Below are positions 1 to 64,000 of a stretch of DNA of 64,000 nt, in pieces. Positions within the stretch are counted from its first letter, which is position 1. Each line of letters opens with the position of its first letter. A program made the translations under genes and the position numbers. This DNA comes from Salinisphaera sp. LB1 (GTDB taxonomy: Bacteria > Pseudomonadota > Gammaproteobacteria > Nevskiales > Salinisphaeraceae), in assembly GCF_003177035.1 (NCBI RefSeq), contig NZ_CP029488.1, positions 1,054,001 to 1,118,000 of the forward strand, read 5' to 3'. The notes below the pieces were generated by a model that saw only the letters and a program-made list of their open reading frames with translations, was not told where the DNA came from and made no database searches.

Positions 1-791
<791 letters not shown>

Positions 792-797
792 GAGCCC

Positions 798-1685
798 CTA
801 CCGATCGTTCGGATCGAGGGCGTCACGCAGCCCGTCGCCGATGAAGTTGAAGCAGAACAGCGTCACCGCCAGAAAGATCGACGGAATGATCAGAAGCCAC
901 GGCGCCACCCCCATTTCGCCGGTGCCGTCGTTGATCAGCGCGCCCCAGGAGGTCATCGGCTCCTGCACGCCGAGACCGAGATAGCTCAGGAACGATTCGA
1001 ACAGCATCACCTGTGGGATCGTGAGGGTGACGTAGACGATGATCAGCCCTAACAGATTCGGCACCACGTGACGCGCGATGATGGCACCGCCGCCGGCCCC
1101 GGCCATCCGCGCCGCCTCGACATAAGGCTGCTGCTTGATGGTCAGCGTCTGGCCACGGACAATCCGCGCCATGTCCAGCCAGCTCACCGCGCCGATCGCG
1201 ATGAACATCAGAAACAGGTTCTGGCCAAAGTAGACGACCAGCAGTATAACGAAGAAGAAGAACGGCAGCGCATAGAGCACGTCCACCGTGCGCATCAGAA
1301 AGCCGTCCACCCGGCCACCGACGTAGCCGGCCGTGGCACCATAGATCACGCCGATGATCAGGCTCACGAAGGCGGTGACCACGCCCACCATCAGCGATAT
1401 CCGGCCGCCGACCATGGTCCGCACGAACAGATCGCGGCCGACGCTGTCGGTGCCGAAGATATGGCCATGCGCCAGCGTGGGCGCGGTCCAGATGGAATTG
1501 TAATCCTGGCTGAAATAATTGTTGGGCGTCAGCCAGGGCGCGACGATCACCATCAGCACAATGAGGCCAAGCACAATGAGCGAGCCCATGGCGGCCTTGT
1601 TGGCCCGTAGTCGGCGTATGGCATCACGGCCCAAACTATTGCCGCCGGCGGCCTTTTCCAGCGTGCTCCGCTTGCGGGTGAACAT
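798..1685 (-). CDS. oppC: Oligopeptide ABC transporter permease OppC
   Basis: Inner-membrane permease half of the peptide importer, 295 residues. It begins with a cytoplasmic basic N-terminus (MFTRKRSTLEKA), then a membrane segment near residues 35-55, then the DppC-type soluble loop containing GTDSVGRDLFVR near 80. The binding-protein-dependent permease domain follows with about five more helices and an EAA-type loop (YVEAARMAGAGGGAIIARHVVPN near 185-207). The end FNFIGDGLRDALDPN is the family's usual C-terminus. The ATG overlaps the oppB stop by one base, which suggests translational coupling. Confidence 0.95.
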   Translation of the reverse strand: MFTRKRSTLEKAAGGNSLGRDAIRRLRANKAAMGSLIVLGLIVLMVIVAPWLTPNNYFSQDYNSIWTAPTLAHGHIFGTDSVGRDLFVRTMVGGRISLMVGVVTAFVSLIIGVIYGATAGYVGGRVDGFLMRTVDVLYALPFFFFVILLVVYFGQNLFLMFIAIGAVSWLDMARIVRGQTLTIKQQPYVEAARMAGAGGGAIIARHVVPNLLGLIIVYVTLTIPQVMLFESFLSYLGLGVQEPMTSWGALINDGTGEMGVAPWLLIIPSIFLAVTLFCFNFIGDGLRDALDPNDR

Positions 1686-2599
1686 CAGTAGGCCACCCGC
1701 GGATCGAGCCAGCCGTAGAGAATATCCACAAGCAAATTAAAAAAGATGATGATGATGCCGTAGAAGAGTGTGATGCCGAGCACGAGGGTGTAGTCGCGGT
1801 TGAGCGCGCCGTTGACGAAGAACCGGCCCAGCCCCGGAATGCCGAACACCTGCTCGATGACCACCGAGCCCGTCAGGATCGCCGCGGTCGCCGGCCCGAG
1901 GAACGACACCACCGGCAGAATCGCCGCCGGCAACACGTGAATGAAGAAGATGCGATAGGACGACAGCCCCTTCGCCCGCGCAGTGCGCACGTAGTTCGAA
2001 CGCAGCACCTCAATGGTTGAGGCACGCATCAGGCGCGCTACATAGGCAATGAAGGCCACGGCCAAAGCAATGACCGGCAACACATAACTCTCCCAGCTTC
2101 CGAGACCGCCGGCCGGCAGCCAGTCGTTATCGACTGCGAACCAGAGGATAAGCAACGGTCCGATCACGAAGTTGGGGATGGATATGCCGAGCAGCGCGAA
2201 CGCAGAAGCCGAGTAATCCACGGCATGATTCTGGCGTACTGCGGCCAGCATGCCGAGCGGCACGCCCAAGGCCAGCGCGATCAGCAGCGCGAAACCACCG
2301 ACCGTTAGCGAAACCGGAAAACCGGTCGCGATCAGGCTGTTCACGCTGGTGTCCTTGTACTGGTAGGACGGCCCGAAGTCGAAATGCGCGATGTTGTACA
2401 GATAGCGGCCGTACTGCTCGTAGATCGGTTCGTTGAGGTGATACTTGGCCATGAGGTTGGCACGCACCTCGGGCGGCATCTGACGCGCGGTATCGAACGG
2501 GCTGCCCGGTGCCAGATGCACCAGAAGAAACGACAGCGTCAGCAGCACGAACAGCGTCGGAATCGCGCCGAGTACGCGCCGCACGGTATAGGACAGCAT
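1685..2599 (-). CDS. oppB: Oligopeptide ABC transporter permease OppB
   Basis: Second permease half, about 304 residues. The N-terminus (MLSYTVRRVLGAIPTLFVLL) is the standard OppB/DppB opening, with the first helix followed by a periplasmic loop. The EAA loop reads YVRTARAKGLSSYRIFFIHVLPAAI near residues 197-220. The C-terminus ends DILYGWLDPRVAY, as in the family. I chose the ATG at 2599 because a strong purine run (AGGGGGG) lies 7 bases upstream; a GTG at 2605 is the alternative. It follows oppA by about 70 bases. Confidence 0.94.
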   Translation of the reverse strand: MLSYTVRRVLGAIPTLFVLLTLSFLLVHLAPGSPFDTARQMPPEVRANLMAKYHLNEPIYEQYGRYLYNIAHFDFGPSYQYKDTSVNSLIATGFPVSLTVGGFALLIALALGVPLGMLAAVRQNHAVDYSASAFALLGISIPNFVIGPLLILWFAVDNDWLPAGGLGSWESYVLPVIALAVAFIAYVARLMRASTIEVLRSNYVRTARAKGLSSYRIFFIHVLPAAILPVVSFLGPATAAILTGSVVIEQVFGIPGLGRFFVNGALNRDYTLVLGITLFYGIIIIFFNLLVDILYGWLDPRVAY

Positions 2600-2669
2600 C
2601 CTCACACCCCCCTGAAAATGAGGTTGTCCGAGCCTGGCAATGAGCGAGACCTGGCGGCGGCAAAAACCC

Positions 2670-4328
2670 TCACTGCGACTTCCGGCTGTTGTTCACCGGC
2701 ACGATGTTGAAAAAACGCGCGGAATACATGTCCAGTGGATTGTGTACAAAGCCCTTCACATACGGCTTGATCAAGTGATGCGCGGTCACAAAAAACAACG
2801 GAATGATCGGGCTGTCGTGTAGCAGGACCTTCTCGGCCTTGTGCATGAGCGCGGTGCGTTTCGGTCCGCTCGGCGTATGTTCCGAGGCGGTGATCGCGCG
2901 ATCGTAGACTTTGCTGTCGTAGCCCGTGTAGTTGTTACCCGAGCCTGACTTCATGATCGAGAAGAACGTGTTCGGATCCTGGTAATCGCCGTACCAGCCG
3001 GCGAACACGATCTGGGTATCTATCTTGCGGCGCGCGGTTTGTAAATAGACCTTCCATTCCTGGTTGGTGGTCGTGATCTGGGCACCGAGCACCTTGCGCC
3101 ACATGGCCGCGGCCACGATCGAAATCCGTTTTTCGCTTTCACTGCTGGAAACGTAGAGCAACTCGGCCTTGAGCGGATGATCCTTGGAATAGCCGGCCTC
3201 GTGATACAACTGCCGGGCTCGGGCTATGCGTTTCTTCGCCGGCCAGTCTGCCCAGGGAAACTGCACGCTCTTGTAGCCCCTGACCACCGTAGGTATCCAG
3301 CTGTAAGCCGGCGGCTCGTTGCCGCGCAGGATCTTGTTGACCATGACCTTACGATTGAGCGCCATGGACAGAGCCATGCGCAGCTTACGATTGCCCTTGA
3401 ACGGTGGCCGGGTCACGTTCAGGTCGAGATAAAAGCTGCCGAGCGTGGGTACTGAGTGATACTGCCCCGGAATGTGTTGCTTGATCGTCTGGATTTTCGA
3501 TGTCGGCACACCCGAGGTCCAGTCGAGCGCTCCCGCCTGATAGCGGGCGAGTTCCGAGTTGCCGTCGGTAATCGGATAGAACACCACCCGATCGATCTTC
3601 GTGTCCTTGTTGTCCCAAAAGTAGGGGTTGCGCTTGAGCGCGATCTTGTCATTCACGCGCCAGCTTTCCATTTGGTAGGCGCCGTTGGTCACGGCGTGGC
3701 CGGGCTGGGTAAAGGAATGCCCCCACTTTTTCACCGCCGGCGGATAGACTGGAAAGCTGCTCGGGTGCGCCAGCGTATTGATGAAGAACGGCGTCGGCTT
3801 TTTGAGCTTGATCTGGAGCGTGTGCTTGTCCAGAGCCTTCACGCCGAGCGTGGCCGGCTTCTTCTTGCCATCGACGATTGCAGTGGCGTTGACGATCGGC
3901 GAATGAATATCGGCATACGGCGAAGCGGTGGCCGGCGCGACCGAGCGCCGCAGGCTGTAAACGTACTGCTGGGCACTGACCGGCGCTCCGTTGGACCACT
4001 TCGCGTCGTGGCGCAGATGAAAGATATAGGTCTTGTGATTAGCGCTGATATCCCAGGATTTGGCGTCCCCCGGAATCAGCTTGCCATCAGCGGCATGACT
4101 GACCAGCCCTTCATAGAGATTGACCTCGATATTGGCGGCCGGCACACCACTCGACTCGTCCGGATCCAGCGATTGGGGCTCCGCGCCGTTGCCCATGCGC
4201 AGTGTCTTGGTTCCATCGGGGGCGATCGCGGGCTGGATGCGATCGGGAAAGCGGTCATCGCTGCCTCCGCAGGCCGCGAGTAACCCCGTCGCGGCGGCCA
4301 AGCACAACACAATTCGGCATTTGAACAT
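2670..4328 (-). CDS. oppA: Oligopeptide-binding lipoprotein OppA
   Basis: Substrate-binding protein of family SBP_bac_5 that feeds peptides to OppBC, 552 residues from the ATG at 4328. The frame is open further upstream, but this start gives a short basic N-terminus, a hydrophobic core and a clear lipobox (LLAAC, Cys about 18), so it is predicted to be a lipoprotein. Family hallmarks are LRMGNGAEPQSLDPDESSG near residue 43, the NLYEGL motif, WSNGAPVSAQQYVYSLRRSV, TNGAYQ and FAGWYGDYQDPNTFFSIM. It is the first gene of the opp unit. About 80 bases separate its start from an upstream region of no obvious coding content that ends at the mnmG stop. Confidence 0.94.
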   Translation of the reverse strand: MFKCRIVLCLAAATGLLAACGGSDDRFPDRIQPAIAPDGTKTLRMGNGAEPQSLDPDESSGVPAANIEVNLYEGLVSHAADGKLIPGDAKSWDISANHKTYIFHLRHDAKWSNGAPVSAQQYVYSLRRSVAPATASPYADIHSPIVNATAIVDGKKKPATLGVKALDKHTLQIKLKKPTPFFINTLAHPSSFPVYPPAVKKWGHSFTQPGHAVTNGAYQMESWRVNDKIALKRNPYFWDNKDTKIDRVVFYPITDGNSELARYQAGALDWTSGVPTSKIQTIKQHIPGQYHSVPTLGSFYLDLNVTRPPFKGNRKLRMALSMALNRKVMVNKILRGNEPPAYSWIPTVVRGYKSVQFPWADWPAKKRIARARQLYHEAGYSKDHPLKAELLYVSSSESEKRISIVAAAMWRKVLGAQITTTNQEWKVYLQTARRKIDTQIVFAGWYGDYQDPNTFFSIMKSGSGNNYTGYDSKVYDRAITASEHTPSGPKRTALMHKAEKVLLHDSPIIPLFFVTAHHLIKPYVKGFVHNPLDMYSARFFNIVPVNNSRKSQ

Positions 4329-4523
4329 AAAAAATCGCGTCCCCGCCTCCGGACCCAAGCCGGCCGGATCATCTGCAATCGCCCCCGCCGAACGCTGTGC
4401 TGACCGTCGTTTCAGTCGATCATTCGCTGGGCGTACCGCCAAGGTCGTTCACCGCTAACCGCGCATCGCTCGAAGATTTTTCAAAACGACACGCATGTGA
4501 TTCAGACCCGCGTCAAACAACGC

Positions 4524-6440
4524 CTACGCGCTCTTAGCAAGTTTCGCGCCGGATTTCTTGAGGTGCACCAATAGCAGGGAAATCGCCGCCGGCGTCATGC
4601 CCGGGATACGCGCGGCCTGGCCGATGGTCGCTGGGCGAACCTCGGCGAGCTTGCCCGTCAATTCGTTGGACAGGCCTGTGACCGCCGTGTAATCGATATC
4701 CGCCGGCAAAACGGTGGCTTCGTGGGCGGCGGCGCGCTCGATTTCCTCGGCCTGGCGAGCGATGTAGCCGGCGTACTTAGCCTGAATCTCGACCTGCTCG
4801 CCCACAGCCGTCGAGGCTTCGGCCGACAGCCCGCCCGTGTTGGCCGGGCCGATCATGGCCAGCCCGGCCAGATCCGCATGCCCGATGCCGGGGCGCTTCA
4901 ACAGCTCCGCCGCGGGCGTGGCTTCCTTCAGCGGCCCGCCGAGCAGCGCCTCGCCGCGGTCCGCGCCGAGATCATGCGGCTTGATGGTAATCGCCGCCAG
5001 CCGCGCCTGTTCGGCGATCACGGCATCGCGCTTGGCGGTGAATGCCGACCAGCGCGCGTCGTCGACCAGGCCGAGATCGCGCCCGGCCGGCGTCAGGCGG
5101 GCATCGGCGTTGTCCTCGCGCAGCAGCAGGCGATGCTCGGCGCGTGAGGTGAACATGCGATACGGCTCGATCGTGCCGCGGGTGATCAGGTCGTCGACCA
5201 GCACACCGATATAGGCTTCGTGCCGGCCCGGCCACCAGGCAGGCTCGCCCGCGGCCGCCCGCGCGGCATTGATGCCGGCCAGCAGCCCCTGGGCGGCGGC
5301 CTCCTCGTAGCCGGTGGTGCCGTTGATCTGGCCGGCGAAGTACAGGCCACCGATAGCCTGGGTCTCCAGGCTGTAGTTCAGCGCCCGCGGGTCGAAGTAG
5401 TCGTATTCGATGGCATAGCCGGGACGCGTGATATGCGCGTTCTCGAAGCCCTCGATGGTGCGCACCAGCGCCAGCTGGGTGGCGAACGACAGGCTGGTGG
5501 AAATACCGTTGGGATAAACCTCGGCCGCGGTCAGCCCCTCCGGCTCGATGAAGATCTGGTGGCTGTCCTTGTCGGCGAAGCGCACCACCTTGTCCTCGAT
5601 CGACGGACAGTAACGCGGACCGGCCGAATCGATCGCGCCGGAATAGATCGCCGATTCATGCAGCCGCTCACGGATGATTTCGTGCGTGCGCGCGTTGGTG
5701 TAGGTGATATGGCAGGGGATCTGCTGCGGATGCTCGTCCCGGCTGCCCATGAACGAAAACACCGGCGCCGGCGTATCGCCCGGCTGCTCGGCCAGCCGCG
5801 AATAATCGATCGACTTGGCATCGATGCGCGGCGGCGTGCCGGTCTTGAGCCGCCCGACCGGCAGGTCCAGCGCGCGCAGGCGCTCAGCCAGGGCGTTGGA
5901 GGGCGCATCGCCCGCGCGCCCGCCGCCGAAGCGTTTTTCACCGACATGGATCGTGCCGCCCAGGAACGTGCCGACGGTCAGCACCACGGTGGGCGCGTGA
6001 AACGCCAGCCCCATCGCCGTCATTACGCCGGCGACATGCCCGTCATCGACGATCAGATCGGCCACCGACTGCTGGAACAGATGCAGATTCGGCTGGTTTT
6101 CCACCATTTCCCGCGCCGCCGCCTTGTACAACGCGCGATCGGCCTGGGCCCGGGTGGCACGTACGGCGGGGCCCTTGCGGGCGTTGAGCGTACGAAACTG
6201 GATGCCGCCGCGATCGGCGGCGCGCGCCATCACCCCGCCCAGCGCATCGATCTCGCGCACGAGGTGGCCCTTGCCGATACCGCCGATGGCGGGATTGCAG
6301 GACATCTGGCCGATGGTTTCGATGTTGTCGGTCAGCAGCAGCGTGCGCGCACCGGCCCGGGCCGCCGCGGTGGCGGCCTCGGTGCCGGCGTGGCCGCCGC
6401 CGACCACGATGACGTCGAACCGGGTCTGACTCTGGAGCAT
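4524..6440 (-). CDS. mnmG: tRNA uridine-5-carboxymethylaminomethyl synthase subunit MnmG
   Basis: FAD-dependent subunit of the MnmEG complex, which installs the (c)mnm5 group on the wobble uridine of several tRNAs. The protein is 638 residues, the usual length. The N-terminal dinucleotide fold is [21 protein letters not shown] near residue 10, followed by [22 protein letters not shown] near 46, [20 protein letters not shown] near 80, and the C-terminal conserved stretch [17 protein letters not shown]. The ATG at 6440 is preferred over an upstream one at 6494 because [16 protein letters not shown] matches the family start. The usual partner rsmG is not downstream: the gene is followed by oppA. 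Confidence 0.97.
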
Positions 6441-6707
6441 GGCAATTCGCACCCTGCACGGGCGTGTTGTTCGAATGGATCGCGGCAGGCGCATGCGCGC
6501 CCTGCATGCCGTCTTGCCAGCAAACGACGCGTGTGGGCGCCGTGTCTGAAACGCCGCATTATAACGCTTCGCACAACGTCCCGAGACGAATCCGGCCGAA
6601 TTTCAGCTCACGGCGCCGGACCGGCCCATGCGCGCGCCGCAACAGCCGGCACCGCATCATGTTATCGCCCGTTCGCCGAGCCGCTACGGCGGCTTCGACC
6701 CGATCGA

Positions 6708-8081
6708 CTACAGGCCCTGCGCCGCCGCGACGAACTGGCCGACCAGCGCACGCCATTGGGGACGATTGCGGCCGTTGATCCGCATCCGGCCGTCGCCCAG
6801 CACGAGCCGCATGCGGTAACGTTGCCCGTCGTCGGAGGGCGCAATCAGATTGCGCGCCACCAGTGCCTGCACGCGGGCATCGATGGCGGCCTCGGGCGGC
6901 GCGCCGGCCGTGGCCCCCAGCGTACGCCCCAGCAACCGGCGCAGAATGGGCCGTGGCAACGAAAGTCGCAGCCGTGCCTGCAGCTGAGACAACGCCGCCG
7001 CCGCATCGCGGGAAGGCTTGAAGTCTGGTGGCACCTGGATATGCGCGCCAGCCCGGATTGCGCCGTCGCGCGTGGCGAGTTCGAACCGGCCGACCTGCAC
7101 TTGCGAGCCCGGCGGCAACAACCCGGGCAGGATGTCGTGATACAGCTCGGGGGCGTCGAGCGCCCCGCCCGACCAGCCGCCGAGCCGGCGCCAGCGGTCG
7201 GGCAGTGCGGCCCAGGCCAGCGGATGCAGGCCGTGCTGGCGCGCATGGAGAATGACCGCGCCCTGGGTGCTGTCGGGCAACACGAGTTTCCCGATATGGA
7301 GCGAGACCGCGGTGGTGCCCGGTGCGGGGCAGCGAGTGGTCAATTTTAAATGGCTCAGCCGAGTCGCGTGTCCGTGACCGTTGTCCAACGTGATCGAATC
7401 GGCGGTAAGTCGACTGTTGGCGAGTTCTCCGCCGGGTGCCGCGCGCGCCTGGAAATGCAGATGGCGCCAGGCGATATGGCCCGCCGACTGGCGCACCAAC
7501 GAAAACGAGGGCCAGTCCAGGCTCAGGCCATGGATCCGGCGGGCGAGCCAGCCGAACCGCAGCGCCCCGGATACGGTCGCGGTCTCCACCTGTGCCACCG
7601 GCTTTCGACGGGCGACACTGAAGGTCATCCCTGTGAATGACAGATGCGCCCGCCCACGGCCATCCAGCCGGATATGCGAGGTGACGGTCAGCGGGCCGGG
7701 CGCCGGCGAGAAGGCATAATGCGGCCAGAGCGACGTCAGATCGGCGCGTGTCTCGACCACTGCCAGCACCGGACTCAGCGACACCGGCGTCGCGCCCCAG
7801 GCCAGCGGACCATGATCGATACGGCTGGCGAGCGCGAGCGCCGGGCAGGGTTGGGCGTGACAAAGAGGACCGATCGGGCGCAATACGACCGTCGCATGCG
7901 AGACGAACCAGCCGCGATCGAAAGTCCGGCGCACCACTTGCAGATAGCCCGGCACCGCGAGATGCGCCACCACGGCATCGAAACGCGCAGCCAGCACCCA
8001 GCCAACGCCATACGGCGCCGCCACGCCCAACAGCGCGAGCGCCGCCAGGCCCCAGAGCAGCGTCTTGATCAGCCGCCGCAA
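6708..8081 (-). CDS. YdgA-like DUF945 family protein
   Basis: Protein of 457 residues with an N-terminal membrane anchor (LIKTLLWGLAALALLGVAAPYGVGWVLA, residues about 4-31) followed by a large, probably periplasmic, beta-rich domain. The early sequence, with FDRGWFVSHATVVLRP near 57-72, resembles the DUF945/YdgA family, whose members are envelope proteins of unclear function. The gene starts with a TTG at 8081 with only a weak ribosome binding site, so the exact start is uncertain. The C-terminus contains the RIGNVDGQRYRM-like pattern (SDDGQRYRMRLVLGDGRMRINGR). The 267 bases between it and mnmG hold no gene that I can support. Confidence 0.72.
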   Translation of the reverse strand: MRRLIKTLLWGLAALALLGVAAPYGVGWVLAARFDAVVAHLAVPGYLQVVRRTFDRGWFVSHATVVLRPIGPLCHAQPCPALALASRIDHGPLAWGATPVSLSPVLAVVETRADLTSLWPHYAFSPAPGPLTVTSHIRLDGRGRAHLSFTGMTFSVARRKPVAQVETATVSGALRFGWLARRIHGLSLDWPSFSLVRQSAGHIAWRHLHFQARAAPGGELANSRLTADSITLDNGHGHATRLSHLKLTTRCPAPGTTAVSLHIGKLVLPDSTQGAVILHARQHGLHPLAWAALPDRWRRLGGWSGGALDAPELYHDILPGLLPPGSQVQVGRFELATRDGAIRAGAHIQVPPDFKPSRDAAAALSQLQARLRLSLPRPILRRLLGRTLGATAGAPPEAAIDARVQALVARNLIAPSDDGQRYRMRLVLGDGRMRINGRNRPQWRALVGQFVAAAQGL

Positions 8082-8358
8082 GACAACGCCCGGCCGTCGG
8101 TCGCGCCTGCACGCGCGACGCGCTGAATTCGAACCCGGAATCGCCGACCGTTCATGAGTCGCATATTAGGCGCAGTCGGCGGCAACCGCGAAGTCGGCCC
8201 CGGCGCGCCGATGCATTCGGGTGGGGACCGCGCCGGTCTGGTATGTATCTTGATAAGACTGTCCCGGAACCGGCGCGTTTGCGCCGTTGCACTTTTATAG
8301 CGCACCGGCGCGTGCATACGCACCATCACGGCGCTCGACATCAGAACAGGCTGACTCC

Positions 8359-10083
8359 ATGACCGATGCTGCCCGAGGCGCCACGCCCGACGAGGCGACC
8401 CAGGAAACCTTCATCGAGTGGCTCGCGCCGCTCTACGGCGACGGCGCCGCCCGCGACTGCATCGACGCGATGGCCGAGTCGGCACGGCACCACAATCTGC
8501 CCCGCAGCACCGACATGGCGGTCGATCAGTCGCTCAACCTGATGATCACCTACCCCGATATCATCCAGCACCCGGGTCAAGCGCCGCTGGCCACCCTGCG
8601 TGATTTCATCGCCCAGAACATCGGCGATGCCATTACCGCCGTGCATCTCCTGCCATTCTTTCCGCACAGCTCGGACGAAGGGTTTTCGGTGATGAACTAT
8701 CGCGAGGTCAACCCGGATTTCGGCGCCTGGGAAGACATCCACGCGCTGGCCGACGACAAGCCGCTGATGTTCGATCTCGTGCTCAACCATGCCTCGCGCA
8801 AGGGCGTGTGGTTCGCGCATTATCTGGCCGATGCCGATCCCGGGCGTGACTATTTCATCGAGGTCGACCCGGCCGCGGACCTGCGCTCGGTGGTCCGCCC
8901 GCGCGCCACACCGCTACTGGCCGAAGTGGTCACGGCCCGCGGCACGAAACATCTCTGGGCCACCTTCTCGGACGACCAGATCGACCTGAACTTCGCCAAC
9001 CCGCGAGTGATGAACGAATTCATCGACATCATCTTCGGGTACGTCGCCCACGGCGCGCGGCTTTTACGCCTGGATGCGGTGGCCTTTCTCTGGAAGGAGA
9101 TCGGCACGCCCTGCATCCACCTGTGGCAGACCCACCGCGTGATCAAGTTCCTGCGGGCGGTGCTCGAATACTATGCCCCGGGCCTGCAGTTGATCACCGA
9201 AACCAACGTGCCGCACGCCGAAAACATCTCGTACCTCACCGATGGCGACGAGGCCCACGTCGCCTACCAATTCGTACTTCCGCCGCTGGCCGCCCATACC
9301 CTGCTCACCGGCGACGCCACGCGGCTGACCGAATGGGCCTCCAGCCTGCCGCCGCTGCCCGCGGGCTGTCATTTTCTGAATTTCACCGCCAGCCACGACG
9401 GCATAGGCCTGCGCTCGGTCGAATCGATTCTTTCCGACGACCAGCGCGACGCACTGGTCGCGACCACCCGCGAGCGTGGCGGCTTCGTGTCGACCCGGGC
9501 CATGCCCGACGGCAGCACGCGTCCCTACGAACTCAACATCACCTATTACGACCTGCTGGGCGCGCCCGGGGAACGCGACAGCCAGAACCATATCGACCGG
9601 TTCGTCGTCAGCCAGGCGATCGCGATGGCGCTGGCCGGCATTCCGGCGCTGTATTTCCACAGTCTGGTCGGCACCCACAACGACCTGGAAGGGGTCGAAG
9701 CCTCCGGCCACAGTCGTTCGATCAACCGGCGGCGCTACGATCTCGGCGAGCTCAACTACCAACTCGGCATCGATTCGCACCACGCCCGCGTGCTGGCCCG
9801 GCTCAAGCGCCTGCTGGTGGTACGCGCCCGCCAGCCGGCCTTTCACCCCGACGCGGCCCAGTCCATCGTCGACCTCGGCCCCTCGCTGTTCGCCGTGCAG
9901 CGCAGCACAAGCGACCAGACCCTGCTCGCCCTGCACAACGTCACCGACAAGCCAGTCAAGGTGCCGGGGCACATACTGCCCGAGGCGCGCGTGCGCCGGA
10001 ACGTCACGGCGTCCACCCAGATCAGCGGCGCCCAGCGCACGATATCGCTGGCGCCCTACGAAATCGCCTGGATCAGCGATTAG
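8359..10083 (+). CDS. Glucosylglycerate phosphorylase / sucrose-phosphorylase family (GH13_18)
   Basis: Predicted to phosphorolyse 2-O-alpha-glucosylglycerate to glucose 1-phosphate and D-glycerate in the cytoplasm. It is 574 residues from the ATG at 8359; the frame is open upstream but MTDAARG is the natural start. GH13 features are VHLLPFFPHSSDEGFSV near 95, DLVLNHAS near 138, the nucleophile region LRLDAVAFLW near 236, the acid/base region ITETNVPH near 280 and ASHDGIG near 346. Sucrose phosphorylases are shorter (about 490-500 residues). The length, plus gpgP and gpgS 2 kb away, favours the glucosylglycerate enzyme (E. coli YcjM and Meiothermus type) over sucrose phosphorylase. Specificity is inferred from context, not from a verified specificity loop. 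Confidence 0.85.
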   Translation: MTDAARGATPDEATQETFIEWLAPLYGDGAARDCIDAMAESARHHNLPRSTDMAVDQSLNLMITYPDIIQHPGQAPLATLRDFIAQNIGDAITAVHLLPFFPHSSDEGFSVMNYREVNPDFGAWEDIHALADDKPLMFDLVLNHASRKGVWFAHYLADADPGRDYFIEVDPAADLRSVVRPRATPLLAEVVTARGTKHLWATFSDDQIDLNFANPRVMNEFIDIIFGYVAHGARLLRLDAVAFLWKEIGTPCIHLWQTHRVIKFLRAVLEYYAPGLQLITETNVPHAENISYLTDGDEAHVAYQFVLPPLAAHTLLTGDATRLTEWASSLPPLPAGCHFLNFTASHDGIGLRSVESILSDDQRDALVATTRERGGFVSTRAMPDGSTRPYELNITYYDLLGAPGERDSQNHIDRFVVSQAIAMALAGIPALYFHSLVGTHNDLEGVEASGHSRSINRRRYDLGELNYQLGIDSHHARVLARLKRLLVVRARQPAFHPDAAQSIVDLGPSLFAVQRSTSDQTLLALHNVTDKPVKVPGHILPEARVRRNVTASTQISGAQRTISLAPYEIAWISD

Positions 10084-10099
10084 GCCCGCAACACAACCC

Positions 10100-10130
10100 G
10101 CGCGGGGCGCGCTGTCGCCAAGCCCCGCGC
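10100..10130. terminator. GC hairpin between convergent genes
   Basis: Perfect 9-bp inverted repeat, GCGCGGGGC at 10100-10108 and GCCCCGCGC at 10122-10130, with a 13-base loop. It lies between the convergent phosphorylase gene and ivy. There is no T-tract on either side, so if it terminates it is not a canonical intrinsic terminator. Confidence 0.4.
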
Positions 10131-10140
10131 CGCCGGCCGA

Positions 10141-10575
10141 TCAGCGAAACAGATAGGCCGCGATGAAACGGCGCTGCGGCCGATCCGGCTGGCCGAGCCA
10201 GGTGATCTTCGAGGATTTCGGGCCCATCGCCTGCTGCCCCTGGTTGACCACCAGCGCGCCCACGGCCGTATTCGATGACGGCGTCATCAGGCTCACCAGG
10301 CTCTGGCCGGAACAGTCGTGCGGCTTGCAACCGGTGAGCACGGCATAGCGTTGGCCCTCGAGGGTAATGTGCGAGACCGGCGTTTCCGTGCCCATCGAGG
10401 CGACCCAGCCGTGTTTGGCCCGGATCGGCGCCACGAGCTTTTCATACTGGGCCATCCGCGCCGGCTTGGTCTTGAGCCATTGCGTTGGATAAACCGTATC
10501 CGAGCCGGCGGCGAAAGCCGTGGCCGTTGCGAGCGAAACGACGAGAACAACACCGGCGAACATGATTCGACGCAT
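10141..10575 (-). CDS. ivy: Inhibitor of vertebrate lysozyme (Ivy) family, periplasmic
   Basis: Small secreted protein of 144 residues. The signal peptide is MRRIMFAGVVLVVSLATATAFA, with predicted cleavage after about residue 23. The diagnostic Ivy loop CKPHDC, which enters the lysozyme active site with its central His, is at residues 83-88, and LVSLMTPSSNTAVGALV follows as expected. The start at 10575 has a good AGGAG site 7 bases upstream. It would protect peptidoglycan from C-type lysozymes or moderate endogenous lytic enzymes. It is convergent with the upstream phosphorylase and sits just downstream of gpgS; no functional link to the glucosylglycerate genes is evident. Confidence 0.88.
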   Translation of the reverse strand: MRRIMFAGVVLVVSLATATAFAAGSDTVYPTQWLKTKPARMAQYEKLVAPIRAKHGWVASMGTETPVSHITLEGQRYAVLTGCKPHDCSGQSLVSLMTPSSNTAVGALVVNQGQQAMGPKSSKITWLGQPDRPQRRFIAAYLFR

Positions 10576-10708
10576 GGCGACTCCTGGATGATGAAACAGC
10601 CGGCCGGGGACAAGCGCCACAGGCTTGACGCGAGCCACGCCCGAAGCCGGTCCGCAAGCGAGAATACGCCACCCGTCGCGCCATGACGTTTACGGCCGGG
10701 CGCCTGTT

Positions 10709-11944
10709 CTACTCGCGCCGCTTGCCCACGGCTTCGTCATGATCGGCTTCCACGGCATCGTAGAAGTGGTCGAGAAAATCCGGGAACGCCGCGCGCACCC
10801 GGTTCCAGGTCGGCATGAACGGCACTTCCATGGGGTTGGCCAGGTATTCGTCGCCGGCATGGATGATGGATTCAACGAACACTTCGACCGTCTTCTCCTC
10901 CTTGTGCCGATCCAGCGTCAGGCCATTGATCTGGGCATCGAAATAGAAGCGTTCCACTGCGTCGAGGGCGTTGCGCAGATACACCGCCTTGATCGTGCGG
11001 ATGGTTTCCGGGTTCATGGTCACGCCGTAGGTGGCGAGCTTGCGATACAGCGCCTTGGCGATGTCGGCACTCATCTTGGCCAGCCCACCGTTGGCTTCGT
11101 GGTTCGAAACGTCCTGGTGCTTGTGATCGTAGTGGTCGGCGATATCGACCTGGCAGACCGCGTTCGGCCCGTAAGTGCGATGCACTTCCGCCAGAATGCC
11201 GACTTCCAGGCCCCAGTCGCTCGGGATACGGATGGATTCCGCCACCGAAGCGCTCATCGCGCACTCACCGGACAACGGATAGCGGAAGCTGTCCATGTAA
11301 TCGAGATATTCCATATGGCCGACCACGGTCGTTAGCGCGCGCAGGATCGGCGTCATGAACAGGCGCACCACGCGACCGTTGATGCTGCCTTCGGCCACGC
11401 GCGCGTAGTAGCCTTTTGCGAACTTGTAGGTGAAGTTCGGATGCACCATCGGGTAGAACAGCCGCGCCAGCATGTCGCGGTCGTAGGTACGAATGTCGCA
11501 GTCGTGCATGGCCAGTACGCGGCCACGGCCGGAGGCCAGGAAATAACCCATGCAGTTCCAGACGTTGGCGCCCTTGCCCGGGCGCGCCGGGGCCAGGCCT
11601 TCGCTGTCGAGCTGATCGTAGAGCGACTGCAGCCGCGGGCCGTCGTTCCAGAGCAGCCGATGGCGCGGGGCAAGCCCGCTGAAGAACTCATGGGCGTGGG
11701 CATACTGCTCGGCGTTGGCGCCGTCCAGACCGATGATGATCTCCGACAGATAATCGACGTTGGCCAGCTCGGCCACGATCGCCGGCAGCGCGTCGCCCTC
11801 CAGTTCGGAATAAAGACAGGGCAGGATCAGCGACATGGGCCGCTGGCGCGAATACTTGGCCAGTTCGGCCTCGAGATCGGCGATGGGCCGCTCGTGCAGA
11901 CGATGCAGGGTGGTGATGATGCCGTTCTGATGAAAATCGGCCAT
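10709..11944 (-). CDS. gpgS: Glucosyl-3-phosphoglycerate synthase (GT81)
   Basis: Transfers glucose from an NDP-glucose donor to D-3-phosphoglycerate, giving glucosyl-3-phosphoglycerate, the first step of glucosylglycerate synthesis. It is 411 residues with a GT-A fold: LILPCLYSEL near 39, IIIGLDGANAEQY near 69, GKGANVWNCMGYFLA near 124 and the metal-binding DXD-type motif in MHDCDIRTYDR near 146. The stretch SDWGLEVGILAEVHR near 241 and IADHYDHKHQDVS near 265 are typical of GT81 GpgS. It lies 49 bases downstream of gpgP on the same strand, a classic gpgP-gpgS pair. The product would be a charged compatible solute for salt or nitrogen stress. Confidence 0.9.
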   Translation of the reverse strand: MADFHQNGIITTLHRLHERPIADLEAELAKYSRQRPMSLILPCLYSELEGDALPAIVAELANVDYLSEIIIGLDGANAEQYAHAHEFFSGLAPRHRLLWNDGPRLQSLYDQLDSEGLAPARPGKGANVWNCMGYFLASGRGRVLAMHDCDIRTYDRDMLARLFYPMVHPNFTYKFAKGYYARVAEGSINGRVVRLFMTPILRALTTVVGHMEYLDYMDSFRYPLSGECAMSASVAESIRIPSDWGLEVGILAEVHRTYGPNAVCQVDIADHYDHKHQDVSNHEANGGLAKMSADIAKALYRKLATYGVTMNPETIRTIKAVYLRNALDAVERFYFDAQINGLTLDRHKEEKTVEVFVESIIHAGDEYLANPMEVPFMPTWNRVRAAFPDFLDHFYDAVEADHDEAVGKRRE

Positions 11945-11993
11945 GCGGTGTCTCCCCGCCCGAATCGCCGCTTGAGAAGACCGGCGTTGCGGG

Positions 11994-12815
11994 CTAGATT
12001 TCGTTGTTGTCGATCAGCGCCTGGATGGCCGCGGCCCAACCGGCCGGCCCGATCCCCGGCGCGTGGCGAATCCGCCCCGTGGCCGGCGCCTGGTAGCTGC
12101 CGTCCGGCCGTGCCACCCAGTACCCGATGTCGGCGGCGGCGAGCATGTCGGCGTCGTTGGCGGAGTCTCCCAGGGCAATTGCAAGAATCGGGCCGTGCGC
12201 GGCGGCAAAACGCTGCCGCAGCCAGTTCAGCGCATCCCCCTTGTCGGCACGGCCGAGCAGATGCACGAACCGCCCGCCGCGTCGGGTGGTGAAGCCGGCG
12301 GCTTCGGTCCGGGCCGCGAAATCCCGTTCCGCGGCCTCGCTGTCTTGCCACAGCAGCGGCTCGGAGGCATCGCGCGCCTTCGCGGCGGCGGCGGCTTCAC
12401 GATCCAGGCCGGTGGCGGCGGCCACCTGCCCGACGCTCATGTCGCCGAACCCGGTGTAGCGGTAGCCGTGCGATTGGCGCAGGGCCACGGCGAGTTCGCG
12501 CAGCTTGTCACGATCCGCCCCGAGCGTCGTGATGACCAGATCGTCCGGATCGGACGCGCCCTCGGGCGCGAAATAACCCCGCGGCACCGCGACCACACCG
12601 CCATTCTCGGCGGCGAACGGCGCGCTGTTGCCGAGCGCGCGGCGCAAAACGCAAATCTCGACCGCGGTCTTGCTGGTGCAGAGGCACACCGGTACATCGC
12701 GTGCGGCAAGGGCGGCCAGCGCGCCGGCCGCGGGCGACCAGCCGTAGCTGTCGTGGTCGAGCAGCGTGGCATCGAGATCGGTGAACACGACGGGCCGGGG
12801 GCGCAGTTCGGACAT
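11994..12815 (-). CDS. gpgP: Glucosyl/mannosyl-3-phosphoglycerate phosphatase (HAD family)
   Basis: HAD hydrolase of 273 residues that should dephosphorylate glucosyl-3-phosphoglycerate to glucosylglycerate. Motif I is VVFTDLDATLLDHDSY near residue 9 (DxDxT with nucleophile Asp). Motif II is LCTSKTAVEI near 43. Motif III/IV is ALGDSANDADMLAAADIG near 228, in the Cof/MPGP subfamily style with a C2B cap. The MPGP family is named for the mannosyl substrate. The adjacent GpgS suggests the glucosyl substrate here; many such enzymes accept both. First gene of the gpgP-gpgS pair, divergent from the response regulator gene at 13033. Confidence 0.87.
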   Translation of the reverse strand: MSELRPRPVVFTDLDATLLDHDSYGWSPAAGALAALAARDVPVCLCTSKTAVEICVLRRALGNSAPFAAENGGVVAVPRGYFAPEGASDPDDLVITTLGADRDKLRELAVALRQSHGYRYTGFGDMSVGQVAAATGLDREAAAAAKARDASEPLLWQDSEAAERDFAARTEAAGFTTRRGGRFVHLLGRADKGDALNWLRQRFAAAHGPILAIALGDSANDADMLAAADIGYWVARPDGSYQAPATGRIRHAPGIGPAGWAAAIQALIDNNEI

Positions 12816-13032
12816 GACAACAGAGGCCGGGACGATGCGCTTCAGTTTGCCTCAATTCCCGGCTGGGCGGCGGCTTGCTTGCATCCGACCCGATCTGTTC
12901 GCAGCCTCGGCGCCGGCCAGCCGCCAGCGTGCTCGTCCATTGGCCGGCGTGCCGACAGCGGCCTCCAACGCGGCGCTCGCACGAAACGGCAACAGACCCT
13001 AGAATCAGCGCAACAACGTCGGAAACAGCCCC

Positions 13033-13713
13033 ATGCGCATACTCGTCATCGAGGACAACGAAGACCTCGCGGCCAACATCATCGAATTCCTGTCCGCCCG
13101 GGGGCATGTGGTCGACAGCGCGACCGACGGCGTCACCGGACTGCATCTCGCGGTGGTGGATAATTTCGACGCAATCGTGCTCGATCTGATGCTGCCCGGA
13201 ATCGACGGTCTCGCCCTGTGCGAACGCCTGCGCGGCGAGGCGGACAAACAGACGCCGATTCTGATGCTCACCGCCCGCGACACGATCGATGACAAGCTCG
13301 CCGGGTTTGCCTCGGGCGCCGACGATTACCTGATCAAACCGTTCTCGCTGCTCGAGCTCGAGGCCAGACTGGCCGCGCTCGGCAATCGCGGCCCACGGCG
13401 CAGCAACCACCAGCTCAAGGCCGGCGAACTCAGCCTCAATCTGGACACCTGGCAGGCCGAACGCGAGGGACGGACGCTCACGCTCACACCCACCGCTCTG
13501 CGGCTGCTGGAAGTGCTCCTGCGGGCCTCGCCCCGCCTGGTGCGGCGGGCCGAACTCGAAGCCGCCATCTGGGGCGATCATCCGCCGGATTCGGAGGCGT
13601 TGCGCACCCACATCCACGCCCTGCGCGCGGCCATCGACAAGCCGTTTTCCAAGCCCATGCTGCAAACGGTGCCGACCATGGGATACCGCCTGGTCGCTCC
13701 GGACGCGGCCTGA
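13033..13713 (+). CDS. OmpR-family response regulator, ColR-like
   Basis: DNA-binding regulator of 226 residues. The receiver domain occupies about 1-115: acidic pair E7-D8, phospho-acceptor Asp51 in DAIVLDLMLPGIDG, Thr in LMLTARD, and Lys in DDYLIKPFS. A winged-helix trans_reg_C domain occupies about 130-222, ending VPTMGYRLV. The receiver wording (IEFLSARGHVVDSATDG, TGLHLAVVDNFDAIVLD, DGLALCERLRG) is close to Pseudomonas ColR. ColRS systems respond to metal or membrane stress and control LPS and lipid A modification genes, which fits the glycosyltransferase immediately downstream and the arn operon later in the window. It is followed 47 bases later by its kinase. Confidence 0.9.
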   Translation: MRILVIEDNEDLAANIIEFLSARGHVVDSATDGVTGLHLAVVDNFDAIVLDLMLPGIDGLALCERLRGEADKQTPILMLTARDTIDDKLAGFASGADDYLIKPFSLLELEARLAALGNRGPRRSNHQLKAGELSLNLDTWQAEREGRTLTLTPTALRLLEVLLRASPRLVRRAELEAAIWGDHPPDSEALRTHIHALRAAIDKPFSKPMLQTVPTMGYRLVAPDAA

Positions 13714-13760
13714 CGCGTGTTGCGACGGCAATTTCGTACGGGTGGCCGGGACCAGGGCCG

Positions 13761-15038
13761 ATGAAGACAGCGATTGGCCGGCTGCTGCGCAATCCCTGGG
13801 ACAGCCTTCAGTTTCGTGTCGCGTTTGCGCTGGCTCTGTTCGTGGCCGTGGTGGTCAGCACCGTCCTGCTGGCCTTATTCACCATCAATGGCCGGCTCAA
13901 GGACGATCTGCTCAACGTTCTCGTCGCCCACGAAATGAAGGAACTGGTCGCCGATTATCCCACCGAGGGCGCGGCCGCGATCCCGCATTCGGCCAACCTG
14001 ACCGGCTATGTCGTGGGCCCGAACCAGCGCGATGAGCTGCCCGACGCGCTGCGTGGTCTCGGGCCCGACGTCAAGGGCGTGACGCTGACCTTCGACCATC
14101 ACACCTATCGGGTACGCACCCAGGCCATTGGCAACAAGCAGGCGTACCTGGCTTACGACATCACCGCGATCGAAAATCGAGAATCGCTGTTCAAGCTCAT
14201 CGCCATTATCGCCGCGCTGCTGGTGCTGGCATTGGCGGTGCCGCTCGGCGCCTGGATCGCCCGCATCAGCCTCAAGCCGATCAACGCCCTGGCCGAACAC
14301 GTGGCCAATCTGCAGCCGGGCGCCGGCTCAACCCGACTGGCAGCGCAATTCGAACACTATGAAGTCGGCGTGATCGCCCATGCCTTTGATCGCTTCATGA
14401 GCCGGCTGGAGGAATTCGTCGAGCGCGAGCGCAACTTCACCGCCGATGCCAGTCATGAACTGCGTACCCCGCTGGCGGTGATCCAGGGGGCGGTGGAAGT
14501 GCTGCAACAGGACCCCCAACTCGCCGACAGCGGCCCGCTGACCCGTATTGATCGCGCTTCGCACCAGATGGCCGAGCTCATCGAGTCGCTGTTGTTTCTC
14601 GCCCGCGACGAGCAGGCCGATGGAGCCACGCCGTATTGCCGGGCGGATCAGGTGATCACCGAAGTGGTGGATGCCTACCGTCCGCTGATGGGCCGCAAGA
14701 CGATCGAAATCAGCACACTCGATCATTGCGAGATCGGGGCGCCCCGCATCGCTGTCGTTATCGCCTTCGGCAACCTGCTGCGCAACGCCCTGCGCCACGG
14801 GGGCGACGAGATCCGCATTACCCTGGCCGACCACCGTCTGACCGTCGCCGACAATGGCGATGGCATGACCACCGAAGCACTACAGCATGCCTTCGAGCGC
14901 GGTTATCGTTCCGGCCCCGGTGCCGGACTGGGGCTCGGGCTTTATCTGGTCAAGCGCGTGGCCGATCGGTACCACTGGCGCATACGACTGGCCAGCCGGC
15001 CCGAGGAAGGCACACGAATCGAACTGCAATGGGTCTGA
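13761..15038 (+). CDS. Sensor histidine kinase, ColS-like
   Basis: Membrane kinase partner of the preceding regulator, 425 residues. A first membrane helix spans about 19-42, a short periplasmic sensor about 43-145, and a second helix about 146-170. A HAMP-like linker with SLKPINALAEHVANL follows. The dimerisation domain carries the H-box FTADASHELRTPLAV near 225. The ATPase domain has the N-box FGNLLRNALRHG near 335, the G1 box VADNGDGM near 360 and GAGLGLGLYLVKRV near 385. The sensor domain contains a few acidic residues (for example RDELPDAL) that could bind cations, but no ligand can be assigned. The stop is at 15038. Confidence 0.9.
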   Translation: MKTAIGRLLRNPWDSLQFRVAFALALFVAVVVSTVLLALFTINGRLKDDLLNVLVAHEMKELVADYPTEGAAAIPHSANLTGYVVGPNQRDELPDALRGLGPDVKGVTLTFDHHTYRVRTQAIGNKQAYLAYDITAIENRESLFKLIAIIAALLVLALAVPLGAWIARISLKPINALAEHVANLQPGAGSTRLAAQFEHYEVGVIAHAFDRFMSRLEEFVERERNFTADASHELRTPLAVIQGAVEVLQQDPQLADSGPLTRIDRASHQMAELIESLLFLARDEQADGATPYCRADQVITEVVDAYRPLMGRKTIEISTLDHCEIGAPRIAVVIAFGNLLRNALRHGGDEIRITLADHRLTVADNGDGMTTEALQHAFERGYRSGPGAGLGLGLYLVKRVADRYHWRIRLASRPEEGTRIELQWV

Positions 15039-15090
15039 GCGCTGGCGCCGGATCGGGGTTTATCGTGATCGACGCCGGGGCCGGGCCGGT

Positions 15091-15105
15091 TTAATCTTCG
15101 CTTGA
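15091..15105 (+). promoter_or_regulatory. Candidate response-regulator box (TTAA-N7-TTGA)
   Basis: TTAA at 15091-15094 and TTGA at 15102-15105, an 11-base period. In extended form it is TTTAAT, five bases, CTTGAT, close to the tandem YTTAAK-N5-YTTAAK layout bound by PmrA/QseB-type OmpR regulators. It lies upstream of the glycosyltransferase gene and just after the two-component genes. The same TTAA-N7-TTGA spacing occurs upstream of arnB at 45075. Assignment to the neighbouring regulator is inference. Confidence 0.4.
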
Positions 15106-15116
15106 TATATCGCTGA

Positions 15117-15137
15117 CAGCGTTGGCAGACAACGCTG
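15117..15137. repeat. Inverted repeat, possible operator
   Basis: Perfect arms CAGCGTTG (15117-15124) and CAACGCTG (15130-15137) with a 5-base spacer (GCAGA). It lies 12 bases after the TTAA-N7-TTGA motif, upstream of the glycosyltransferase. The arm length and spacing fit a dimeric regulator site; a small RNA hairpin is the alternative. Confidence 0.35.
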
Positions 15138-15376
15138 GCCATCCTGGGGCCCGTTGATGTTTCGTATGAGTCCGCGCCGGGCGCGGCCTGAAAATTGACC
15201 ATGGACGGCAAGACGAGGCGTAGCGCCCGCCGCGCGGTCCTGCGGCCCGGGCATGTCCGACCCGGGTGCCGTCGCGCGCCACGACCGGGCCGTTCGCCCT
15301 GGCGGCGACTTGCGCCCTGGGCGGCGCCCCGACGCAACATCCACAGCCTTGATACTTCTACCCGCCGAACCGAACC

Positions 15377-16489
15377 GTGAGCAACAAGCGCACCGTACCA
15401 TTCGAAAGCATACGCGCGGCCGGCAAGCGTTGGCAGCGCAACAACCGGCGCCGTTTTCATAGCCTGCTGGCCCGCCTGCTGGGCACACCCGAGGCCCGGC
15501 GCCGCCCGCTGGCGCCCGACACCCGGCGCATACTCGTGGTGCGCCTGAACAAGCGCCTCGGCAATATCCTTTTCCTCACCCCGATGCTGCGCAGCCTGGC
15601 CGCAACCCTGCCCGAAGCCCGGATCGATGTGCTCATCCAGACCCCGGCTCAGGCGAAGCTGTTGCAGAGTCTGCCCGGCATCGGCCGCATCTGGATTCAG
15701 GAAAACCGCCTGCTGCCGATGGTGCGCACGCTGCGCGCCATCCGCGCACAGCGCTACGACCTGACGATCGACCCGACCGGCAACTCCGCCAGCAACCGCT
15801 TCGGCATGGTGCTCATTCCCGCACGCCAGCGCATGGGCTTCGCCCGGAGCGACCAGTGGCTGCCGCTGACCCACGCCGCGAGCAAAAGCGAGAGTCGCCA
15901 CCAGGCATTGCAGGCCGTCGAACTGCTCACGAATGCCATTTCGCAACCGCCGGTCACAACCTTCGACACGCTGGCCGTCTTTCCGGATGCGGCCGACCAG
16001 AAGGCCGCTGACGACCGTTGGCAGGCCGCCCTCGGCGAGCGCCCTCCCGGCGCGCCGGTGATCGGCTTCTTCAGTCGGGCGACCGGGCGCAAGATGCTGC
16101 CGCGTCACTGGTGGCAGGCGTGGATTCTGGAGGTTCGCCGCGCCGTCCCGGAAGCCATACTGCTGGAGATACTGCCCGGCGCAGACGCCGAGCCGGTGAT
16201 CCCCGAGATCGCTCATGTCGCGATCAAACCGCTGACAGAGCTGGCCGCACTGATGTCGCGCCTGGATCAGTTCGTCGCCGCCGACAGCGGGCCGATGCAC
16301 CTGGCGGCAGCCTCGGGCACGCCGGTCATCGGGCTGTTCCGGGCCACCCTGCCCAGCGACTATGCCCCGCTCGGCCAGGATTGCGAAACCGTCGCCGGCG
16401 ACGAACTGACGCCGGCGCACGTAGCGCAACGGCTGGCCGAGCGGATCGCCCGCCGCCGGCAGGCGAAACCGCGGGTCAGCGGGCTGTAG
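15377..16489 (+). CDS. Glycosyltransferase family 9 (heptosyltransferase-like)
   Basis: LPS-type GT-B enzyme of 370 residues from a GTG start. An unusual basic N-terminal extension (about residues 1-50, rich in R and K) precedes the GT9 core. The core begins RRILVVRLNKRLGNILFLTPMLRSLAATLPEARIDVLI near 52-90. The C-terminal donor-binding part has GFFSRATGRKMLPRHWW near 226 and DQFVAADSGPMHLAAASGTPVIGLF near 295-319, the family signature for ADP-heptose transferases and relatives. It probably adds a core sugar to lipopolysaccharide at the inner membrane. The acceptor and donor cannot be fixed from sequence alone. Its 3' end overlaps the convergent gene at 16476 by 14 bases. Confidence 0.85.
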   Translation: MSNKRTVPFESIRAAGKRWQRNNRRRFHSLLARLLGTPEARRRPLAPDTRRILVVRLNKRLGNILFLTPMLRSLAATLPEARIDVLIQTPAQAKLLQSLPGIGRIWIQENRLLPMVRTLRAIRAQRYDLTIDPTGNSASNRFGMVLIPARQRMGFARSDQWLPLTHAASKSESRHQALQAVELLTNAISQPPVTTFDTLAVFPDAADQKAADDRWQAALGERPPGAPVIGFFSRATGRKMLPRHWWQAWILEVRRAVPEAILLEILPGADAEPVIPEIAHVAIKPLTELAALMSRLDQFVAADSGPMHLAAASGTPVIGLFRATLPSDYAPLGQDCETVAGDELTPAHVAQRLAERIARRRQAKPRVSGL

Positions 16490-16997
16490 TCACCACGTTG
16501 TCGGGCGTTTCCTCAAGAATCGCCCGGTTCTCGCGCGCGCGCTCGACATCCGGGTCGGGGCGCGTCGGCACGCGGCCCAGGCTGGCGATCCAGTCGACCG
16601 GCAGACCATGTTCGGCCGCGCCGGCGACCACGAAATCGCGATACCAGGCAAACGGGGTGAGCGTATCGTCCAGCCACTTCGCGCGCCCGCGATAGATCGC
16701 CGCCGTGATCTCGCCCCCCGCATGGCCGGTGGCCAGCTCCAGAAAATCATAGGCCGGGCCCTCGGCCGCATGCAGCGCATCCAGGCGCGTCGCGTCCAGC
16801 TCAAACAGCACCCCATGCACCCGATCGGCCGGGTCACCCGTCTCCACCACGTTGCACTTGCCCGATCCGTCATGGCCGACGAGATGCCAGCACAATCGGT
16901 GCCGGTCGAGCCAGGCCGGCCCGACCGGTCGAACGCTGGGTACGCGCCGGGCCAGGCGCGCGGTACACATGTTGGAGCCGTAAGCGAAGTAATACAT
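16476..16997 (-). CDS. Gamma-glutamylcyclotransferase (GGCT/AIG2-like) family protein
   Basis: Protein of 173 residues opening MYYFAYGSNMCTARLARRVPS, the YGSN loop that defines the GGCT fold. The catalytic Glu is likely in LDALHAAEGPAYDF near residue 75, and the expected YRGRAKWLDDTLTPFAWYRDFVVAGA follows. Family members cyclise gamma-glutamyl amines or glutathione-derived dipeptides to pyroglutamate; the substrate here is unknown. I chose the ATG at 16997 over an ATG 24 bases upstream because the YGSN motif normally lies within the first ten residues. It is convergent with the GT9 gene (14-base overlap) and divergent from glycerate kinase. Confidence 0.85.
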   Translation of the reverse strand: MYYFAYGSNMCTARLARRVPSVRPVGPAWLDRHRLCWHLVGHDGSGKCNVVETGDPADRVHGVLFELDATRLDALHAAEGPAYDFLELATGHAGGEITAAIYRGRAKWLDDTLTPFAWYRDFVVAGAAEHGLPVDWIASLGRVPTRPDPDVERARENRAILEETPDNVVTTAR

Positions 16998-17095
16998 AGG
17001 AATCGAGATGGAACCGGCCAATCGGCCGATATCGTACTATGGCAGACCCGACACCCAACCGGCCGGCGGCCCACGGCCGGCAAAAGAGACGAGGT

Positions 17096-18226
17096 ATGGC
17101 CGACAAAACCGTCGTGATCGCTCCGGACAGTTTCAAGGGCAGCCTCGCGGCGATCGACGTCGCCCGGGCGATTGCCGAGGGCCTGACCGCCCACGACAAT
17201 CCACCGCGCACGCTGATTGCGCCCATGGCCGACGGCGGCGAAGGCCTGCTCGATGCCGTGGCCGCGACCTGCGACGGTCATTGGCAGACGACAACGCTGG
17301 TCGGCATTCATGGCCGGTCGCTGGATGCGCCGTGGTACGCCATGACCGACGGCCCGGTGGTGCTGGAATCGGCCACCGTGCTGGGCCTGCCGTTGATCGA
17401 GGCCATGGACGATGCCCCGCCACTGGCCGAGCGCAGCAGTTACGCGCTCGGCATGCTGATCGCGGATGCGCTGGATTCCGGCGCCACGGATCTCGCCATC
17501 GGGCTGGGCGGCAGTGCCTGCAACGACGCCGGGCTCGGCATGCTGGCCGCGCTCGGGGCCACCCCTTACAACGCCGCGGGCGAGGTCATTGCGCCGAGCA
17601 TGCACGGCCTGCTGGCGCTCGCGCGGCTGGATCTGTCCGGGCTGGACGCTCGCCTGGCCGATGTCCGTATCCGCGTGCTCTGCGATGTCGACAACCCGCT
17701 GCTGGGCGAAAACGGCGCCAGCCGCGTCTACGGCCCGCAAAAAGGATTAACCGACGACGACATCGTCGAGGTCGAGGCCGCCTTCGAACACCTGGCCGAG
17801 ACCACCGGCGCACGCGACCGGACGACATGGCCCGGCAGCGGCGCCGCCGGCGGCCTCGGCTTCGCGCTCGCAAGGATCGGCGGCCGACTCGAATCCGGCG
17901 CCGAAGCCGTGCTGAAGATGACCGGGCTGGCCGGCCACATGCGCCAGGCCCGCTGCGTGATCACCGGCGAGGGCCGTTCCGACCGCCAGACCCTGTCCGG
18001 CAAATTGCCGCTGGCCGTGGCCCGCGCCGCCCGGCCCACGCCGACGCTATTGGTCTGCGGCGACATCGCCGACGATGCACGCCGCGAACTGGAAACCCAT
18101 TTTACCGGCACCTACACACTGGTCGAACGCGCCGGCAGCATAGAGGCCGCCATGGCCACACCCGCGCGCTGGCTGTTCGAGATCGGCGCGGACCTGGCCG
18201 ACGTGATCGCCGAACTCCCGGCATGA
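17096..18226 (+). CDS. Glycerate kinase (GlxK/GarK family)
   Basis: Phosphorylates D-glycerate with ATP; members of this family usually give 2-phosphoglycerate. It is 376 residues from the ATG at 17096, preceded by AGACGAGG. Hallmarks are VIAPDSFKGSLAAIDVARAIAEG near 6, PMADGGEGLLDAV near 41, GLGGSACNDAGLGMLAALG near 138-156, NPLLGENGASRVYGPQKG near 200 and the C-terminal TGEGRSDRQTLSGKLPLAVA near 285. It may recover the glycerate released by the glucosylglycerate phosphorylase 7 kb upstream, returning it to glycolysis. That link is inference, because the two genes are not in one operon. Confidence 0.92.
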   Translation: MADKTVVIAPDSFKGSLAAIDVARAIAEGLTAHDNPPRTLIAPMADGGEGLLDAVAATCDGHWQTTTLVGIHGRSLDAPWYAMTDGPVVLESATVLGLPLIEAMDDAPPLAERSSYALGMLIADALDSGATDLAIGLGGSACNDAGLGMLAALGATPYNAAGEVIAPSMHGLLALARLDLSGLDARLADVRIRVLCDVDNPLLGENGASRVYGPQKGLTDDDIVEVEAAFEHLAETTGARDRTTWPGSGAAGGLGFALARIGGRLESGAEAVLKMTGLAGHMRQARCVITGEGRSDRQTLSGKLPLAVARAARPTPTLLVCGDIADDARRELETHFTGTYTLVERAGSIEAAMATPARWLFEIGADLADVIAELPA

Positions 18227-18318
18227 TCCCTCGATAGTGCGTGGGGCCGGGGCGACATCCGCCGGATGCTGCCCTATCATTGGCCGCGCTCGCTCGCCCC
18301 ACAGACCGGAGACTGGCC

Positions 18319-19272
18319 ATGCTGCGCAGCTTTGCCATCGACCACGGCCGTATCGTCGAGGACCGTTCGCAGGACACCCCGGTCGCCGAACGGCTCGCCC
18401 ATGCCCACTGGATTGATGCGCTGGAGGCCGACGAGGCCGAACGCGCCGAACTGACTCGATTTCTCACCGATGAGTTGCCCGAGGACGAGGACGTCGAGGA
18501 AATCGAGGCCTCGGCACGTTACTTCGTCGACCCCGACGGCATCCACGTACATTCGCTGTTTCTCGCGCAGAGCGAGGGCCGGCACGACACCGAAACCGTG
18601 GCGTTCATTCTGCAGCCCGAGCGCCTGATCACCCTGCGTGATGACGACCTGGCCGATTTTCGGCTACTGCGCCTGCGCGCCCGCGCCGGCCAGCTCGAGG
18701 TCGATTCGCCCGAATCACTGCTGGTCACCATCTTCGATCAAAAGGTGGAGAACCTCGCCGACACCGTCGAGGACATCCACCTCGATCTGGAAAAAGTCAG
18801 CCATACCGTGCTCGAGGACGAAGACGCCGACTACGAGGCCGCCATCGATGCCCTGGCCAAGCTGGAGGACTCGTCCGGCAAGATCCGGCTGTGTCTGATG
18901 GACACCCAGCGCTCCATCTCGTTCATACTTCGCCATCTGCCGGCCCGTGCGCCCGAACGCGAAATCGCGCGGGAAATCCTGTCGGACGTGGACACACTGA
19001 TGAGCCACATCGCGTTCCTGTTCGACAAGATCAACTTCCTGATGGACTCCACCGTGAGCTTCATCAACATCGAGCAGAACCAGATCATCAAGATCTTTTC
19101 GATCGCCGCGGTGGTGTTCCTGCCGCCCACGCTGGTAGCCAGCATCTACGGCATGAACTTCCAGCACATGCCCGAGCTGTCCTGGCATTACGGCTATCCG
19201 ATGGCGCTCGGGCTCATGGTCGCCGCCGGCATCGCGCCGTATCTGTACTTCAAGCACAAGAACTGGCTCTGA
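18319..19272 (+). CDS. corA: CorA-family magnesium/divalent cation channel
   Basis: Homopentameric inner-membrane Mg2+ channel of 317 residues. A long acidic and helical cytoplasmic domain (about 1-250) is followed by two C-terminal membrane helices, about 255-277 and 290-310, separated by the selectivity motif YGMNFQHMPE. The protein ends in the basic YFKHKNWL typical of CorA. GGAGA lies just upstream of the ATG at 18319. The frame is open upstream, but MLRSFAIDHGRI is the natural start. It is the last conserved housekeeping gene before the lower-GC island that follows. Confidence 0.94.
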   Translation: MLRSFAIDHGRIVEDRSQDTPVAERLAHAHWIDALEADEAERAELTRFLTDELPEDEDVEEIEASARYFVDPDGIHVHSLFLAQSEGRHDTETVAFILQPERLITLRDDDLADFRLLRLRARAGQLEVDSPESLLVTIFDQKVENLADTVEDIHLDLEKVSHTVLEDEDADYEAAIDALAKLEDSSGKIRLCLMDTQRSISFILRHLPARAPEREIAREILSDVDTLMSHIAFLFDKINFLMDSTVSFINIEQNQIIKIFSIAAVVFLPPTLVASIYGMNFQHMPELSWHYGYPMALGLMVAAGIAPYLYFKHKNWL

Positions 19273-19450
19273 CGGAACCGAACAGACGGGCGCCGGCGCC
19301 TGCCGGCATGCGGTCGACTTCGAGCGGCCCGTCTGATGGGGAACCTTCACAACGGCTACGGTCTCGACGCTGTTTGCATCGGGCCACGGAAGACAGCGAG
19401 GTTCGGTTTCGCACCGTAGCGCGAGTCGCTTGCGTTGGCTTGTCCGAACG

Positions 19451-19490
19451 AAAGCCGGTGTATGCGGGCCGTCTTCCGCATACAGGCTTT
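19451..19490. repeat. Long imperfect hairpin
   Basis: Arms AAAGCC (19451-19456) plus TGTATGCGG (19459-19467) pair with CCGCATACA (19476-19484) plus GGCTTT (19485-19490). This gives 15 paired bases with a 2-base bulge and an 8-base loop. There is no T-tract after the stem on either strand. It could be a transcription end for corA, a transposon or REP remnant, or a structured RNA element. Confidence 0.45.
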
Positions 19491-19572
19491 AAAACAATGC
19501 CTTGCCGGCAGATCGCATCAGCACGCCGCACCTGATCCGACGTTCAATCCGAAGATGCCGGGGCCCGGCTGT

Positions 19573-19599
19573 CGGATTACGGTGCGAGCACCTAATCCG
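19573..19599. repeat. REP-like palindrome 1
   Basis: Stem CGGATTA (19573-19579) with TAATCCG (19593-19599), and an inner stem GGTGC/GCACC around a 2-base loop. The CGGATTA...TAATCCG theme resembles the dispersed 'TCGGATTAGCG...AATCCGA' REP-type repeats that I recall from many proteobacteria. Other copies in the genome cannot be counted from this window. Confidence 0.55.
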
Positions 19600-19653
19600 G
19601 CCTACGTAGCTTGGATATCTTCCGCCTGATTTGAAATCCCCCAGCCGCGTAGA

Positions 19654-19677
19654 TCGGATTAGCGAAGCGAAATCCGA
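19654..19677. repeat. REP-like palindrome 2
   Basis: Stem TCGGATT (19654-19660) with AATCCGA (19671-19677) around AGCGAAGCGA. The first half, TCGGATTAGCG, recurs downstream of the SIR2 gene at 23789. Such palindromes are often mobilised by RAYT-type transposases, none of which is present here. Confidence 0.6.
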
Positions 19678-19845
19678 CGGGCCGAACTCCACACGGGCCG
19701 GCGCGCTTGGCCGTGTCGGTTTACGGCCAAAACCTGCCGTCCGCTCCAAGCAACGACGCCACCCAGAAACCCGTAGAAGCGCACATTGGATTACACCCAC
19801 AAGTTCTAAAGTAGAATCCACGAGCATCCCCGAGAGGTTCGGACT

Positions 19846-22800
19846 ATGAGGTTTTACGCCGATGGCCCTTCCATCCCAGATGTCCTCCTCGCCCGCTGCG
19901 ATGCTGGGCGAGTTGTATTCCTGTGTGGCGCAGGTGTTTCCCAACCATCGGGAATGCCGAGCTTTGTAGGACTCACTCAGCACGTCATCGAGTTTTTCGA
20001 CCCCCCGGAGGATTCACGGATCATGACGGCCTTCCAGCCTTGGCTGGACGACCCTTCCGGACCAAACGTCCCGCTCGATCAAATCTTTAACCTGCTGCAC
20101 CAAGAGTACGGTAGAGACGAGGTTAATGCGCTGGTCACCGAAAGACTGCGTGTCCCGCCATCGGGGGGAGAGGTTGGGCGTGAACACGCTCTGATCAAAC
20201 GGATTTCGACAAATCCAAGCGGCGTTCCACAGATCGTGACCACGAACTTCGACCTGATGTTCGAGACCGGAGCGGTTGGCGACAAGCTAGCAAGGCATGT
20301 GCCTCCAGTCTTCCCCGATCTGGCGATCGGAGCGACGATCGAGGGAATCACCTATCTTCATGGACGCTTGGCCGACCCTGGCTCGGATCATCATCGCTAC
20401 GTGCTGAGTAGCGCAGACTTCGGGCGCGCCTATCTGTCGGAAGGATGGGCGACAAACTTCATCCGAAGCCTATTGGGCCGATACACGGTGGTGCTCGTCG
20501 GCTACCAAGCCGAAGACCCTCCGATCAAATACCTCCTCCAGGGCCTGAACCATGATGGCCAGTTTGATCGATCTCGGCTCTATGCGTTCGACCGGGGCCT
20601 GCCGGAAGAGATTGAAGCCAAATGGAGTGATCGAGGCGTGACTGCTATAGCCTACGCCGACCACGCTGATCTGTGGAAGACAATGGAGGCCTGGGCGGAT
20701 CGCGCCGACGATCCTCGGCAATGGCGGTCTTCGGTGATTACGCGCAGCCGAGCGGACCCCAAAGTAATGTCGGCCCATGAGCGTGGGCAAGTCGCCCACG
20801 TTCTCCGGACCGTGCAAGGTGCCAAGTTGTTTTCTTTGGCCCATCCGACGCCCGATCCAGAATGGGTGTGTGTGATCGATGACAATGTGCGATCAGCCAA
20901 ACCGAGCAAGGACTACGGTCAAGAAGCCGAAACATTTGATCCAAGGGCAGCCTACGGGCTCGACGACGATCTCGAACACATCTCGGAAGATGAGCAGCGG
21001 CAGGGTGTCAGCAACGACAATCTTCTCGTCTGGCGAGACGGGGACGACAACCCGCATGACGGTCATCGCCTCGCTGGGCGGCAAGCCGAAGGGTATGAAG
21101 CAACTCCAATTCGGCTTGGGCACCTCATCACGTGGATTAGCAAGGCGATCGATAGCCCCGTTCTGGCCTGGTGGGCAATTCGGCAAAGCGGCCTGCACCC
21201 TCGCCTGCTGGAACAGATCCAATGGCAGATGAAGCACTGGGAAGGCCTTCACGAGCGGGCGCGCCACATTTGGAACATGGTCCTTGAGCACCACCGGGAC
21301 CCCCGGGGCCGCCAATGGGACGGCAGTTGGTTTCACCTGAAGAATAGGGTAGCCAAAGAAGGATGGACGGCCAGCGTTCTTCGCGACTTCCGACGGGTGG
21401 CAACTCCGAGGGTTGATATCCGACCACTCGTCGGCTTGGGGCAGTCGAAGCCGCCGTCCGTGTCGTGGGATGACATTCGCCTCCGCGATCTTGGTCAGTT
21501 CGAGGTCAAATTCCTTGAACGACACAACGACGATCTTGCAGTACCCGACGAGGTCTTGCCGCAGGTATTCGCGATTCTGGAAGCGCAGCTAACCAACGCG
21601 TCGGGTCTGCTGGCAGACATCGGGACAGTCTACTTCAAGCCCCCGACATACTATCCGGATCGCGTAGTCGATGGCCGACAGCATGTCACTAAAGCCGCCA
21701 AGATCATGAAATGGTTCGTCGAGCTCCTCGATCGCCTGTCTCAAACACGGCCCGACCTGGTACGAGCCCATGCCACGATCTGGCCGGAGTCGGATCAGTT
21801 CTTCTTTCGGAAACTCAAGCTGTATGCCTACAGTAAGAAGAGTGTCTTCGAAGCTGACCAAGTTGCCAAAACCATTCTGTCCTTCGACCAGACGGCTTTC
21901 TGGGATATCAACGTAGCTCGAGAGCTTCTTTTCCTGCTGGTGGACCGCTGGCCGGAGTTTTCACAAGACAGCCAGAACAGGCTGATTGATCGAATACTGG
22001 AAGGGCCGGAACAACTTCCCCATTGGTCAGACGAGAAGTTCCCCGAGCTTCGGGACGAGTTCGCGGCGCGATATGCCCGCCACCTCCAGCTAGAGGGCTG
22101 TGCCCTTGCCGCTGATCGCAACGAGCGCCTCGACGCGATGATCCGGGGCATTCCTCGGTGGAGCGATGGCTGGGCGACTTCAACGGTCACCGAGCGCGGT
22201 TCCCACGTCGGCTTTGTAGGAACTGACGAGAACCCCGAAGCCGTTTGGGACCTTCCTGTGAATGAGATCGTGGCGCAGGCCAAGGATGATCTGAAGCGGG
22301 ACTTCGGCAGCTTCACCGAAAAACGCCCATTCACCGGGCTAGTGAAAGCCAACCCCCGCAAGGCGCTGTCTGCCCTTACCGTTGCAGGCAAGAGCGGTGA
22401 CTACCCGCAGGCCTTCTGGTCATCCATGATCAACGAACTGCCTGAGGACATTTCTCCGCGGCTACGACGAGTCTTCTTGCACAGGCTGACCCGACTTCCG
22501 GGCGCAGTAGTCGCAGAGCTGCGGCACACACTGGGGCGATGGCTCGAAAACAACCTGGTCGCAATCCTAGAGTTCGATGACAAGCTCGGGTGGGCAATCT
22601 TCGATCACGTTGTTGACGGCATCCTGAGCGGCGGTGCGGATGCAGCCGAGAGTGGTCTCGGCGAGATGAGCGTCAGGCGCGAAGTGGTGGAGCGGTCCAG
22701 GAGGACATACGGACATGCGATCAATGGTCCGCTCGGCATGTGCGCCGAGGCTCTTTACCGCGCCGTTCCGGGCGAGAAGCAGGAAGCTGGTTCGCTTGTC

Positions 22801-23655
22801 CCGGAACATATCAAGGGCCGGGTGGAACGCCTCTTCGCTGCACCGGGGGAAGGTTCGGATCACGCTGTTTCGGTCACGATGAGCAAGCTCAACTGGCTCA
22901 TGTTCGTCGATCCTGAATGGACTGGGCATCGCCTTGTTCCGATGCTTGCGTTCGATCATCCAGCCTCGGAACCAGCATGGAATGGCTTCCTGCATAGTGG
23001 CCAAATTCCGCGGCCACCGCTGGTCGAAGTCATAAAGCCGCTCCTGCTTGAACTGTTCCCGTGGGTTGAGGGCTTTTCTTGGGATCGCGAACTTTCGGAG
23101 ATCGCCGCCCAATGGCTAGGCTTCATGCGGGTGTTCCACCCTGGCGAGCCCGCTGGCCTATCAAAAAAGGAAATGCGTTCGGCCCTTCGGGCGATGTCTG
23201 ACGAGACGCGGAACCAGTTCGTCTTCTGGTTGGGCATGGTGGGTCAGGAGAACGAGGGTGGCTGGGCCAAACTCGTCATCCCGTTCATTAACGAGGTCTG
23301 GCCCAGGGAACGCAAGTATCGAACATCGGCTTCGGTACGGGCATGGGTCGGCCTCCTAGACGATACCGGCGACAGCTTTCCGGCGGTCTACGAAGCCGTG
23401 AAGAAGTTTCTGGTTCCAGTCGAGACGAACGACCATCCCTTCTACAGGTTCACCCGAGAGATCAATGACGAAGAACCCATTACGGTGCGCTACCCTGAAG
23501 CTACATTGGATTTAATGAACAGGGTCACACCACAGGCTCTAGCTCGGCCACCGTATGAGTTACCGAAAGTTCTGGCCTTGATCGCCGAAACTGAACCCAA
23601 GCTGACATCAGATGGTCGGTATTTGCGCCTGATTGATCTGGTTGAGCGAAGCTAA
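19846..23655 (+). CDS. SIR2-domain anti-phage defence protein, Dsr1-like
   Basis: Large single-gene candidate defence system, 1269 residues. The N-terminal SIR2 NADase domain (about 15-290) shows GAGVSQPSGMPSF at 28-40, the TTNFD motif at 132-136, a YLHG catalytic-His motif at 170-173 and GYQAEDP at 219-225. The roughly 950-residue remainder is helix-rich with no other enzyme motif that I recognise. In known defence-associated sirtuins (Dsr1/Dsr2) this part senses a phage protein and unleashes NAD+ depletion, causing abortive infection. Length and layout fit Dsr1, whose C-terminus I recall carrying DUF4020; this needs a profile search. The start has GAGAGG 8 bases upstream. Base composition and codon use are visibly less GC-biased than corA and mlaA around it, and REP-like repeats flank it, all pointing to horizontal acquisition. 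Confidence 0.8.
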   Translation: MRFYADGPSIPDVLLARCDAGRVVFLCGAGVSQPSGMPSFVGLTQHVIEFFDPPEDSRIMTAFQPWLDDPSGPNVPLDQIFNLLHQEYGRDEVNALVTERLRVPPSGGEVGREHALIKRISTNPSGVPQIVTTNFDLMFETGAVGDKLARHVPPVFPDLAIGATIEGITYLHGRLADPGSDHHRYVLSSADFGRAYLSEGWATNFIRSLLGRYTVVLVGYQAEDPPIKYLLQGLNHDGQFDRSRLYAFDRGLPEEIEAKWSDRGVTAIAYADHADLWKTMEAWADRADDPRQWRSSVITRSRADPKVMSAHERGQVAHVLRTVQGAKLFSLAHPTPDPEWVCVIDDNVRSAKPSKDYGQEAETFDPRAAYGLDDDLEHISEDEQRQGVSNDNLLVWRDGDDNPHDGHRLAGRQAEGYEATPIRLGHLITWISKAIDSPVLAWWAIRQSGLHPRLLEQIQWQMKHWEGLHERARHIWNMVLEHHRDPRGRQWDGSWFHLKNRVAKEGWTASVLRDFRRVATPRVDIRPLVGLGQSKPPSVSWDDIRLRDLGQFEVKFLERHNDDLAVPDEVLPQVFAILEAQLTNASGLLADIGTVYFKPPTYYPDRVVDGRQHVTKAAKIMKWFVELLDRLSQTRPDLVRAHATIWPESDQFFFRKLKLYAYSKKSVFEADQVAKTILSFDQTAFWDINVARELLFLLVDRWPEFSQDSQNRLIDRILEGPEQLPHWSDEKFPELRDEFAARYARHLQLEGCALAADRNERLDAMIRGIPRWSDGWATSTVTERGSHVGFVGTDENPEAVWDLPVNEIVAQAKDDLKRDFGSFTEKRPFTGLVKANPRKALSALTVAGKSGDYPQAFWSSMINELPEDISPRLRRVFLHRLTRLPGAVVAELRHTLGRWLENNLVAILEFDDKLGWAIFDHVVDGILSGGADAAESGLGEMSVRREVVERSRRTYGHAINGPLGMCAEALYRAVPGEKQEAGSLVPEHIKGRVERLFAAPGEGSDHAVSVTMSKLNWLMFVDPEWTGHRLVPMLAFDHPASEPAWNGFLHSGQIPRPPLVEVIKPLLLELFPWVEGFSWDRELSEIAAQWLGFMRVFHPGEPAGLSKKEMRSALRAMSDETRNQFVFWLGMVGQENEGGWAKLVIPFINEVWPRERKYRTSASVRAWVGLLDDTGDSFPAVYEAVKKFLVPVETNDHPFYRFTREINDEEPITVRYPEATLDLMNRVTPQALARPPYELPKVLALIAETEPKLTSDGRYLRLIDLVERS

Positions 23656-23889
23656 TTCCCAGGCAAGTTGAACGGCAGGCCTCTGTTTCTAGCCAGACAT
23701 TGCACCGTTGCTGCAAAGAAAGCTTTGAAATGTTGAGACTGAAAGTTCTTCTTGCGTCCGCATCGACGGCTGGTTCCCGCCCTTCATGTCGGATTAGCGC
23801 ATCATGCTGCACTTGGCACGAAGGACCGCTTCGGGTCGTAGTCGGCCCAAAGCCAACTGTTCCCATTCCGGTGACCACTTCCCACGGAT
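23656..23889. other. Intergenic region downstream of the SIR2 gene with half a REP-like repeat
   Basis: No gene supported. TCGGATTAGCGC at 23789-23800 repeats the first arm and loop start of the upstream palindrome at 19654, but without its matching second arm. This may mark the right boundary of the inserted segment. The conserved mlaA stop follows at 23890. Confidence 0.5.
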
Positions 23890-24654
23890 CTAGTGCGCGA
23901 CCTGCAACGCCCGATAGTTCATGTAAACCAGCCGCACCAGCGTGTACTCGAACGGCGAGCCGGTCTGGTAATAGCGGAAGTTGGTCTGGTCACGCTTGTT
24001 GATCACGTACATCAGGTTGTAGGCCACACTGGCCGGCACGTTGCCATTGGTCTGCGTCGGATCGAGCACGTACAACAAGCCCTGATCGGCCGCCAGCCCG
24101 GTTGCGTCGCGCACATCGGAGGGGCCGAAGAACGGCAGCACGAGATAGGGCCCGGTACCCACGCCGTAATGGCCGAGCGTCTGGCCGAAATCCTCGTCGC
24201 GCTGTTTCAGCCCGATATGCGTGGCCGGATCGAACAGCCCGCCGATACCGACCGTGGAATTGATCACGAAACGCGATGCGGTCACCGCCGAACTCTTCGG
24301 CTTGAGCTGCAGCACGCTGTTGGTGAGGGTCGTGATCTCGCCGATATTGGAAAAGAAATTGGCCACGCCGGTGCGCATGAAGCCGGGGGTGTAGCGATCA
24401 TAGACGTGCACCACCGGCAGAAGCACGTACTCGTCGGTCAGCGCGTTGAAGCGGTAGACACGACGATTGAATCCTTCCGCCGGGTCCGAGATCGCCAGCG
24501 GGTTGGCCGTGGTCTGGCTCACCGGCGTGCTGGCGGGCGTCGAGTTGTCGATGGTTTTGGGCGGCGGTGTCGAGGCACAGGCCCCCAGAAACAGGCACAG
24601 GGCCATTACCAGGGGCAACGGCCGGCGGGATCGAGCGTGTTGCAAGGCATTCAT
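23890..24654 (-). CDS. mlaA: Outer-membrane lipid asymmetry lipoprotein MlaA (VacJ)
   Basis: Lipoprotein that extracts mislocalised phospholipid from the outer leaflet of the outer membrane and passes it to the Mla pathway. It is 254 residues. The signal peptide ends in a lipobox LGAC with Cys26. The MlaA domain begins DPAEGFNRRVYRFN near 57, with VANFFSNIGEITTLTNSVLQLK near 97, FVINSTVGIGGLFDPA near 129, DEDFGQTLGHYGVGTGPYLVLPFFGPS near 152 and the RD motif after it. It starts 4 bases inside the 3' end of the upstream lipoprotein gene (ATGA overlap), so the two are co-translated. The MlaFEDCB transporter is not in the window. Confidence 0.95.
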   Translation of the reverse strand: MNALQHARSRRPLPLVMALCLFLGACASTPPPKTIDNSTPASTPVSQTTANPLAISDPAEGFNRRVYRFNALTDEYVLLPVVHVYDRYTPGFMRTGVANFFSNIGEITTLTNSVLQLKPKSSAVTASRFVINSTVGIGGLFDPATHIGLKQRDEDFGQTLGHYGVGTGPYLVLPFFGPSDVRDATGLAADQGLLYVLDPTQTNGNVPASVAYNLMYVINKRDQTNFRYYQTGSPFEYTLVRLVYMNYRALQVAH

Positions 24655-26009
24655 TGGGTAAAGTAATCCTGCAGCGCGTGAATCGTTTTCTTGTAACTCA
24701 GGTTACCGAGGTGGCCGCCATGTGGCCGGATCCGCGCGCGGCCCTTGAAGGTATGGCGCAGGAACTGGACCTCGTCGGCATTCAGGATCGGATCGTCCGC
24801 GTTCGTGAACACTGCGATGTGGTCATCGCTGGCCAGAAACGGCGCGATGCGGTGCATATCGCCCTCGGATATCAACTGCGCCTTGCTCACATGCCGGCCG
24901 TCGCGATTCCAGTACGGCACCAACAGCTGGTTGATGTAATTGGAAAACGACATCCGGAAGGAACGACGGAAATAGACCCCGAGCGAAGCATAGGGCCCGA
25001 GGTTGACGTTCTTCGGCACGATCACGTCGGAATGCGTCAGCACATCGGCGGCGAATGCCATGTTGGCCAGCGACAGCCGGAACGCCAGGCCCACGATGGC
25101 GCCGATATCCTTCTTGTCGAAGGCGCCTTTCTCGTAGGCCTGATACAGCGCATCTTCATTGAAGCGCAAGGGCTTACCATGGCCTTCACTCTGCTGGATG
25201 TTGCCCAGGACCTGCGCCAGGAACCGGGGCAGCGCAGCGAAGCCGCCGGGCAGATTCCGTTGCAACAGGTTGTCCATCCGACCGACCGAGGCCCATAGGC
25301 TGACCGCGGGGTTGAGCAGTAATACGTGCTGGAAGTGAAACACCTGGCGCTTCTGATCCAGATGGGCGACGAACGCTGCTTCGGTCGCACCCAGACTCCA
25401 GCCTGTCAACGAATAGCCGGTAATATCGATATCCCCGGACACATCGTCGCGCACGGCCTGCATCATCCGATACAGATCGGCCACGTCGGTCTTCATGCGC
25501 CCCGGCACGGGGTGTCTGGCGGCGCCCAGCATGAATGTCACACTGGTGGGCGACGGCAGGCAGGCCACGCTGTAACCCACCTGATAGAGCGCACGCGAGA
25601 GCAGCAGACATTTGCTCGACAGTGCCGAGTCGCCGGTTCCGGCAATCACGAACGCCAGCGGCGCCGGATGATTCTGGGCGGCCAGCATATACTTTAGAGG
25701 GCGGGCATAGCGCAGCGTGGGCGGCGTTTTACGATCGACCAGCGGCTTGAGCGTCCGAATCGAGAGATTCGCTTTCTTCGGCAGCTCGGCTTTCATCCGG
25801 TCCGGCGTACCGAGCACCGTGGCCGTCAGTGGGTTCTTGAACGGATAGGGTTTGACATGGGAACCCTGGGCGGCGGCATGATGCGTGGTCGATGATGTCC
25901 CTGCTTTAGTCGCCGTCGCGGGCGGCGGGCCGCCCTGTGTGGCGCACCCGGCCAGGGCGGACAAAAGCAGTAGACCGGCCATGAATCGCCGGCATGAGAC
26001 TGAAAACAC
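24651..26009 (-). CDS. Alpha/beta-hydrolase lipoprotein co-transcribed with mlaA
   Basis: Protein of 452 residues. The lipobox LAGC has Cys22, so it is probably anchored in the envelope. A Thr/Ala/His-rich linker (about 25-55) precedes a hydrolase domain: AFVIAGTGDSA near 119-129, a nucleophile elbow GWSLG with Ser205, an acid candidate in FTNADDPIL near 415 and a His candidate in PHGGHLG near 434. The triad order matches serine hydrolases of the S33/lipase type. Overlap with mlaA by ATGA suggests a role in envelope lipid turnover, for example cleaving lipids handled by MlaA. That is inference: I recognise no named family member. Confidence 0.75.
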   Translation of the reverse strand: MFSVSCRRFMAGLLLLSALAGCATQGGPPPATATKAGTSSTTHHAAAQGSHVKPYPFKNPLTATVLGTPDRMKAELPKKANLSIRTLKPLVDRKTPPTLRYARPLKYMLAAQNHPAPLAFVIAGTGDSALSSKCLLLSRALYQVGYSVACLPSPTSVTFMLGAARHPVPGRMKTDVADLYRMMQAVRDDVSGDIDITGYSLTGWSLGATEAAFVAHLDQKRQVFHFQHVLLLNPAVSLWASVGRMDNLLQRNLPGGFAALPRFLAQVLGNIQQSEGHGKPLRFNEDALYQAYEKGAFDKKDIGAIVGLAFRLSLANMAFAADVLTHSDVIVPKNVNLGPYASLGVYFRRSFRMSFSNYINQLLVPYWNRDGRHVSKAQLISEGDMHRIAPFLASDDHIAVFTNADDPILNADEVQFLRHTFKGRARIRPHGGHLGNLSYKKTIHALQDYFTQ

Positions 26010-26092
26010 GGGCCTACCTGAACGACCTCAAAATTTGCTTCATCATACCGACAACCGGTTCGCCGGGGGGATGTTATTTCCGAGTATTGCCC

Positions 26093-27160
26093 ATGACCCA
26101 GATTCTGATCGTTGGCGCCGGCGTAGCCGGCATGGCCGCCGCCGAGCACCTGACCGCTGCCGGCTATGCGCCGAAGCTGGTCGACAAGGCGGCACGGCCG
26201 GGCGGCCGCTGCGCCACACGGCGGATTGCCGCGGAGCTGGACGCCGACTGGTTCGACTACGGCGCGCAGTATTTCACCGTTCGCGATGAGGGATTTCGCG
26301 CGCTGGTCGATGCCGACCTCCAGGCCGGGCGTCTCGCGCACTGGTCGCCGGCCATCGCCAGCGCCGAACGGGTGGCCGGCACCTGGCTGCTGACGCCCTC
26401 GCCCGATGATCGCGAACGCCTGATCGGACCACGCGGACTCAATGCCTGGGTTCGCCAGCGACTGCAGGCCGCCCGCCTCGAGGTCGCAACCGAGCGCCAG
26501 GTTCAGCGAATTGTCGCCGAGGGCGGGCGCTGGCGCATCGACTACGCCGACGGCAGCGCCGAGTGGGCCGACGTCGTCGTCTGTACCCCGCCGGCGGTAC
26601 AAACCGCGGCGCTGCTCGGGCCGCGCGCCGTGGGTATCGACGCGCTGGCGCACCCGGAGGCCGCCCTCGCGGCCTGTCATTCAGTGGTGGTTCGTGGGCC
26701 CGCCCTGCCCGAACGCCAGGCGATCTTCTTCAAATCGGGGCGGCTGTCCTGGGTGGCCGACAATACGCACAAGGCCGGGCGCAGCGGCGACCGCCATCTC
26801 TGGACACTGCACGCGGATGCACAATTCAGCGAATCCCACATCGAAACACCCACTGCCGAACTGGCAGACGCGCTGATCTCGGAATTCGCGACCGCGACCG
26901 CGCAGCGCGCCAGCGACATGGAAATCGTGCGCACCCATCGCTGGCGTTACGCCCGGCCGGGCCCGGGCGCCCCGGATGCCGACGAGCTGTGCTGGGCCGA
27001 TACCGATTCCGGGCTGGCGATCGCCGGCGACTGGCTTGCCGGCGGCCGCATCGAAGGTGCCTGGCTGTCGGGCCGCGAAGCCGCCCGGCGCTTGATCGCA
27101 GCCTACGCACTCGGTCACTCGCCGGGCCGCGATAAGCCGGGCTCAAGTCGGCCCGGATAA
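26093..27160 (+). CDS. Renalase-like FAD-dependent oxidoreductase
   Basis: Flavoprotein of 355 residues. The N-terminal Rossmann motif is ILIVGAGVAGMAAAEHL near 4-20, followed by KLVDKAARPGGRCATRR near 28, typical of the renalase / amine-oxidase-like family. WFDYGAQYFTVRD near 55 and the C-terminal GLAIAGDWLAGGRIEGAWLSGREAARRL near 305-332 are family hallmarks. Bacterial renalases oxidise off-isomer dihydro-NAD(P); the substrate here is unproven. The ATG at 26093 is preferred over an upstream one at 25994, because the dinucleotide motif should start within a few residues. It is divergent from the lipoprotein gene and convergent with ndh (17-base gap). Confidence 0.85.
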   Translation: MTQILIVGAGVAGMAAAEHLTAAGYAPKLVDKAARPGGRCATRRIAAELDADWFDYGAQYFTVRDEGFRALVDADLQAGRLAHWSPAIASAERVAGTWLLTPSPDDRERLIGPRGLNAWVRQRLQAARLEVATERQVQRIVAEGGRWRIDYADGSAEWADVVVCTPPAVQTAALLGPRAVGIDALAHPEAALAACHSVVVRGPALPERQAIFFKSGRLSWVADNTHKAGRSGDRHLWTLHADAQFSESHIETPTAELADALISEFATATAQRASDMEIVRTHRWRYARPGPGAPDADELCWADTDSGLAIAGDWLAGGRIEGAWLSGREAARRLIAAYALGHSPGRDKPGSSRPG

Positions 27161-27177
27161 ACCCACCCCGGGTCTCG

Positions 27178-28482
27178 CTAATGCAGCTTCAGCCGCGGCC
27201 GAAGCACGCTGTTGAGGCCATCCACGACCGCCTTGAGCGTGGTCTTGAAGATGCCGTGAATGGCCCGCTGGTGCATCCGGTACAGCGACACATAGAACAT
27301 CTTGGCCAGCTTGCCTTCGATGAACAGGCTGCGCCCGGCGGCACGCCCGCGCATCAGGCTGCCCACCGCATCGAAATGCGCCAATGAGATCAACGAGCCG
27401 AAATCACGGTATTTGAACGGCTTCGGCGACTTGCCCTCGATCGTGGCCAGCAGATTGTGGTAGACCGTGCTTGCCATCTGATGCGCCGACTGGGCGCGCG
27501 GCGGCACCCATTTGTCCTCGCCCATCGGGCAGGCGGCACAGTCGCCGATGGCAAAGATGCGTTCATCGTCGATACTCACCAGCGTATCGCGCACCCGGAT
27601 CTGATTATTGGGTCGCGTGGTCAGCCCCAGCTCCGAGAGTACCGAGGCGCCGCGTACCCCGGCGGCCCAGACGGTCAGATCGGCATCGATGCGCTCGCCG
27701 GCCTTGGTCAGGAAGCCGCTTTCATCGGCCTGGGTGATCATGGTCTCGGTGTGAATCGTCACCCCCAGGTTGTCCAGCTGACCGGCCACCGAGCGGCTGA
27801 TCCGTTCCGGCAACGCCGGCAGGATCCGCGGCGCCGCCTCGATCAGGTGCACATCGAGTTGCTCGCGATCGATCTTCGAATAGCCGTAGGACGAGAGCAT
27901 GTCGGTGGCGGACAACAACTCGGCCGACAATTCCACGCCGGTGGCGCCACCCCCGACGATGGCGATTGAAAGCTGGGAGGCATGCCCGGGGCCACCGTCG
28001 CTGTGGCGCAGGAATGTATTGAGCAACGCGCGCCGGAAGGTTTCGGCCTGGCGCGTGCTGTCGAGGAAATAACAATGATCGGCCACCCCCGGCGTGCCGA
28101 AATCGTTCGACACACTGCCGATGGCCAGTACGAGGTAATCGTAGGGCAGCTCGCGCTCGGCCAGGATCTGTGTGCCGTCCTCATCGTGAATCGGGGCCAG
28201 ACGAACCCGGCGTTCGGCGCGATCGATGCCGGTCATCGCGCCCAGCTGGTAGCGATAGCCATGGGTGCGCGCATGCGCCGGATAGGACACTTCGTCCAGG
28301 CTCTGGTCCAGCGCGCCGGTCGCCACCTCGTGCAACAGCGGTTTCCAGATATGCGTCGGATTGGCATCAACGAGGATCACCTCGGCCTTGCCGCGACGGC
28401 CGAGCTTGCGCCCCAGTCGCGTGACCAGTTCCAGGCCGCCGGCGCCTCCGCCGACGACAACAATGCGCGGTGTATCGGACAT
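27178..28482 (-). CDS. ndh: Type II NADH dehydrogenase
   Basis: Single-subunit, non-proton-pumping NADH:quinone oxidoreductase on the inner face of the cytoplasmic membrane, 434 residues. FAD fold: RIVVVGGGAGGLELVTRLG near 5-23. NADH fold: LSIAIVGGGATGVELSAEL near 168-186. The C-terminal FAD contact is DERIFAIGDCAACPMG near 304, and the QSAHQMASTVYHNLLATIEGK region follows. The basic, amphipathic C-terminus (MFYVSLYRMHQRAIHGIFKTTLKAVVDGLN) fits membrane attachment. It offers NADH oxidation without energy conservation. Single gene with no operon partner. Confidence 0.95.
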   Translation of the reverse strand: MSDTPRIVVVGGGAGGLELVTRLGRKLGRRGKAEVILVDANPTHIWKPLLHEVATGALDQSLDEVSYPAHARTHGYRYQLGAMTGIDRAERRVRLAPIHDEDGTQILAERELPYDYLVLAIGSVSNDFGTPGVADHCYFLDSTRQAETFRRALLNTFLRHSDGGPGHASQLSIAIVGGGATGVELSAELLSATDMLSSYGYSKIDREQLDVHLIEAAPRILPALPERISRSVAGQLDNLGVTIHTETMITQADESGFLTKAGERIDADLTVWAAGVRGASVLSELGLTTRPNNQIRVRDTLVSIDDERIFAIGDCAACPMGEDKWVPPRAQSAHQMASTVYHNLLATIEGKSPKPFKYRDFGSLISLAHFDAVGSLMRGRAAGRSLFIEGKLAKMFYVSLYRMHQRAIHGIFKTTLKAVVDGLNSVLRPRLKLH

Positions 28483-28628
28483 ATTGCTGTCGTTCCTCCG
28501 GGGCCGGCACGATCACGCACCGACAGAACCAGGCCCGCGTCACTTTCCATGACGCGGTCACTCAGGCGCATCATACTTTAGTCTAATGATCGGTACCGAA
28601 CACCCGGTGCGGCGCTGGCAAGCTCCTG

Positions 28629-30593
28629 TCAGTCGCCCACGCGCCGCATGGTGGCCCGGTACAGCGCGGCGACCACGACAAAGAATACTACCGTGCCAAG
28701 AACCAGAGCGGTCGGCGCAAATCCGGGCCCGACCACGGCCAGCGGTGAATCGGTACCGCTGCCCGCCACGATGCCGGCGAACACCACGCCGAACAGACTC
28801 TCGCCGACAATCATCCCGGTCGCGGTCAGCACGCCCAATCGCTTGGCGAATTCGGCGTTCTGCCGACGCGCGGCCCAGCGATCGTAGAACCGCCCGATCA
28901 CCGCGCCGACCACCACCGGCAGCGTCACGCTCATGGGCAGATACACGCCGATGCCGATCGCCAGCGGCGGCAACCGCATGCGGCCGCTGCGTTCCAGCAC
29001 TTCGTCGACCCCCACCGCAAGCACGCCGATACCGGCGCCCATCCCGATCATGCCCCAGTTGAGATTACCGCCCAGCACGCCCTTCGCCAGCGACGAAATC
29101 AGCGCGGCCTGGGGCGCCGGTAAGGCATTGGCCGTCGCATTCGCGGCCCCGGCGAACCCGAAGGCGGTATTGAGCAATTCCATCACCGGCGGAATCACGA
29201 GCGAACCGAAGGCCACGCCGAACACCAGCGCCACCTGCTGTTTCCACGGCGTCGCCCCAACCAGTTGGCCGGTCTTGAGATCCTGCATGTTGTCGTTGGA
29301 AATGGTGGCCACGCCAAACACCACGCCGGTGACGATCAGCCCGTACGCTACCAGCGCCTGTGTGGTCGCCGGCGCATGATCGCGCCCGAACAGGCCCACC
29401 AGCAGCAACGAGGCCGCCACGATCGAGAGAATGCCGATGCCGGAAATCGGGCTGTTCGACGAGCCGATCAGCCCGGCCATATAGCCCGAAACGGCAGCGA
29501 TGATCAGCCCGGCCACCACCACAAACACCAGCGACCCCGCGATCAACGGCACGGCAGCCGGGGCCAGCGCACCGCCGGCGATCAGCACCCAGAACAGCAC
29601 GCCGATCGGCACCAGCGTGGCCAGCGCGACGCCCCCGACGATGCCGATGGGTATGTCGCGTTCCTCGACCGGCCGTTCGCCGCCGGCACGCACCGCGGAC
29701 GAGGCCGCCAGGGCCGAACGGATGCCGGCCAGCACCGGGCCAATGATGCGCAGCAGCGTCCAGATCGCGGCCACTCCGATCACCCCGGCGCCGAGAAAAC
29801 GCACGTCGCCGGAAAACACGGTCTGTGCGATGTGCGCCGGCGAACCGGTGACCGCACTCATGGCGGTGAGCAGCGGCAACGCGACCCACCAGCCAATGAC
29901 CAGGCCGACCAGCATGGCCATGCCCACCGACAGCCCCACCAGATGACCGGCACCGAGCAGCGCGAACGAGAGGCTGCCGGAAATACCGGTGGCACCACCG
30001 GCGCCGGTGCGGAACCACAGCGACGCCTCGCCGGCCACCACCTTCATCTGGGCGGCCAGAGCGAACGCCGCGGAGGCCAGGCCGTTGACCGCGATCACCG
30101 CCAGCCCGGCCGTGCTCTCGGCCGCGCCTTCGCGCGAGCCGGCGCCGACCTTGAGCACCTCGGCCGCCGCCCGGCCTTCCGGATAGGGCAGATCGGTATC
30201 GACCACCAGCGCCCGCCGCAGCGGTACCGAGAACATCACGCCGAGCAGCCCGCCCGTGGCGCAGATCACGGCCGTGGTGACGAAATCGAAGCCCTGCCAC
30301 CAGCCGATCATCACCAGCCCGGGCAGCACGAAGATGATCGCCGACAGGGTGCCGGCGGCCGAGGCCACCGTCTGGACGATATTGTTTTCCAGAATCGTCG
30401 AATCCGAAAACACCCGCAGCACCGCCATCGAGATCACGGCGGCGGGGATCGAGGTGGCGAACGTCAAACCGACCTTCAAGCCGAGATAGACGTTGGCCGC
30501 GGTGAAGAACAAGGTAATCAAGCCGCCCAGGAGAATACCCCGGACGGTCAGCTCGGCCATGCCCGAGCGTTGGCTGGTCTTACGACGCACGCT
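28629..30593 (-). CDS. OPT-family oligopeptide/metal-chelate transporter
   Basis: Polytopic inner-membrane transporter of about 654 residues with some 14-16 hydrophobic helices. The opening AELTVRGILLGGLITLFFTAANVYLGLKVGLTFATSIPAAVI is the standard OPT start, and NNIVQTVASAAGTLSAIIFVLPGLVMIGWW near 70-100 is the next conserved block. DMQDLKTGQLVGATPWKQQVALVFG-like sequence near 440 is also family-specific. Bacterial OPT proteins import peptides or metal-peptide complexes. I place the start at a GTG (30593) with GGGGG just upstream; an ATG at 30560 lacks a ribosome site. It is transcribed alone. Confidence 0.88.
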   Translation of the reverse strand, partial: SVRRKTSQRSGMAELTVRGILLGGLITLFFTAANVYLGLKVGLTFATSIPAAVISMAVLRVFSDSTILENNIVQTVASAAGTLSAIIFVLPGLVMIGWWQGFDFVTTAVICATGGLLGVMFSVPLRRALVVDTDLPYPEGRAAAEVLKVGAGSREGAAESTAGLAVIAVNGLASAAFALAAQMKVVAGEASLWFRTGAGGATGISGSLSFALLGAGHLVGLSVGMAMLVGLVIGWWVALPLLTAMSAVTGSPAHIAQTVFSGDVRFLGAGVIGVAAIWTLLRIIGPVLAGIRSALAASSAVRAGGERPVEERDIPIGIVGGVALATLVPIGVLFWVLIAGGALAPAAVPLIAGSLVFVVVAGLIIAAVSGYMAGLIGSSNSPISGIGILSIVAASLLLVGLFGRDHAPATTQALVAYGLIVTGVVFGVATISNDNMQDLKTGQLVGATPWKQQVALVFGVAFGSLVIPPVMELLNTAFGFAGAANATANALPAPQAALISSLAKGVLGGNLNWGMIGMGAGIGVLAVGVDEVLERSGRMRLPPLAIGIGVYLPMSVTLPVVVGAVIGRFYDRWAARRQNAEFAKRLGVLTATGMIVGESLFGVVFAGIVAGSGTDSPLAVVGPGFAPTALVLGTVVFFVVVAALYRATMRRVGD

Positions 30594-30882
30594 ACCCCCA
30601 AGAGACGTTGTTTCCCTACGCCACGCGGGCGTGATTCGCCCAGTGTAGCGTGTCACGACACCGGTACGATCCGGCTATTCAAGACTCGGGCCGACCGCGG
30701 CGGCGCGCCCCGCCGCGATGCCTCGGAATGGCCGGATCCCACCGGGCGTTGACCGTCGACCGCAGCGCGCAATCTGCGCCGGCCGGCCGATGCCAGCGCA
30801 CCTGAACACGTCGGCCGATGCCCGATGGTCACACAGCCCAGCCGCGCACCTGGTGGCGCAGCACCGGCGTCGGGGCGGCCGT

Positions 30883-31182
30883 CTAATCCGACGGCCCCGC
30901 CAGATCCATGCCATGCAGGACCCGATCGCCACGATCGTTAGCGACCGCACGTTGCTGAGTCTGCAGCGAATAGACCAGCGCGCAGCATTGAGCGAGCGTC
31001 AGGCAGACAAGCAACGCAATCCCGACCCGTGTCTGTCGCGACGCATCCCGGCTGGCCTCCTCGTCGGGCAAACCCTGATACGCTTTGGCAAGCAGCACGC
31101 GGCGCGCCGGCACGATCAGGTTAAGAAGAACAACGGCGACCAGCGGCAAATAAGCGATTGTCGATAACAGCAGCAGACCCAA
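30883..31182 (-). CDS. Small two-helix membrane protein, unknown function
   Basis: Protein of 99 residues with two hydrophobic segments, about 2-25 and 52-70, joined by a charged loop, and a polar tail. A TTG start at 31182 is preceded by a strong GGGAGG site 5 bases away, which is the main support for translation. I recognise no family. It is divergent from the amino-acid transporter that follows. Confidence 0.5.
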   Translation of the reverse strand: MGLLLLSTIAYLPLVAVVLLNLIVPARRVLLAKAYQGLPDEEASRDASRQTRVGIALLVCLTLAQCCALVYSLQTQQRAVANDRGDRVLHGMDLAGPSD

Positions 31183-31371
31183 AACGCCTCCCAGCCGATG
31201 TGATCCGGGCAGTCAACTAATCAGACTTTGCCGTTCGGGACAACGATCCATCGTTGCAATGGCTGAATCTCCGATCGCGGTATGCTTCAATAAGCGGTCG
31301 CCGCCGCGAACTCGGGTAGTCGCCGGCGGGGCCTGGGTGGATTTCGTCTTTTTTAAAAACCGGAACTTGCG

Positions 31372-32196
31372 ATGCGCCTGATTTGTATTCTCTCGATCGC
31401 GCTGGCCGCGATGCTGGGCTCCACGGCCGCGCTGGCCAAAACCTATATCGCCGGCGTGGAACCGTCCTTCCCGCCATGGGCCGCGGTCGATCACGGTCAG
31501 GTGGTCGGCATTGCGCCGGACGCCGTACGGGCCATCGCCAAGCAACAGGGTTTCGACGTCAAGTTTCGCTCGATGTCGTTCTCGTCACTGATCCCGGCGC
31601 TCAAGGCCGGCAAGATCGACCTGCTGGTCACCGGGCTGACCGTTACGCCCAAGCGTGCGCAGCAGATCGACTTCACCGTGCCCTGGTGGCAGATCAAGCT
31701 CGATGTGCTGGTGCCGGCCGACTCCAAACTCACCGCCAAGACGGCACTGTCAGGCGGCCATACCGTCGGCGTGCAGACCGGCACCACCAATTACGACTAT
31801 CTGAAGCATCAGATCGTGGACAAGGGCGGCAACATCCAAATCAAGACCTATGAACAGGGCACCACCGCCCTGCAGGACTTGCTGATCGGGCGTATCGACG
31901 CGCAGTTCCTGGACGACGATACCGCCCGGAAGTTCGTCGCCGACAACCCGGGCAAGGTCAAGATCGCCGGCGAGATCAGCCCCAAGCCGCCGCAGGTGTA
32001 TGCCATCGGCGTGAAGAAGGGCAACACGGCGCTGTTGAAGAAGCTCAATGCCGGCGAAGTGGCGATCTACAAGTCCGGCGAATGGGCCAGGATCGTGCAC
32101 AAGTACATGCCGAGCGCGAAGATTACGCCGGTGCCGGGCCCGATGCCGGCCGGCATCGACTCCTACCACAAACCGATTCCCGGTCTGTCGCAGTAA
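31372..32196 (+). CDS. Polar amino-acid ABC transporter substrate-binding protein
   Basis: Periplasmic SBP_bac_3 protein of 274 residues. The signal peptide is MRLICILSIALAAMLGSTAALA. The domain begins YIAGVEPSFPPWAAVDHGQVVGIAPDAVRAIAKQQGF near 25, with the family's PF/PPW ligand contact region. LKAGKIDLLVTGLTVTPKRAQQIDFTVPWW near 75-105 is the SBP_bac_3 signature, and VGVQTGTTNYDYLK near 135 closes the second lobe. Ligand class is polar or charged amino acids; the exact ligand is not readable. It is separated from its permease gene by an intrinsic terminator, which would let the binding protein be made in excess. Confidence 0.92.
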   Translation: MRLICILSIALAAMLGSTAALAKTYIAGVEPSFPPWAAVDHGQVVGIAPDAVRAIAKQQGFDVKFRSMSFSSLIPALKAGKIDLLVTGLTVTPKRAQQIDFTVPWWQIKLDVLVPADSKLTAKTALSGGHTVGVQTGTTNYDYLKHQIVDKGGNIQIKTYEQGTTALQDLLIGRIDAQFLDDDTARKFVADNPGKVKIAGEISPKPPQVYAIGVKKGNTALLKKLNAGEVAIYKSGEWARIVHKYMPSAKITPVPGPMPAGIDSYHKPIPGLSQ

Positions 32197-32214
32197 GAGT
32201 TCTCTCATGAACGG

Positions 32215-32249
32215 GCCGGCGCTCGCCCACCGCGATCGCCGGCTTTTTT
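32215..32249 (+). terminator. Intrinsic terminator between binding-protein and permease genes
   Basis: Stem GCCGGCG (32215-32221) with CGCCGGC (32237-32243), 15-base loop, followed by six T (32244-32249). It is partial attenuation inside an operon, a common device for keeping the binding protein more abundant than the membrane parts. Confidence 0.8.
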
Positions 32250-32276
32250 GATTCGATTGCGCGCGCCTTCACGCCG

Positions 32277-32936
32277 ATGATCTATCAGGCCCTTTGGGAA
32301 AATCTGCCCTACCTCGCCGAAGGCGCGGCGGTCACGGTCGCCCTGGCCGTAGCGCTGCTCGCGATCGGCGTGGTGGTGGGCACGACCCTCGGGCTGGCCC
32401 AGAGCTATGGCCACTGGACGTTGCGTGTCGGCGCCACGCTCATCGAGCGGCTGTTCCGCGCGATACCGGCGGTCGTGCTGCTGTTCCTGTTTTACTACGG
32501 CATTTCCGGGTTCTACGATATTTCGTCGTTCGCGGCCGCCGCGCTTGCGCTCGGCCTGCGCTCGGCCGCCTATCAATCGCAGATCGTGCGCGGCGCGATC
32601 GCCTCGGTGCCATCCGGGCAGATGGCCGCGGCCCGCGCCATCGGGCTGACGCGGCGCGCGGCCATCGTGCATATCGTGCTGCCACAGGCGATGCGCCAGG
32701 CGCTCGGCCCCTGGACCAACGAGGCGCTGTCGGAACTCAAGGACACCTCACTGGCCTATACCATCGGCGTGGTCGAGTTGATGCGTCAGGCCGACTACAT
32801 CGTATCCGCCAACTACGGCCATACACTGGTGGTCTACTCGGCCGCCGCCGTCGTTTATCTCGTGCTCTCGCTCACCGCGACCTGGGGCCTGTCGCGGCTC
32901 GATCGCCGTCTGCGCGTGCCCGGTTTCGCCCACTAG
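32277..32936 (+). CDS. Amino-acid ABC transporter permease (HisM/GlnP type)
   Basis: Inner-membrane permease of 219 residues with about five helices. The His/Glu/Gln/Arg/opine permease signature is visible: early LWENLPYLAEGAAVTVALAVALLAIGVVVGTTLG near 5-38, LFRAIPAVVLLFLFYYGI near 61-78, and the EAA loop SGQMAAARAIGLTRRAAIVHIVLPQAMRQALGPWTNE near 109-145. It is one of two different permeases in this unit, forming a heterodimer with the product of 33728-34384. It sits 9 bases before the ATPase gene. Confidence 0.92.
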   Translation: MIYQALWENLPYLAEGAAVTVALAVALLAIGVVVGTTLGLAQSYGHWTLRVGATLIERLFRAIPAVVLLFLFYYGISGFYDISSFAAAALALGLRSAAYQSQIVRGAIASVPSGQMAAARAIGLTRRAAIVHIVLPQAMRQALGPWTNEALSELKDTSLAYTIGVVELMRQADYIVSANYGHTLVVYSAAAVVYLVLSLTATWGLSRLDRRLRVPGFAH

Positions 32937-32945
32937 CCGTCCGCC

Positions 32946-33731
32946 ATGACTGTATCCGCCACGCACCTGATGCGGGTTTCGCATCTGACCAAACGCTTCG
33001 GCGAACATACCGTGCTCGACGACGTGTCGCTCGACGTCACGGCCGGCGAGGTGAAGGGCGTCATCGGCCCGTCCGGAGCCGGCAAGTCAACGCTGATCCG
33101 TTGTCTGAACGGCCTGGAACCGATCGATGCGGGCGCAATCTGGCTCGATGACACCGAACTCACGGCGAGAAAAGCCGACCTGGACGCCCTGCGTTCGCGC
33201 ATCGGCTTCGTGTTTCAGGACTTCAACCTGTTCACCCACCTGACCGTGGCCGACAATCTCATGCTCGGGCTGCGCCGGGTGCGCGGCTTCAAGCGCGCCG
33301 AGGCCGAGACCATCGCCCGGCGCGAGCTCGAGCGCGTCGGCCTGGCCGCGAAATGGCAGGCCTTTCCGGCGGAGCTGTCCGGCGGTCAGCAGCAGCGTGT
33401 TTCGATCGCGCGGGCACTGGCCATGCAACCGGAACTGATGCTGTTCGACGAACCGACCTCCGCACTCGACCCGGAATCGGTGGGCAGCGTGCTGCGGGTG
33501 ATGCGCGAACTCGTGGCCGAAGGCATGACCATGATCATCGTCTCGCATGAGATGGCCTTCATCGAGGCCGTGGCCGACGACGTGCTGTTCATGGCCGAGG
33601 GGCGCGTGGTGGAAGAAGGCCCGGCCCACCAGATCTTCCACGAAGCGCGCGAACAACGCACCCGCGACTTCATCGACGGTATCGCCGCCGCGCTGGTCGG
33701 CGAGGCCGACGACACCGGGCAGGCGCGATGA
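32946..33731 (+). CDS. Amino-acid ABC transporter ATPase (HisP/GlnQ type)
   Basis: ATPase of 261 residues driving the importer. Walker A GPSGAGKSTLIRC near 40, Q-loop FVFQDFNLFTHLTV near 89, signature LSGGQQQRVSIARALAM near 144-160, Walker B LMLFDEPTSALDPE near 164-177, switch His in IIVSHEMAF near 196. The FNLF..LTV and H-loop wording is that of polar amino-acid transporters. Its stop overlaps the start of the second permease by 4 bases (ATGA). Confidence 0.95.
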   Translation: MTVSATHLMRVSHLTKRFGEHTVLDDVSLDVTAGEVKGVIGPSGAGKSTLIRCLNGLEPIDAGAIWLDDTELTARKADLDALRSRIGFVFQDFNLFTHLTVADNLMLGLRRVRGFKRAEAETIARRELERVGLAAKWQAFPAELSGGQQQRVSIARALAMQPELMLFDEPTSALDPESVGSVLRVMRELVAEGMTMIIVSHEMAFIEAVADDVLFMAEGRVVEEGPAHQIFHEAREQRTRDFIDGIAAALVGEADDTGQAR

Positions 33732-34384
33732 GCGGCTGGTTCGCCTTCGCCTGGGCGAATCTGCCGGCCTTGCTGCACGGCACCGGCTACACGCTGGCGA
33801 TCTGGGCGGTGGCAATGATCGGCGGATTTATCGCCGGCTGGATTCTGGCCGTGGCCCGGGTCTACGGCGACCCGGTCTCGCGCGCGCTGGCCACGGGCTA
33901 TATCGAACTCATCCGCGGCACGCCGCTGCTGGTGCAGATGTTCATCGTCTATCAGGGGCTGCCGCAGGTGGGGATCGTGTTCGCGCCGCTCACCGCTGCG
34001 ATGGTCGCGATCGGCATCAACACCGCTGCCTACCAAGCCGAGTATTTCCGCGCCGGCATTCGCGCGGTACGCCCGGGCCAGCTCGCCGCCGGACGCGCGA
34101 TCGGGCTGACCCGGATGCAAACCATCGGTCACATCGTGTTGCCGCAGGCCTGGCGCATCGCCCTGCCGCAGTGGTCCAACGAAGTCATCATCGAACTGAA
34201 ATACACTTCGGTGGCATTCGCCATCAGCGTGCCCGAACTCATGGGCCAGGCGAAGATGATCGGGGCCGACAGCTTCAAGTATTTCCAGATCTTTCTGGTC
34301 GCCGCGTTGATCTATCTGGTACTGGTCAGCGCAATCACGCTGGTACTCGATCAGGTCGAGCGGCGCTACGCACTGCGGCAGTAG
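33728..34384 (+). CDS. Amino-acid ABC transporter permease (second subunit)
   Basis: Permease of 218 residues. Family marks are FAWANLPALLHGTGYTLAIWAVAMIGGFIAGWILAVARVYG near 6-46, YIELIRGTPLLVQMFIVYQGLPQ near 57-79, and the EAA loop PGQLAAGRAIGLTRMQTIGHIVLPQAWRIALPQWSNE near 115-151. Last gene of the transporter unit, translationally coupled to the ATPase. Two dissimilar permeases and one ATPase gene give the layout typical of glutamine, histidine or opine importers. Confidence 0.92.
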   Translation: MSGWFAFAWANLPALLHGTGYTLAIWAVAMIGGFIAGWILAVARVYGDPVSRALATGYIELIRGTPLLVQMFIVYQGLPQVGIVFAPLTAAMVAIGINTAAYQAEYFRAGIRAVRPGQLAAGRAIGLTRMQTIGHIVLPQAWRIALPQWSNEVIIELKYTSVAFAISVPELMGQAKMIGADSFKYFQIFLVAALIYLVLVSAITLVLDQVERRYALRQ

Positions 34385-34395
34385 ACGGGTCGCGG

Positions 34396-34421
34396 GCCCC
34401 GGCCGGCACCGGGGCCGGGGC
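34396..34421. terminator. GC hairpin between convergent transporter and binding-protein genes
   Basis: Perfect 9-bp inverted repeat, GCCCCGGCC at 34396-34404 and GGCCGGGGC at 34413-34421, 8-base loop. There is no T-tract on either strand. Its position between two convergent stops suggests a shared transcription end. Confidence 0.45.
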
Positions 34422-34430
34422 TGTCGAGTG

Positions 34431-35309
34431 TCATGAATGACTCCCGAGCCACGATTTGACCAGGTCCGGGTGCTGCGCGATGAAGCGCTTGGCCGCGGCG
34501 TCGTAGGACGTCTTGTTGGCGTCGGCCAGCATCGCGTTGACATCATCCAGCTTGAAGTGCATGCGCGAGAACATCGCGGCGACCCGCGGATAGTTCTGCT
34601 TCAGCGACGGGTTGGCAATGGTATCGACGTGTTCCGCACTGCCCAGCGCCTTCTTCGGGTCCTTGAGATAGCGCAGGTCGAAGCGCTGCCACATCCAGTG
34701 CGGGCTCCAGCCCGTGACCACGATCCACTGATGGTTGGCGATCGCGCGCTTGAGCGCGGCGGTCATCGCCGGGCCGCTGGCGGTGATCAGGCGCATGTGA
34801 TTCAGACCATAAGCCTTGAGCGCCTGATGCGAGGCCTGCATTTCGCCGGCACCAGCCGAGATGCCCTGGATCTTGTGATGCAGTTTTTTCTGGATCGCCG
34901 GTTTCTCAAGGTCGGCGATACTGTTCAACTGATCCTTCGGCACATAGCTCGGCACCACCCAGCCAATACGCGCGCCGTTGTAGATCGTGCCGAGGATATC
35001 GACCTGATCCTTGACCCGCTTCATGTAGGCGGCGTGGGTCTTGGGCAGCCAGGCCGCCATGAACAGGGCGTTGTCGTTGTGGGCCGTGCCGAGAAACGCC
35101 ACCCCCACCGAAACCGACTTGAGCCGGACACGGGCATCGTAGTGTTGTTCGATCAGGTCCCGGGCCACGCGACTCATGGCTTCGTCGCCAGCATAGTTGT
35201 CGGTGTAAATGGTAATCGGCGCCGTGGCGGCCATCGCGGTGCCCGTGACGACGACCGCAAGCAACAGGGCAGCCGTGACGGCGCGAATACAACACAGAAA
35301 CGAGTTCAT
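34431..35309 (-). CDS. OpuAC/ProX-like quaternary-amine binding protein (orphan)
   Basis: Periplasmic protein of 292 residues with a cleavable signal peptide (MNSFLCCIRAVTAALLLAVVVTGTAMA). The body is the OpuAC type that binds betaines: ITIYTDNYAGDEAMSRVARDLIE near 32, DNALFMAAWLPKTHAAYM near 78, GWVVPSYVPKDQLNSI near 113, and an aromatic-rich GWSPHWMWQRFDLRYLKDP near 200-218 that would form the cation-pi cage. No permease or ATPase of this class is nearby. It is the last gene of the leftward one-carbon cluster, about 200 bases after metF, so the likely ligand is the methylated solute handled by the DmdA-like enzyme (DMSP or a betaine). That is inference. Confidence 0.82.
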   Translation of the reverse strand: MNSFLCCIRAVTAALLLAVVVTGTAMAATAPITIYTDNYAGDEAMSRVARDLIEQHYDARVRLKSVSVGVAFLGTAHNDNALFMAAWLPKTHAAYMKRVKDQVDILGTIYNGARIGWVVPSYVPKDQLNSIADLEKPAIQKKLHHKIQGISAGAGEMQASHQALKAYGLNHMRLITASGPAMTAALKRAIANHQWIVVTGWSPHWMWQRFDLRYLKDPKKALGSAEHVDTIANPSLKQNYPRVAAMFSRMHFKLDDVNAMLADANKTSYDAAAKRFIAQHPDLVKSWLGSHS

Positions 35310-35508
35310 CCTGAGGCACCTTCCATTTCAATAAAGCTTGAACATGACAAGCCTCGACGGAAGATGCAATACGGACTGAACACGGCGCGATGAGCCGTGC
35401 ACCACCGCAGTGTGTATAGGCGAGCGTAAAACGGGCCGCGCATCCAGCGCCATGCCCGGATGGTCTGCGGAACCAAACTGCTGCTATCGTCGCCGGTCGC
35501 CGTGGCTC

Positions 35509-36387
35509 TCAGTCGTAACCCGCGGCGTCCCCAACGGCGTTTTCCATGTGCCACGCCTTGAGCTGTTCCTGCCGCCAGGCTTCGGTTGCCTCGACCTGGT
35601 TGAAGGTGTTGATGTGGAGCCCGGCCAGATTCAGCGACCGGTCGTCGAAAGCCGCCGCGAGATCGCGGATGAGCGCATCCGGCCGATACTTCGAGCCACT
35701 GATCAACCCGCCGATAAGACCGGCGTTCTTGCGCAGGAAACGGATCGAATCGCCGATTCCGATACGCATCGCGATATTGATCAGTTTGGTCCGTGCGACC
35801 ACCCCGGGTATGCCGACATACAGCGGTAATGACACACCGCTCTCGCGCCGCGTCCGCCGGAGCCAGTCGAGCGTGGATTGAGCGTTGAAACAGATCTGGC
35901 TGACCATGTAGTCAGCATGCTCGGCCTTGGCGACCAGAGCCTGGCTGAGCGTCGCATCGTCGATGAAGCCGTGCCCTTCCGGATAGCAGGGCACACCGAT
36001 GCTGGCGAGTTCGGCTCCGGAATCCCGGAGCGTACGCACCAATTCATAGCCACTGGCGAACGCGCCCGGGGTATCGGTACGATCACCGGCGATCACAAAC
36101 ACGTGGCGAACGCCGGCATCGTCCATGCGCGTCAGCAGTCGATCGAGATGGTTTCGATCCACGATGCGCCGCGCCGCCAGATGCGCGACCGCCGTCAGAT
36201 TCATGGCTTGCAGCTTGGCCGCGAACTCGACCGTACCGTCCACGCCCTGATCCGGCGAACAGGTCACGGTAGCTATTGCGCCCGCTGGCAGATTGCGGGC
36301 GGCGTCCAGCCCGTTCTTGATCGGCATGATTTCGAAGTCGGGGCGGGCTAACGCCCGCCCCATTCCCGTTTTTTCGTCGCTGGTCAT
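35509..36387 (-). CDS. Methylenetetrahydrofolate reductase family protein
   Basis: MetF-family flavoprotein TIM barrel of 292 residues, interconverting 5-methyl- and 5,10-methylene-tetrahydrofolate. Visible marks are ATVTCSPDQGVDGTVEFAAKLQ near 38, AHLAARRIVDRNHLDRLL near 67, VFVIAGDRTDTPGAFASGYELV near 95, a MVSQICFNAQSTLDWL block near 157 and LYVGIPGVVARTKLINIAMRIGIGDSIRFL near 182. It starts 24 bases downstream of the DmdA-like gene, so it probably runs in the oxidative direction on methyl-THF made by that enzyme. The ATG at 36387 is preferred; a GTG at 36396 is possible. The biosynthetic metF for methionine may be elsewhere. Confidence 0.85.
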   Translation of the reverse strand: MTSDEKTGMGRALARPDFEIMPIKNGLDAARNLPAGAIATVTCSPDQGVDGTVEFAAKLQAMNLTAVAHLAARRIVDRNHLDRLLTRMDDAGVRHVFVIAGDRTDTPGAFASGYELVRTLRDSGAELASIGVPCYPEGHGFIDDATLSQALVAKAEHADYMVSQICFNAQSTLDWLRRTRRESGVSLPLYVGIPGVVARTKLINIAMRIGIGDSIRFLRKNAGLIGGLISGSKYRPDALIRDLAAAFDDRSLNLAGLHINTFNQVEATEAWRQEQLKAWHMENAVGDAAGYD

Positions 36388-36411
36388 GGCAAACACCGTA
36401 TCCGTGAATTT

Positions 36412-37602
36412 TTAGCCTTTCGGGATTTCCTTTTTCGGATCGTAGAAAGGCTTCTCGACCACGATCGCGTCCTGCGGGCCATGCTGCGTGGTCACCGACA
36501 GCTCGGTTCCGATCTCGGTCTGCTCGATCGGGACCATGGCCAGGCCAATGTTTTTTTCCAGGCGCGGCGAGTAGCAGGCCGAAGTGACCTGTCCGATTCG
36601 CTCGTCGCCGGTATAGACCGGGAACACGTCGATCATCGAGCCATCGTTGAAGGAGCCGACCGAGGCGCCGCCGATTTCAACGCCGACCAGCTTGCGCGAT
36701 ACGCCTTGCGCCTTGACGCGCTCGAGTGCAGCACGTCCGACGAAGTCATCGTCGTTGCGCAGGTCGACCATCCACTTGTAGCCCATGCCGACTTCGAATG
36801 GGTTGGTGTCGTACCAGATGTCGCAGCCGAAGGCGAGAATGCCGCCCTCGATGCGGCGTATATGGCAGGGGCCGATCACCTGCATGCCATGCGGGCGGCC
36901 GGCTTCGAGCACCCGGTTCCACAATCGCTGGCCGTTGGCCGTCGCATTGCGTAGATAAATCTCGTAACCGAGCTCGCCCGTGTAGCCGGTCCGCGAGACG
37001 ACCACGCTCATGTCGTCGATCATGAACTCGCCCATGTAGTAGTAGGGCATCTCGAGGATCGATTCCCCGACCAGATCGATCATGACCTTCTTGGCTTTGG
37101 GGCCCTGAACCTGGACCGGCGCCACATCCACTTCCTGGATAGTGACATCGTAGTTGGATTGGTAGGCCACGCCCTTGGCCCAGAGTATGACGTCGCTATC
37201 GGCCAGCGACAGCCAGAATTTGTTCTCTTCCAGACGCAGCAGCACCGGATCATTCTGGATACCGCCGTCGGGCAGCGTGACGAAGGCATATTTGCACTGG
37301 TAGACATCACACTGCCGCAGATCGCGCGAAACCAGGCTGTTGGTGAATTCAAAGGCATCCGGCCCGGAAATTTCGATCTGGCGTTCGACGCCGACATCCC
37401 ATAACGTGACGTCGTTCACCAGAGCCCAGTATTCGGCGACCGGATCGCCGTAATGGCGCGGATGATAGTGGTGGTTGTAGACACTGTATTGCGCCACGCC
37501 GTGTTGCCGCGAAGCATAAAAGAACGGCGATTTGCGGATCCGGGGATACAACAGCATGCCCGGGTCGGGATTGACGTGGCGTTGTGGAGCAGTAGCACTC
37601 AT
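36412..37602 (-). CDS. DmdA-like tetrahydrofolate-dependent demethylase (GcvT family)
   Basis: Protein of 396 residues in the aminomethyltransferase fold. It transfers a methyl group from a donor to THF. The pattern follows DMSP demethylase more closely than glycine-cleavage GcvT: QYSVYNHHYHPRHYGDP near 41, LWDVGVERQIEISGPDAFEF near 67, NDPVLLRLEENKFWLSLADSDVILWAKG near 117-144, and VVVSRTGYTGELGYEIYLRN near 200. These match, block for block, what I remember of SAR11 DmdA. The donor could still be another sulfonium or betaine. It is preceded by a 242-base leader and followed closely by metF, with purU, folC-like and cysM upstream on the same strand. Start chosen at 37602 (MSATAPQRHV). Confidence 0.8.
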   Translation of the reverse strand: MSATAPQRHVNPDPGMLLYPRIRKSPFFYASRQHGVAQYSVYNHHYHPRHYGDPVAEYWALVNDVTLWDVGVERQIEISGPDAFEFTNSLVSRDLRQCDVYQCKYAFVTLPDGGIQNDPVLLRLEENKFWLSLADSDVILWAKGVAYQSNYDVTIQEVDVAPVQVQGPKAKKVMIDLVGESILEMPYYYMGEFMIDDMSVVVSRTGYTGELGYEIYLRNATANGQRLWNRVLEAGRPHGMQVIGPCHIRRIEGGILAFGCDIWYDTNPFEVGMGYKWMVDLRNDDDFVGRAALERVKAQGVSRKLVGVEIGGASVGSFNDGSMIDVFPVYTGDERIGQVTSACYSPRLEKNIGLAMVPIEQTEIGTELSVTTQHGPQDAIVVEKPFYDPKKEIPKG

Positions 37603-37647
37603 TGGCGGCCTCACTGATTTTTTGACAGCAATTGGTGGCCTCCGGCA

Positions 37648-37683
37648 GCAGTCGCATACTGGAAAACCATTGCCTGCGACTGC
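37648..37683. promoter_or_regulatory. Inverted repeat in the dmdA-like leader
   Basis: Perfect 9-bp arms GCAGTCGCA (37648-37656) and TGCGACTGC (37675-37683) with an 18-base spacer. It lies 46-81 bases upstream of the DmdA-like start, inside the 242-base gap after cysM. It may be an operator or a leader RNA stem; I recognise no riboswitch class. Confidence 0.45.
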
Positions 37684-37844
37684 GCCGCCGTTACTTTTAC
37701 CTGACCACAGCTGCGGCCAGGCCGCTGGCCGGCAGACGACTTCCGGTTATGCAGTGACGCCATCCCCACTTTTGCCATCCGCTAACCCAGCCATGGGCCT
37801 GGCAGTAACGGCTGGATCAATATTCAGCGTCCGGCGCCAGTCGA

Positions 37845-38798
37845 TCAGGCGTTTTGCGTCTCCGAAGCGGATTCCTGTTCGGCCCCATCATCCGTCAGGA
37901 AATGCTCATTGACATATTTCTCGCCCTCGTCGCAAAACAGCGTGACGATCGTCTTCAACTCCGGGAATTGTTCGCGCACTTGTCGCGCGGCGGCCATATG
38001 AGCGCCCGAACTCGGCCCCACGAGCAAACCGTGCTTGCGAGCGAGCTCTCGCATGGTTTGCAGCGACTGTTGACTGGTCACCGGATAAACCGCGTCGACC
38101 AGATGGCGGCTGCTGGCATAGATGCCCGGCACGAAACCGTCGGAAATACCCTCGATCGCGTGTTCCCCGACCTCGCCACAGCTGATCGTGGCGGATTCCG
38201 ACGGCTCCATGGCAAACAGGCGGACATTCGGGTTGACCTGCCGGAACGCCTGACCGACCCCGATCAGCGTACCGCCGGTGCCCACGCCCATGACCAACGC
38301 ATCCGGCACACGGCCAGCCGGCAATTGATCCAGAATCTCGCGCCCCAGCAGTACGCGGTTCTCCTCTGCGTTGTCTTCCGATTCGAACTGCGACGGGCAG
38401 AAATAACCCGGCTGCTGGCCCAGCTCCCGCGCCTTGTCCAGAGCCTCGTTGACATGGAATTGTCCGGTGAAAAGGATCTCGGCGCCATAGGCCTGGGAGA
38501 TCGCAACACGTTCACTGGTCATGCCTCGGGGCATGACCACCAGCATCCGATAGCCCTTGACTGCCGCCACCATGGCCAGCGCATTGCCTGTATTGCCGCT
38601 GGTGGCTTCGACGATTGTGTCGCCGGGCGAAAGTCGACCGTCCTGTTCGGCGCGCTCGATCATGTATTTGGCAATCCGCGCTTTGATCGACCCCGAGGGA
38701 TTGGTGAACTCCAGTTTCACAAATATGCCGTCGACCTCCATCAGCGGCGTGTTACCGATGGTTTCCAGTATGTTGCTGATCATGCCTTGACCGATCAT
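37845..38798 (-). CDS. cysM: Cysteine synthase B-like PLP enzyme
   Basis: Fold-type II PLP enzyme of 317 residues. The PLP lysine is in NPSGSIKARIAKYMIERA near 33-50, the substrate loop is EATSGNTGNALAMVAAVKGY near 64, and the phosphate-cradle glycines are VMGVGTGGTLIGVGQAF near 170-186. It ends with GPSSGAHMAAARQ near 262 and TLFCDEGEKYVNE near 287. CysM uses O-acetylserine with sulfide or thiosulfate. It is 12 bases after folC-like with AGAGG 7 bases before the ATG. Placement next to a DmdA-like enzyme raises the idea that it handles a sulfur product of methylated sulfur compound breakdown, but ordinary cysteine synthesis is the default. Confidence 0.88.
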   Translation of the reverse strand: MIGQGMISNILETIGNTPLMEVDGIFVKLEFTNPSGSIKARIAKYMIERAEQDGRLSPGDTIVEATSGNTGNALAMVAAVKGYRMLVVMPRGMTSERVAISQAYGAEILFTGQFHVNEALDKARELGQQPGYFCPSQFESEDNAEENRVLLGREILDQLPAGRVPDALVMGVGTGGTLIGVGQAFRQVNPNVRLFAMEPSESATISCGEVGEHAIEGISDGFVPGIYASSRHLVDAVYPVTSQQSLQTMRELARKHGLLVGPSSGAHMAAARQVREQFPELKTIVTLFCDEGEKYVNEHFLTDDGAEQESASETQNA

Positions 38799-38810
38799 CG
38801 CAGTCCTCTT

Positions 38811-40358
38811 TCAGTTGCAGCCGTCGGGAGCGCCTTGCGACTCCGACTCAGTGTGATGCTTATCAACTTGCGACAGTTCTTTTCGGAGTGCATGAACCCA
38901 TGCGACGTCATGTTGCGCTGAGCCGTCGCCTGGTATGTCTGGATTTCGATGGACTGCCCCGCCACATGGCCGAGCCGCCCCGCGCCTTCCCGACAAGCCG
39001 GCTCGTTGCTTCGAACTTTGATCCTCGGGCTCGGACCAGCCTCTTTCTCGCGCATAAGCCCGGGTTCGGCCCACGAGATGAACCGATCCGGTGGCACAGA
39101 CCAATCCGTTCCGACCGGCCAATCTTGCGGCCCCGCGTAGCGCTGTCGTCGGATCGACCTCGACATGGACCGGTGCCGCAGCGCAGTGCAACGCCTCGAT
39201 TTCGCCGGCTATATCGTTGGGGTCACGACCACGCGCTGCATCCGCTTGTGTGACTACGATGCCATCCGCCAGCCCCCAAAGCCCGGGCGACAAAGCGTCG
39301 GGCCCGTGCCCGGCAGAAAAAGCCACCACCAGAATGCGGGGCCTGACGTCGTATTCGGACAGCATCCGGGCCAGCAACACCGAGGACGCTGGCGTATGCG
39401 CGCCGTCGGCCAGAAATATCGGCGCGTCGCCCAAGTGCTCCAACCGCCCTGGCAATCGCAGATCGATCAAGGCGTTGGCAATGTTGCGTTCGTCGACTGT
39501 GATATCGGGTATTCGACGGGCTGCCGCGACCGCCAGGGCCAGATTATCGGCCAGCCAGTAGAGGGCCGGTGCAAGCGTCAGAGGCAGTTCATAATCGGGC
39601 TCAAAGTACCGCAGTTGGCCCGATGACGGTCGGGCATCGCGCTCCACATGGAAATCCTGGCCCAGCCAAAGCAGGCGCGCACCGATCGCCTGTCGCCGAA
39701 GCTCGACTTCCCTAGCCGCTACCGGCGGCAAACGTCCGATGATCGCGGTGCGGTCGGCCGCAAGCACCCCGGCCTTTTCGCGGGCCACATCACCAAGCTC
39801 CGGACCGATGACCTGCAAATGTTCGGGCTCGACGGTCGTCAGCACCGCTAGACCGGCGTCCAGTACGGCCGTCGCGTCGGTAGCCGCTCCAATGCCCGCT
39901 TCGACAATAACCACATCAAGCCCACGGCGCACGAATATCAACAGCGCCGCCACCAGACAGACTTCGAAGAAATCCGGCCCGCTCCCGGGTCGCCGGCGCA
40001 GCGCTGCCACATCGGGGGCCAATTCGGCGAGAACAGCGGCGAATTCATCGGCGGGCACGGGCCCGCCCGCCACGCGAATACGCTCGCACCAGTGTTCAAT
40101 ATGTGGTGAAACAAAAGCACCGGTGCGCCACCCCGCCTGAGTCAGCATGGCTTCGAGCATCAACGCGGTGCTGCCTTTTCCCTTGGATCCGGCAATACGC
40201 ACGACGCGCAGGCCCCGCTGTGGATCGCCGTGGCGTGATAGCAACGTAGCCAGGGCGGTGCGCGGCGAATCACGCATCCGGGACGACGGCGCTCGGGCGA
40301 GATCATTCAGGTAGTGGTCGATCCACGTACCGGCATCGAGCGCCCCGAAAGAGTTCAT
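38811..40358 (-). CDS. FolC-like dihydrofolate/folylpolyglutamate synthase with C-terminal extension
   Basis: Mur-ligase-fold protein of 515 residues from the ATG at 40358. It joins glutamate to folates, which helps retain and channel them. The P-loop reads VVRIAGSKGKGSTALMLEAML near 53-73, a GSKGKGS variant of the usual GTNGKGS. TGAFVSPHIEHWCERIRV near 78, VIVEAGIGAATDATAVLDA near 146 and VEPEHLQVIG follow, and the ligase motif appears as FLADGAHTPASSVLL near 318. About 65 C-terminal residues after GRTRAYARERGW look unlike the family and may be a non-homologous tail or a frameshifted end. Its position between purU and cysM suggests a folate ligase dedicated to the C1 pathway. The gene upstream at 40447 is 88 bases away. 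Confidence 0.78.
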   Translation of the reverse strand: MNSFGALDAGTWIDHYLNDLARAPSSRMRDSPRTALATLLSRHGDPQRGLRVVRIAGSKGKGSTALMLEAMLTQAGWRTGAFVSPHIEHWCERIRVAGGPVPADEFAAVLAELAPDVAALRRRPGSGPDFFEVCLVAALLIFVRRGLDVVIVEAGIGAATDATAVLDAGLAVLTTVEPEHLQVIGPELGDVAREKAGVLAADRTAIIGRLPPVAAREVELRRQAIGARLLWLGQDFHVERDARPSSGQLRYFEPDYELPLTLAPALYWLADNLALAVAAARRIPDITVDERNIANALIDLRLPGRLEHLGDAPIFLADGAHTPASSVLLARMLSEYDVRPRILVVAFSAGHGPDALSPGLWGLADGIVVTQADAARGRDPNDIAGEIEALHCAAAPVHVEVDPTTALRGAARLAGRNGLVCATGSVHLVGRTRAYARERGWSEPEDQSSKQRAGLSGRRGAARPCGGAVHRNPDIPGDGSAQHDVAWVHALRKELSQVDKHHTESESQGAPDGCN

Positions 40359-40446
40359 GATTCGACAGCGCACTTTGACATCAAGACAGGCCCCGAGAGT
40401 GCATGTTCGACGATTCCGACACCCCGGGCGTGACGATGCATCGCGC

Positions 40447-41355
40447 CTAGCGGAACACGATGGTCTTTCTGCCATCGATGAACACACGGCGTTCAACGTG
40501 AAGCTGAACCGCACGAACCAGCGACCATGTTTCGATATCCCGTCCCACATCGGACAGATCGGTCGGTGAGTACGGATTGTCCACCCGCTCGACGACCTGC
40601 TCGATGATCGGCCCGTCATCGAGATTGGCGGTGACATAATGCGCGGTCGCACCAATCACCTTCACCCCGCGCTCGAACGCCTGCTCGTAGGGATGCGCGC
40701 CCTTGAAACCCGGCAGAAACGAGTGATGAATATTGATCGCACGCGCATGCAGTTTATCGCAGGCATGCTCGGAAAGAATCTGCATGTAACGGGCCAGAAC
40801 AAGCAACTCGGTATCAGTCTCACGCATCAACTCGAGCAGCTTGTCCTCCTGTTCGATCTTGTTGTCCTTGTTGACAGGCAGGTAGTGGAACGGCACGTCG
40901 TACATTCGTGCCGTATCCTCGAGCGTTCGATGGTTGGATACGATCGCGGTGATCTCGATGTTGAGTTTACCCAGCTGCTGTCGATACAGGAGGCTGAGCA
41001 GACAATGATCCGTCTTCGACACCATGATGATGGTCCGTACGGGCTCATCGGGGTCGTAGAGCCGCCAGTCCATCGCCCAGTCGGCCGACCGCTCGGCAAA
41101 TTCCTCACGGATGAATTCGGCCGATAACGGCCGATCGGCGCTGACCCGAAACATGGTACGGGCAAAGAACAGACCGGTCCGCGAATCATCATGCTGATCC
41201 ATTTCGATGATGTAGCAATCACATTCCGCGAGAAACTCCGAAATCAACGCCACGGTACCGGCACGACCGGGACATACCGTGTTCAGAATGAATGCCTTGC
41301 CATATTTGTCCCGACTTTCCATTGTCCCGGCCTTCACTTTGAGTTTCTGTGACAT
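40447..41355 (-). CDS. purU: Formyltetrahydrofolate deformylase
   Basis: Hydrolyses 10-formyl-THF to formate and THF, 302 residues. An N-terminal ACT domain (AFILNTVCPGRAGTVALISEFLAECDCYIIEMDQH) is followed by a formyltransferase-fold domain: IIMVSKTDHCLLSLLYRQ near 108, FHYLPVNKDNKIEQEDKLLELM near 155, LVLARYMQILS near 186, and the catalytic INIHHSFLPGFKGAHPYEQAFERGVKVIGATAHYVTANLDDGPIIEQ near 207-253 with the conserved N, H and D. An inner ATG at 41322 is an alternative start (291 residues). First gene of the leftward one-carbon cluster. It would release the terminal one-carbon unit as formate and regenerate THF for the demethylase. Confidence 0.92.
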   Translation of the reverse strand: MSQKLKVKAGTMESRDKYGKAFILNTVCPGRAGTVALISEFLAECDCYIIEMDQHDDSRTGLFFARTMFRVSADRPLSAEFIREEFAERSADWAMDWRLYDPDEPVRTIIMVSKTDHCLLSLLYRQQLGKLNIEITAIVSNHRTLEDTARMYDVPFHYLPVNKDNKIEQEDKLLELMRETDTELLVLARYMQILSEHACDKLHARAINIHHSFLPGFKGAHPYEQAFERGVKVIGATAHYVTANLDDGPIIEQVVERVDNPYSPTDLSDVGRDIETWSLVRAVQLHVERRVFIDGRKTIVFR

Positions 41356-41695
41356 CGCCCGACCCGGGCTCGGAACATTAATAATAGGGTCGCGAAAACT
41401 GATGCGGCTGTTTCGCAGGCGACCGATTGTTGTCGTCAGACGCCGGCCTCGGGAGCCGAGCATCCGAAGACTATCCACGGACAACACGCGCGACTGCGCC
41501 ATAGCGTGCCTATGGCAAAGGAACGCAAAGCGGTGATGGGCGCGCACAGGCATTTCCTTCGGAATATAGAGTGCGCGGCGGCCCGCCCAGGGCGACCCAC
41601 GATCGCGTCCGGGCCGGCCGATTCGGCGAAAGGCGCGGTCCGCGTTAGACTTCGGCATGGATACAACGCAACCAGACGACATTCGAGGTAATACA
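41356..41695. promoter_or_regulatory. Divergent control region between purU and asd
   Basis: 340 bases with no supported gene. On the minus strand TATTAT at 41381-41386 is a plausible -10 for the purU-led unit (about 25 bases before the ATG), with no clear -35. On the plus strand GAGG at 41685-41688 is the asd ribosome site. Nothing else is called. Confidence 0.4.
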
Positions 41696-42811
41696 ATGTT
41701 GAAAGTCGGTTTCGTGGGCTGGCGCGGCATGGTGGGCTCGGTCCTCATGCAACGCATGCTGGCCGACAACGACTACGAGGGGCTGGAACCGGTCTTCTTT
41801 TCCACCTCTCAGGCCGGCCAGCCCGGCCCGGATATCGGCCGCGACGTACCGGCCCTGGCCGACGCCAAGGACATCGCTGCCTTGGCCGAGATGGACGTGA
41901 TCGTGACCTGCCAGGGCGGCGATTACACCGGCGAGGTGTACGGCCCGCTGCGCGATTCCGGTTGGAACGGCTACTGGATCGATGCCGCCAGCAAGCTGCG
42001 CATGGCCGACGATTCGACCATCGTGCTCGATCCGGTCAACCGCGACGTGATCGATGCCGAGCTGGAAAAAGGCACCAAAACCTTCTGCGGTGGCAATTGC
42101 ACGGTCAGCCTGATGCTCATGAGCCTGGGCGGGCTGTTCGAGCGCGACCTGATCGAGTGGATGTCAGCGATGACCTATCAGGCCGCCTCCGGCTCGGGGG
42201 CGACCCACATGCGCGAGCTGCTCAACCAGATGGGCGCGCTGCACGACGCGGTCAAGCCCCAGCTCGACACGCCGTCCTCCGCGATTCTCGACATCGACCG
42301 CGACGTCACCGCCACCATGCGCGGCGCGGATTTCCCGGTCGAACAGTTCGGCTATCCGCTGGCCGGCTCGGCCCTGCCCTGGATCGACGCGCCGATGGAA
42401 TCCGGCCAGTCCAAGGAGGAATGGAAGGCCGGCGCCGAATCCAACAAGATTCTCGGCCGCCAGGATCAGCCGATCCCGATGGACGGCCTGTGCGTACGCA
42501 TCGGCTCCATGCGCTGTCATGCCCAGGCGTTCACCATCAAGCTCAAGCGCGACATCCCCACGGCCGAGATCGAGCAGATGCTGGCCGACCACAACGAATG
42601 GGTGAAGGTCGTGCCCAACGACAAGGACGCCACGCTCGAGCATCTCACCGCGGCGGCCGTGTCCGGCACACTGACCGTACCGGTCGGACGTATCCGCAAA
42701 CTGGCCATGGGCGGCGAATATCTCACCGCCTACACCGTGGGCGATCAACTGCTCTGGGGCGCAGCCGAGCCGCTCAAGCGCATGCTGGCAATCATTCGCG
42801 GCCAGATCTGA
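41696..42811 (+). CDS. asd: Aspartate-semialdehyde dehydrogenase
   Basis: Reduces aspartyl-4-phosphate to aspartate semialdehyde, feeding lysine/diaminopimelate, threonine and methionine synthesis. It is 371 residues. NADP fold: [19 protein letters not shown] near 3-21. Catalytic Cys is in [16 protein letters not shown] near 134. [20 protein letters not shown] near 160 and the C-terminal catalytic His in [19 protein letters not shown] near 270 are the gammaproteobacterial-type features. The ATG at 41696 follows GAGG by 7 bases. It is followed by a good intrinsic terminator, so it is probably monocistronic. Confidence 0.97.
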
Positions 42812-43190
42812 TCGCGACGATGCCATCGCCGATGCCGGGCACAGCCGGCATCGTACCGTCACGCAACGCCGCCCGCGAGGCGGCGTTTTTGCATGGCTTT
42901 CCCGGGGGCAGTGATGGTGGCATAAGCGCACGCGGCCGCGGCTTCAGTGATACTGCACGGGCGCGCGGTAACGCAGCGCCGGCCGCAGGCACGCAACAAA
43001 CCTCGACGCGCCCCAGAGTAATGCGGGTGTAAGATGCGCGGCACAGCCTGAACACGCCGCCCTGTCATCGCCGTCGCGATCGCACGATTCCTGCATGCCA
43101 TCGAAGGCAACGGCCAGCACGGACACCTGACAACGCAACCGTGCCGCCTTGCGATACGCCGCTGAAACGTCCAAGAACCGAGGTTTGCGC
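42812..43190. other. Intergenic region asd to threonine aldolase
   Basis: 379 bases. The asd terminator is at 42867-42890; I see no gene in the remainder. The ribosome site AGG at 43181-43183 precedes the aldolase start. Confidence 0.5.
42867..42890 (+). terminator. Intrinsic terminator of asd
   Basis: Stem CGCCGCC (42867-42873) with GGCGGCG (42879-42885), loop CGCGA, followed by TTTTT (42886-42890). Canonical Rho-independent form, 55 bases after the asd stop. Confidence 0.88.
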
Positions 43191-44273
43191 ATGTCCACAA
43201 CCAAGACCGCTACAACGGTGGCCGACGACGACGCCAGCTCCCCGCGTTTTTTAGCCAGCGATAACACGTCGGGGATCTGCCCCGAGGCGATGGATTATCT
43301 GCATCGCGCCAATGCGGCGGATGATCTGGCCTATGGCAACGACCGCTGGACGGCCGAAGCGTCCGATGCGTTTCGCGATCTGTTCGAGACTGACTGCGAA
43401 GTGTTCTTCGTGTTCAACGGCACGGCGGCAAATTCGCTGGTGCTGGCGTCGCTGTGCCAGTCGTACCACAGCGTGATCTGTCATCAGCTGGCGCATATCG
43501 AGACCGATGAATGCGGCGGCCCCGAGTTCTTCTCCAACGGTTCCAAGCTGCTGACCGTACCGGGCGACTCCGGCCGCATCACGCCCGGCGGCATCGAAAC
43601 CACCGTGACCAAGCGCGGCGACATTCACTACCCGCGCCCGCGGGTGGTCTCGCTGACGCAGGCCACGGAGGTCGGCACCGTCTACGACCTGGAACAACTG
43701 CGCGCGATCCGCGAGGTCGCCGACCACCACGACCTGCGCGTGCACATGGATGGTGCCCGCTTTGCCAACGCCTGCGCCGGGCTGGATGTATCGCCGGCCG
43801 AGCTGACCTGGCGCGCCGGTGTCGATGTGCTGTGTTTTTCCGGCACCAAGAACGGGCTGGCCTTCGGCGAGGCCGTGATCTTCTTCGACAAGCGGCTCGC
43901 GCTGGATTTCGAATACCGCTGCAAGCAGGCCGGCCAGCTGGCCTCGAAGATGCGCTACCTGGCCGCCCCCTGGCTCGGCCTGCTGGAAACCGGCGCCTGG
44001 TTGTCCAACGCACGCCACGCCAACGCCATGGCCCGGCGCCTGGCCGACGGTGTGGCCGATCTGGCGGACGTGAAGCTGATGTTCGACGTCCAGGCCAACA
44101 GCGTGTTCCTGGAGATGCCGGCGGCCTTGCAGAACGCGCTGCGGGCCCGCCACTGGACGTTCTACACCTTCATCGGCGAGGGCGGCGTGCGTTTTGTCTG
44201 CAGCTGGAATACCACGCCGGAACTGATCGATTCGCTGGTCGCCGATATCCATCAGGCCGTCGTGGCGGCCTGA
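43191..44273 (+). CDS. ltaE: Low-specificity L-threonine aldolase
   Basis: PLP enzyme (beta-eliminating lyase family) of 360 residues, cleaving L-threonine or allo-threonine to glycine and acetaldehyde. The opening FLASDNTSGICPEAMDYLHRAN near 20-41 is family-typical. HQLAHIETDECGGPEFFSNGSKLL near 99 is the substrate loop, VHMDGARFANACAGL near 183 carries the PLP Asp, and the PLP Lys is in DVLCFSGTKNGLAFGEAV near 213. The ATG at 43191 has AGG 7 bases upstream. Convergent with the LURP-one-like gene (21-base gap). Confidence 0.93.
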   Translation: MSTTKTATTVADDDASSPRFLASDNTSGICPEAMDYLHRANAADDLAYGNDRWTAEASDAFRDLFETDCEVFFVFNGTAANSLVLASLCQSYHSVICHQLAHIETDECGGPEFFSNGSKLLTVPGDSGRITPGGIETTVTKRGDIHYPRPRVVSLTQATEVGTVYDLEQLRAIREVADHHDLRVHMDGARFANACAGLDVSPAELTWRAGVDVLCFSGTKNGLAFGEAVIFFDKRLALDFEYRCKQAGQLASKMRYLAAPWLGLLETGAWLSNARHANAMARRLADGVADLADVKLMFDVQANSVFLEMPAALQNALRARHWTFYTFIGEGGVRFVCSWNTTPELIDSLVADIHQAVVAA

Positions 44274-44294
44274 TGCGCACCCGAGCCCCGGGGG

Positions 44295-44942
44295 TTATTG
44301 CCGCCCCTCGATGGCGGCCAGCAGCACGGCCATGGCAATCGCCAGACGCCGGTCAACCGCGCCGCTCTCGCCCGGCGACAGGTCGATGTCGAGCTTGTAG
44401 ATGAACGGATTGAAGTGCTGGCGAAAATGCGCGACGGGCCGGTCGTGCCGGGTCAGCGCGTAGCGCTGCGGAAAGAAGTAGCCGAGCAGCCCCACCAGTG
44501 GTATCTCGCCGGCGAACTCGATCAGCCGGCGCAACAGCGACTTGCCGAGCGAATCCTCGGTCAGCTCCGCCAAGGGCTGGCCGGCGGCATCCAGCATCTG
44601 CCAATGATCGCGCACGAAGGTCGAGCGCAGACCCGAGCGGCGCAGGGTGCCGATACGCGCCTGCGCGCGGCTGTCCTCGACGTCGTAGGCGCCGGAGAAG
44701 TCAAAGATGCTGTCGGTCCGGATACGGAGGACTTCGTCGCGCCGGCCGGCATCGGCGTAGATCCGAATATCCTCCTTCAGCCGGAAGCGCTTCATCTCGG
44801 CGTACAGGCACAGGCGGCCCCGGCTGTCGTGCAGTTCGTAAGCACCGCCGAACAACCGGAAGAAGCGGCTTCGCAGAACATAGCGCGTGGCCTGCAGGGG
44901 ATCGGCCGTGGCGACGGCTGCACGGGGCTCGGCATGACGCAT
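44295..44942 (-). CDS. LURP-one-related / scramblase-fold protein
   Basis: Protein of 215 residues. The pattern of short beta-strands (TRYVLRSRFFRLFGGAYELHDSRGRLCLYAEMKRFRLKEDIRIYAD near 18-63, then LRIRTDSIFDFSGAYDVED) is that of the LURP-one-related (tubby-like) fold, with a partner hydrophobic helix at the C-terminus (RRLAIAMAVLLAAIEG). The function of bacterial members is unknown; the fold in eukaryotes binds membranes. Start 44942 has GGAG 5 bases upstream. The frame is open to 45011 but that start lacks a site. Divergent from arnB. Confidence 0.7.
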   Translation of the reverse strand: MRHAEPRAAVATADPLQATRYVLRSRFFRLFGGAYELHDSRGRLCLYAEMKRFRLKEDIRIYADAGRRDEVLRIRTDSIFDFSGAYDVEDSRAQARIGTLRRSGLRSTFVRDHWQMLDAAGQPLAELTEDSLGKSLLRRLIEFAGEIPLVGLLGYFFPQRYALTRHDRPVAHFRQHFNPFIYKLDIDLSPGESGAVDRRLAIAMAVLLAAIEGRQ

Positions 44943-45074
44943 ACAGGCTCCGGAACGAGTCAGGCCTGCGATTGTGCCCGAACCCGGGCGGACGGCGCCG
45001 GCCGGCGGCATGACGCCGAAACCCGTCGGCCGCCGGTGCGCCCGGCCCGCTGATCGGCGTTGCGGGAAACGGGG

Positions 45075-45089
45075 TTAACTTTTATTTGA
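45075..45089 (+). promoter_or_regulatory. Candidate response-regulator box upstream of arnB
   Basis: TTAA at 45075-45078 and TTGA at 45086-45089, the same TTAA-N7-TTGA layout as at 15091. It ends 46 bases before the arnB GTG. The second half merges into TTGACG (45086-45091), which resembles a -35 hexamer, but a matching -10 is not evident. In enteric and Pseudomonas species arn promoters are targets of PmrA/PhoP/ColR-type regulators. Use of the ColR-like protein here is inference. Confidence 0.4.
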
Positions 45090-45135
45090 CGCCAAGGCAC
45101 TACCATGGCGCTCACATTACTGCTGAGGTTGAAAC

Positions 45136-46299
45136 GTGGGGCCAGATTTCGATTCGGACTTCCTCCCGTTCTCCCGCCCTTCGATCGGCGAGCGGGAGAT
45201 CGAGGCCGCGAGTGCCGTACTGCGCTCGGGCTGGATTACCACCGGGGCCAGGAATCAGGAACTGGAAGCGCTTTTCTGCCAGCGATTCGGCAGCCGCCAT
45301 GCGGTCGTGGTGTCGTCGGCGACTGCCGGCATGCACGTCACACTGGCGGCGTTGAACATCAGCCCGGGCGATGAAGTCATCACCCCGTCGCAGACCTGGG
45401 TATCGACGATCAATCTCATCTGTCTGCTGGGCGCGCGCCCGGTTTTCGTGGATGTCGATCGCGATACGTTGATGCTTGATGCCGAGCGTGTGGAAGCCGC
45501 GATCACCCCGCGCACCAAGGCCGTTGTGCCGGTCCATTACGCCGGCGCGGCGGTCGATATCGATCCGATCCGCCAACGGGCCGAGCGCCACGGCATCGCC
45601 GTGATCGAGGACGCGGCGCACGCGCTGGGCACCCGCTATGCCGGCCGCTGGATCGGCGAGACCGGAACGGCCATCTTTTCCCTGCATGCGATCAAGAACG
45701 CGACCTGCGCCGAGGGCGGGGTCGTCGTGACCGACGACGCCACACTCGCCGACCGGGTACGCAGCCTGAAATTTCATGGCCTGGGCGTGGATGCCTACGA
45801 CCGGCAGAGCCACGGCCGCAAACCGCAGGCGGAAGTCATCGAGCCCGGCTACAAGTACAACCTGGCGGACATCAACGCGGCCATCGCCATCGTGCAACTC
45901 GATCGACTTGCCGATATGAACGCGCGCCGCGCCGCGCTCGCCGCACGTTACGCAGAGTGGTTGGCGCGAACGCCGCTGCAGCCGCTGGCCGTGCCCGCCC
46001 ATACCGAGACGCACGCCTGGCACTTGTTGATCGTGCGTGTGGACGAAAATAGCTGCGGCATCGATCGCGCCGGCCTGATGCGGCAACTGCAGGAGCAGGG
46101 CATCGGCAGCGGCATCCACTTCAAGGCCGTACACCGACAGAAATATTACCGGGAACGCTTCAGCGGCCTGAGCCTGCCGAATACGGAATGGAATTCGGAA
46201 CGCCTGGTGAGCCTGCCGCTGTTCCCGGACATGACCCACACCGACGTCGACCGCGTGGGCACGGCGTTGAACCACATTCTGGATATCGATCGTGCGTAG
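45136..46299 (+). CDS. arnB: UDP-4-amino-4-deoxy-L-arabinose aminotransferase ArnB
   Basis: PLP-dependent sugar aminotransferase (DegT/DnrJ/EryC1 family) of 387 residues. It converts UDP-4-keto-arabinose to UDP-L-Ara4N with glutamate as donor. The GTG start has GAGG 7 bases upstream. Marks: [29 protein letters not shown] near 9-37, [19 protein letters not shown] near 55, [16 protein letters not shown] near 130, [13 protein letters not shown] near 155, and the PLP Lys in [17 protein letters not shown] near 185. First gene of arnBCADTEF. Its end overlaps arnC by 8 bases. Confidence 0.96.
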
Positions 46300-47275
46300 C
46301 CGCCATCCCATCGCCTGTGTTTCTGTCGTCATTCCAGTGTTCAACGAGCGCCCGGGGCTGGAAGAACTCCTGCGCCGTACCCTGGCGGCCTGCGAGGCGC
46401 TGGGCCGGCGCTACGAGATCATCCTGGTGGACGATGGCAGTCGCGACGGTTCGCCCGGCGTGCTGGCCGAAGCCGCCCGCGAGCACGCGCCCGTCATCGC
46501 GGTGATACTCAACCGCAACTACGGCCAGCATGCTGCGATCATGGCCGGATTCGAACAGGCCCGGGGCGATCTCGTGGTCACGCTGGATGCCGACCTGCAG
46601 AATCCGCCCGAGGAGATCGGCCGACTGGTCGAGGCCGCCGATCGCGGCTACGACGTCATCGGCACGGTACGCGTGGATCGCCAGGACTCCCGGGCACGGC
46701 GCTGGGCGTCGCGGCTGATCAACTACGCGGCCAAACGTTCGACCGGCGTGGACATGCACGATTACGGCTGCATGCTGCGCGCGTACCGTCGGCATATCGT
46801 CGAAGCCATGCTGGGTTGCCACGAGCGCAGCACCTTCATCCCGATCCTGGCCAACAGCTTCGCGCGCGATACCACGGAAATCGAGGTCAACCACGAAGAA
46901 CGCGGCTACGGCGAGTCCAAGTACACGCCGCTGCGCCTGATCCATCTCATGTTCGACCTGGTCACCTCCATGACCACGGCGCCGCTTCGTTTGCTGAGCA
47001 TCCTGGGCGGTGTGATCGCGTTCTGTGGTTTTCTGCTCGCCGCATTGCTGATCGTGACCCGTATTCTGTTCGGCGCCGCCTGGTCCGGGAATGGTGTTTT
47101 CACCTTGTTCGCCATTCTGTTCGGCTTCGTCGGTGCCCAGTTCATCGCCATGGGCCTGCTCGGCGAGTACATCGGACGCATGTACCACGACGTCCGGGCC
47201 CGGCCGCGTTATTTCGTCCAGGAAGTCGTGCGTAGCAACGCGCCGGCCAGCCAGCCAGAGGGAGAAGAATCGTGA
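46292..47275 (+). CDS. arnC: Undecaprenyl-phosphate 4-deoxy-4-formamido-L-arabinose transferase ArnC
   Basis: GT2 enzyme of 327 residues, GTG start inside the arnB end. The GT-A domain has [20 protein letters not shown] near 10, [15 protein letters not shown] near 44 and [20 protein letters not shown] near 91-110. Two C-terminal helices, about 233-256 and 266-289, anchor it in the inner membrane. It transfers formylated Ara4N from UDP to the undecaprenyl carrier. Its stop overlaps the arnA GTG. Confidence 0.96.
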
Positions 47276-49269
47276 AAGTCGTCGTATTCGCTTATCACGA
47301 TATCGGTTGTACCGGTATTCGCGCGCTGGTCGAGGCGGGCTTCGATATCGCGGCCGTGTTCACCCATGCCGACGCCCCCGGCGAGGTGCCGTTCTTCGAA
47401 TCCGTGGCACGCCTGTGTGCGCGGCTCGATATTCCGGTGCATGCCCCGGAAGACGTCAACAGCCCGTTCTGGGTCGAACATATTCGCGCGCTCGCGCCGG
47501 ACTACATTTTTTCCTTCTACTACCGAAACCTGCTCAACGCCGACATTCTGGCCATTCCGGGCGGGGGCGCCTACAACCTGCACGGTTCGTTGCTGCCGGC
47601 CTATCGCGGCCGAGCCCCGGCCAACTGGGTCCTGGTCAATGGCGAGCAGCGCACCGGGGTGACGCTGCACCAGATGATCAAGCGCCCGGATGCCGGCCCG
47701 ATCGTCGCCCAGCGCGAGGTCGCCATCGATGTCGACGAAACGGCGCTGTCGCTGCACCGCAAGCTCAACGCCGCGGCCCAGGCGCTACTCGCGGACTGTC
47801 TTGCCGATTTGCGCGCCGGCCGCGTGACGCTCGCGCCCCAGGACGAGACCGCGGCCAGTTATTTCGGCCGCCGCACACCCGCCGATGGCGAACTCGACTG
47901 GCACCTGCCCGCCGATCGGCTCGAGCGACTCGTGCGCGCGGTGACCGCACCCTACCCGGGGGCGTTTTCCTTTGCCGGCGATCGCAAGCTGTGGGTCTGG
48001 GAGGCGGCGGTTGTCCAGACCACGGACCAGCAAACGCCGGCCCCGGGAACGGTCGTATCGGCGAGCCCGCTGCGTATCGCCTGCGGCGAAAACCTGCTGG
48101 AGATCCGGTCCGGCCAGGCCAGTGGCGGGCTGCCGGTCGGCGGCGCCCAACTCGCGCGTGAAATGGGGCTGGTCGCGGGCATGCAGCTTGGTCCGCGCGA
48201 CAGAACCGTCGTACGGCAAAAGCCACGCACCAAGGTATTGATTCTTGGCGTCAACGGCTTCATCGGCAATCATCTGGTGGAAAGACTGCTCGCCGATGGC
48301 GGCTATGAAGTCTATGGCATGGATATCGGCACCCATACCATCGCCCGTTTCCTGGACCGGCCGCATTTTCATTTCGTTGAAGGCGACATCGGCATTCATC
48401 ACGAATGGATCGAATATCACATCAAGAAGTGCGATGTGATTCTGCCGCTGGTCGCCATCGCCACGCCGATCGAGTACGTGCGCAACCCGCTGCGGGTGTT
48501 CGAGCTGGACTTCGAGGAAAACCTCCGGATCGTGCGTTACTGCGTGAAATACGGCAAACGCATCGTTTTCCCCTCCACATCCGAAGTCTATGGCATGTGC
48601 GAGGACGATAAATTCGATGAGGAAACATCCAAGCTCGTGGTCGGCCCGATCAACAAGCAGCGCTGGATCTATTCGACTTCCAAGCAGCTGCTCGACCGCA
48701 TCATCTGGGCCTACGGGGAGAAAGAGGGGCTGGCGTTCACGCTGTTCCGCCCGTTCAACTGGATGGGGCCGCGGCTGGATAGCCTGGATTCGGCCCGCAT
48801 CGGCAGTTCGCGCGCGATCACGCAGCTCATCCTCAACCTGGTCAGCGGGACGCCGATTCAGTTGATCGACGGCGGCACGCAGCAGCGCTGCTTCACCGAT
48901 ATCGAGGACGGCATCGAGGCCCTGTTTCGTATTGTCGAGAACAAGGGCGGGCGCTGCGATGGCCGCATCATCAATATCGGCAACCCCGACAATGAAGCGA
49001 GCATCCGCGAACTGGCCGAGCTGCTGGTCGACCGCTTCGACCGGCATCCACTGCGCGATCGATTCCCGCCGTTCGCCGGCCTTCACGTGACCGAGAGCCA
49101 AGCGTACTACGGCAAAGGCTACCAGGACGTCTCACACCGGAGGCCCAGCATCGACAACGCCCGGCGCCTGCTGGACTGGACGCCCACCATCGCGCTGGAG
49201 GAGACCGTCGAGAAAACGCTGGACTTTTTCCTGACCGGGCTCTTCGAAGACCCGAACACGGATGATTGA
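47272..49269 (+). CDS. arnA: Bifunctional UDP-Ara4N formyltransferase / UDP-GlcA decarboxylase ArnA
   Basis: Bifunctional enzyme of 665 residues. N-terminal formyltransferase (about 1-300): [22 protein letters not shown] near 2, [23 protein letters not shown] near 103-125 with the catalytic His, and AGPIVAQ. C-terminal oxidative decarboxylase (about 315-660): [20 protein letters not shown] near 320, [28 protein letters not shown] near 398, and the SDR catalytic [11 protein letters not shown] near 467. GTG start with GAGGGAGAAG upstream. It oxidises and decarboxylates UDP-glucuronate, then formylates UDP-Ara4N after ArnB. The formyl donor is 10-formyl-THF. Confidence 0.97.
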
Positions 49270-50176
49270 CGCCGGCCTGCGCATCGATGTCGACACCTTT
49301 CGCGGCACGCGCGACGGCGTGCCGCAGCTTTTGCGGACGCTGGACAAACACCACCTGCGCGCGACATTTTTCTTCTCGGTCGGGCCCGACAACATGGGCC
49401 GTCATGTCTGGCGTCTGTTCAAGCCGGCGTTCCTGCGCAAGATGCTGCGCTCGGATGCGGCCGCGCTGTATGGCTGGCCGATCTTGCTGGCGGGCACGGC
49501 CTGGCCGGGGCGCAGGATCGGGCGCGGCCTGGCCGACGTCATTCGCAGCGCCGACCGGGCTGGCCACGAGATCGGCCTGCATGCCTGGGATCATCACGGC
49601 TGGCAAGTCAACGTGGATCGCCGGCCGGCACGCTGGCTGGACCAGGAAATCGAACGCGGGACACGGGCGCTGGCCGAGATCCTCGGCCGGGACGTCGACT
49701 GTTCCGCCACCGCCGGCTGGCGAACCACGCCGGCCGTGATCGAAGCCAAGCAGCGCTTCGGTTTTCGCTACAACAGCGATTGCCGGGGCCACTCGATCTT
49801 CCGGCCACGACTGGCCGACCACAGCCTCGGCGCACCGCAGATCCCGGTGGATCTGCCGACCTACGACGAACGGGCCGGAGGCGATGTGGATGCCGCGGCC
49901 TTCAACGACCTCGTATTGGACCGGATCCGCCCGAACCGGCTGAACGTGTATACCGTGCATGCCGAGGTCGAAGGCGGTGTGCTGGCCGATGCGTTCGACC
50001 GCTTGCTGGCACGCGCGCACGAACGCGGCATTCGATTCCGCCCGCTCGGCGAGCTGCTCCCGACGGATATCGAGCGCATACCGCCGGGCCGGATCACTGC
50101 GGGGCCTATCGAAGGCCGGGAAGGATGGTTGGCACAGCAGGCGCCCGAGGACGCAAACAACGATGCGGCTGAATAA
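49262..50176 (+). CDS. arnD: 4-deoxy-4-formamido-L-arabinose-phosphoundecaprenol deformylase ArnD
   Basis: Polysaccharide-deacetylase-fold enzyme of 304 residues. [51 protein letters not shown] near 5-55 carries the Asp pair and the family's [13 protein letters not shown] signature, and [13 protein letters not shown] near 102 supplies the metal His residues. It removes the formyl group on the lipid-linked sugar, which drives the pathway forward. It overlaps arnA at its start and arnT at its end (14 bases). Confidence 0.96.
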
Positions 50177-51821
50177 ATGGAGCGTGGCCCTGTTCTTCGG
50201 GCTGTTCTATCTGTTTCCGAGCGCCACCCGTGGGCTCTGGATCCCCGACGAGGCCCGCTATGCGGAAATCAGCCGGGAAATGCTGGCCACCGGCCACTGG
50301 ATCGTGCCCCACCTGCTGGGCCTGCGTTATTTCGAAAAGCCCGTCCTCGGGTACTGGCTGAATAATCTGTCGCAGCTGATCTTCGGCCACGACAACTTCG
50401 CCGTTCGTTTTGCGTCGGTGGCGGCGACCGCGGCAAGCGCGGCCCTGGTGGCCTGGCTGGCGCGCCGTTTCTGGCACTCGGCACAAACCGCCGTCGCCGC
50501 GTCGCTGATCTACCTATCGATGCTGCTGGTCTACGGCGTCGGCACCATGAGCGTGCTCGATGCCATGTTTTCGTTCTGGATGACCGCCGCCATGGCGACG
50601 TTCTGCCTGTGCCTGGACGCGCGGACACCCAGAGCCCGCATCGCGCGCTATATCGTGTTCGGCCTGGCCTGCGGCGCCGGTTTTCTGACCAAGGGATTCA
50701 TCGCGCTGGCCCTGCCGGTAGTGGCGATCCTGCCGTACATGATCTATCGGCGACGCTTCATCGAACTGCTCGTATACGGCCCGGTGGCCGTCATCGCGGC
50801 CGCTGTGATCAGCGCACCGTGGGCGATCTGGATTCAACTGCTGGCGCCGGACTACTGGCGCTACTTCTTCTGGGTGCAGCACATCAAGCGCTTCGCCGGT
50901 GCCCATGCCCAGCACGCGGGGCCGGTCTGGTATTACCTTCCCCTGCTGCTGGCGGGGAGCCTGCCCTGGCTGGGGGTCGCCCCCGTCACCTGGTGGCACG
51001 CCTGGCGCGAACGGCGCGAAGCGCCCGAATTCATTTATCTGCTGTGCTGGCTGGTGTTCCCGCTGCTGTTTTTCAGCGTGGCCAAGGGCAAGCTGCCGAC
51101 CTATATCCTGCCCTGCTTCGCGCCGCTGGCCCTGCTTGCCGGCCACGGCGTGATGGCGGCGGTGGACCGCGCCGCGACCCGGGTGCTGCGGGTCAACGGT
51201 GCCATCAATATCGTTTTCGGCCTCATCGGTGTGGGCGCGGTGTATTGGCTGTCGCGGCCCGATCAACACATTTACGGCGCCGGCGACACCCGGGCGCTCG
51301 CGCTCAGCCTGGTCAGCTTCGCCGGCTGGAGCCTGTTCGGCCTCGTGCAGCTGCGCTGGCCGTTGCGCGGATGGGCGGCGGCCGCACTCTGCCCGGGCGT
51401 GCTCGCGCTTTTGCTGGCCTGGGCCCTGCCGCAGTCGGTTATCGATGCCAAGCAGCCCGGCTGGTTCATCAACGCGCACGCGCCGGCGTTCACGCAGGCG
51501 GTCGATGTGCTCACCAACGACGACGGGGTCGCCTACAGTCTGGCCTGGGCGCTGGATCGCAGCGACATCAAGCTGCTGGATAATCGCGGCGAACTGGCCT
51601 ACGGTCTGGATTACCCGGATGTCGCCGCCGACAAGAACATCGCCCGTGATGCCTTCCCCGGCTGGCTGAGGAAGGCGCGCCATAAAGGCAAGGTCGTCCT
51701 CCTGCTCAAGTTTCATCGCCGGAGGACAACGCCGGCGCAATATACCCGCGACTTCCCGCCCGGCTATAAACTCACCGCCGCGGGCGATTTAATTCTGCTC
51801 GTCTATCCGCCGACGACCTGA
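50163..51821 (+). CDS. arnT: Lipid A 4-amino-L-arabinosyltransferase ArnT
   Basis: GT83 integral membrane enzyme of 552 residues, with about 12-13 helices and a periplasmic C-terminal domain. The conserved first loop reads [20 protein letters not shown] near 22-41, with the catalytic Asp, and [20 protein letters not shown] near 56. It moves Ara4N from undecaprenyl phosphate to lipid A on the outer face of the inner membrane, lowering surface charge and giving resistance to polymyxin and cationic peptides. Chosen start ATG 50163 lies inside the arnD end. A frame open further upstream is not used. Confidence 0.95.
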
Positions 51822-51824
51822 ATC

Positions 51825-52163
51825 ATGGCCTATGTCCTGATCGTGAGCGTACTGGTATGCGCCGGCCAGCTTTGCCAGAAGCAGGCGGTGGAAGGCTGGC
51901 GGGACCGGGCGATCCCGCTGTCGATCAAGCTCCGTTCGCCATGGCTGTGGGCCGCACTGGTCTTTCTGGGGCTGGGCATGATGATATGGCTACTAGCGCT
52001 CCGAGTCCTGCCGGTGGGTGTGGCCTATCCCATGCTCAGCCTGAATTTCGTCTGGGTCACGATGGCCGCCCGTTTCCTGTTCAACGAACCGGTGGGTTGG
52101 CAGCATGCGGCCGGCATCGCGTTGATCATCGCAGGTATCTCATGTCTCGCGCCGGCGTTGTAA
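51825..52163 (+). CDS. arnE: Undecaprenyl-phosphate-Ara4N flippase subunit ArnE
   Basis: Small four-helix membrane protein (SMR/EamA-like) of 112 residues, with the conserved ILIVSVLVCAGQLCQKQA-type first helix and WLLALRVLPVGVAYPMLSLNFVWVTMAARFLFNEP. Forms a heterodimer with ArnF to flip the lipid-linked sugar across the membrane. Its start is 3 bases after the arnT stop, and its end overlaps arnF. Confidence 0.93.
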   Translation: MAYVLIVSVLVCAGQLCQKQAVEGWRDRAIPLSIKLRSPWLWAALVFLGLGMMIWLLALRVLPVGVAYPMLSLNFVWVTMAARFLFNEPVGWQHAAGIALIIAGISCLAPAL

Positions 52164-52552
52164 CAGGCTTCCAGTTGGCCGGCGCCAGCATCGCCCTGGT
52201 CACCTATGCCCAACTGGCGCAGAAATGGGGCATGGCGCACCTGCCGCCGCTGCACTATGCCGCCTGGGTCGGGGCGGACAGCGCGGCATGGGCCGAGGCG
52301 CTGTTCTTCGTGGCGTCCGGCCTGCTGGCCTACCTGGTATCCATGGCCTGCTGGATGGGGGCGCTGGCTTACCTGCCCCTCAATCGGGCCTATCCGCTGC
52401 TGGGCCTGAGTTATGCACTGGTCTATCTGGCCGGTGCGGCGCTGCCCTGGTACCCGGATACGATCTCGGCGCGCGGCGTCCTCGGCGTGGGACTGATCGG
52501 CGCGGGGGTCGTGTTGATCAATCTGCGTCGCTCGCCGCGTGATATGCCTTGA
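52142..52552 (+). CDS. arnF: Undecaprenyl-phosphate-Ara4N flippase subunit ArnF
   Basis: Membrane protein of 136 residues with about four helices: QLAGASIALVTYAQLAQKWGMAHLP near 10, a central helix with ALFFVASGLLAYLVSMACWMGALAYLPLNRAYPLLGLSYALVYLAG, and a last helix. Partner of ArnE. Start ATG 52142 overlaps the arnE end by 22 bases. Last gene of the arn operon, convergent with the lactate enzyme (40-base gap). Confidence 0.9.
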   Translation: MSRAGVVTGFQLAGASIALVTYAQLAQKWGMAHLPPLHYAAWVGADSAAWAEALFFVASGLLAYLVSMACWMGALAYLPLNRAYPLLGLSYALVYLAGAALPWYPDTISARGVLGVGLIGAGVVLINLRRSPRDMP

Positions 52553-52592
52553 GAAATCGGCGGGCCGCCCACTCGAAACAGAACCCGTGATT

Positions 52593-53672
52593 TCAACGAC
52601 GCACCGCGGCCAACAGGCTCGGATCCGCGCCCGGGCGACGCATGCCCGCCAATTGCATGGCTTCGACCAGTTCCTCGCCCAGCGCGTTCAGCTCGCACAC
52701 CACCCGATCGCGCCCGCCGGCCGCCAGCGCCCATAACGGCGGACGCCCCAGGAATACGGCCCGCGCGCCCATGGCCAGCGCGGTCAGCACATGGCGCCCT
52801 GAACGAATCCCGCCGTCGACATAGACCTCGGCGCGCTCGCCGACCGCTGCGGCCACATCGAGCAGACAATCCGCGGTGGCCGCCGCGCCGTCGAGCTGAC
52901 GCCCGCCATGATTGGAGACCCAGATCGCGGCCGCCCCAGCGGCGATACAACGCTCGGCATCATCCCCGCGCAGAATGCCCTTGACCACCACCGGCAGCCC
53001 GGTGCGCTCACGCAACCAGGCGACATCCGCCGGGCCGAGATCGCGCGCCTTGGCGTGCCCCGGCCGGCTGCCGTAACCGGGCTCGAAATTAACCTGCAGC
53101 CAATCGTCTTCGGCGATCTCCCATATCGTCTCGGCGCCGCCGTCGTCCTTGCGTGCCACCACCGGCGTATCCGCGGTCAGCACGATCGCGCCGACGCCGG
53201 CGGCCACCGCCCGGTCCAGCAACGGCAGCGCGGCCTGCCGATCGGCCGGCAGATACGCCTGCAGCCACCAGGCGACCCCGGTTTCGGCGATTGCTTCGAA
53301 ACGGGTGCCGGCGTTGCTCGAGACCGTCAGCAAACCGCCGACATCGGCGACCGCCGCCGCCATGGCCCGTTCACCGTCGGGGTCCGCTGCCCGCTGGAAG
53401 GTGCTCGGGGCCACGGCGATCGGCGTGCGAACGGGCGTGCCCAACAAAGACGTGCCAGTGTCGATCCGCGCTACATCGGTCAGCGCATGCGGCAGCAGAC
53501 GCCGCCCCTCCCAGGCGGCCACCGCCTCGGCCGCGGACACCGACGCACCGGAGCCCTGACGGAAGTAACGGGCAACGGCACTCGGCAGCCGGGCTTCGGC
53601 CTCTTCAGCCAGCGCCTGTATGTGACGAATACTGATCCCGGCCTCCGGCATCACATGGGCGGCGAGTTCCAT
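52593..53672 (-). CDS. FMN-dependent alpha-hydroxy acid (L-lactate) oxidase/dehydrogenase
   Basis: FMN TIM-barrel enzyme of about 359 residues. Marks: RYFRQGSGASVSAAEAVAAWE near 34, TPIAVAPSTFQRAADPDGERAMA near 82, VAWWLQAYLPADRQ near 130, AIVLTADTPVVARK near 158, LPVVVKGILRGDDAERCIAAGAAAIWVSNHGGRQLDGA near 217-253 with the catalytic His/Arg motif SNHGGRQLD, and VYVDGGIRSGRHVLTALAMGARAVFLGRP near 274. Family substrates are L-lactate, glycolate or mandelate. The gene follows the sugar-binding protein gene by 75 bases, downstream of the fucose importer. L-lactate is an end product of the fucose pathway encoded here, so lactate oxidation is likely. Start ATG 53672 chosen; TTG 53699 possible. Confidence 0.83.
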   Translation of the reverse strand: MELAAHVMPEAGISIRHIQALAEEAEARLPSAVARYFRQGSGASVSAAEAVAAWEGRRLLPHALTDVARIDTGTSLLGTPVRTPIAVAPSTFQRAADPDGERAMAAAVADVGGLLTVSSNAGTRFEAIAETGVAWWLQAYLPADRQAALPLLDRAVAAGVGAIVLTADTPVVARKDDGGAETIWEIAEDDWLQVNFEPGYGSRPGHAKARDLGPADVAWLRERTGLPVVVKGILRGDDAERCIAAGAAAIWVSNHGGRQLDGAAATADCLLDVAAAVGERAEVYVDGGIRSGRHVLTALAMGARAVFLGRPPLWALAAGGRDRVVCELNALGEELVEAMQLAGMRRPGADPSLLAAVRR

Positions 53673-53747
53673 ATTCCATGCCCGCGACGAGACGTGCAAT
53701 ACGGCAACGCCACGGCTCGGGCTGTGCCGCGCCGTGGCGCGATCCCT

Positions 53748-54704
53748 CTACTGATAGAGATTCTTCTGAATCTTCGGCTGATCCATATTGGATTTGTCGT
53801 ACCAGTAGAAACCGGTATCGATGGTCTTGGGCACACTCTTGCCATGAATGACCTTGAGCGCGGTATCGACCATGTCCTTACCCATGCCGACCGGGTTCTG
53901 GGTGATCGAGCCGGTCAACACGCCGTTCTTGATCGCATCGATCTGGGCCTTGCCCGAGTCGAAACCGATGGCGACGATGTTCTTGCGGCCGCTTTCCTTG
54001 AGCCCCAGCGCCATGCCTTCGGCCGAGGCTTCGTTGGATGCGAACATGCCATCGAGATGCGGGTGCGACGACAGGATCGCCTTGGTGATGTCGGCGGCCT
54101 TGGACATGTCACTGTTGCTGTATTGCGGGCGCAGCATCTTGATGTTCGGCGCGTTCTTCTTCATCCAGTTCATGAAGCCGTCGCGTCGATCCGTGCCCGA
54201 CACGCTGGTCTGGTCGTGGATGATCAGCCCCACCGTGCCCTTGTCGTGCAGCAGCTTCGCCATGTGCCTGGCGGCTTCGGCGCCCGCGGCCTTGTTGTCG
54301 GTGGCCACGGTGGAAACCGGCACATCGCTCTTCACCCCCGAGTCGAAGGCGATCACGGGAATGCCCTGGCTCTTGGCCTGCATCATCATGGGCGCGGCCG
54401 CCTGACTGTCGAGCGCGGCGAAGCCGATGGCATCCGGATGCTTGTTGAGTACGGCACTCAGCTGGTTCATCTGGATGGCGACATCCGACTCGGTCGGCGG
54501 GCCTTCAAAAGTGATGCGGGCGCCTTTTTTCTGCGCCTCTTGCTCGGCCCCGTGCTTCACGGCCTGCCAGTACTGCTGCGAAAAGCCTTTCGAGACGATC
54601 GCGATATAAGGTTTGCCGCTGTCGGCGAGCGCCGGTGCCGCGGCACCGACCGACAGGGCAAGCCCGGCGGCTGCGGCGAGCAGCGCGGATCGAATAGGGT
54701 TCAT
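53748..54704 (-). CDS. Sugar ABC transporter periplasmic binding protein (RbsB family)
   Basis: Secreted protein of 318 residues. The signal peptide is MNPIRSALLAAAAGLALSVGAAAPALA. The Peripla_BP_4 body has YIAIVSKGFSQQYWQAVKHGAEQEAQKKG near 33-61, DAIGFAALDSQAAAPMMMQA near 90, GIPVIAFDSGVKSD near 112, a hinge with GTDRRDGFMNWM and IVAIGFDSGKAQIDAIKNGVLTGSITQNP near 240. Together with the ATPase and permease upstream it forms a pentose/hexose-type importer. The fucose enzymes across the divergent region make L-fucose the likely ligand. Confidence 0.92.
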   Translation of the reverse strand: MNPIRSALLAAAAGLALSVGAAAPALADSGKPYIAIVSKGFSQQYWQAVKHGAEQEAQKKGARITFEGPPTESDVAIQMNQLSAVLNKHPDAIGFAALDSQAAAPMMMQAKSQGIPVIAFDSGVKSDVPVSTVATDNKAAGAEAARHMAKLLHDKGTVGLIIHDQTSVSGTDRRDGFMNWMKKNAPNIKMLRPQYSNSDMSKAADITKAILSSHPHLDGMFASNEASAEGMALGLKESGRKNIVAIGFDSGKAQIDAIKNGVLTGSITQNPVGMGKDMVDTALKVIHGKSVPKTIDTGFYWYDKSNMDQPKIQKNLYQ

Positions 54705-54755
54705 GATCTCCTCCGTTTCGTTCTTGTGGACATTCTGGTCTGGCGCGAGCGCGGC

Positions 54756-55778
54756 TCAGGCCGCGGCGTTGCGCCGGAAATTGTCGAGATAGACGGCCGC
54801 CAGGATCACCACGCCGAGAATGACGGTCTGCCATTCCTGCGGCACCGAAATGATCTGCAGACCATTGGTGAGCACGGACATGATCAGCGCGCCGATGACC
54901 GTGCCGAGGATCGAACCCACGCCCCCGAACAGCGAGGTGCCGCCGATCACCACCGCGGCGATGGCTTTCAGCTCGTAGCCCATGCCGAGCGCCGGCTGGG
55001 CCGAATTCAGCCGGGCCGAGATCAGCACCCCGGCCAGGCCGATGAACAGCCCGCCGAAGCTGTAGATCAGGATCTTCCAGCGCCGCGTGTTGATGCCGGA
55101 GAGCGCGGTGGCGTCCTCGTTGCTGCCGATGGCATAGGTATAGCGCCCGAACACGCTCTTGTTGAGGATGATCGCCGCAATGATGGCGACCGCCGCCCAC
55201 AACAGTACGGCGTTGGGAATGGCCAGCCCCGGGAAGATGCTGCCGTTGGACAGCATGTAGTAGCTCGGCGTGTTGCTGAAATAGATCGGCGCGCTACCCG
55301 AGATCACCAGCGCCAGCCCTTCGGCAACCAGCATCATGGCCAGCGTGGCGATGAACGGGGGGATCTTGAGCACGGTCACGTTGAAGCCGTTGACGAAGCC
55401 GATCAGGCCGCCGAAGAGTACCGTGAACACCACCCCGAGCGGCATGGGCAGGCCCCAGTGGGTGATGAACACGCCGGACATGACCGCGCACAGCGACATG
55501 CCGGTGCCCAGCGACAGGTCGATGCCGGCCGAGATGATCACGAACGTCGTGCCGATCGCCAGCGTCCCGATGACCACGGTGGCCAGCAGGATCGACATCA
55601 CATTGGCGAAGGTCAGGAAATTCGGGCTGGCGAAGGAAAAGAAGGCAAAGATCAGGATCAGCCCGGCGAAGGCCAGAAACTGTTGGAACTTGCCGCGCAG
55701 GCCGGGTGGCAATCGGCCGGCGACCGCCGGTGTGTCTTTTTCTGCCATAGACGTGTTTCCCCTGACAGTACTCATCAT
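54756..55778 (-). CDS. Sugar ABC transporter permease (RbsC family)
   Basis: Inner-membrane permease of 340 residues with about 8-10 helices. The BPD_transp_2 signature is visible: FASPNFLTFANVMSILLATVVIGTLAIGTTFVIISAGIDLSLG near 48-90, GFVNGFNVTVLKIPPFIATLAMM near 126, and AIGSNEDATALSGI near 215. The YSFGGLFIGLAGVLISARL segment and the LKAIAAVVIGGTSLFGGVGSILGTVIGALIM segment close the domain. Starts possible at 55778 or at ATG 55748 (MAEKDTP). Six bases after the ATPase stop. Confidence 0.93.
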   Translation of the reverse strand: MMSTVRGNTSMAEKDTPAVAGRLPPGLRGKFQQFLAFAGLILIFAFFSFASPNFLTFANVMSILLATVVIGTLAIGTTFVIISAGIDLSLGTGMSLCAVMSGVFITHWGLPMPLGVVFTVLFGGLIGFVNGFNVTVLKIPPFIATLAMMLVAEGLALVISGSAPIYFSNTPSYYMLSNGSIFPGLAIPNAVLLWAAVAIIAAIILNKSVFGRYTYAIGSNEDATALSGINTRRWKILIYSFGGLFIGLAGVLISARLNSAQPALGMGYELKAIAAVVIGGTSLFGGVGSILGTVIGALIMSVLTNGLQIISVPQEWQTVILGVVILAAVYLDNFRRNAAA

Positions 55779-55784
55779 CCCTCC

Positions 55785-57329
55785 TCAGGCGGTCTCGACC
55801 GCAGGCGACGACGACAACGTGGCGTAGTGCATGACTTTTTCCTGATTGGCATCGGCGGCATCGAGCACCGCGGTCAACCGGCCCTCGCACATCACGGCAA
55901 TGCGGTGCGACATGCGCAGCACCTCCGGCAGCTCCGACGAAATCATGATGATCGACTTACCCTCGGCCACCAGATCGTTCATCAGCCGGTAAATCTCTTC
56001 CTTGGCGCCGACATCGATGCCGCGGGTCGGCTCGTCGAAGATCAGAATGTCGCAGCCCTTGAGCAGCCACTTGGCGATGACGACCTTCTGCTGGTTGCCG
56101 CCCGACAGGTTCTTCACCGGCTGACGGATCGACGGGGTCTTGATGCGCAACGACTCCACCAGTTGCCGCGAACGCTCGGCCATCGGCCGGTCGCGCACCA
56201 TGCCGCCCGCAGAGAACAGATCGGTGACGGTGCCGAGCGTGATATTGAATTTCACGTCCTGCTCGAGCAGCAGGCCGAGCCGCTTGCGATCCTCCGACAG
56301 ATAGCCGATCCGATGCTTCGCCGCCTCGGCCGGGCTGCCGATGCGAATGGTCTGGCCGCGCAGGGAAATCGTGCCGGACTCGATCCGGTCGGCGCCGATC
56401 AGCGCGCGCGCCACTTCGGTACGCCCGGCCCCCATCAGCCCGGCAAAGCCGAGAATCTCGCCCTCGCGCAGATCGAAGGACACGTCCCGCAGCAAGCCGC
56501 GCGTCGACAACCCTGCCACCCGCAGCAATTCGGCGCGGTCGGGCCGCACATGCTCGGGCCGATGCGCGCCGGAGACCGAGCGTCCCACCATCATGGCGAT
56601 GATTTCGTCCATGTCGGTGGTCGCCACCTCGCGCACGCCGACGTTCGCGCCGTCGCGGATCACCGACACCCGGTTGGCGATCACCTTCAGTTCTTCCATG
56701 CGGTGCGAGATATAGATCACGCCCATGTCCGGCGTCATGAAATGCCGGATCAAAGCGTGCAGCAGTGAGACCTCGTTGTCGTTCAGTGCCGCCGTCGGCT
56801 CGTCCATGATCAGGACTTTGGGTTTTTGCATCAGCGCCTTCGCGATCTCGACCATCTGTTGATGGGCGACCGTCAGGTCACCCACGATCTGGCGCGCCCC
56901 CAGCGGCAGCTGCAGTTCGTCGAGATGGGCCTGGGCCCGGCGATTGAGCGCGCGGTGATCGAGCCAGCCCCAGCGCCGCGGCTCGCGGCCGATGAACAGG
57001 TTCTGGGCCACGGTCAGATGCGGAATCAGGTTGAATTCCTGATGGATGATGCCGATGCCACGGGCCTGGGCATCGGCCGGGCCGGTGAGATGCAGCGTCT
57101 CGCCCTCGAGCACGATGTCGCCGGCATCTGCGGTGTGGATACCGCTGAGCAGCTTCATCAGCGTCGACTTACCGGCCCCGTTCTCGCCGGCCAGGGCCAG
57201 GACCTCCCCCGGATAGAGCTCGAGATCGACGCCGGACAAGGCCTGTACGCCGGGAAAGCCCTTGCTGACACCGCGCATCGACAGCAGCGGCATGGCACCC
57301 GCCGTATGCGCTGCGGTCGATGACGTCAT
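55785..57329 (-). CDS. Sugar ABC transporter ATPase (RbsA family, two ABC domains)
   Basis: Fused double ATPase of 514 residues. The first domain has LAGENGAGKSTLMKLLSGI near 51, the signature LTVAHQQMVEIAKALMQKP near 156 and Walker B LIMDEPTAALND near 178. The second domain has a degenerate P-loop, FAGLMGAGRTEVARALIG near 300, with signature LSGGNQQKVVIAKWLL near 407 and ILIFDEPTRGIDVGAK near 427. One competent and one degenerate site is the carbohydrate importer norm. ATG 57329 has AAGGAG 6 bases upstream; the open frame upstream is not used. First gene of the leftward importer-lactate unit. Confidence 0.95.
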   Translation of the reverse strand: MTSSTAAHTAGAMPLLSMRGVSKGFPGVQALSGVDLELYPGEVLALAGENGAGKSTLMKLLSGIHTADAGDIVLEGETLHLTGPADAQARGIGIIHQEFNLIPHLTVAQNLFIGREPRRWGWLDHRALNRRAQAHLDELQLPLGARQIVGDLTVAHQQMVEIAKALMQKPKVLIMDEPTAALNDNEVSLLHALIRHFMTPDMGVIYISHRMEELKVIANRVSVIRDGANVGVREVATTDMDEIIAMMVGRSVSGAHRPEHVRPDRAELLRVAGLSTRGLLRDVSFDLREGEILGFAGLMGAGRTEVARALIGADRIESGTISLRGQTIRIGSPAEAAKHRIGYLSEDRKRLGLLLEQDVKFNITLGTVTDLFSAGGMVRDRPMAERSRQLVESLRIKTPSIRQPVKNLSGGNQQKVVIAKWLLKGCDILIFDEPTRGIDVGAKEEIYRLMNDLVAEGKSIIMISSELPEVLRMSHRIAVMCEGRLTAVLDAADANQEKVMHYATLSSSPAVETA

Positions 57330-57562
57330 GTCTACTCCTTGTTTAGCACGGCTTGTCTGGAACGGCGTATCCGTCCCTGGCGACTTCCGTGTCGATGGCA
57401 TCGCGGGCCGGCCGACGCGTCTGTGCGTCAGTTGCCGTGCGGAACGCCTCCTGTCTTCGATTGAAGCAAACGTCCAATGGCCTGACCTTTATACGTTAGT
57501 GGCACGTTCGATCCTCGACTCGCGGTTTTGCCGCGCTCGGAGCCGCCGGCACCGGCGGCGCC
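57330..57562 (-). promoter_or_regulatory. Importer control region with a candidate GntR half-operator
   Basis: 233 bases between rbsA-like and the regulator gene. TGGCCTGACC at 57478-57487 is identical to the centre of the perfect operator at 58411-58435, here with a degenerate surround (CAA before, TTT after). It is about 150 bases upstream of the ATPase ATG, a plausible regulator site for the importer unit. Confidence 0.5.
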
Positions 57563-58321
57563 TCATTCGGAAAAGAACACGCCGAGCACGTGATCCAGAT
57601 GTTTTTCCATCGCCTGGCGGGCGCCGGCTTCGTCGCCCGCCTCGATGGCCGACACGATCCGCTCGTGATCCGTCTGCGAGCGGTTCCACATCCGGTTTTC
57701 CATGTAGTAGGCCTGCAGCCGGCGGAACATCACGCCGTATTGATGACCCAGCAGATGCTTGATGAGCAGGGCATAGGCGGCGTTGTTCGAGGCCTCGGCG
57801 ATGCGGATATGCAGCAGCCGATCGCCGACGAAGCGATTGCCCCCGGGCTCGCGGTTGTCCTCGATGTTGCGATCCAGCGCCTCGCGCAATGCCGCCAGAT
57901 CATCGGCATCGGCGTTCACGGCCGCGAGCGCGGCGGTTTCCGGTTCGATGTGGCGCCGCGCCTGAAGCAACGCGAACGGCGGGATCTCCTCGTCGAGGTT
58001 GAGCTCGACCTCGCTGGCGAATTCCGGATCGATCCGCCACGGCTCGCTCCGGGCCGCCGCCCGCATCACCGGTTCGGCCGAGGCATGGCTCGAATCCAGC
58101 ACCACCACGCCGTGACCGACGCGAACCTCCACGTCGCCGACCACTTCCAGCGCGATCAGCGCCTCGCGTACCGAAGCCCGGCTCACGCCCAGCTGCTGCG
58201 ACAGCTCACGCTCCGGCGGCAATCGGGTGCCGGGCGGGAACTCGCCGTCACGGATCAGCCGCTGGAGCTGATCGGCGATCTGGCGGTACAGGCGGGTTGA
58301 ACGGACAGCGGCGATGGGCAC
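57563..58321 (-). CDS. FadR-subfamily GntR transcriptional regulator
   Basis: Regulator of 252 residues from a GTG start. The N-terminal winged helix-turn-helix is LYRQIADQLQRLIRDGEFPPGTRLPPERELSQQLGVSRASVREALIALEVVGDVEVRVGHGVVVL near 11-75. A C-terminal FCD ligand-binding domain follows, with metal/ligand His and Asp residues in FVGDRLLHIRIAEASNNAAY near 170-189 and DHERIVSAIEAGDEAGARQAMEKHLDHV near 218-245. FCD domains bind carboxylates, so L-fuconate or a keto-deoxy derivative is a sensible effector here. Located between the two divergent fucose units, it is the likely local repressor. Confidence 0.9.
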   Translation of the reverse strand: MPIAAVRSTRLYRQIADQLQRLIRDGEFPPGTRLPPERELSQQLGVSRASVREALIALEVVGDVEVRVGHGVVVLDSSHASAEPVMRAAARSEPWRIDPEFASEVELNLDEEIPPFALLQARRHIEPETAALAAVNADADDLAALREALDRNIEDNREPGGNRFVGDRLLHIRIAEASNNAAYALLIKHLLGHQYGVMFRRLQAYYMENRMWNRSQTDHERIVSAIEAGDEAGARQAMEKHLDHVLGVFFSE

Positions 58322-58410
58322 GTGACGGCTCCGGACACGGAATCAGACAAAAGTTCGAGCCCAAACCGGCATCGCGAAGATTGCCAGCGGCCCACGGTCA
58401 CTCTACGCTT

Positions 58411-58435
58411 GGCCTATTGGCCTGACCAATAGGCC
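58411..58435. promoter_or_regulatory. Perfect inverted-repeat operator of the GntR regulator
   Basis: Arms GGCCTATTGG (58411-58420) and CCAATAGGCC (58426-58435), 5-base spacer CCTGA. The core ATTGGcctgACCAAT has the TTGG-N-ACCAA design of FadR/LldR/PdhR-type operators. It sits between the regulator start and the first catabolic gene, 33 bases upstream of that ATG, so it can control both directions. Confidence 0.75.
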
Positions 58436-58468
58436 GTTGGATGTAGAGCAACTGCCGGGAGAGGTGCA

Positions 58469-59206
58469 ATGCAGCGACTGGAAAACAAGACGGCGCTCAT
58501 TACTGCCGCCGCCCAGGGTATCGGCCGGGCCACGGTAGAGCGCTTTCGCGCCGAGGGCGCGCGGGTGATCGCCACCGATATCGACATCGGCCCGCTGGCC
58601 GACGAAGCCGACATCGAGACCTACCAACTCGATGTCACCGACCCGGAGGCAATTACCGCCCTGGCCCTGGTGCTGCCGCCGCTGGATGTGCTGTTCAACT
58701 GTGCCGGCATGGTGCCGACCGGCGACATCCTGCATTGCGGACGCTCCACCTGGCAGCGCACCTTCGATCTGAACGTCACCTCGATGTTCGACATGATCCA
58801 CGCCTTCATCGGTTACATGCCCCCCGGCAGCAGCATCATCAACATGGCCTCGCTGGCCTCCAGCGTAAAAGGGGTGCGCGAGCGCTGCGCCTACGGCGCC
58901 AGCAAGGCCGCGGTGATCGGTCTGACCAAGTCGGTGGCCGCCGATTTCATGACCGCGGAGATTCGCTGCAACGCCATTTGCCCGGGCACGGTCGATTCGC
59001 CGTCGCTGCGCGAACGCATCGCCGCCCAGGCCGCCGCCGAAGGCCGCAGCGAGGCTTTGGTGCGCAATGAGTTCATTGCCCGTCAGCCCATGGCCCGGCT
59101 CGGCACTCCGGACGAAATCGCCGCGCTGGCCGCGTTTCTGGCTTCGGACGAATCCGCCTTCATCACCGGCACCGCCCAGCTCATCGACGGGGGCTGGGCA
59201 AACTGA
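58469..59206 (+). CDS. SDR dehydrogenase, probable 2-keto-3-deoxy-L-fuconate dehydrogenase
   Basis: Short-chain dehydrogenase of 245 residues. NAD motif TALITAAAQGIGRATVERF near 7-25, DIDIGPL near 36, NCAGMVPTGDIL near 76, catalytic Ser in SSIINMASLASSVKG near 118, and YGASKAAVIGLTKSVA near 139. In the pathway known from Xanthomonas and Burkholderia the corresponding SDR oxidises 2-keto-3-deoxy-L-fuconate to the 2,4-diketo acid. Being the gene next to the FAH-family hydrolase supports that step here. GGGAGAGG is 4 bases upstream. First gene of the rightward unit. Confidence 0.82.
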   Translation: MQRLENKTALITAAAQGIGRATVERFRAEGARVIATDIDIGPLADEADIETYQLDVTDPEAITALALVLPPLDVLFNCAGMVPTGDILHCGRSTWQRTFDLNVTSMFDMIHAFIGYMPPGSSIINMASLASSVKGVRERCAYGASKAAVIGLTKSVAADFMTAEIRCNAICPGTVDSPSLRERIAAQAAAEGRSEALVRNEFIARQPMARLGTPDEIAALAAFLASDESAFITGTAQLIDGGWAN

Positions 59207-59237
59207 CCGAACCTTCATCTGTTCCAAGGAGCCCTTT

Positions 59238-60080
59238 GTGAAACTGCTCAGATACGGCCCGCCGGGCCAGGAAAAACCCGGTGTAATCGATGCCGACGGC
59301 ACGATCCGCGATATTTCCTCGCTGGTCGACGATATCGCCGGTGACATGCTCGACCCGGACTCGCTCGACCGGCTGCGCCGGCACGATCTGACGAGCCTGC
59401 CGGCCGTCGATCCGGACACCCGCCTCGGCCCCTGCGTGGGGCGGGTCGGCAAGTTCATCTGCATCGGCCTGAACTATTCCGATCATGCCGCCGAAACCGG
59501 TGCCGAGGTACCGCCCGAGCCGGTGATTTTCAATAAATGGACCAGTGCGATCTGCGGGCCGAACGACGATATCGAGATCCCGCGCGATTCGCACAAGACC
59601 GACTGGGAAGTCGAACTCGGCGTGATCATCGGCCGCGGCGGGCGTTATATCGAACCCGGGGCGGCGATGGACCATGTCGCCGGCTATTGCGTGGTCAACG
59701 ACGTCTCCGAACGCGAATTCCAGCTCGAACGCAGCGGCACCTGGGACAAGGGCAAGGGCTGCGACACCTTCGGCCCGATCGGCCCCTGGCTGGTCACGCG
59801 CGACGAGATCGCCGACCCACAGCAGCTCGACATGTGGCTGTCGGTGGATGGCAAGACTTACCAGAACGGCAATACGTCGACGATGGTCTACGAGGTGGCT
59901 TATCTGGTGTCGTATCTGAGCCGCTTCATGAGCCTGCAGCCCGGCGACATCATCTCCACCGGCACGCCGCCCGGCGTGGGCGCTGGCCAGTCACCCCAGG
60001 TCTTTCTGCGCGCCGGCCAGCAACTCCGGCTCGGCATCGAAGGCCTGGGCGAACAATCCCAGCATACGGTGGACGCATGA
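59238..60080 (+). CDS. FAH-family hydrolase, probable 2,4-diketo-3-deoxy-L-fuconate hydrolase
   Basis: Fumarylacetoacetate-hydrolase family protein of 280 residues. GTG start with AAGGAG 7 bases upstream. Marks: MKLLRYGPPGQEKPGVID near 1, KFICIGLNYSDHAAETG near 73, PVIFNKWTSAICGPNDDIEIP near 95 (metal Glu side), DWEVELGVIIGRGG near 122, YCVVNDVSEREFQLER near 149 and GDIISTGTPPGVG near 237-249. It would cleave the diketo acid to pyruvate and L-lactate. That product fits the lactate oxidase gene nearby. Overlaps the dehydratase gene (ATGA). Confidence 0.88.
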   Translation: MKLLRYGPPGQEKPGVIDADGTIRDISSLVDDIAGDMLDPDSLDRLRRHDLTSLPAVDPDTRLGPCVGRVGKFICIGLNYSDHAAETGAEVPPEPVIFNKWTSAICGPNDDIEIPRDSHKTDWEVELGVIIGRGGRYIEPGAAMDHVAGYCVVNDVSEREFQLERSGTWDKGKGCDTFGPIGPWLVTRDEIADPQQLDMWLSVDGKTYQNGNTSTMVYEVAYLVSYLSRFMSLQPGDIISTGTPPGVGAGQSPQVFLRAGQQLRLGIEGLGEQSQHTVDA

Positions 60081-61357
60081 CCCGAATCGTCGACATGCGC
60101 GTCATCGACGTGCGCTTTCCCACCTCCGAGCAGCTCGACGGCTCGGATGCCATGAACCCGGATCCGGATTACTCGGCCGCCTATTGCATCCTGGAAACCG
60201 ATACGCCGGATCTGGAAGGCCACGGCCTGACCTTCACCATTGGCCGCGGCAACGAGCTGGCCTGTGCCGCGATCGGATCGATGCGGCATCTGGTGATCGG
60301 CCTCGATCTGGCCGATATCGCCGCCGACATGGGTGCGTTCTGGCGCCGTGTGACCGGCGACAGCCAGCTGCGCTGGATCGGCCCGGAGAAGGGCGCGATC
60401 CATCTGGCGACCGCCGCGGTGGTCAATGCGGTCTGGGATCTCTGGGCCAAGTCCGAGGGCAAGCCGGTCTGGCGACTGGTCGCCGAAATGTCGCCGGAGG
60501 ACATCGTGCGCTGCATCGATTTCCGCTACATGACCGACTGCATTACACGCGATGAGGCGCTGGCGCTGCTGCGCGAGCGTGAACAAGGCAAGGCCGAACG
60601 CATCGCCGCGCTCGAAGCCCATGGCTACCCCTGCTACACCACCTCCGCCGGCTGGCTCGGCTACAGCGAGGACAAACTGCGCCGGTTGTGCCAGGAAGCG
60701 GTCGACGAAGGCTACAACCACGTCAAGCTCAAGTGCGGCGGCAACCTCGATGACGACAAGCGCCGCGTGACCATCGCCCGCGAAGTGATCGGCGACCAGC
60801 GCGCGCTGATGATCGATGCCAACCAGATGTGGGAAGTCGACGAGGCCATCGACTGGGTCAACGAACTGGCCTTCGCCCGCCCCTGGTTCATCGAGGAACC
60901 GACCAGTCCGGACGACGTCGAAGCCCATCGTGCGATCAAGCAAGGCGTGGCCCCGGTGAAGGTCGCCACCGGCGAGATGTGCCAGAACCGCGTGCTCTTC
61001 AAGCAGTTCATGATGCGCGACGCGATCGACGTGGTGCAGCTCGATGCCTGCCGGCTCGGCGGCGTCAACGAAGTGCTGGCAGTGCTGCTGATGGCCGCCA
61101 AATACGAGTTGCCGGTCTGTCCGCATGCCGGCGGCGTCGGCCTGTGCGAATATGTCCAGCATCTGTCGATGATCGATTATCTGTGCTTCTCCGGCACCAT
61201 GGAAGGCCGCGTGACCGAATACGTCGATCATCTGCATGAGCATTTCGTCGACCCCTGCGTAGTGCGCAATGCGGCCTACATGCCACCCAGCGCGCCCGGC
61301 TATTCCGGCGAGATGAAAGCGGAGTCACTCGAGCAATATCGCTTCAAGGGCCACTGA
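60077..61357 (+). CDS. fucD: L-fuconate dehydratase (enolase superfamily)
   Basis: Mg2+-dependent dehydratase of 426 residues that turns L-fuconate into 2-keto-3-deoxy-L-fuconate. N-terminal: VIDVRFPTSEQLDGSDAMNPDPDYSAAYCILETD near 9-42, the family-specific opening. Barrel: GYNHVKLKCGGNLDDDKRRV near 214-233 with the KxK base; metal ligands Asp in MIDANQMWEVDEAI near 248, Glu in WFIEEPTSPDD near 272 and Glu in TGEMCQNRVLFKQF near 301; catalytic His in CPHAGGVGLCEYVQHL near 351. This wording matches the Xanthomonas FucD type well. Central gene of the pathway. Confidence 0.95.
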   Translation: MTRIVDMRVIDVRFPTSEQLDGSDAMNPDPDYSAAYCILETDTPDLEGHGLTFTIGRGNELACAAIGSMRHLVIGLDLADIAADMGAFWRRVTGDSQLRWIGPEKGAIHLATAAVVNAVWDLWAKSEGKPVWRLVAEMSPEDIVRCIDFRYMTDCITRDEALALLREREQGKAERIAALEAHGYPCYTTSAGWLGYSEDKLRRLCQEAVDEGYNHVKLKCGGNLDDDKRRVTIAREVIGDQRALMIDANQMWEVDEAIDWVNELAFARPWFIEEPTSPDDVEAHRAIKQGVAPVKVATGEMCQNRVLFKQFMMRDAIDVVQLDACRLGGVNEVLAVLLMAAKYELPVCPHAGGVGLCEYVQHLSMIDYLCFSGTMEGRVTEYVDHLHEHFVDPCVVRNAAYMPPSAPGYSGEMKAESLEQYRFKGH

Positions 61358-61366
61358 GCAACCCTC

Positions 61367-62209
61367 ATGATCATCGACGCGCATCAGCACTTCTGGCGTT
61401 ACGACCCGATCCGGCTGGACTGGATCGGCCCCGGCATGGAAGAGCTGATGCACGACTGGTTGCCGGTCGATCTGGCCGGTCCGATGGCCGAAACCGGGAT
61501 TGATCGCACCATCGCCGTACAGGCCACGGGCGACGAGGCGGAAACCGCCTTCCTGATGGAGCAGGCCGAGGCCGAGGACTGGATCGCCGGCGTGGTCGGC
61601 TGGGTCGATCTCGCGACGGCGGATGCCGACGAACGCATCGCCGACTGGCAACAGGCCGGCCCGCTGGTCGGCCTCCGCCACCCGATCGAAGGCGACCCGG
61701 CGCGCCTGGACGACCGCGCCTTCGATGCCGGCGTGGACGCCGTGCAGCGCCACGGGCTGGTCTATGACGTGCTGGTCAATCACCGCCAACTCGGCGACGC
61801 CGTCACCTTCTGCGCCCACCACGATCGACACACGCTGGTACTCGATCATCTCGCCAAGCCGGCGATCACCGGCAGCGAAGCCGACTTTGCCGCCTGGCGG
61901 CGTGCGATGGCCGAGCTGGCTGCGATGCCCCATGTCGCGGTCAAGATCTCGGGGCTGGCGACCGAGGCCCGGGCCGCGCCAAGCGAACCACCGGATATCG
62001 ACGGTATCCATCGGCATCTGGATACGGCGCTGGCACTTTTCGGCGAGGATCGGCTCATCTTCGGCTCCGACTGGCCGGTCTGCCAGTTGGCGATGACCTA
62101 CGGCGATTGGTTCGCGCTGATCGATGCCTGGGCCCGCGCCCAGGGCGCCGATTGCCACGCCAGGCTGCTCGGCACCAACGCGGCGTCGATCTACGCCCTG
62201 AATCTCTGA
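61367..62209 (+). CDS. Amidohydrolase-family lactonase, probable L-fucono-1,5-lactonase
   Basis: TIM-barrel amidohydrolase of 280 residues. MIIDAHQHFWRYDPIRLDWIG near 1-21 has the HxH and HFW signature of the COG3618 lactonases. LVLDHLAKPAI near 155, VAVKISGLATEA near 192 and LIFGSDWPVCQLAMTYGDW near 229 complete it. It would open L-fucono-lactone formed by fucose dehydrogenase. Nine bases after fucD. Confidence 0.88.
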   Translation: MIIDAHQHFWRYDPIRLDWIGPGMEELMHDWLPVDLAGPMAETGIDRTIAVQATGDEAETAFLMEQAEAEDWIAGVVGWVDLATADADERIADWQQAGPLVGLRHPIEGDPARLDDRAFDAGVDAVQRHGLVYDVLVNHRQLGDAVTFCAHHDRHTLVLDHLAKPAITGSEADFAAWRRAMAELAAMPHVAVKISGLATEARAAPSEPPDIDGIHRHLDTALALFGEDRLIFGSDWPVCQLAMTYGDWFALIDAWARAQGADCHARLLGTNAASIYALNL

Positions 62210-62989
<780 letters not shown>

Positions 62990-63075
62990 TCAACCGCTCT
63001 TATCGTCGCAGCGCGATAGCGATATCTTGAACCGCATGGTCACGCGGCCGCGACATTTCGGATATCGATGACGCC

Positions 63076-63783
63076 ATGAGCATCATGCATTTTTTCTTCC
63101 CCGACACCGGCGGCCAGGGCTGGCCTCAGATCGGCGAACTGGCGCTGGCCTTCGTACTGTCGTCACTGATCGGTCTGGAACGCGAGTTCCGCATGAAAAG
63201 CGCTGGCCTGCGGACCCACGCGCTGGTCGGCATCGGCGCAGCCTTGATCATGCTGGTGTCGAAATACGGTTTCGGCGATGTGACGGGCGGCGTCCATGTC
63301 TCGTTCGACCCGTCACGCGTGGCCGCTCAGATCGTTTCCGGCATCGGCTTCATCGGTGGCGGGCTGATCTTCGTGCGCGGCGATGCCGTGCGCGGGCTGA
63401 CCACCGCCGCGGTGGTCTGGCTCACAGCGGCCATCGGCATGGCCTGTGCGGCGGGCCTGCCAGTGCTGGCCATCATCGCCACAGCCGCGCATTTCACCGC
63501 CATTTATGTCTATACGCCCTTCAACCGCCGCGTGCTCAATCGCGACTTCGTAGTCCAGCTGACCTATCGTGTGCGCGAGGACGTGATGCACCGCGTGTTC
63601 AAGCGCTGTGCGGAACAGAAATTCACAATCAGCGATATCTCCATGCCCGATACGGCGAACGATGACGATACGGCCCGCGCCACCCTGCATATTCGTGGCC
63701 GCCAACCAAGTCAACAGCTCTACATCGCCCTCGGCGAGATCGCCGGGGTGACCTCGGTGCGCATCGAAAACGACGACGACTGA
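63076..63783 (+). CDS. MgtC/SapB-family membrane protein
   Basis: Protein of 235 residues. Four to five N-terminal helices (about 14-150) contain LAFVLSSLIGLEREFRMKSAGLRTHALVGIGAALIMLVSKYG, VAAQIVSGIGFIGGGLIFVRGDAVRGLTTAAVVWLTAAIGMACAAG, the MgtC signature. A C-terminal cytoplasmic ACT-like domain (about 155-235) follows. Members affect Mg2+ homeostasis, acid or low-Mg survival and F-type ATPase activity; here the physiological role is unknown. ATG 63076, single gene. Confidence 0.88.
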   Translation: MSIMHFFFPDTGGQGWPQIGELALAFVLSSLIGLEREFRMKSAGLRTHALVGIGAALIMLVSKYGFGDVTGGVHVSFDPSRVAAQIVSGIGFIGGGLIFVRGDAVRGLTTAAVVWLTAAIGMACAAGLPVLAIIATAAHFTAIYVYTPFNRRVLNRDFVVQLTYRVREDVMHRVFKRCAEQKFTISDISMPDTANDDDTARATLHIRGRQPSQQLYIALGEIAGVTSVRIENDDD

Positions 63784-63819
63784 TCGCCCAAGTCCTGCTC
63801 TTGCCGGAGAACCCAGACC

Positions 63820-64000
63820 ATGGAAACCAAGCCGCCGCTCCCTCCCTTCACGGCCGAAACCGCTGCCGAAAAAGTGCGCCTGGCCGAAGACGCCTGGAAC
63901 ACACGTGACCCGGACAAGGTCGTGCTGGCCTATACACCGGACAGCCGCTGGCGCAATCGCGCCGAATTCATCGACGGGCGCGACGAGATTCATGCGTTTC
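63820..64000 (+). CDS. NTF2-like (DUF1348-type) protein, partial
   Basis: First 60 residues only, cut by the right edge. [44 protein letters not shown] near 16-59 has the W..RD...[12 protein letters not shown] pattern of the SnoaL/NTF2-like DUF1348 family, small cone-fold proteins of uncertain function. It starts 36 bases after the MgtC gene with GGAGA upstream (63806-63810). Confidence 0.75.

What the first reader, a model, noticed from the sequence alone, without database searches (positions are those of the whole stretch)
19846..23655. Solitary Dsr1-like sirtuin defence gene in a lower-GC island
A 1269-residue protein has all four SIR2 active-site motifs (GAGVS at 28-32, TTNFD at 132-136, LHG at 171-173, GYQAEDP at 219-225) and a giant C-terminal region without other enzyme motifs. 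It is inserted between housekeeping corA and mlaA. This is the architecture of defence-associated sirtuins, which deplete NAD+ on sensing a phage protein. The sensing region may be new for this lineage.
Basis: partly seen in the sequence, partly recalled or inferred. Interest (0 to 1): 0.78.

Follow-up and report, generated by a model that had tools for sequence, protein, structure and literature searches.

The report
Lone Dsr1-like antiphage NADase gene
A bacterium has picked up a single large gene that very probably works as an alarm against viruses, destroying the cell's NAD+ when a virus is sensed; it belongs to a little-studied sister branch of a known defence protein called Dsr1.

Summary
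The ORF at 19846-23655 (+) encodes 1269 residues with every stated motif at its stated position. Its first 290 residues fold like the NADase sirtuins ThsA and DSR2 (Z 19.3 and 18.5). Residues from about 420 on form an alpha-solenoid. It is colinear with Dsr1: PADLOC Dsr1 E 1.7e-84; the C-terminal parts alone align at E 7e-57. It is not a Dsr1 equivalog by NCBI's rule (374.6 bits, cut-off 1400). In both trees it lies in a sister group, split off with full support, that holds none of nine Dsr1 references. It was not found in 13 of 13 congeners; the corA-mlaA junction lacks it in 8 of 12 fetched, and the other 4 show no corA there. It is AT-richer than its neighbours. Relatives occur on plasmids, in contigs with phage genes and beside known defence genes. 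Best reading: a horizontally acquired single-gene sensor-NADase defence. The trigger is unknown and no activity is shown here. New member of a known kind.

The parts
19846..23655 (+). Dsr1-like SIR2-solenoid gene, 1269 aa, stop included
19846..20715 (+). SIR2 (SIR2_2-type) NADase domain, residues 1-290
   Evidence: Pfam PF13289 at 129-268; fold match to ThsA/DSR2 over about residues 1-290
19927..19941 (+). GAGVS, NAD-binding motif, residues 28-32
   Evidence: G28 A29 G30 S32 invariant in the 69 rows
20239..20253 (+). TTNFD, residues 132-136, with predicted catalytic N134 (DSR2 N133)
   Evidence: invariant in the 69 rows; DSR2 N133 from PMC11087589 passages
20356..20364 (+). LHG, residues 171-173, with predicted catalytic H172 (DSR2 H171)
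   Evidence: H172 G173 invariant in the 69 rows
20500..20520 (+). GYQAEDP, residues 219-225
   Evidence: G219 Y220 D224 invariant in the 69 rows
21103..23652 (+). alpha-helical solenoid, about residues 420-1269, proposed sensor
   Evidence: models (residues 550-1269; residues 1-1200); fold search; more variable than the SIR2 part
19832..19837 (+). possible ribosome-binding site GAGAGG, 8 bases before the ATG
   Evidence: read from the sequence; not tested
19790..19817 (+). promoter-like site; the only one found in 19200-24000, where 1.5 are expected by chance
   Evidence: weak

Best explanation
This is a horizontally acquired, single-gene antiphage system of the Dsr1 type. The C-terminal alpha-solenoid recognises a phage-made protein during infection. 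Binding releases or opens the N-terminal SIR2 domain, probably within an oligomer, which then hydrolyses NAD+ and so stops phage multiplication. Shown here by computation: the SIR2_2 NADase-type domain with intact catalytic Asn and His, no cysteine between residues 28 and 341 and so no zinc module of the deacetylase kind, colinear homology to Dsr1, a solenoid in the sensor's place, absence from congeners with odd composition, and defence or phage genes near some relatives. Inferred from DSR2 and Dsr1: NADase activity, oligomer, phage-protein trigger and antiphage effect.
For: Dsr1 homology: PADLOC Dsr1 E 1.7e-84, NCBIfam Dsr1 E 1.1e-111, C-terminal parts (residues 301 on) alone probability 100%, E 7e-57 over 890 columns. 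SIR2 domain: BcThsA Z 19.3 (249 residues, 3.6 A) and DSR2 Z 18.5 (253 residues, 4.0 A); the first 43 Foldseek rows are DSR2 chains. Catalytic motifs invariant in the 69 rows. Cysteines only at 18, 27, 342, 752 and 966; PMC12700824 (passages) puts DSR1 in the SIR2_2 subfamily and says that SIR2_2 proteins lack the zinc module needed for deacetylation. C-terminal model helical, pLDDT 89.8. Horizontal gain. Relatives on plasmids (60 records with a match, 27 over 80% of the length; some of the 60 are annotated Dsr1); three close relatives in contigs with phage tail, baseplate, integrase, exonuclease or endolysin genes; some relatives next to RADAR-like, Olokun-like and type I R-M genes and Shedu. 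Purifying selection: dN/dS 0.033-0.073 against four of six relatives tried, dS saturated; the other two could not be computed.
Against: No tested member of this clade turned up in my searches (held library only, and the founding DSR1 paper is not held). The Dsr1 equivalog cut-off is missed by far. The defence neighbours were not counted against a control set. The solenoid matches no solved sensor specifically. PMC10952713 (passages) reports that DSR1, unlike other such systems, stops phage replication without cell death, so the outcome of NAD+ loss is open.
Confidence: 0.85

Rival explanations
1. A SIR2 protein that modifies proteins (deacylase or ADP-ribosyltransferase) with a housekeeping or regulatory role.
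For: Weak, far-below-cut-off resemblance to NAD-dependent protein deacylase models (11.8 and 10.8 bits).
Against: No cysteines for a zinc module; Pfam SIR2_2 rather than SIR2; the best fold matches are defence NADases, human FAM118B coming lower (Z 14.1); not found in 13 of 13 congeners; relatives scattered over distant groups and on plasmids.
Confidence: 0.05
2. A prophage- or plasmid-carried exclusion or stabilisation gene that acts against other mobile elements (plasmids, satellites) rather than chiefly against lytic phages.
For: Three close relatives lie in contigs with phage genes; many relatives lie on plasmids, some beside toxin-antitoxin genes.
Against: The window copy stands between conserved chromosomal genes, and the six neighbouring ORFs given to Pfam hold no phage or plasmid gene; such carriage is equally expected of a defence gene.
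Confidence: 0.07
3. A silent passenger: gene intact by recent arrival, but not expressed or used.
For: Composition unlike its neighbours; only a chance-level promoter match; decayed copies exist among relatives.
Against: Open over 1269 codons with all catalytic residues, low dN/dS against relatives, a plausible ribosome-binding site.
Confidence: 0.03

Closest known systems
Dsr1 (defense-associated sirtuin 1; NCBIfam NF041818, PADLOC PDLC04167/PDLC02183)
   Same: Single gene, about 1260 residues, N-terminal SIR2_2, colinear C-terminal region.
   Different: 21% identity to an annotated E. coli plasmid Dsr1, 374.6 bits against a 1400 cut-off, separate clade with full support.
DSR2 (defense-associated sirtuin 2, trigger phage tail tube protein)
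   Same: SIR2 domain fold and catalytic Asn/His; helical C-terminal part after the SIR2 domain.
   Different: No detectable sequence homology of the C-terminal parts (E 0.4, against two Dsr2-like sequences only); 1269 residues against 1004-1005 in the PDB entries.
ThsA (Thoeris) and KomC
   Same: SIR2 NADase fold, Z 19.3 and 17.5.
   Different: Those work with a partner protein (Thoeris: PMC10973363 passages; KomC: entry titles); here a long solenoid is fused and no tightly linked partner gene lies beside the window gene.
Avs5 (SIR2-STAND)
   Same: SIR2 effector domain (Z 16.4).
   Different: No STAND NTPase found in the window protein by Pfam.

Membership tests
Dsr1 equivalog (NCBIfam NF041818) | score at or above the curated 1400 bits | tested here: not met
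   374.6 bits; four relatives of its clade 355.5-459.1 bits (L082, L133, L148, L167)
Dsr1-type superfamily (Dsr1 and sister clade) | significant, colinear match to Dsr1 over SIR2 and C-terminal region | tested here: met
Dsr1 clade proper | placement inside the clade of Dsr1 references | tested here: not met
   9 of 9 references lie across a branch with support 100; that side also holds rows below the cut-off (e.g. L186, 338.1 bits)
SIR2_2 NADase sirtuins | SIR2_2 domain, catalytic Asn/His, no zinc module | tested here: met
   criterion from PMC12700824 passages
SIR2_2 NADase sirtuins | NAD+ hydrolysis | not testable with these tools
   bench assay needed
DSR2 | sensor part homologous to DSR2's | tested here: inconclusive
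   E 0.4, but only two Dsr2-like, below-cut-off sequences were used; alignments to DSR2 that run beyond the SIR2 domain have rmsd over 20 A
Single-gene antiphage system | no obligatory conserved partner gene | tested here: met
   776 naive neighbour ORFs of 96 loci: the commonest first upstream family occurs in 7 loci; no co-directional ORF of 100 aa or more within 40 bases of the window gene
Single-gene antiphage system | protects against phage | not testable with these tools
   bench assay needed

The most novel reading that the evidence does not exclude
The window protein represents a distinct third lineage of large defence sirtuins, beside Dsr1 and DSR2, whose solenoid recognises a phage component other than the tail tube and which in some alphaproteobacteria works as a translationally coupled pair with a KAP-type NTPase (PADLOC candidate PDC-S49; the KAP label is my recall).
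Probability: 0.35. Interest if true: 0.55.

Novelty: new member of a known kind. Interest (0 to 1): 0.36.

Why it matters
Dsr1 is known as a defence NADase, but its trigger is not named in the passages of six papers that I saw (the founding paper is not held), and a sequence search found no solved Dsr1. The sister clade is well populated: one genome scan found 433 stretches that encode relatives, and all 58 of the best 80 loci that entered the tree lie on the window's side. Several are 70-75% identical, and six viral-contig rows are on that side. Such natural variants would let trigger recognition be mapped. The gene is otherwise an ordinary case of a mobile defence gene.

Tried and rejected
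DUF4020: not found in the window protein or in six relatives scanned with Pfam. DSR2 membership: C-terminal parts give E 0.4, and the Dsr1-DSR2 comparison is as weak (E 0.14); the test is shallow. DSR2 is not among the 50 rows shown for the C-terminal model alone, and the solenoid's best rows (PP2A scaffold Z 10.8, CAND1, importins) stay under the caution value of 13 for helical repeats, so no specific kinship is claimed. RNA or repeat features: no Rfam match at 17000-27000; only short repeats within 19000-24200, none of them a long flanking pair. Mode of insertion: no recombinase among the six neighbouring ORFs given to Pfam; unknown. Defence elsewhere in the window: of 47 other ORFs scanned, one matches PADLOC mad3 and one mad8 (possibly the same ORF); none of ten of them rescanned singly did, so these were not placed and are not claimed as a system.

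Rows dropped before counts: 10 of 107 relatives had stops or frame breaks in the match and were left out of the trees and models, as were one reference with stops (L043), near-duplicates and fragments; the neighbour clustering kept the broken loci of genome contigs. Neighbour family scans used 140 of 146 listed ORFs, from 39 of 40 chosen loci, as L123 gave none; six were left out to keep the set small, among them the upstream gene of L090 and two pieces at L093. One of the 140 matches Shedu SduA, but the output does not say which. Neighbour ORFs are naive longest-frame calls. No control set was run for the defence neighbourhood. The ten proteins were chosen, not random; three of them matched nothing.

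Full report
The thing itself. The window holds an ORF at 19846-23655 (+), 1269 codons from ATG to stop. No other frame over these bases is open for more than 231 codons. Pfam finds one domain, SIR2_2, at E 9.7e-14. PADLOC's Dsr1 models match at E 1.7e-84 and 3.5e-84, with the best stretch in the C-terminal region. NCBI's Dsr1 model matches at E 1.1e-111 but with 374.6 bits against a curated cut-off of 1400.

Setting. The gene lies between corA and mlaA. A protein search of 99 other genomes found no match in 13 of 13 of the same genus (three of them under 90% complete) and a match in 4 of the 99; two of those four, G021 and G031, match the SIR2 part only. I fetched the junction from 12 of the 13 congeners; in the thirteenth, G010, the corA match runs to a contig end. 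In 8 of 12 glycerate kinase, corA, mlaA and the next gene stand in the same order with roughly 40 to 1,030 bases between corA and mlaA and no sirtuin; in the other 4 no corA was found there and glycerate kinase is next to mlaA. The gene has 58.3% GC and GC3 65.4%; seven neighbouring genes have GC3 76.4-84.9%. So a single gene was probably gained here, by an unknown mode. corA, on the same strand, ends 573 bases upstream; no co-directional ORF of 100 aa or more lies within 40 bases.

Relatives. The 58 of these that I aligned are 27-74% identical to window residues 1-1200. They come from Pseudomonadota mainly, but also from Chloroflexota, Gemmatimonadota, Bacillota and others, many of these as metagenome bins, where a contig may be misplaced. 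Plasmids gave 60 records with a match, the best a Tritonibacter plasmid at 63.8% over the whole length. Named phage records gave none, but 27 viral-contig loci were found, three of them 70-73% identical. Those three contigs carry phage genes close by: a tail protein (L162), an integrase and an exonuclease (L163), a baseplate protein and an endolysin (L164) (ten chosen ORFs, five of them without a match). The identity to an annotated E. coli plasmid Dsr1 is 21%.

Place in the family. A FastTree of 98 rows and an IQ-TREE of 39 rows agree. The nine Dsr1 references (eight over the curated cut-off, one so annotated) fall on one side of a branch with support 100, the window protein on the other: 74 rows with no reference, 19 with none. 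The root is only a midpoint. Four members of the window's side score 355-459 bits with the Dsr1 model; of three viral-contig proteins of the other side, two score 1990 and 2057 bits and one, from an outer branch, 338. The C-terminal parts alone still align with those of Dsr1 over most of their length (probability 100%, E 7e-57, 890 columns). The protein is therefore a Dsr1-type sirtuin of an unnamed sister clade, not a Dsr1 equivalog.

Fold. A model of residues 1-1200 (pLDDT 87.3, pTM 0.56) matches BcThsA (Z 19.3, 249 residues, 3.6 A) and DSR2 (Z 18.5, 253 residues, 4.0 A) over about residues 1-290, and Foldseek's first 43 rows are DSR2 chains. Residues 550-1269 were modelled apart (pLDDT 89.8, pTM 0.67): an alpha-solenoid, with best rows in PP2A scaffold, CAND1 and importins (Z 10.8 and below), so of HEAT/ARM type. 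That is within what unrelated helical repeats can give. By sequence, no solved Dsr1 was found in the PDB.

Mechanism. In DSR2 the residues N133 and H171 are needed for NAD+ cleavage, the SIR2 domains form a tetramer, and tail tube protein binding to the C-terminal part switches the enzyme on (PMC11087589 and PMC10973363, passages). The window protein has N134 and H172 in the same motifs, invariant in the 69 aligned rows. It has no cysteine between residues 28 and 341, so the zinc module that canonical deacetylating sirtuins need is missing, as in other SIR2_2 proteins (PMC12700824, passages). In 29 rows, the window and 28 close relatives, residues 1-300 are the most conserved (median pairwise identity 0.74) and residues 561-700 the least (0.52), as expected if the solenoid adapts to changing triggers; this is suggestive only. 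Purifying selection is strong (dN/dS 0.033-0.073 in four of six comparisons, dS saturated; two could not be computed). I infer that the solenoid binds a phage-made protein and releases the SIR2 NADase. Activity, oligomer and trigger are not shown. A review states that DSR1 stops phage replication without killing the cell (PMC10952713, passages), so the outcome is open.

Surroundings of relatives. Of 140 neighbouring ORFs from 39 loci, some match PADLOC models. Ten chosen ones were scanned singly: RdrA- and RdrB-like genes side by side at L092, OloB at L100, a type I restriction enzyme at L106, a type I methyltransferase at L127, PDC-S49 at L088, a weak phospholipase effector match at L120, and three without a match. 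On plasmid pMOL28 the neighbour is annotated as Shedu. No control was counted, so this is support, not proof. No neighbour family recurs widely: among 776 naive ORFs of 96 loci the commonest first upstream family is in 7 loci. In six of these (L088, L089, L090, L091, L105, L136) the 659-661-residue upstream gene, PDC-S49 at L088, overlaps the sirtuin start by four bases, which suggests a coupled pair in some alphaproteobacteria.

Verdict. Novelty is modest: PADLOC's Dsr1 profiles already reach it. What is unknown is the trigger.

Noticed in passing
L088, L089, L090, L091, L105, L136: about 8019-10004: In six alphaproteobacterial loci a 659-661-residue upstream gene overlaps the sirtuin start by 4 bases; the L088 copy, the only one scanned, is PADLOC candidate PDC-S49 (E 1.2e-133). 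Possible two-gene variant.
   Followed up: partly
window 19474-19611: Dispersed repeat upstream of the gene: 22 further matches to the queried 251 bases in the own genome, 19 of them to this stretch at 75-86% identity.
   Followed up: partly
L073, L116: Broken copies of relatives: an Enterobacter plasmid copy whose match covers only the C-terminal half, among IS3-family transposase genes, and a Yersinia artesiana copy with extra sequence inside the match.
   Followed up: no
L084, L110, L148, L150, L153: One gene family, GMP synthase by Pfam in two of the neighbours scanned, lies close to the sirtuin in five loci; a possible recurrent insertion site.
   Followed up: no
L202 (G015) and L201 (G080): One genome of the same family carries a member of the true Dsr1 clade, and one of the same order another lineage on the Dsr1 side, so at least three lineages of this type occur within one order.
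   Followed up: partly
window 17039-26009 compared with L197-L200: No corA was found at this junction in 4 of 12 congeners, so the site varies beyond the sirtuin.
   Followed up: no
window, one or two of 47 ORFs, not placed: Matches to PADLOC mad3 (E 3.8e-37) and mad8 (E 1.7e-13); none in ten ORFs rescanned singly.
   Followed up: partly
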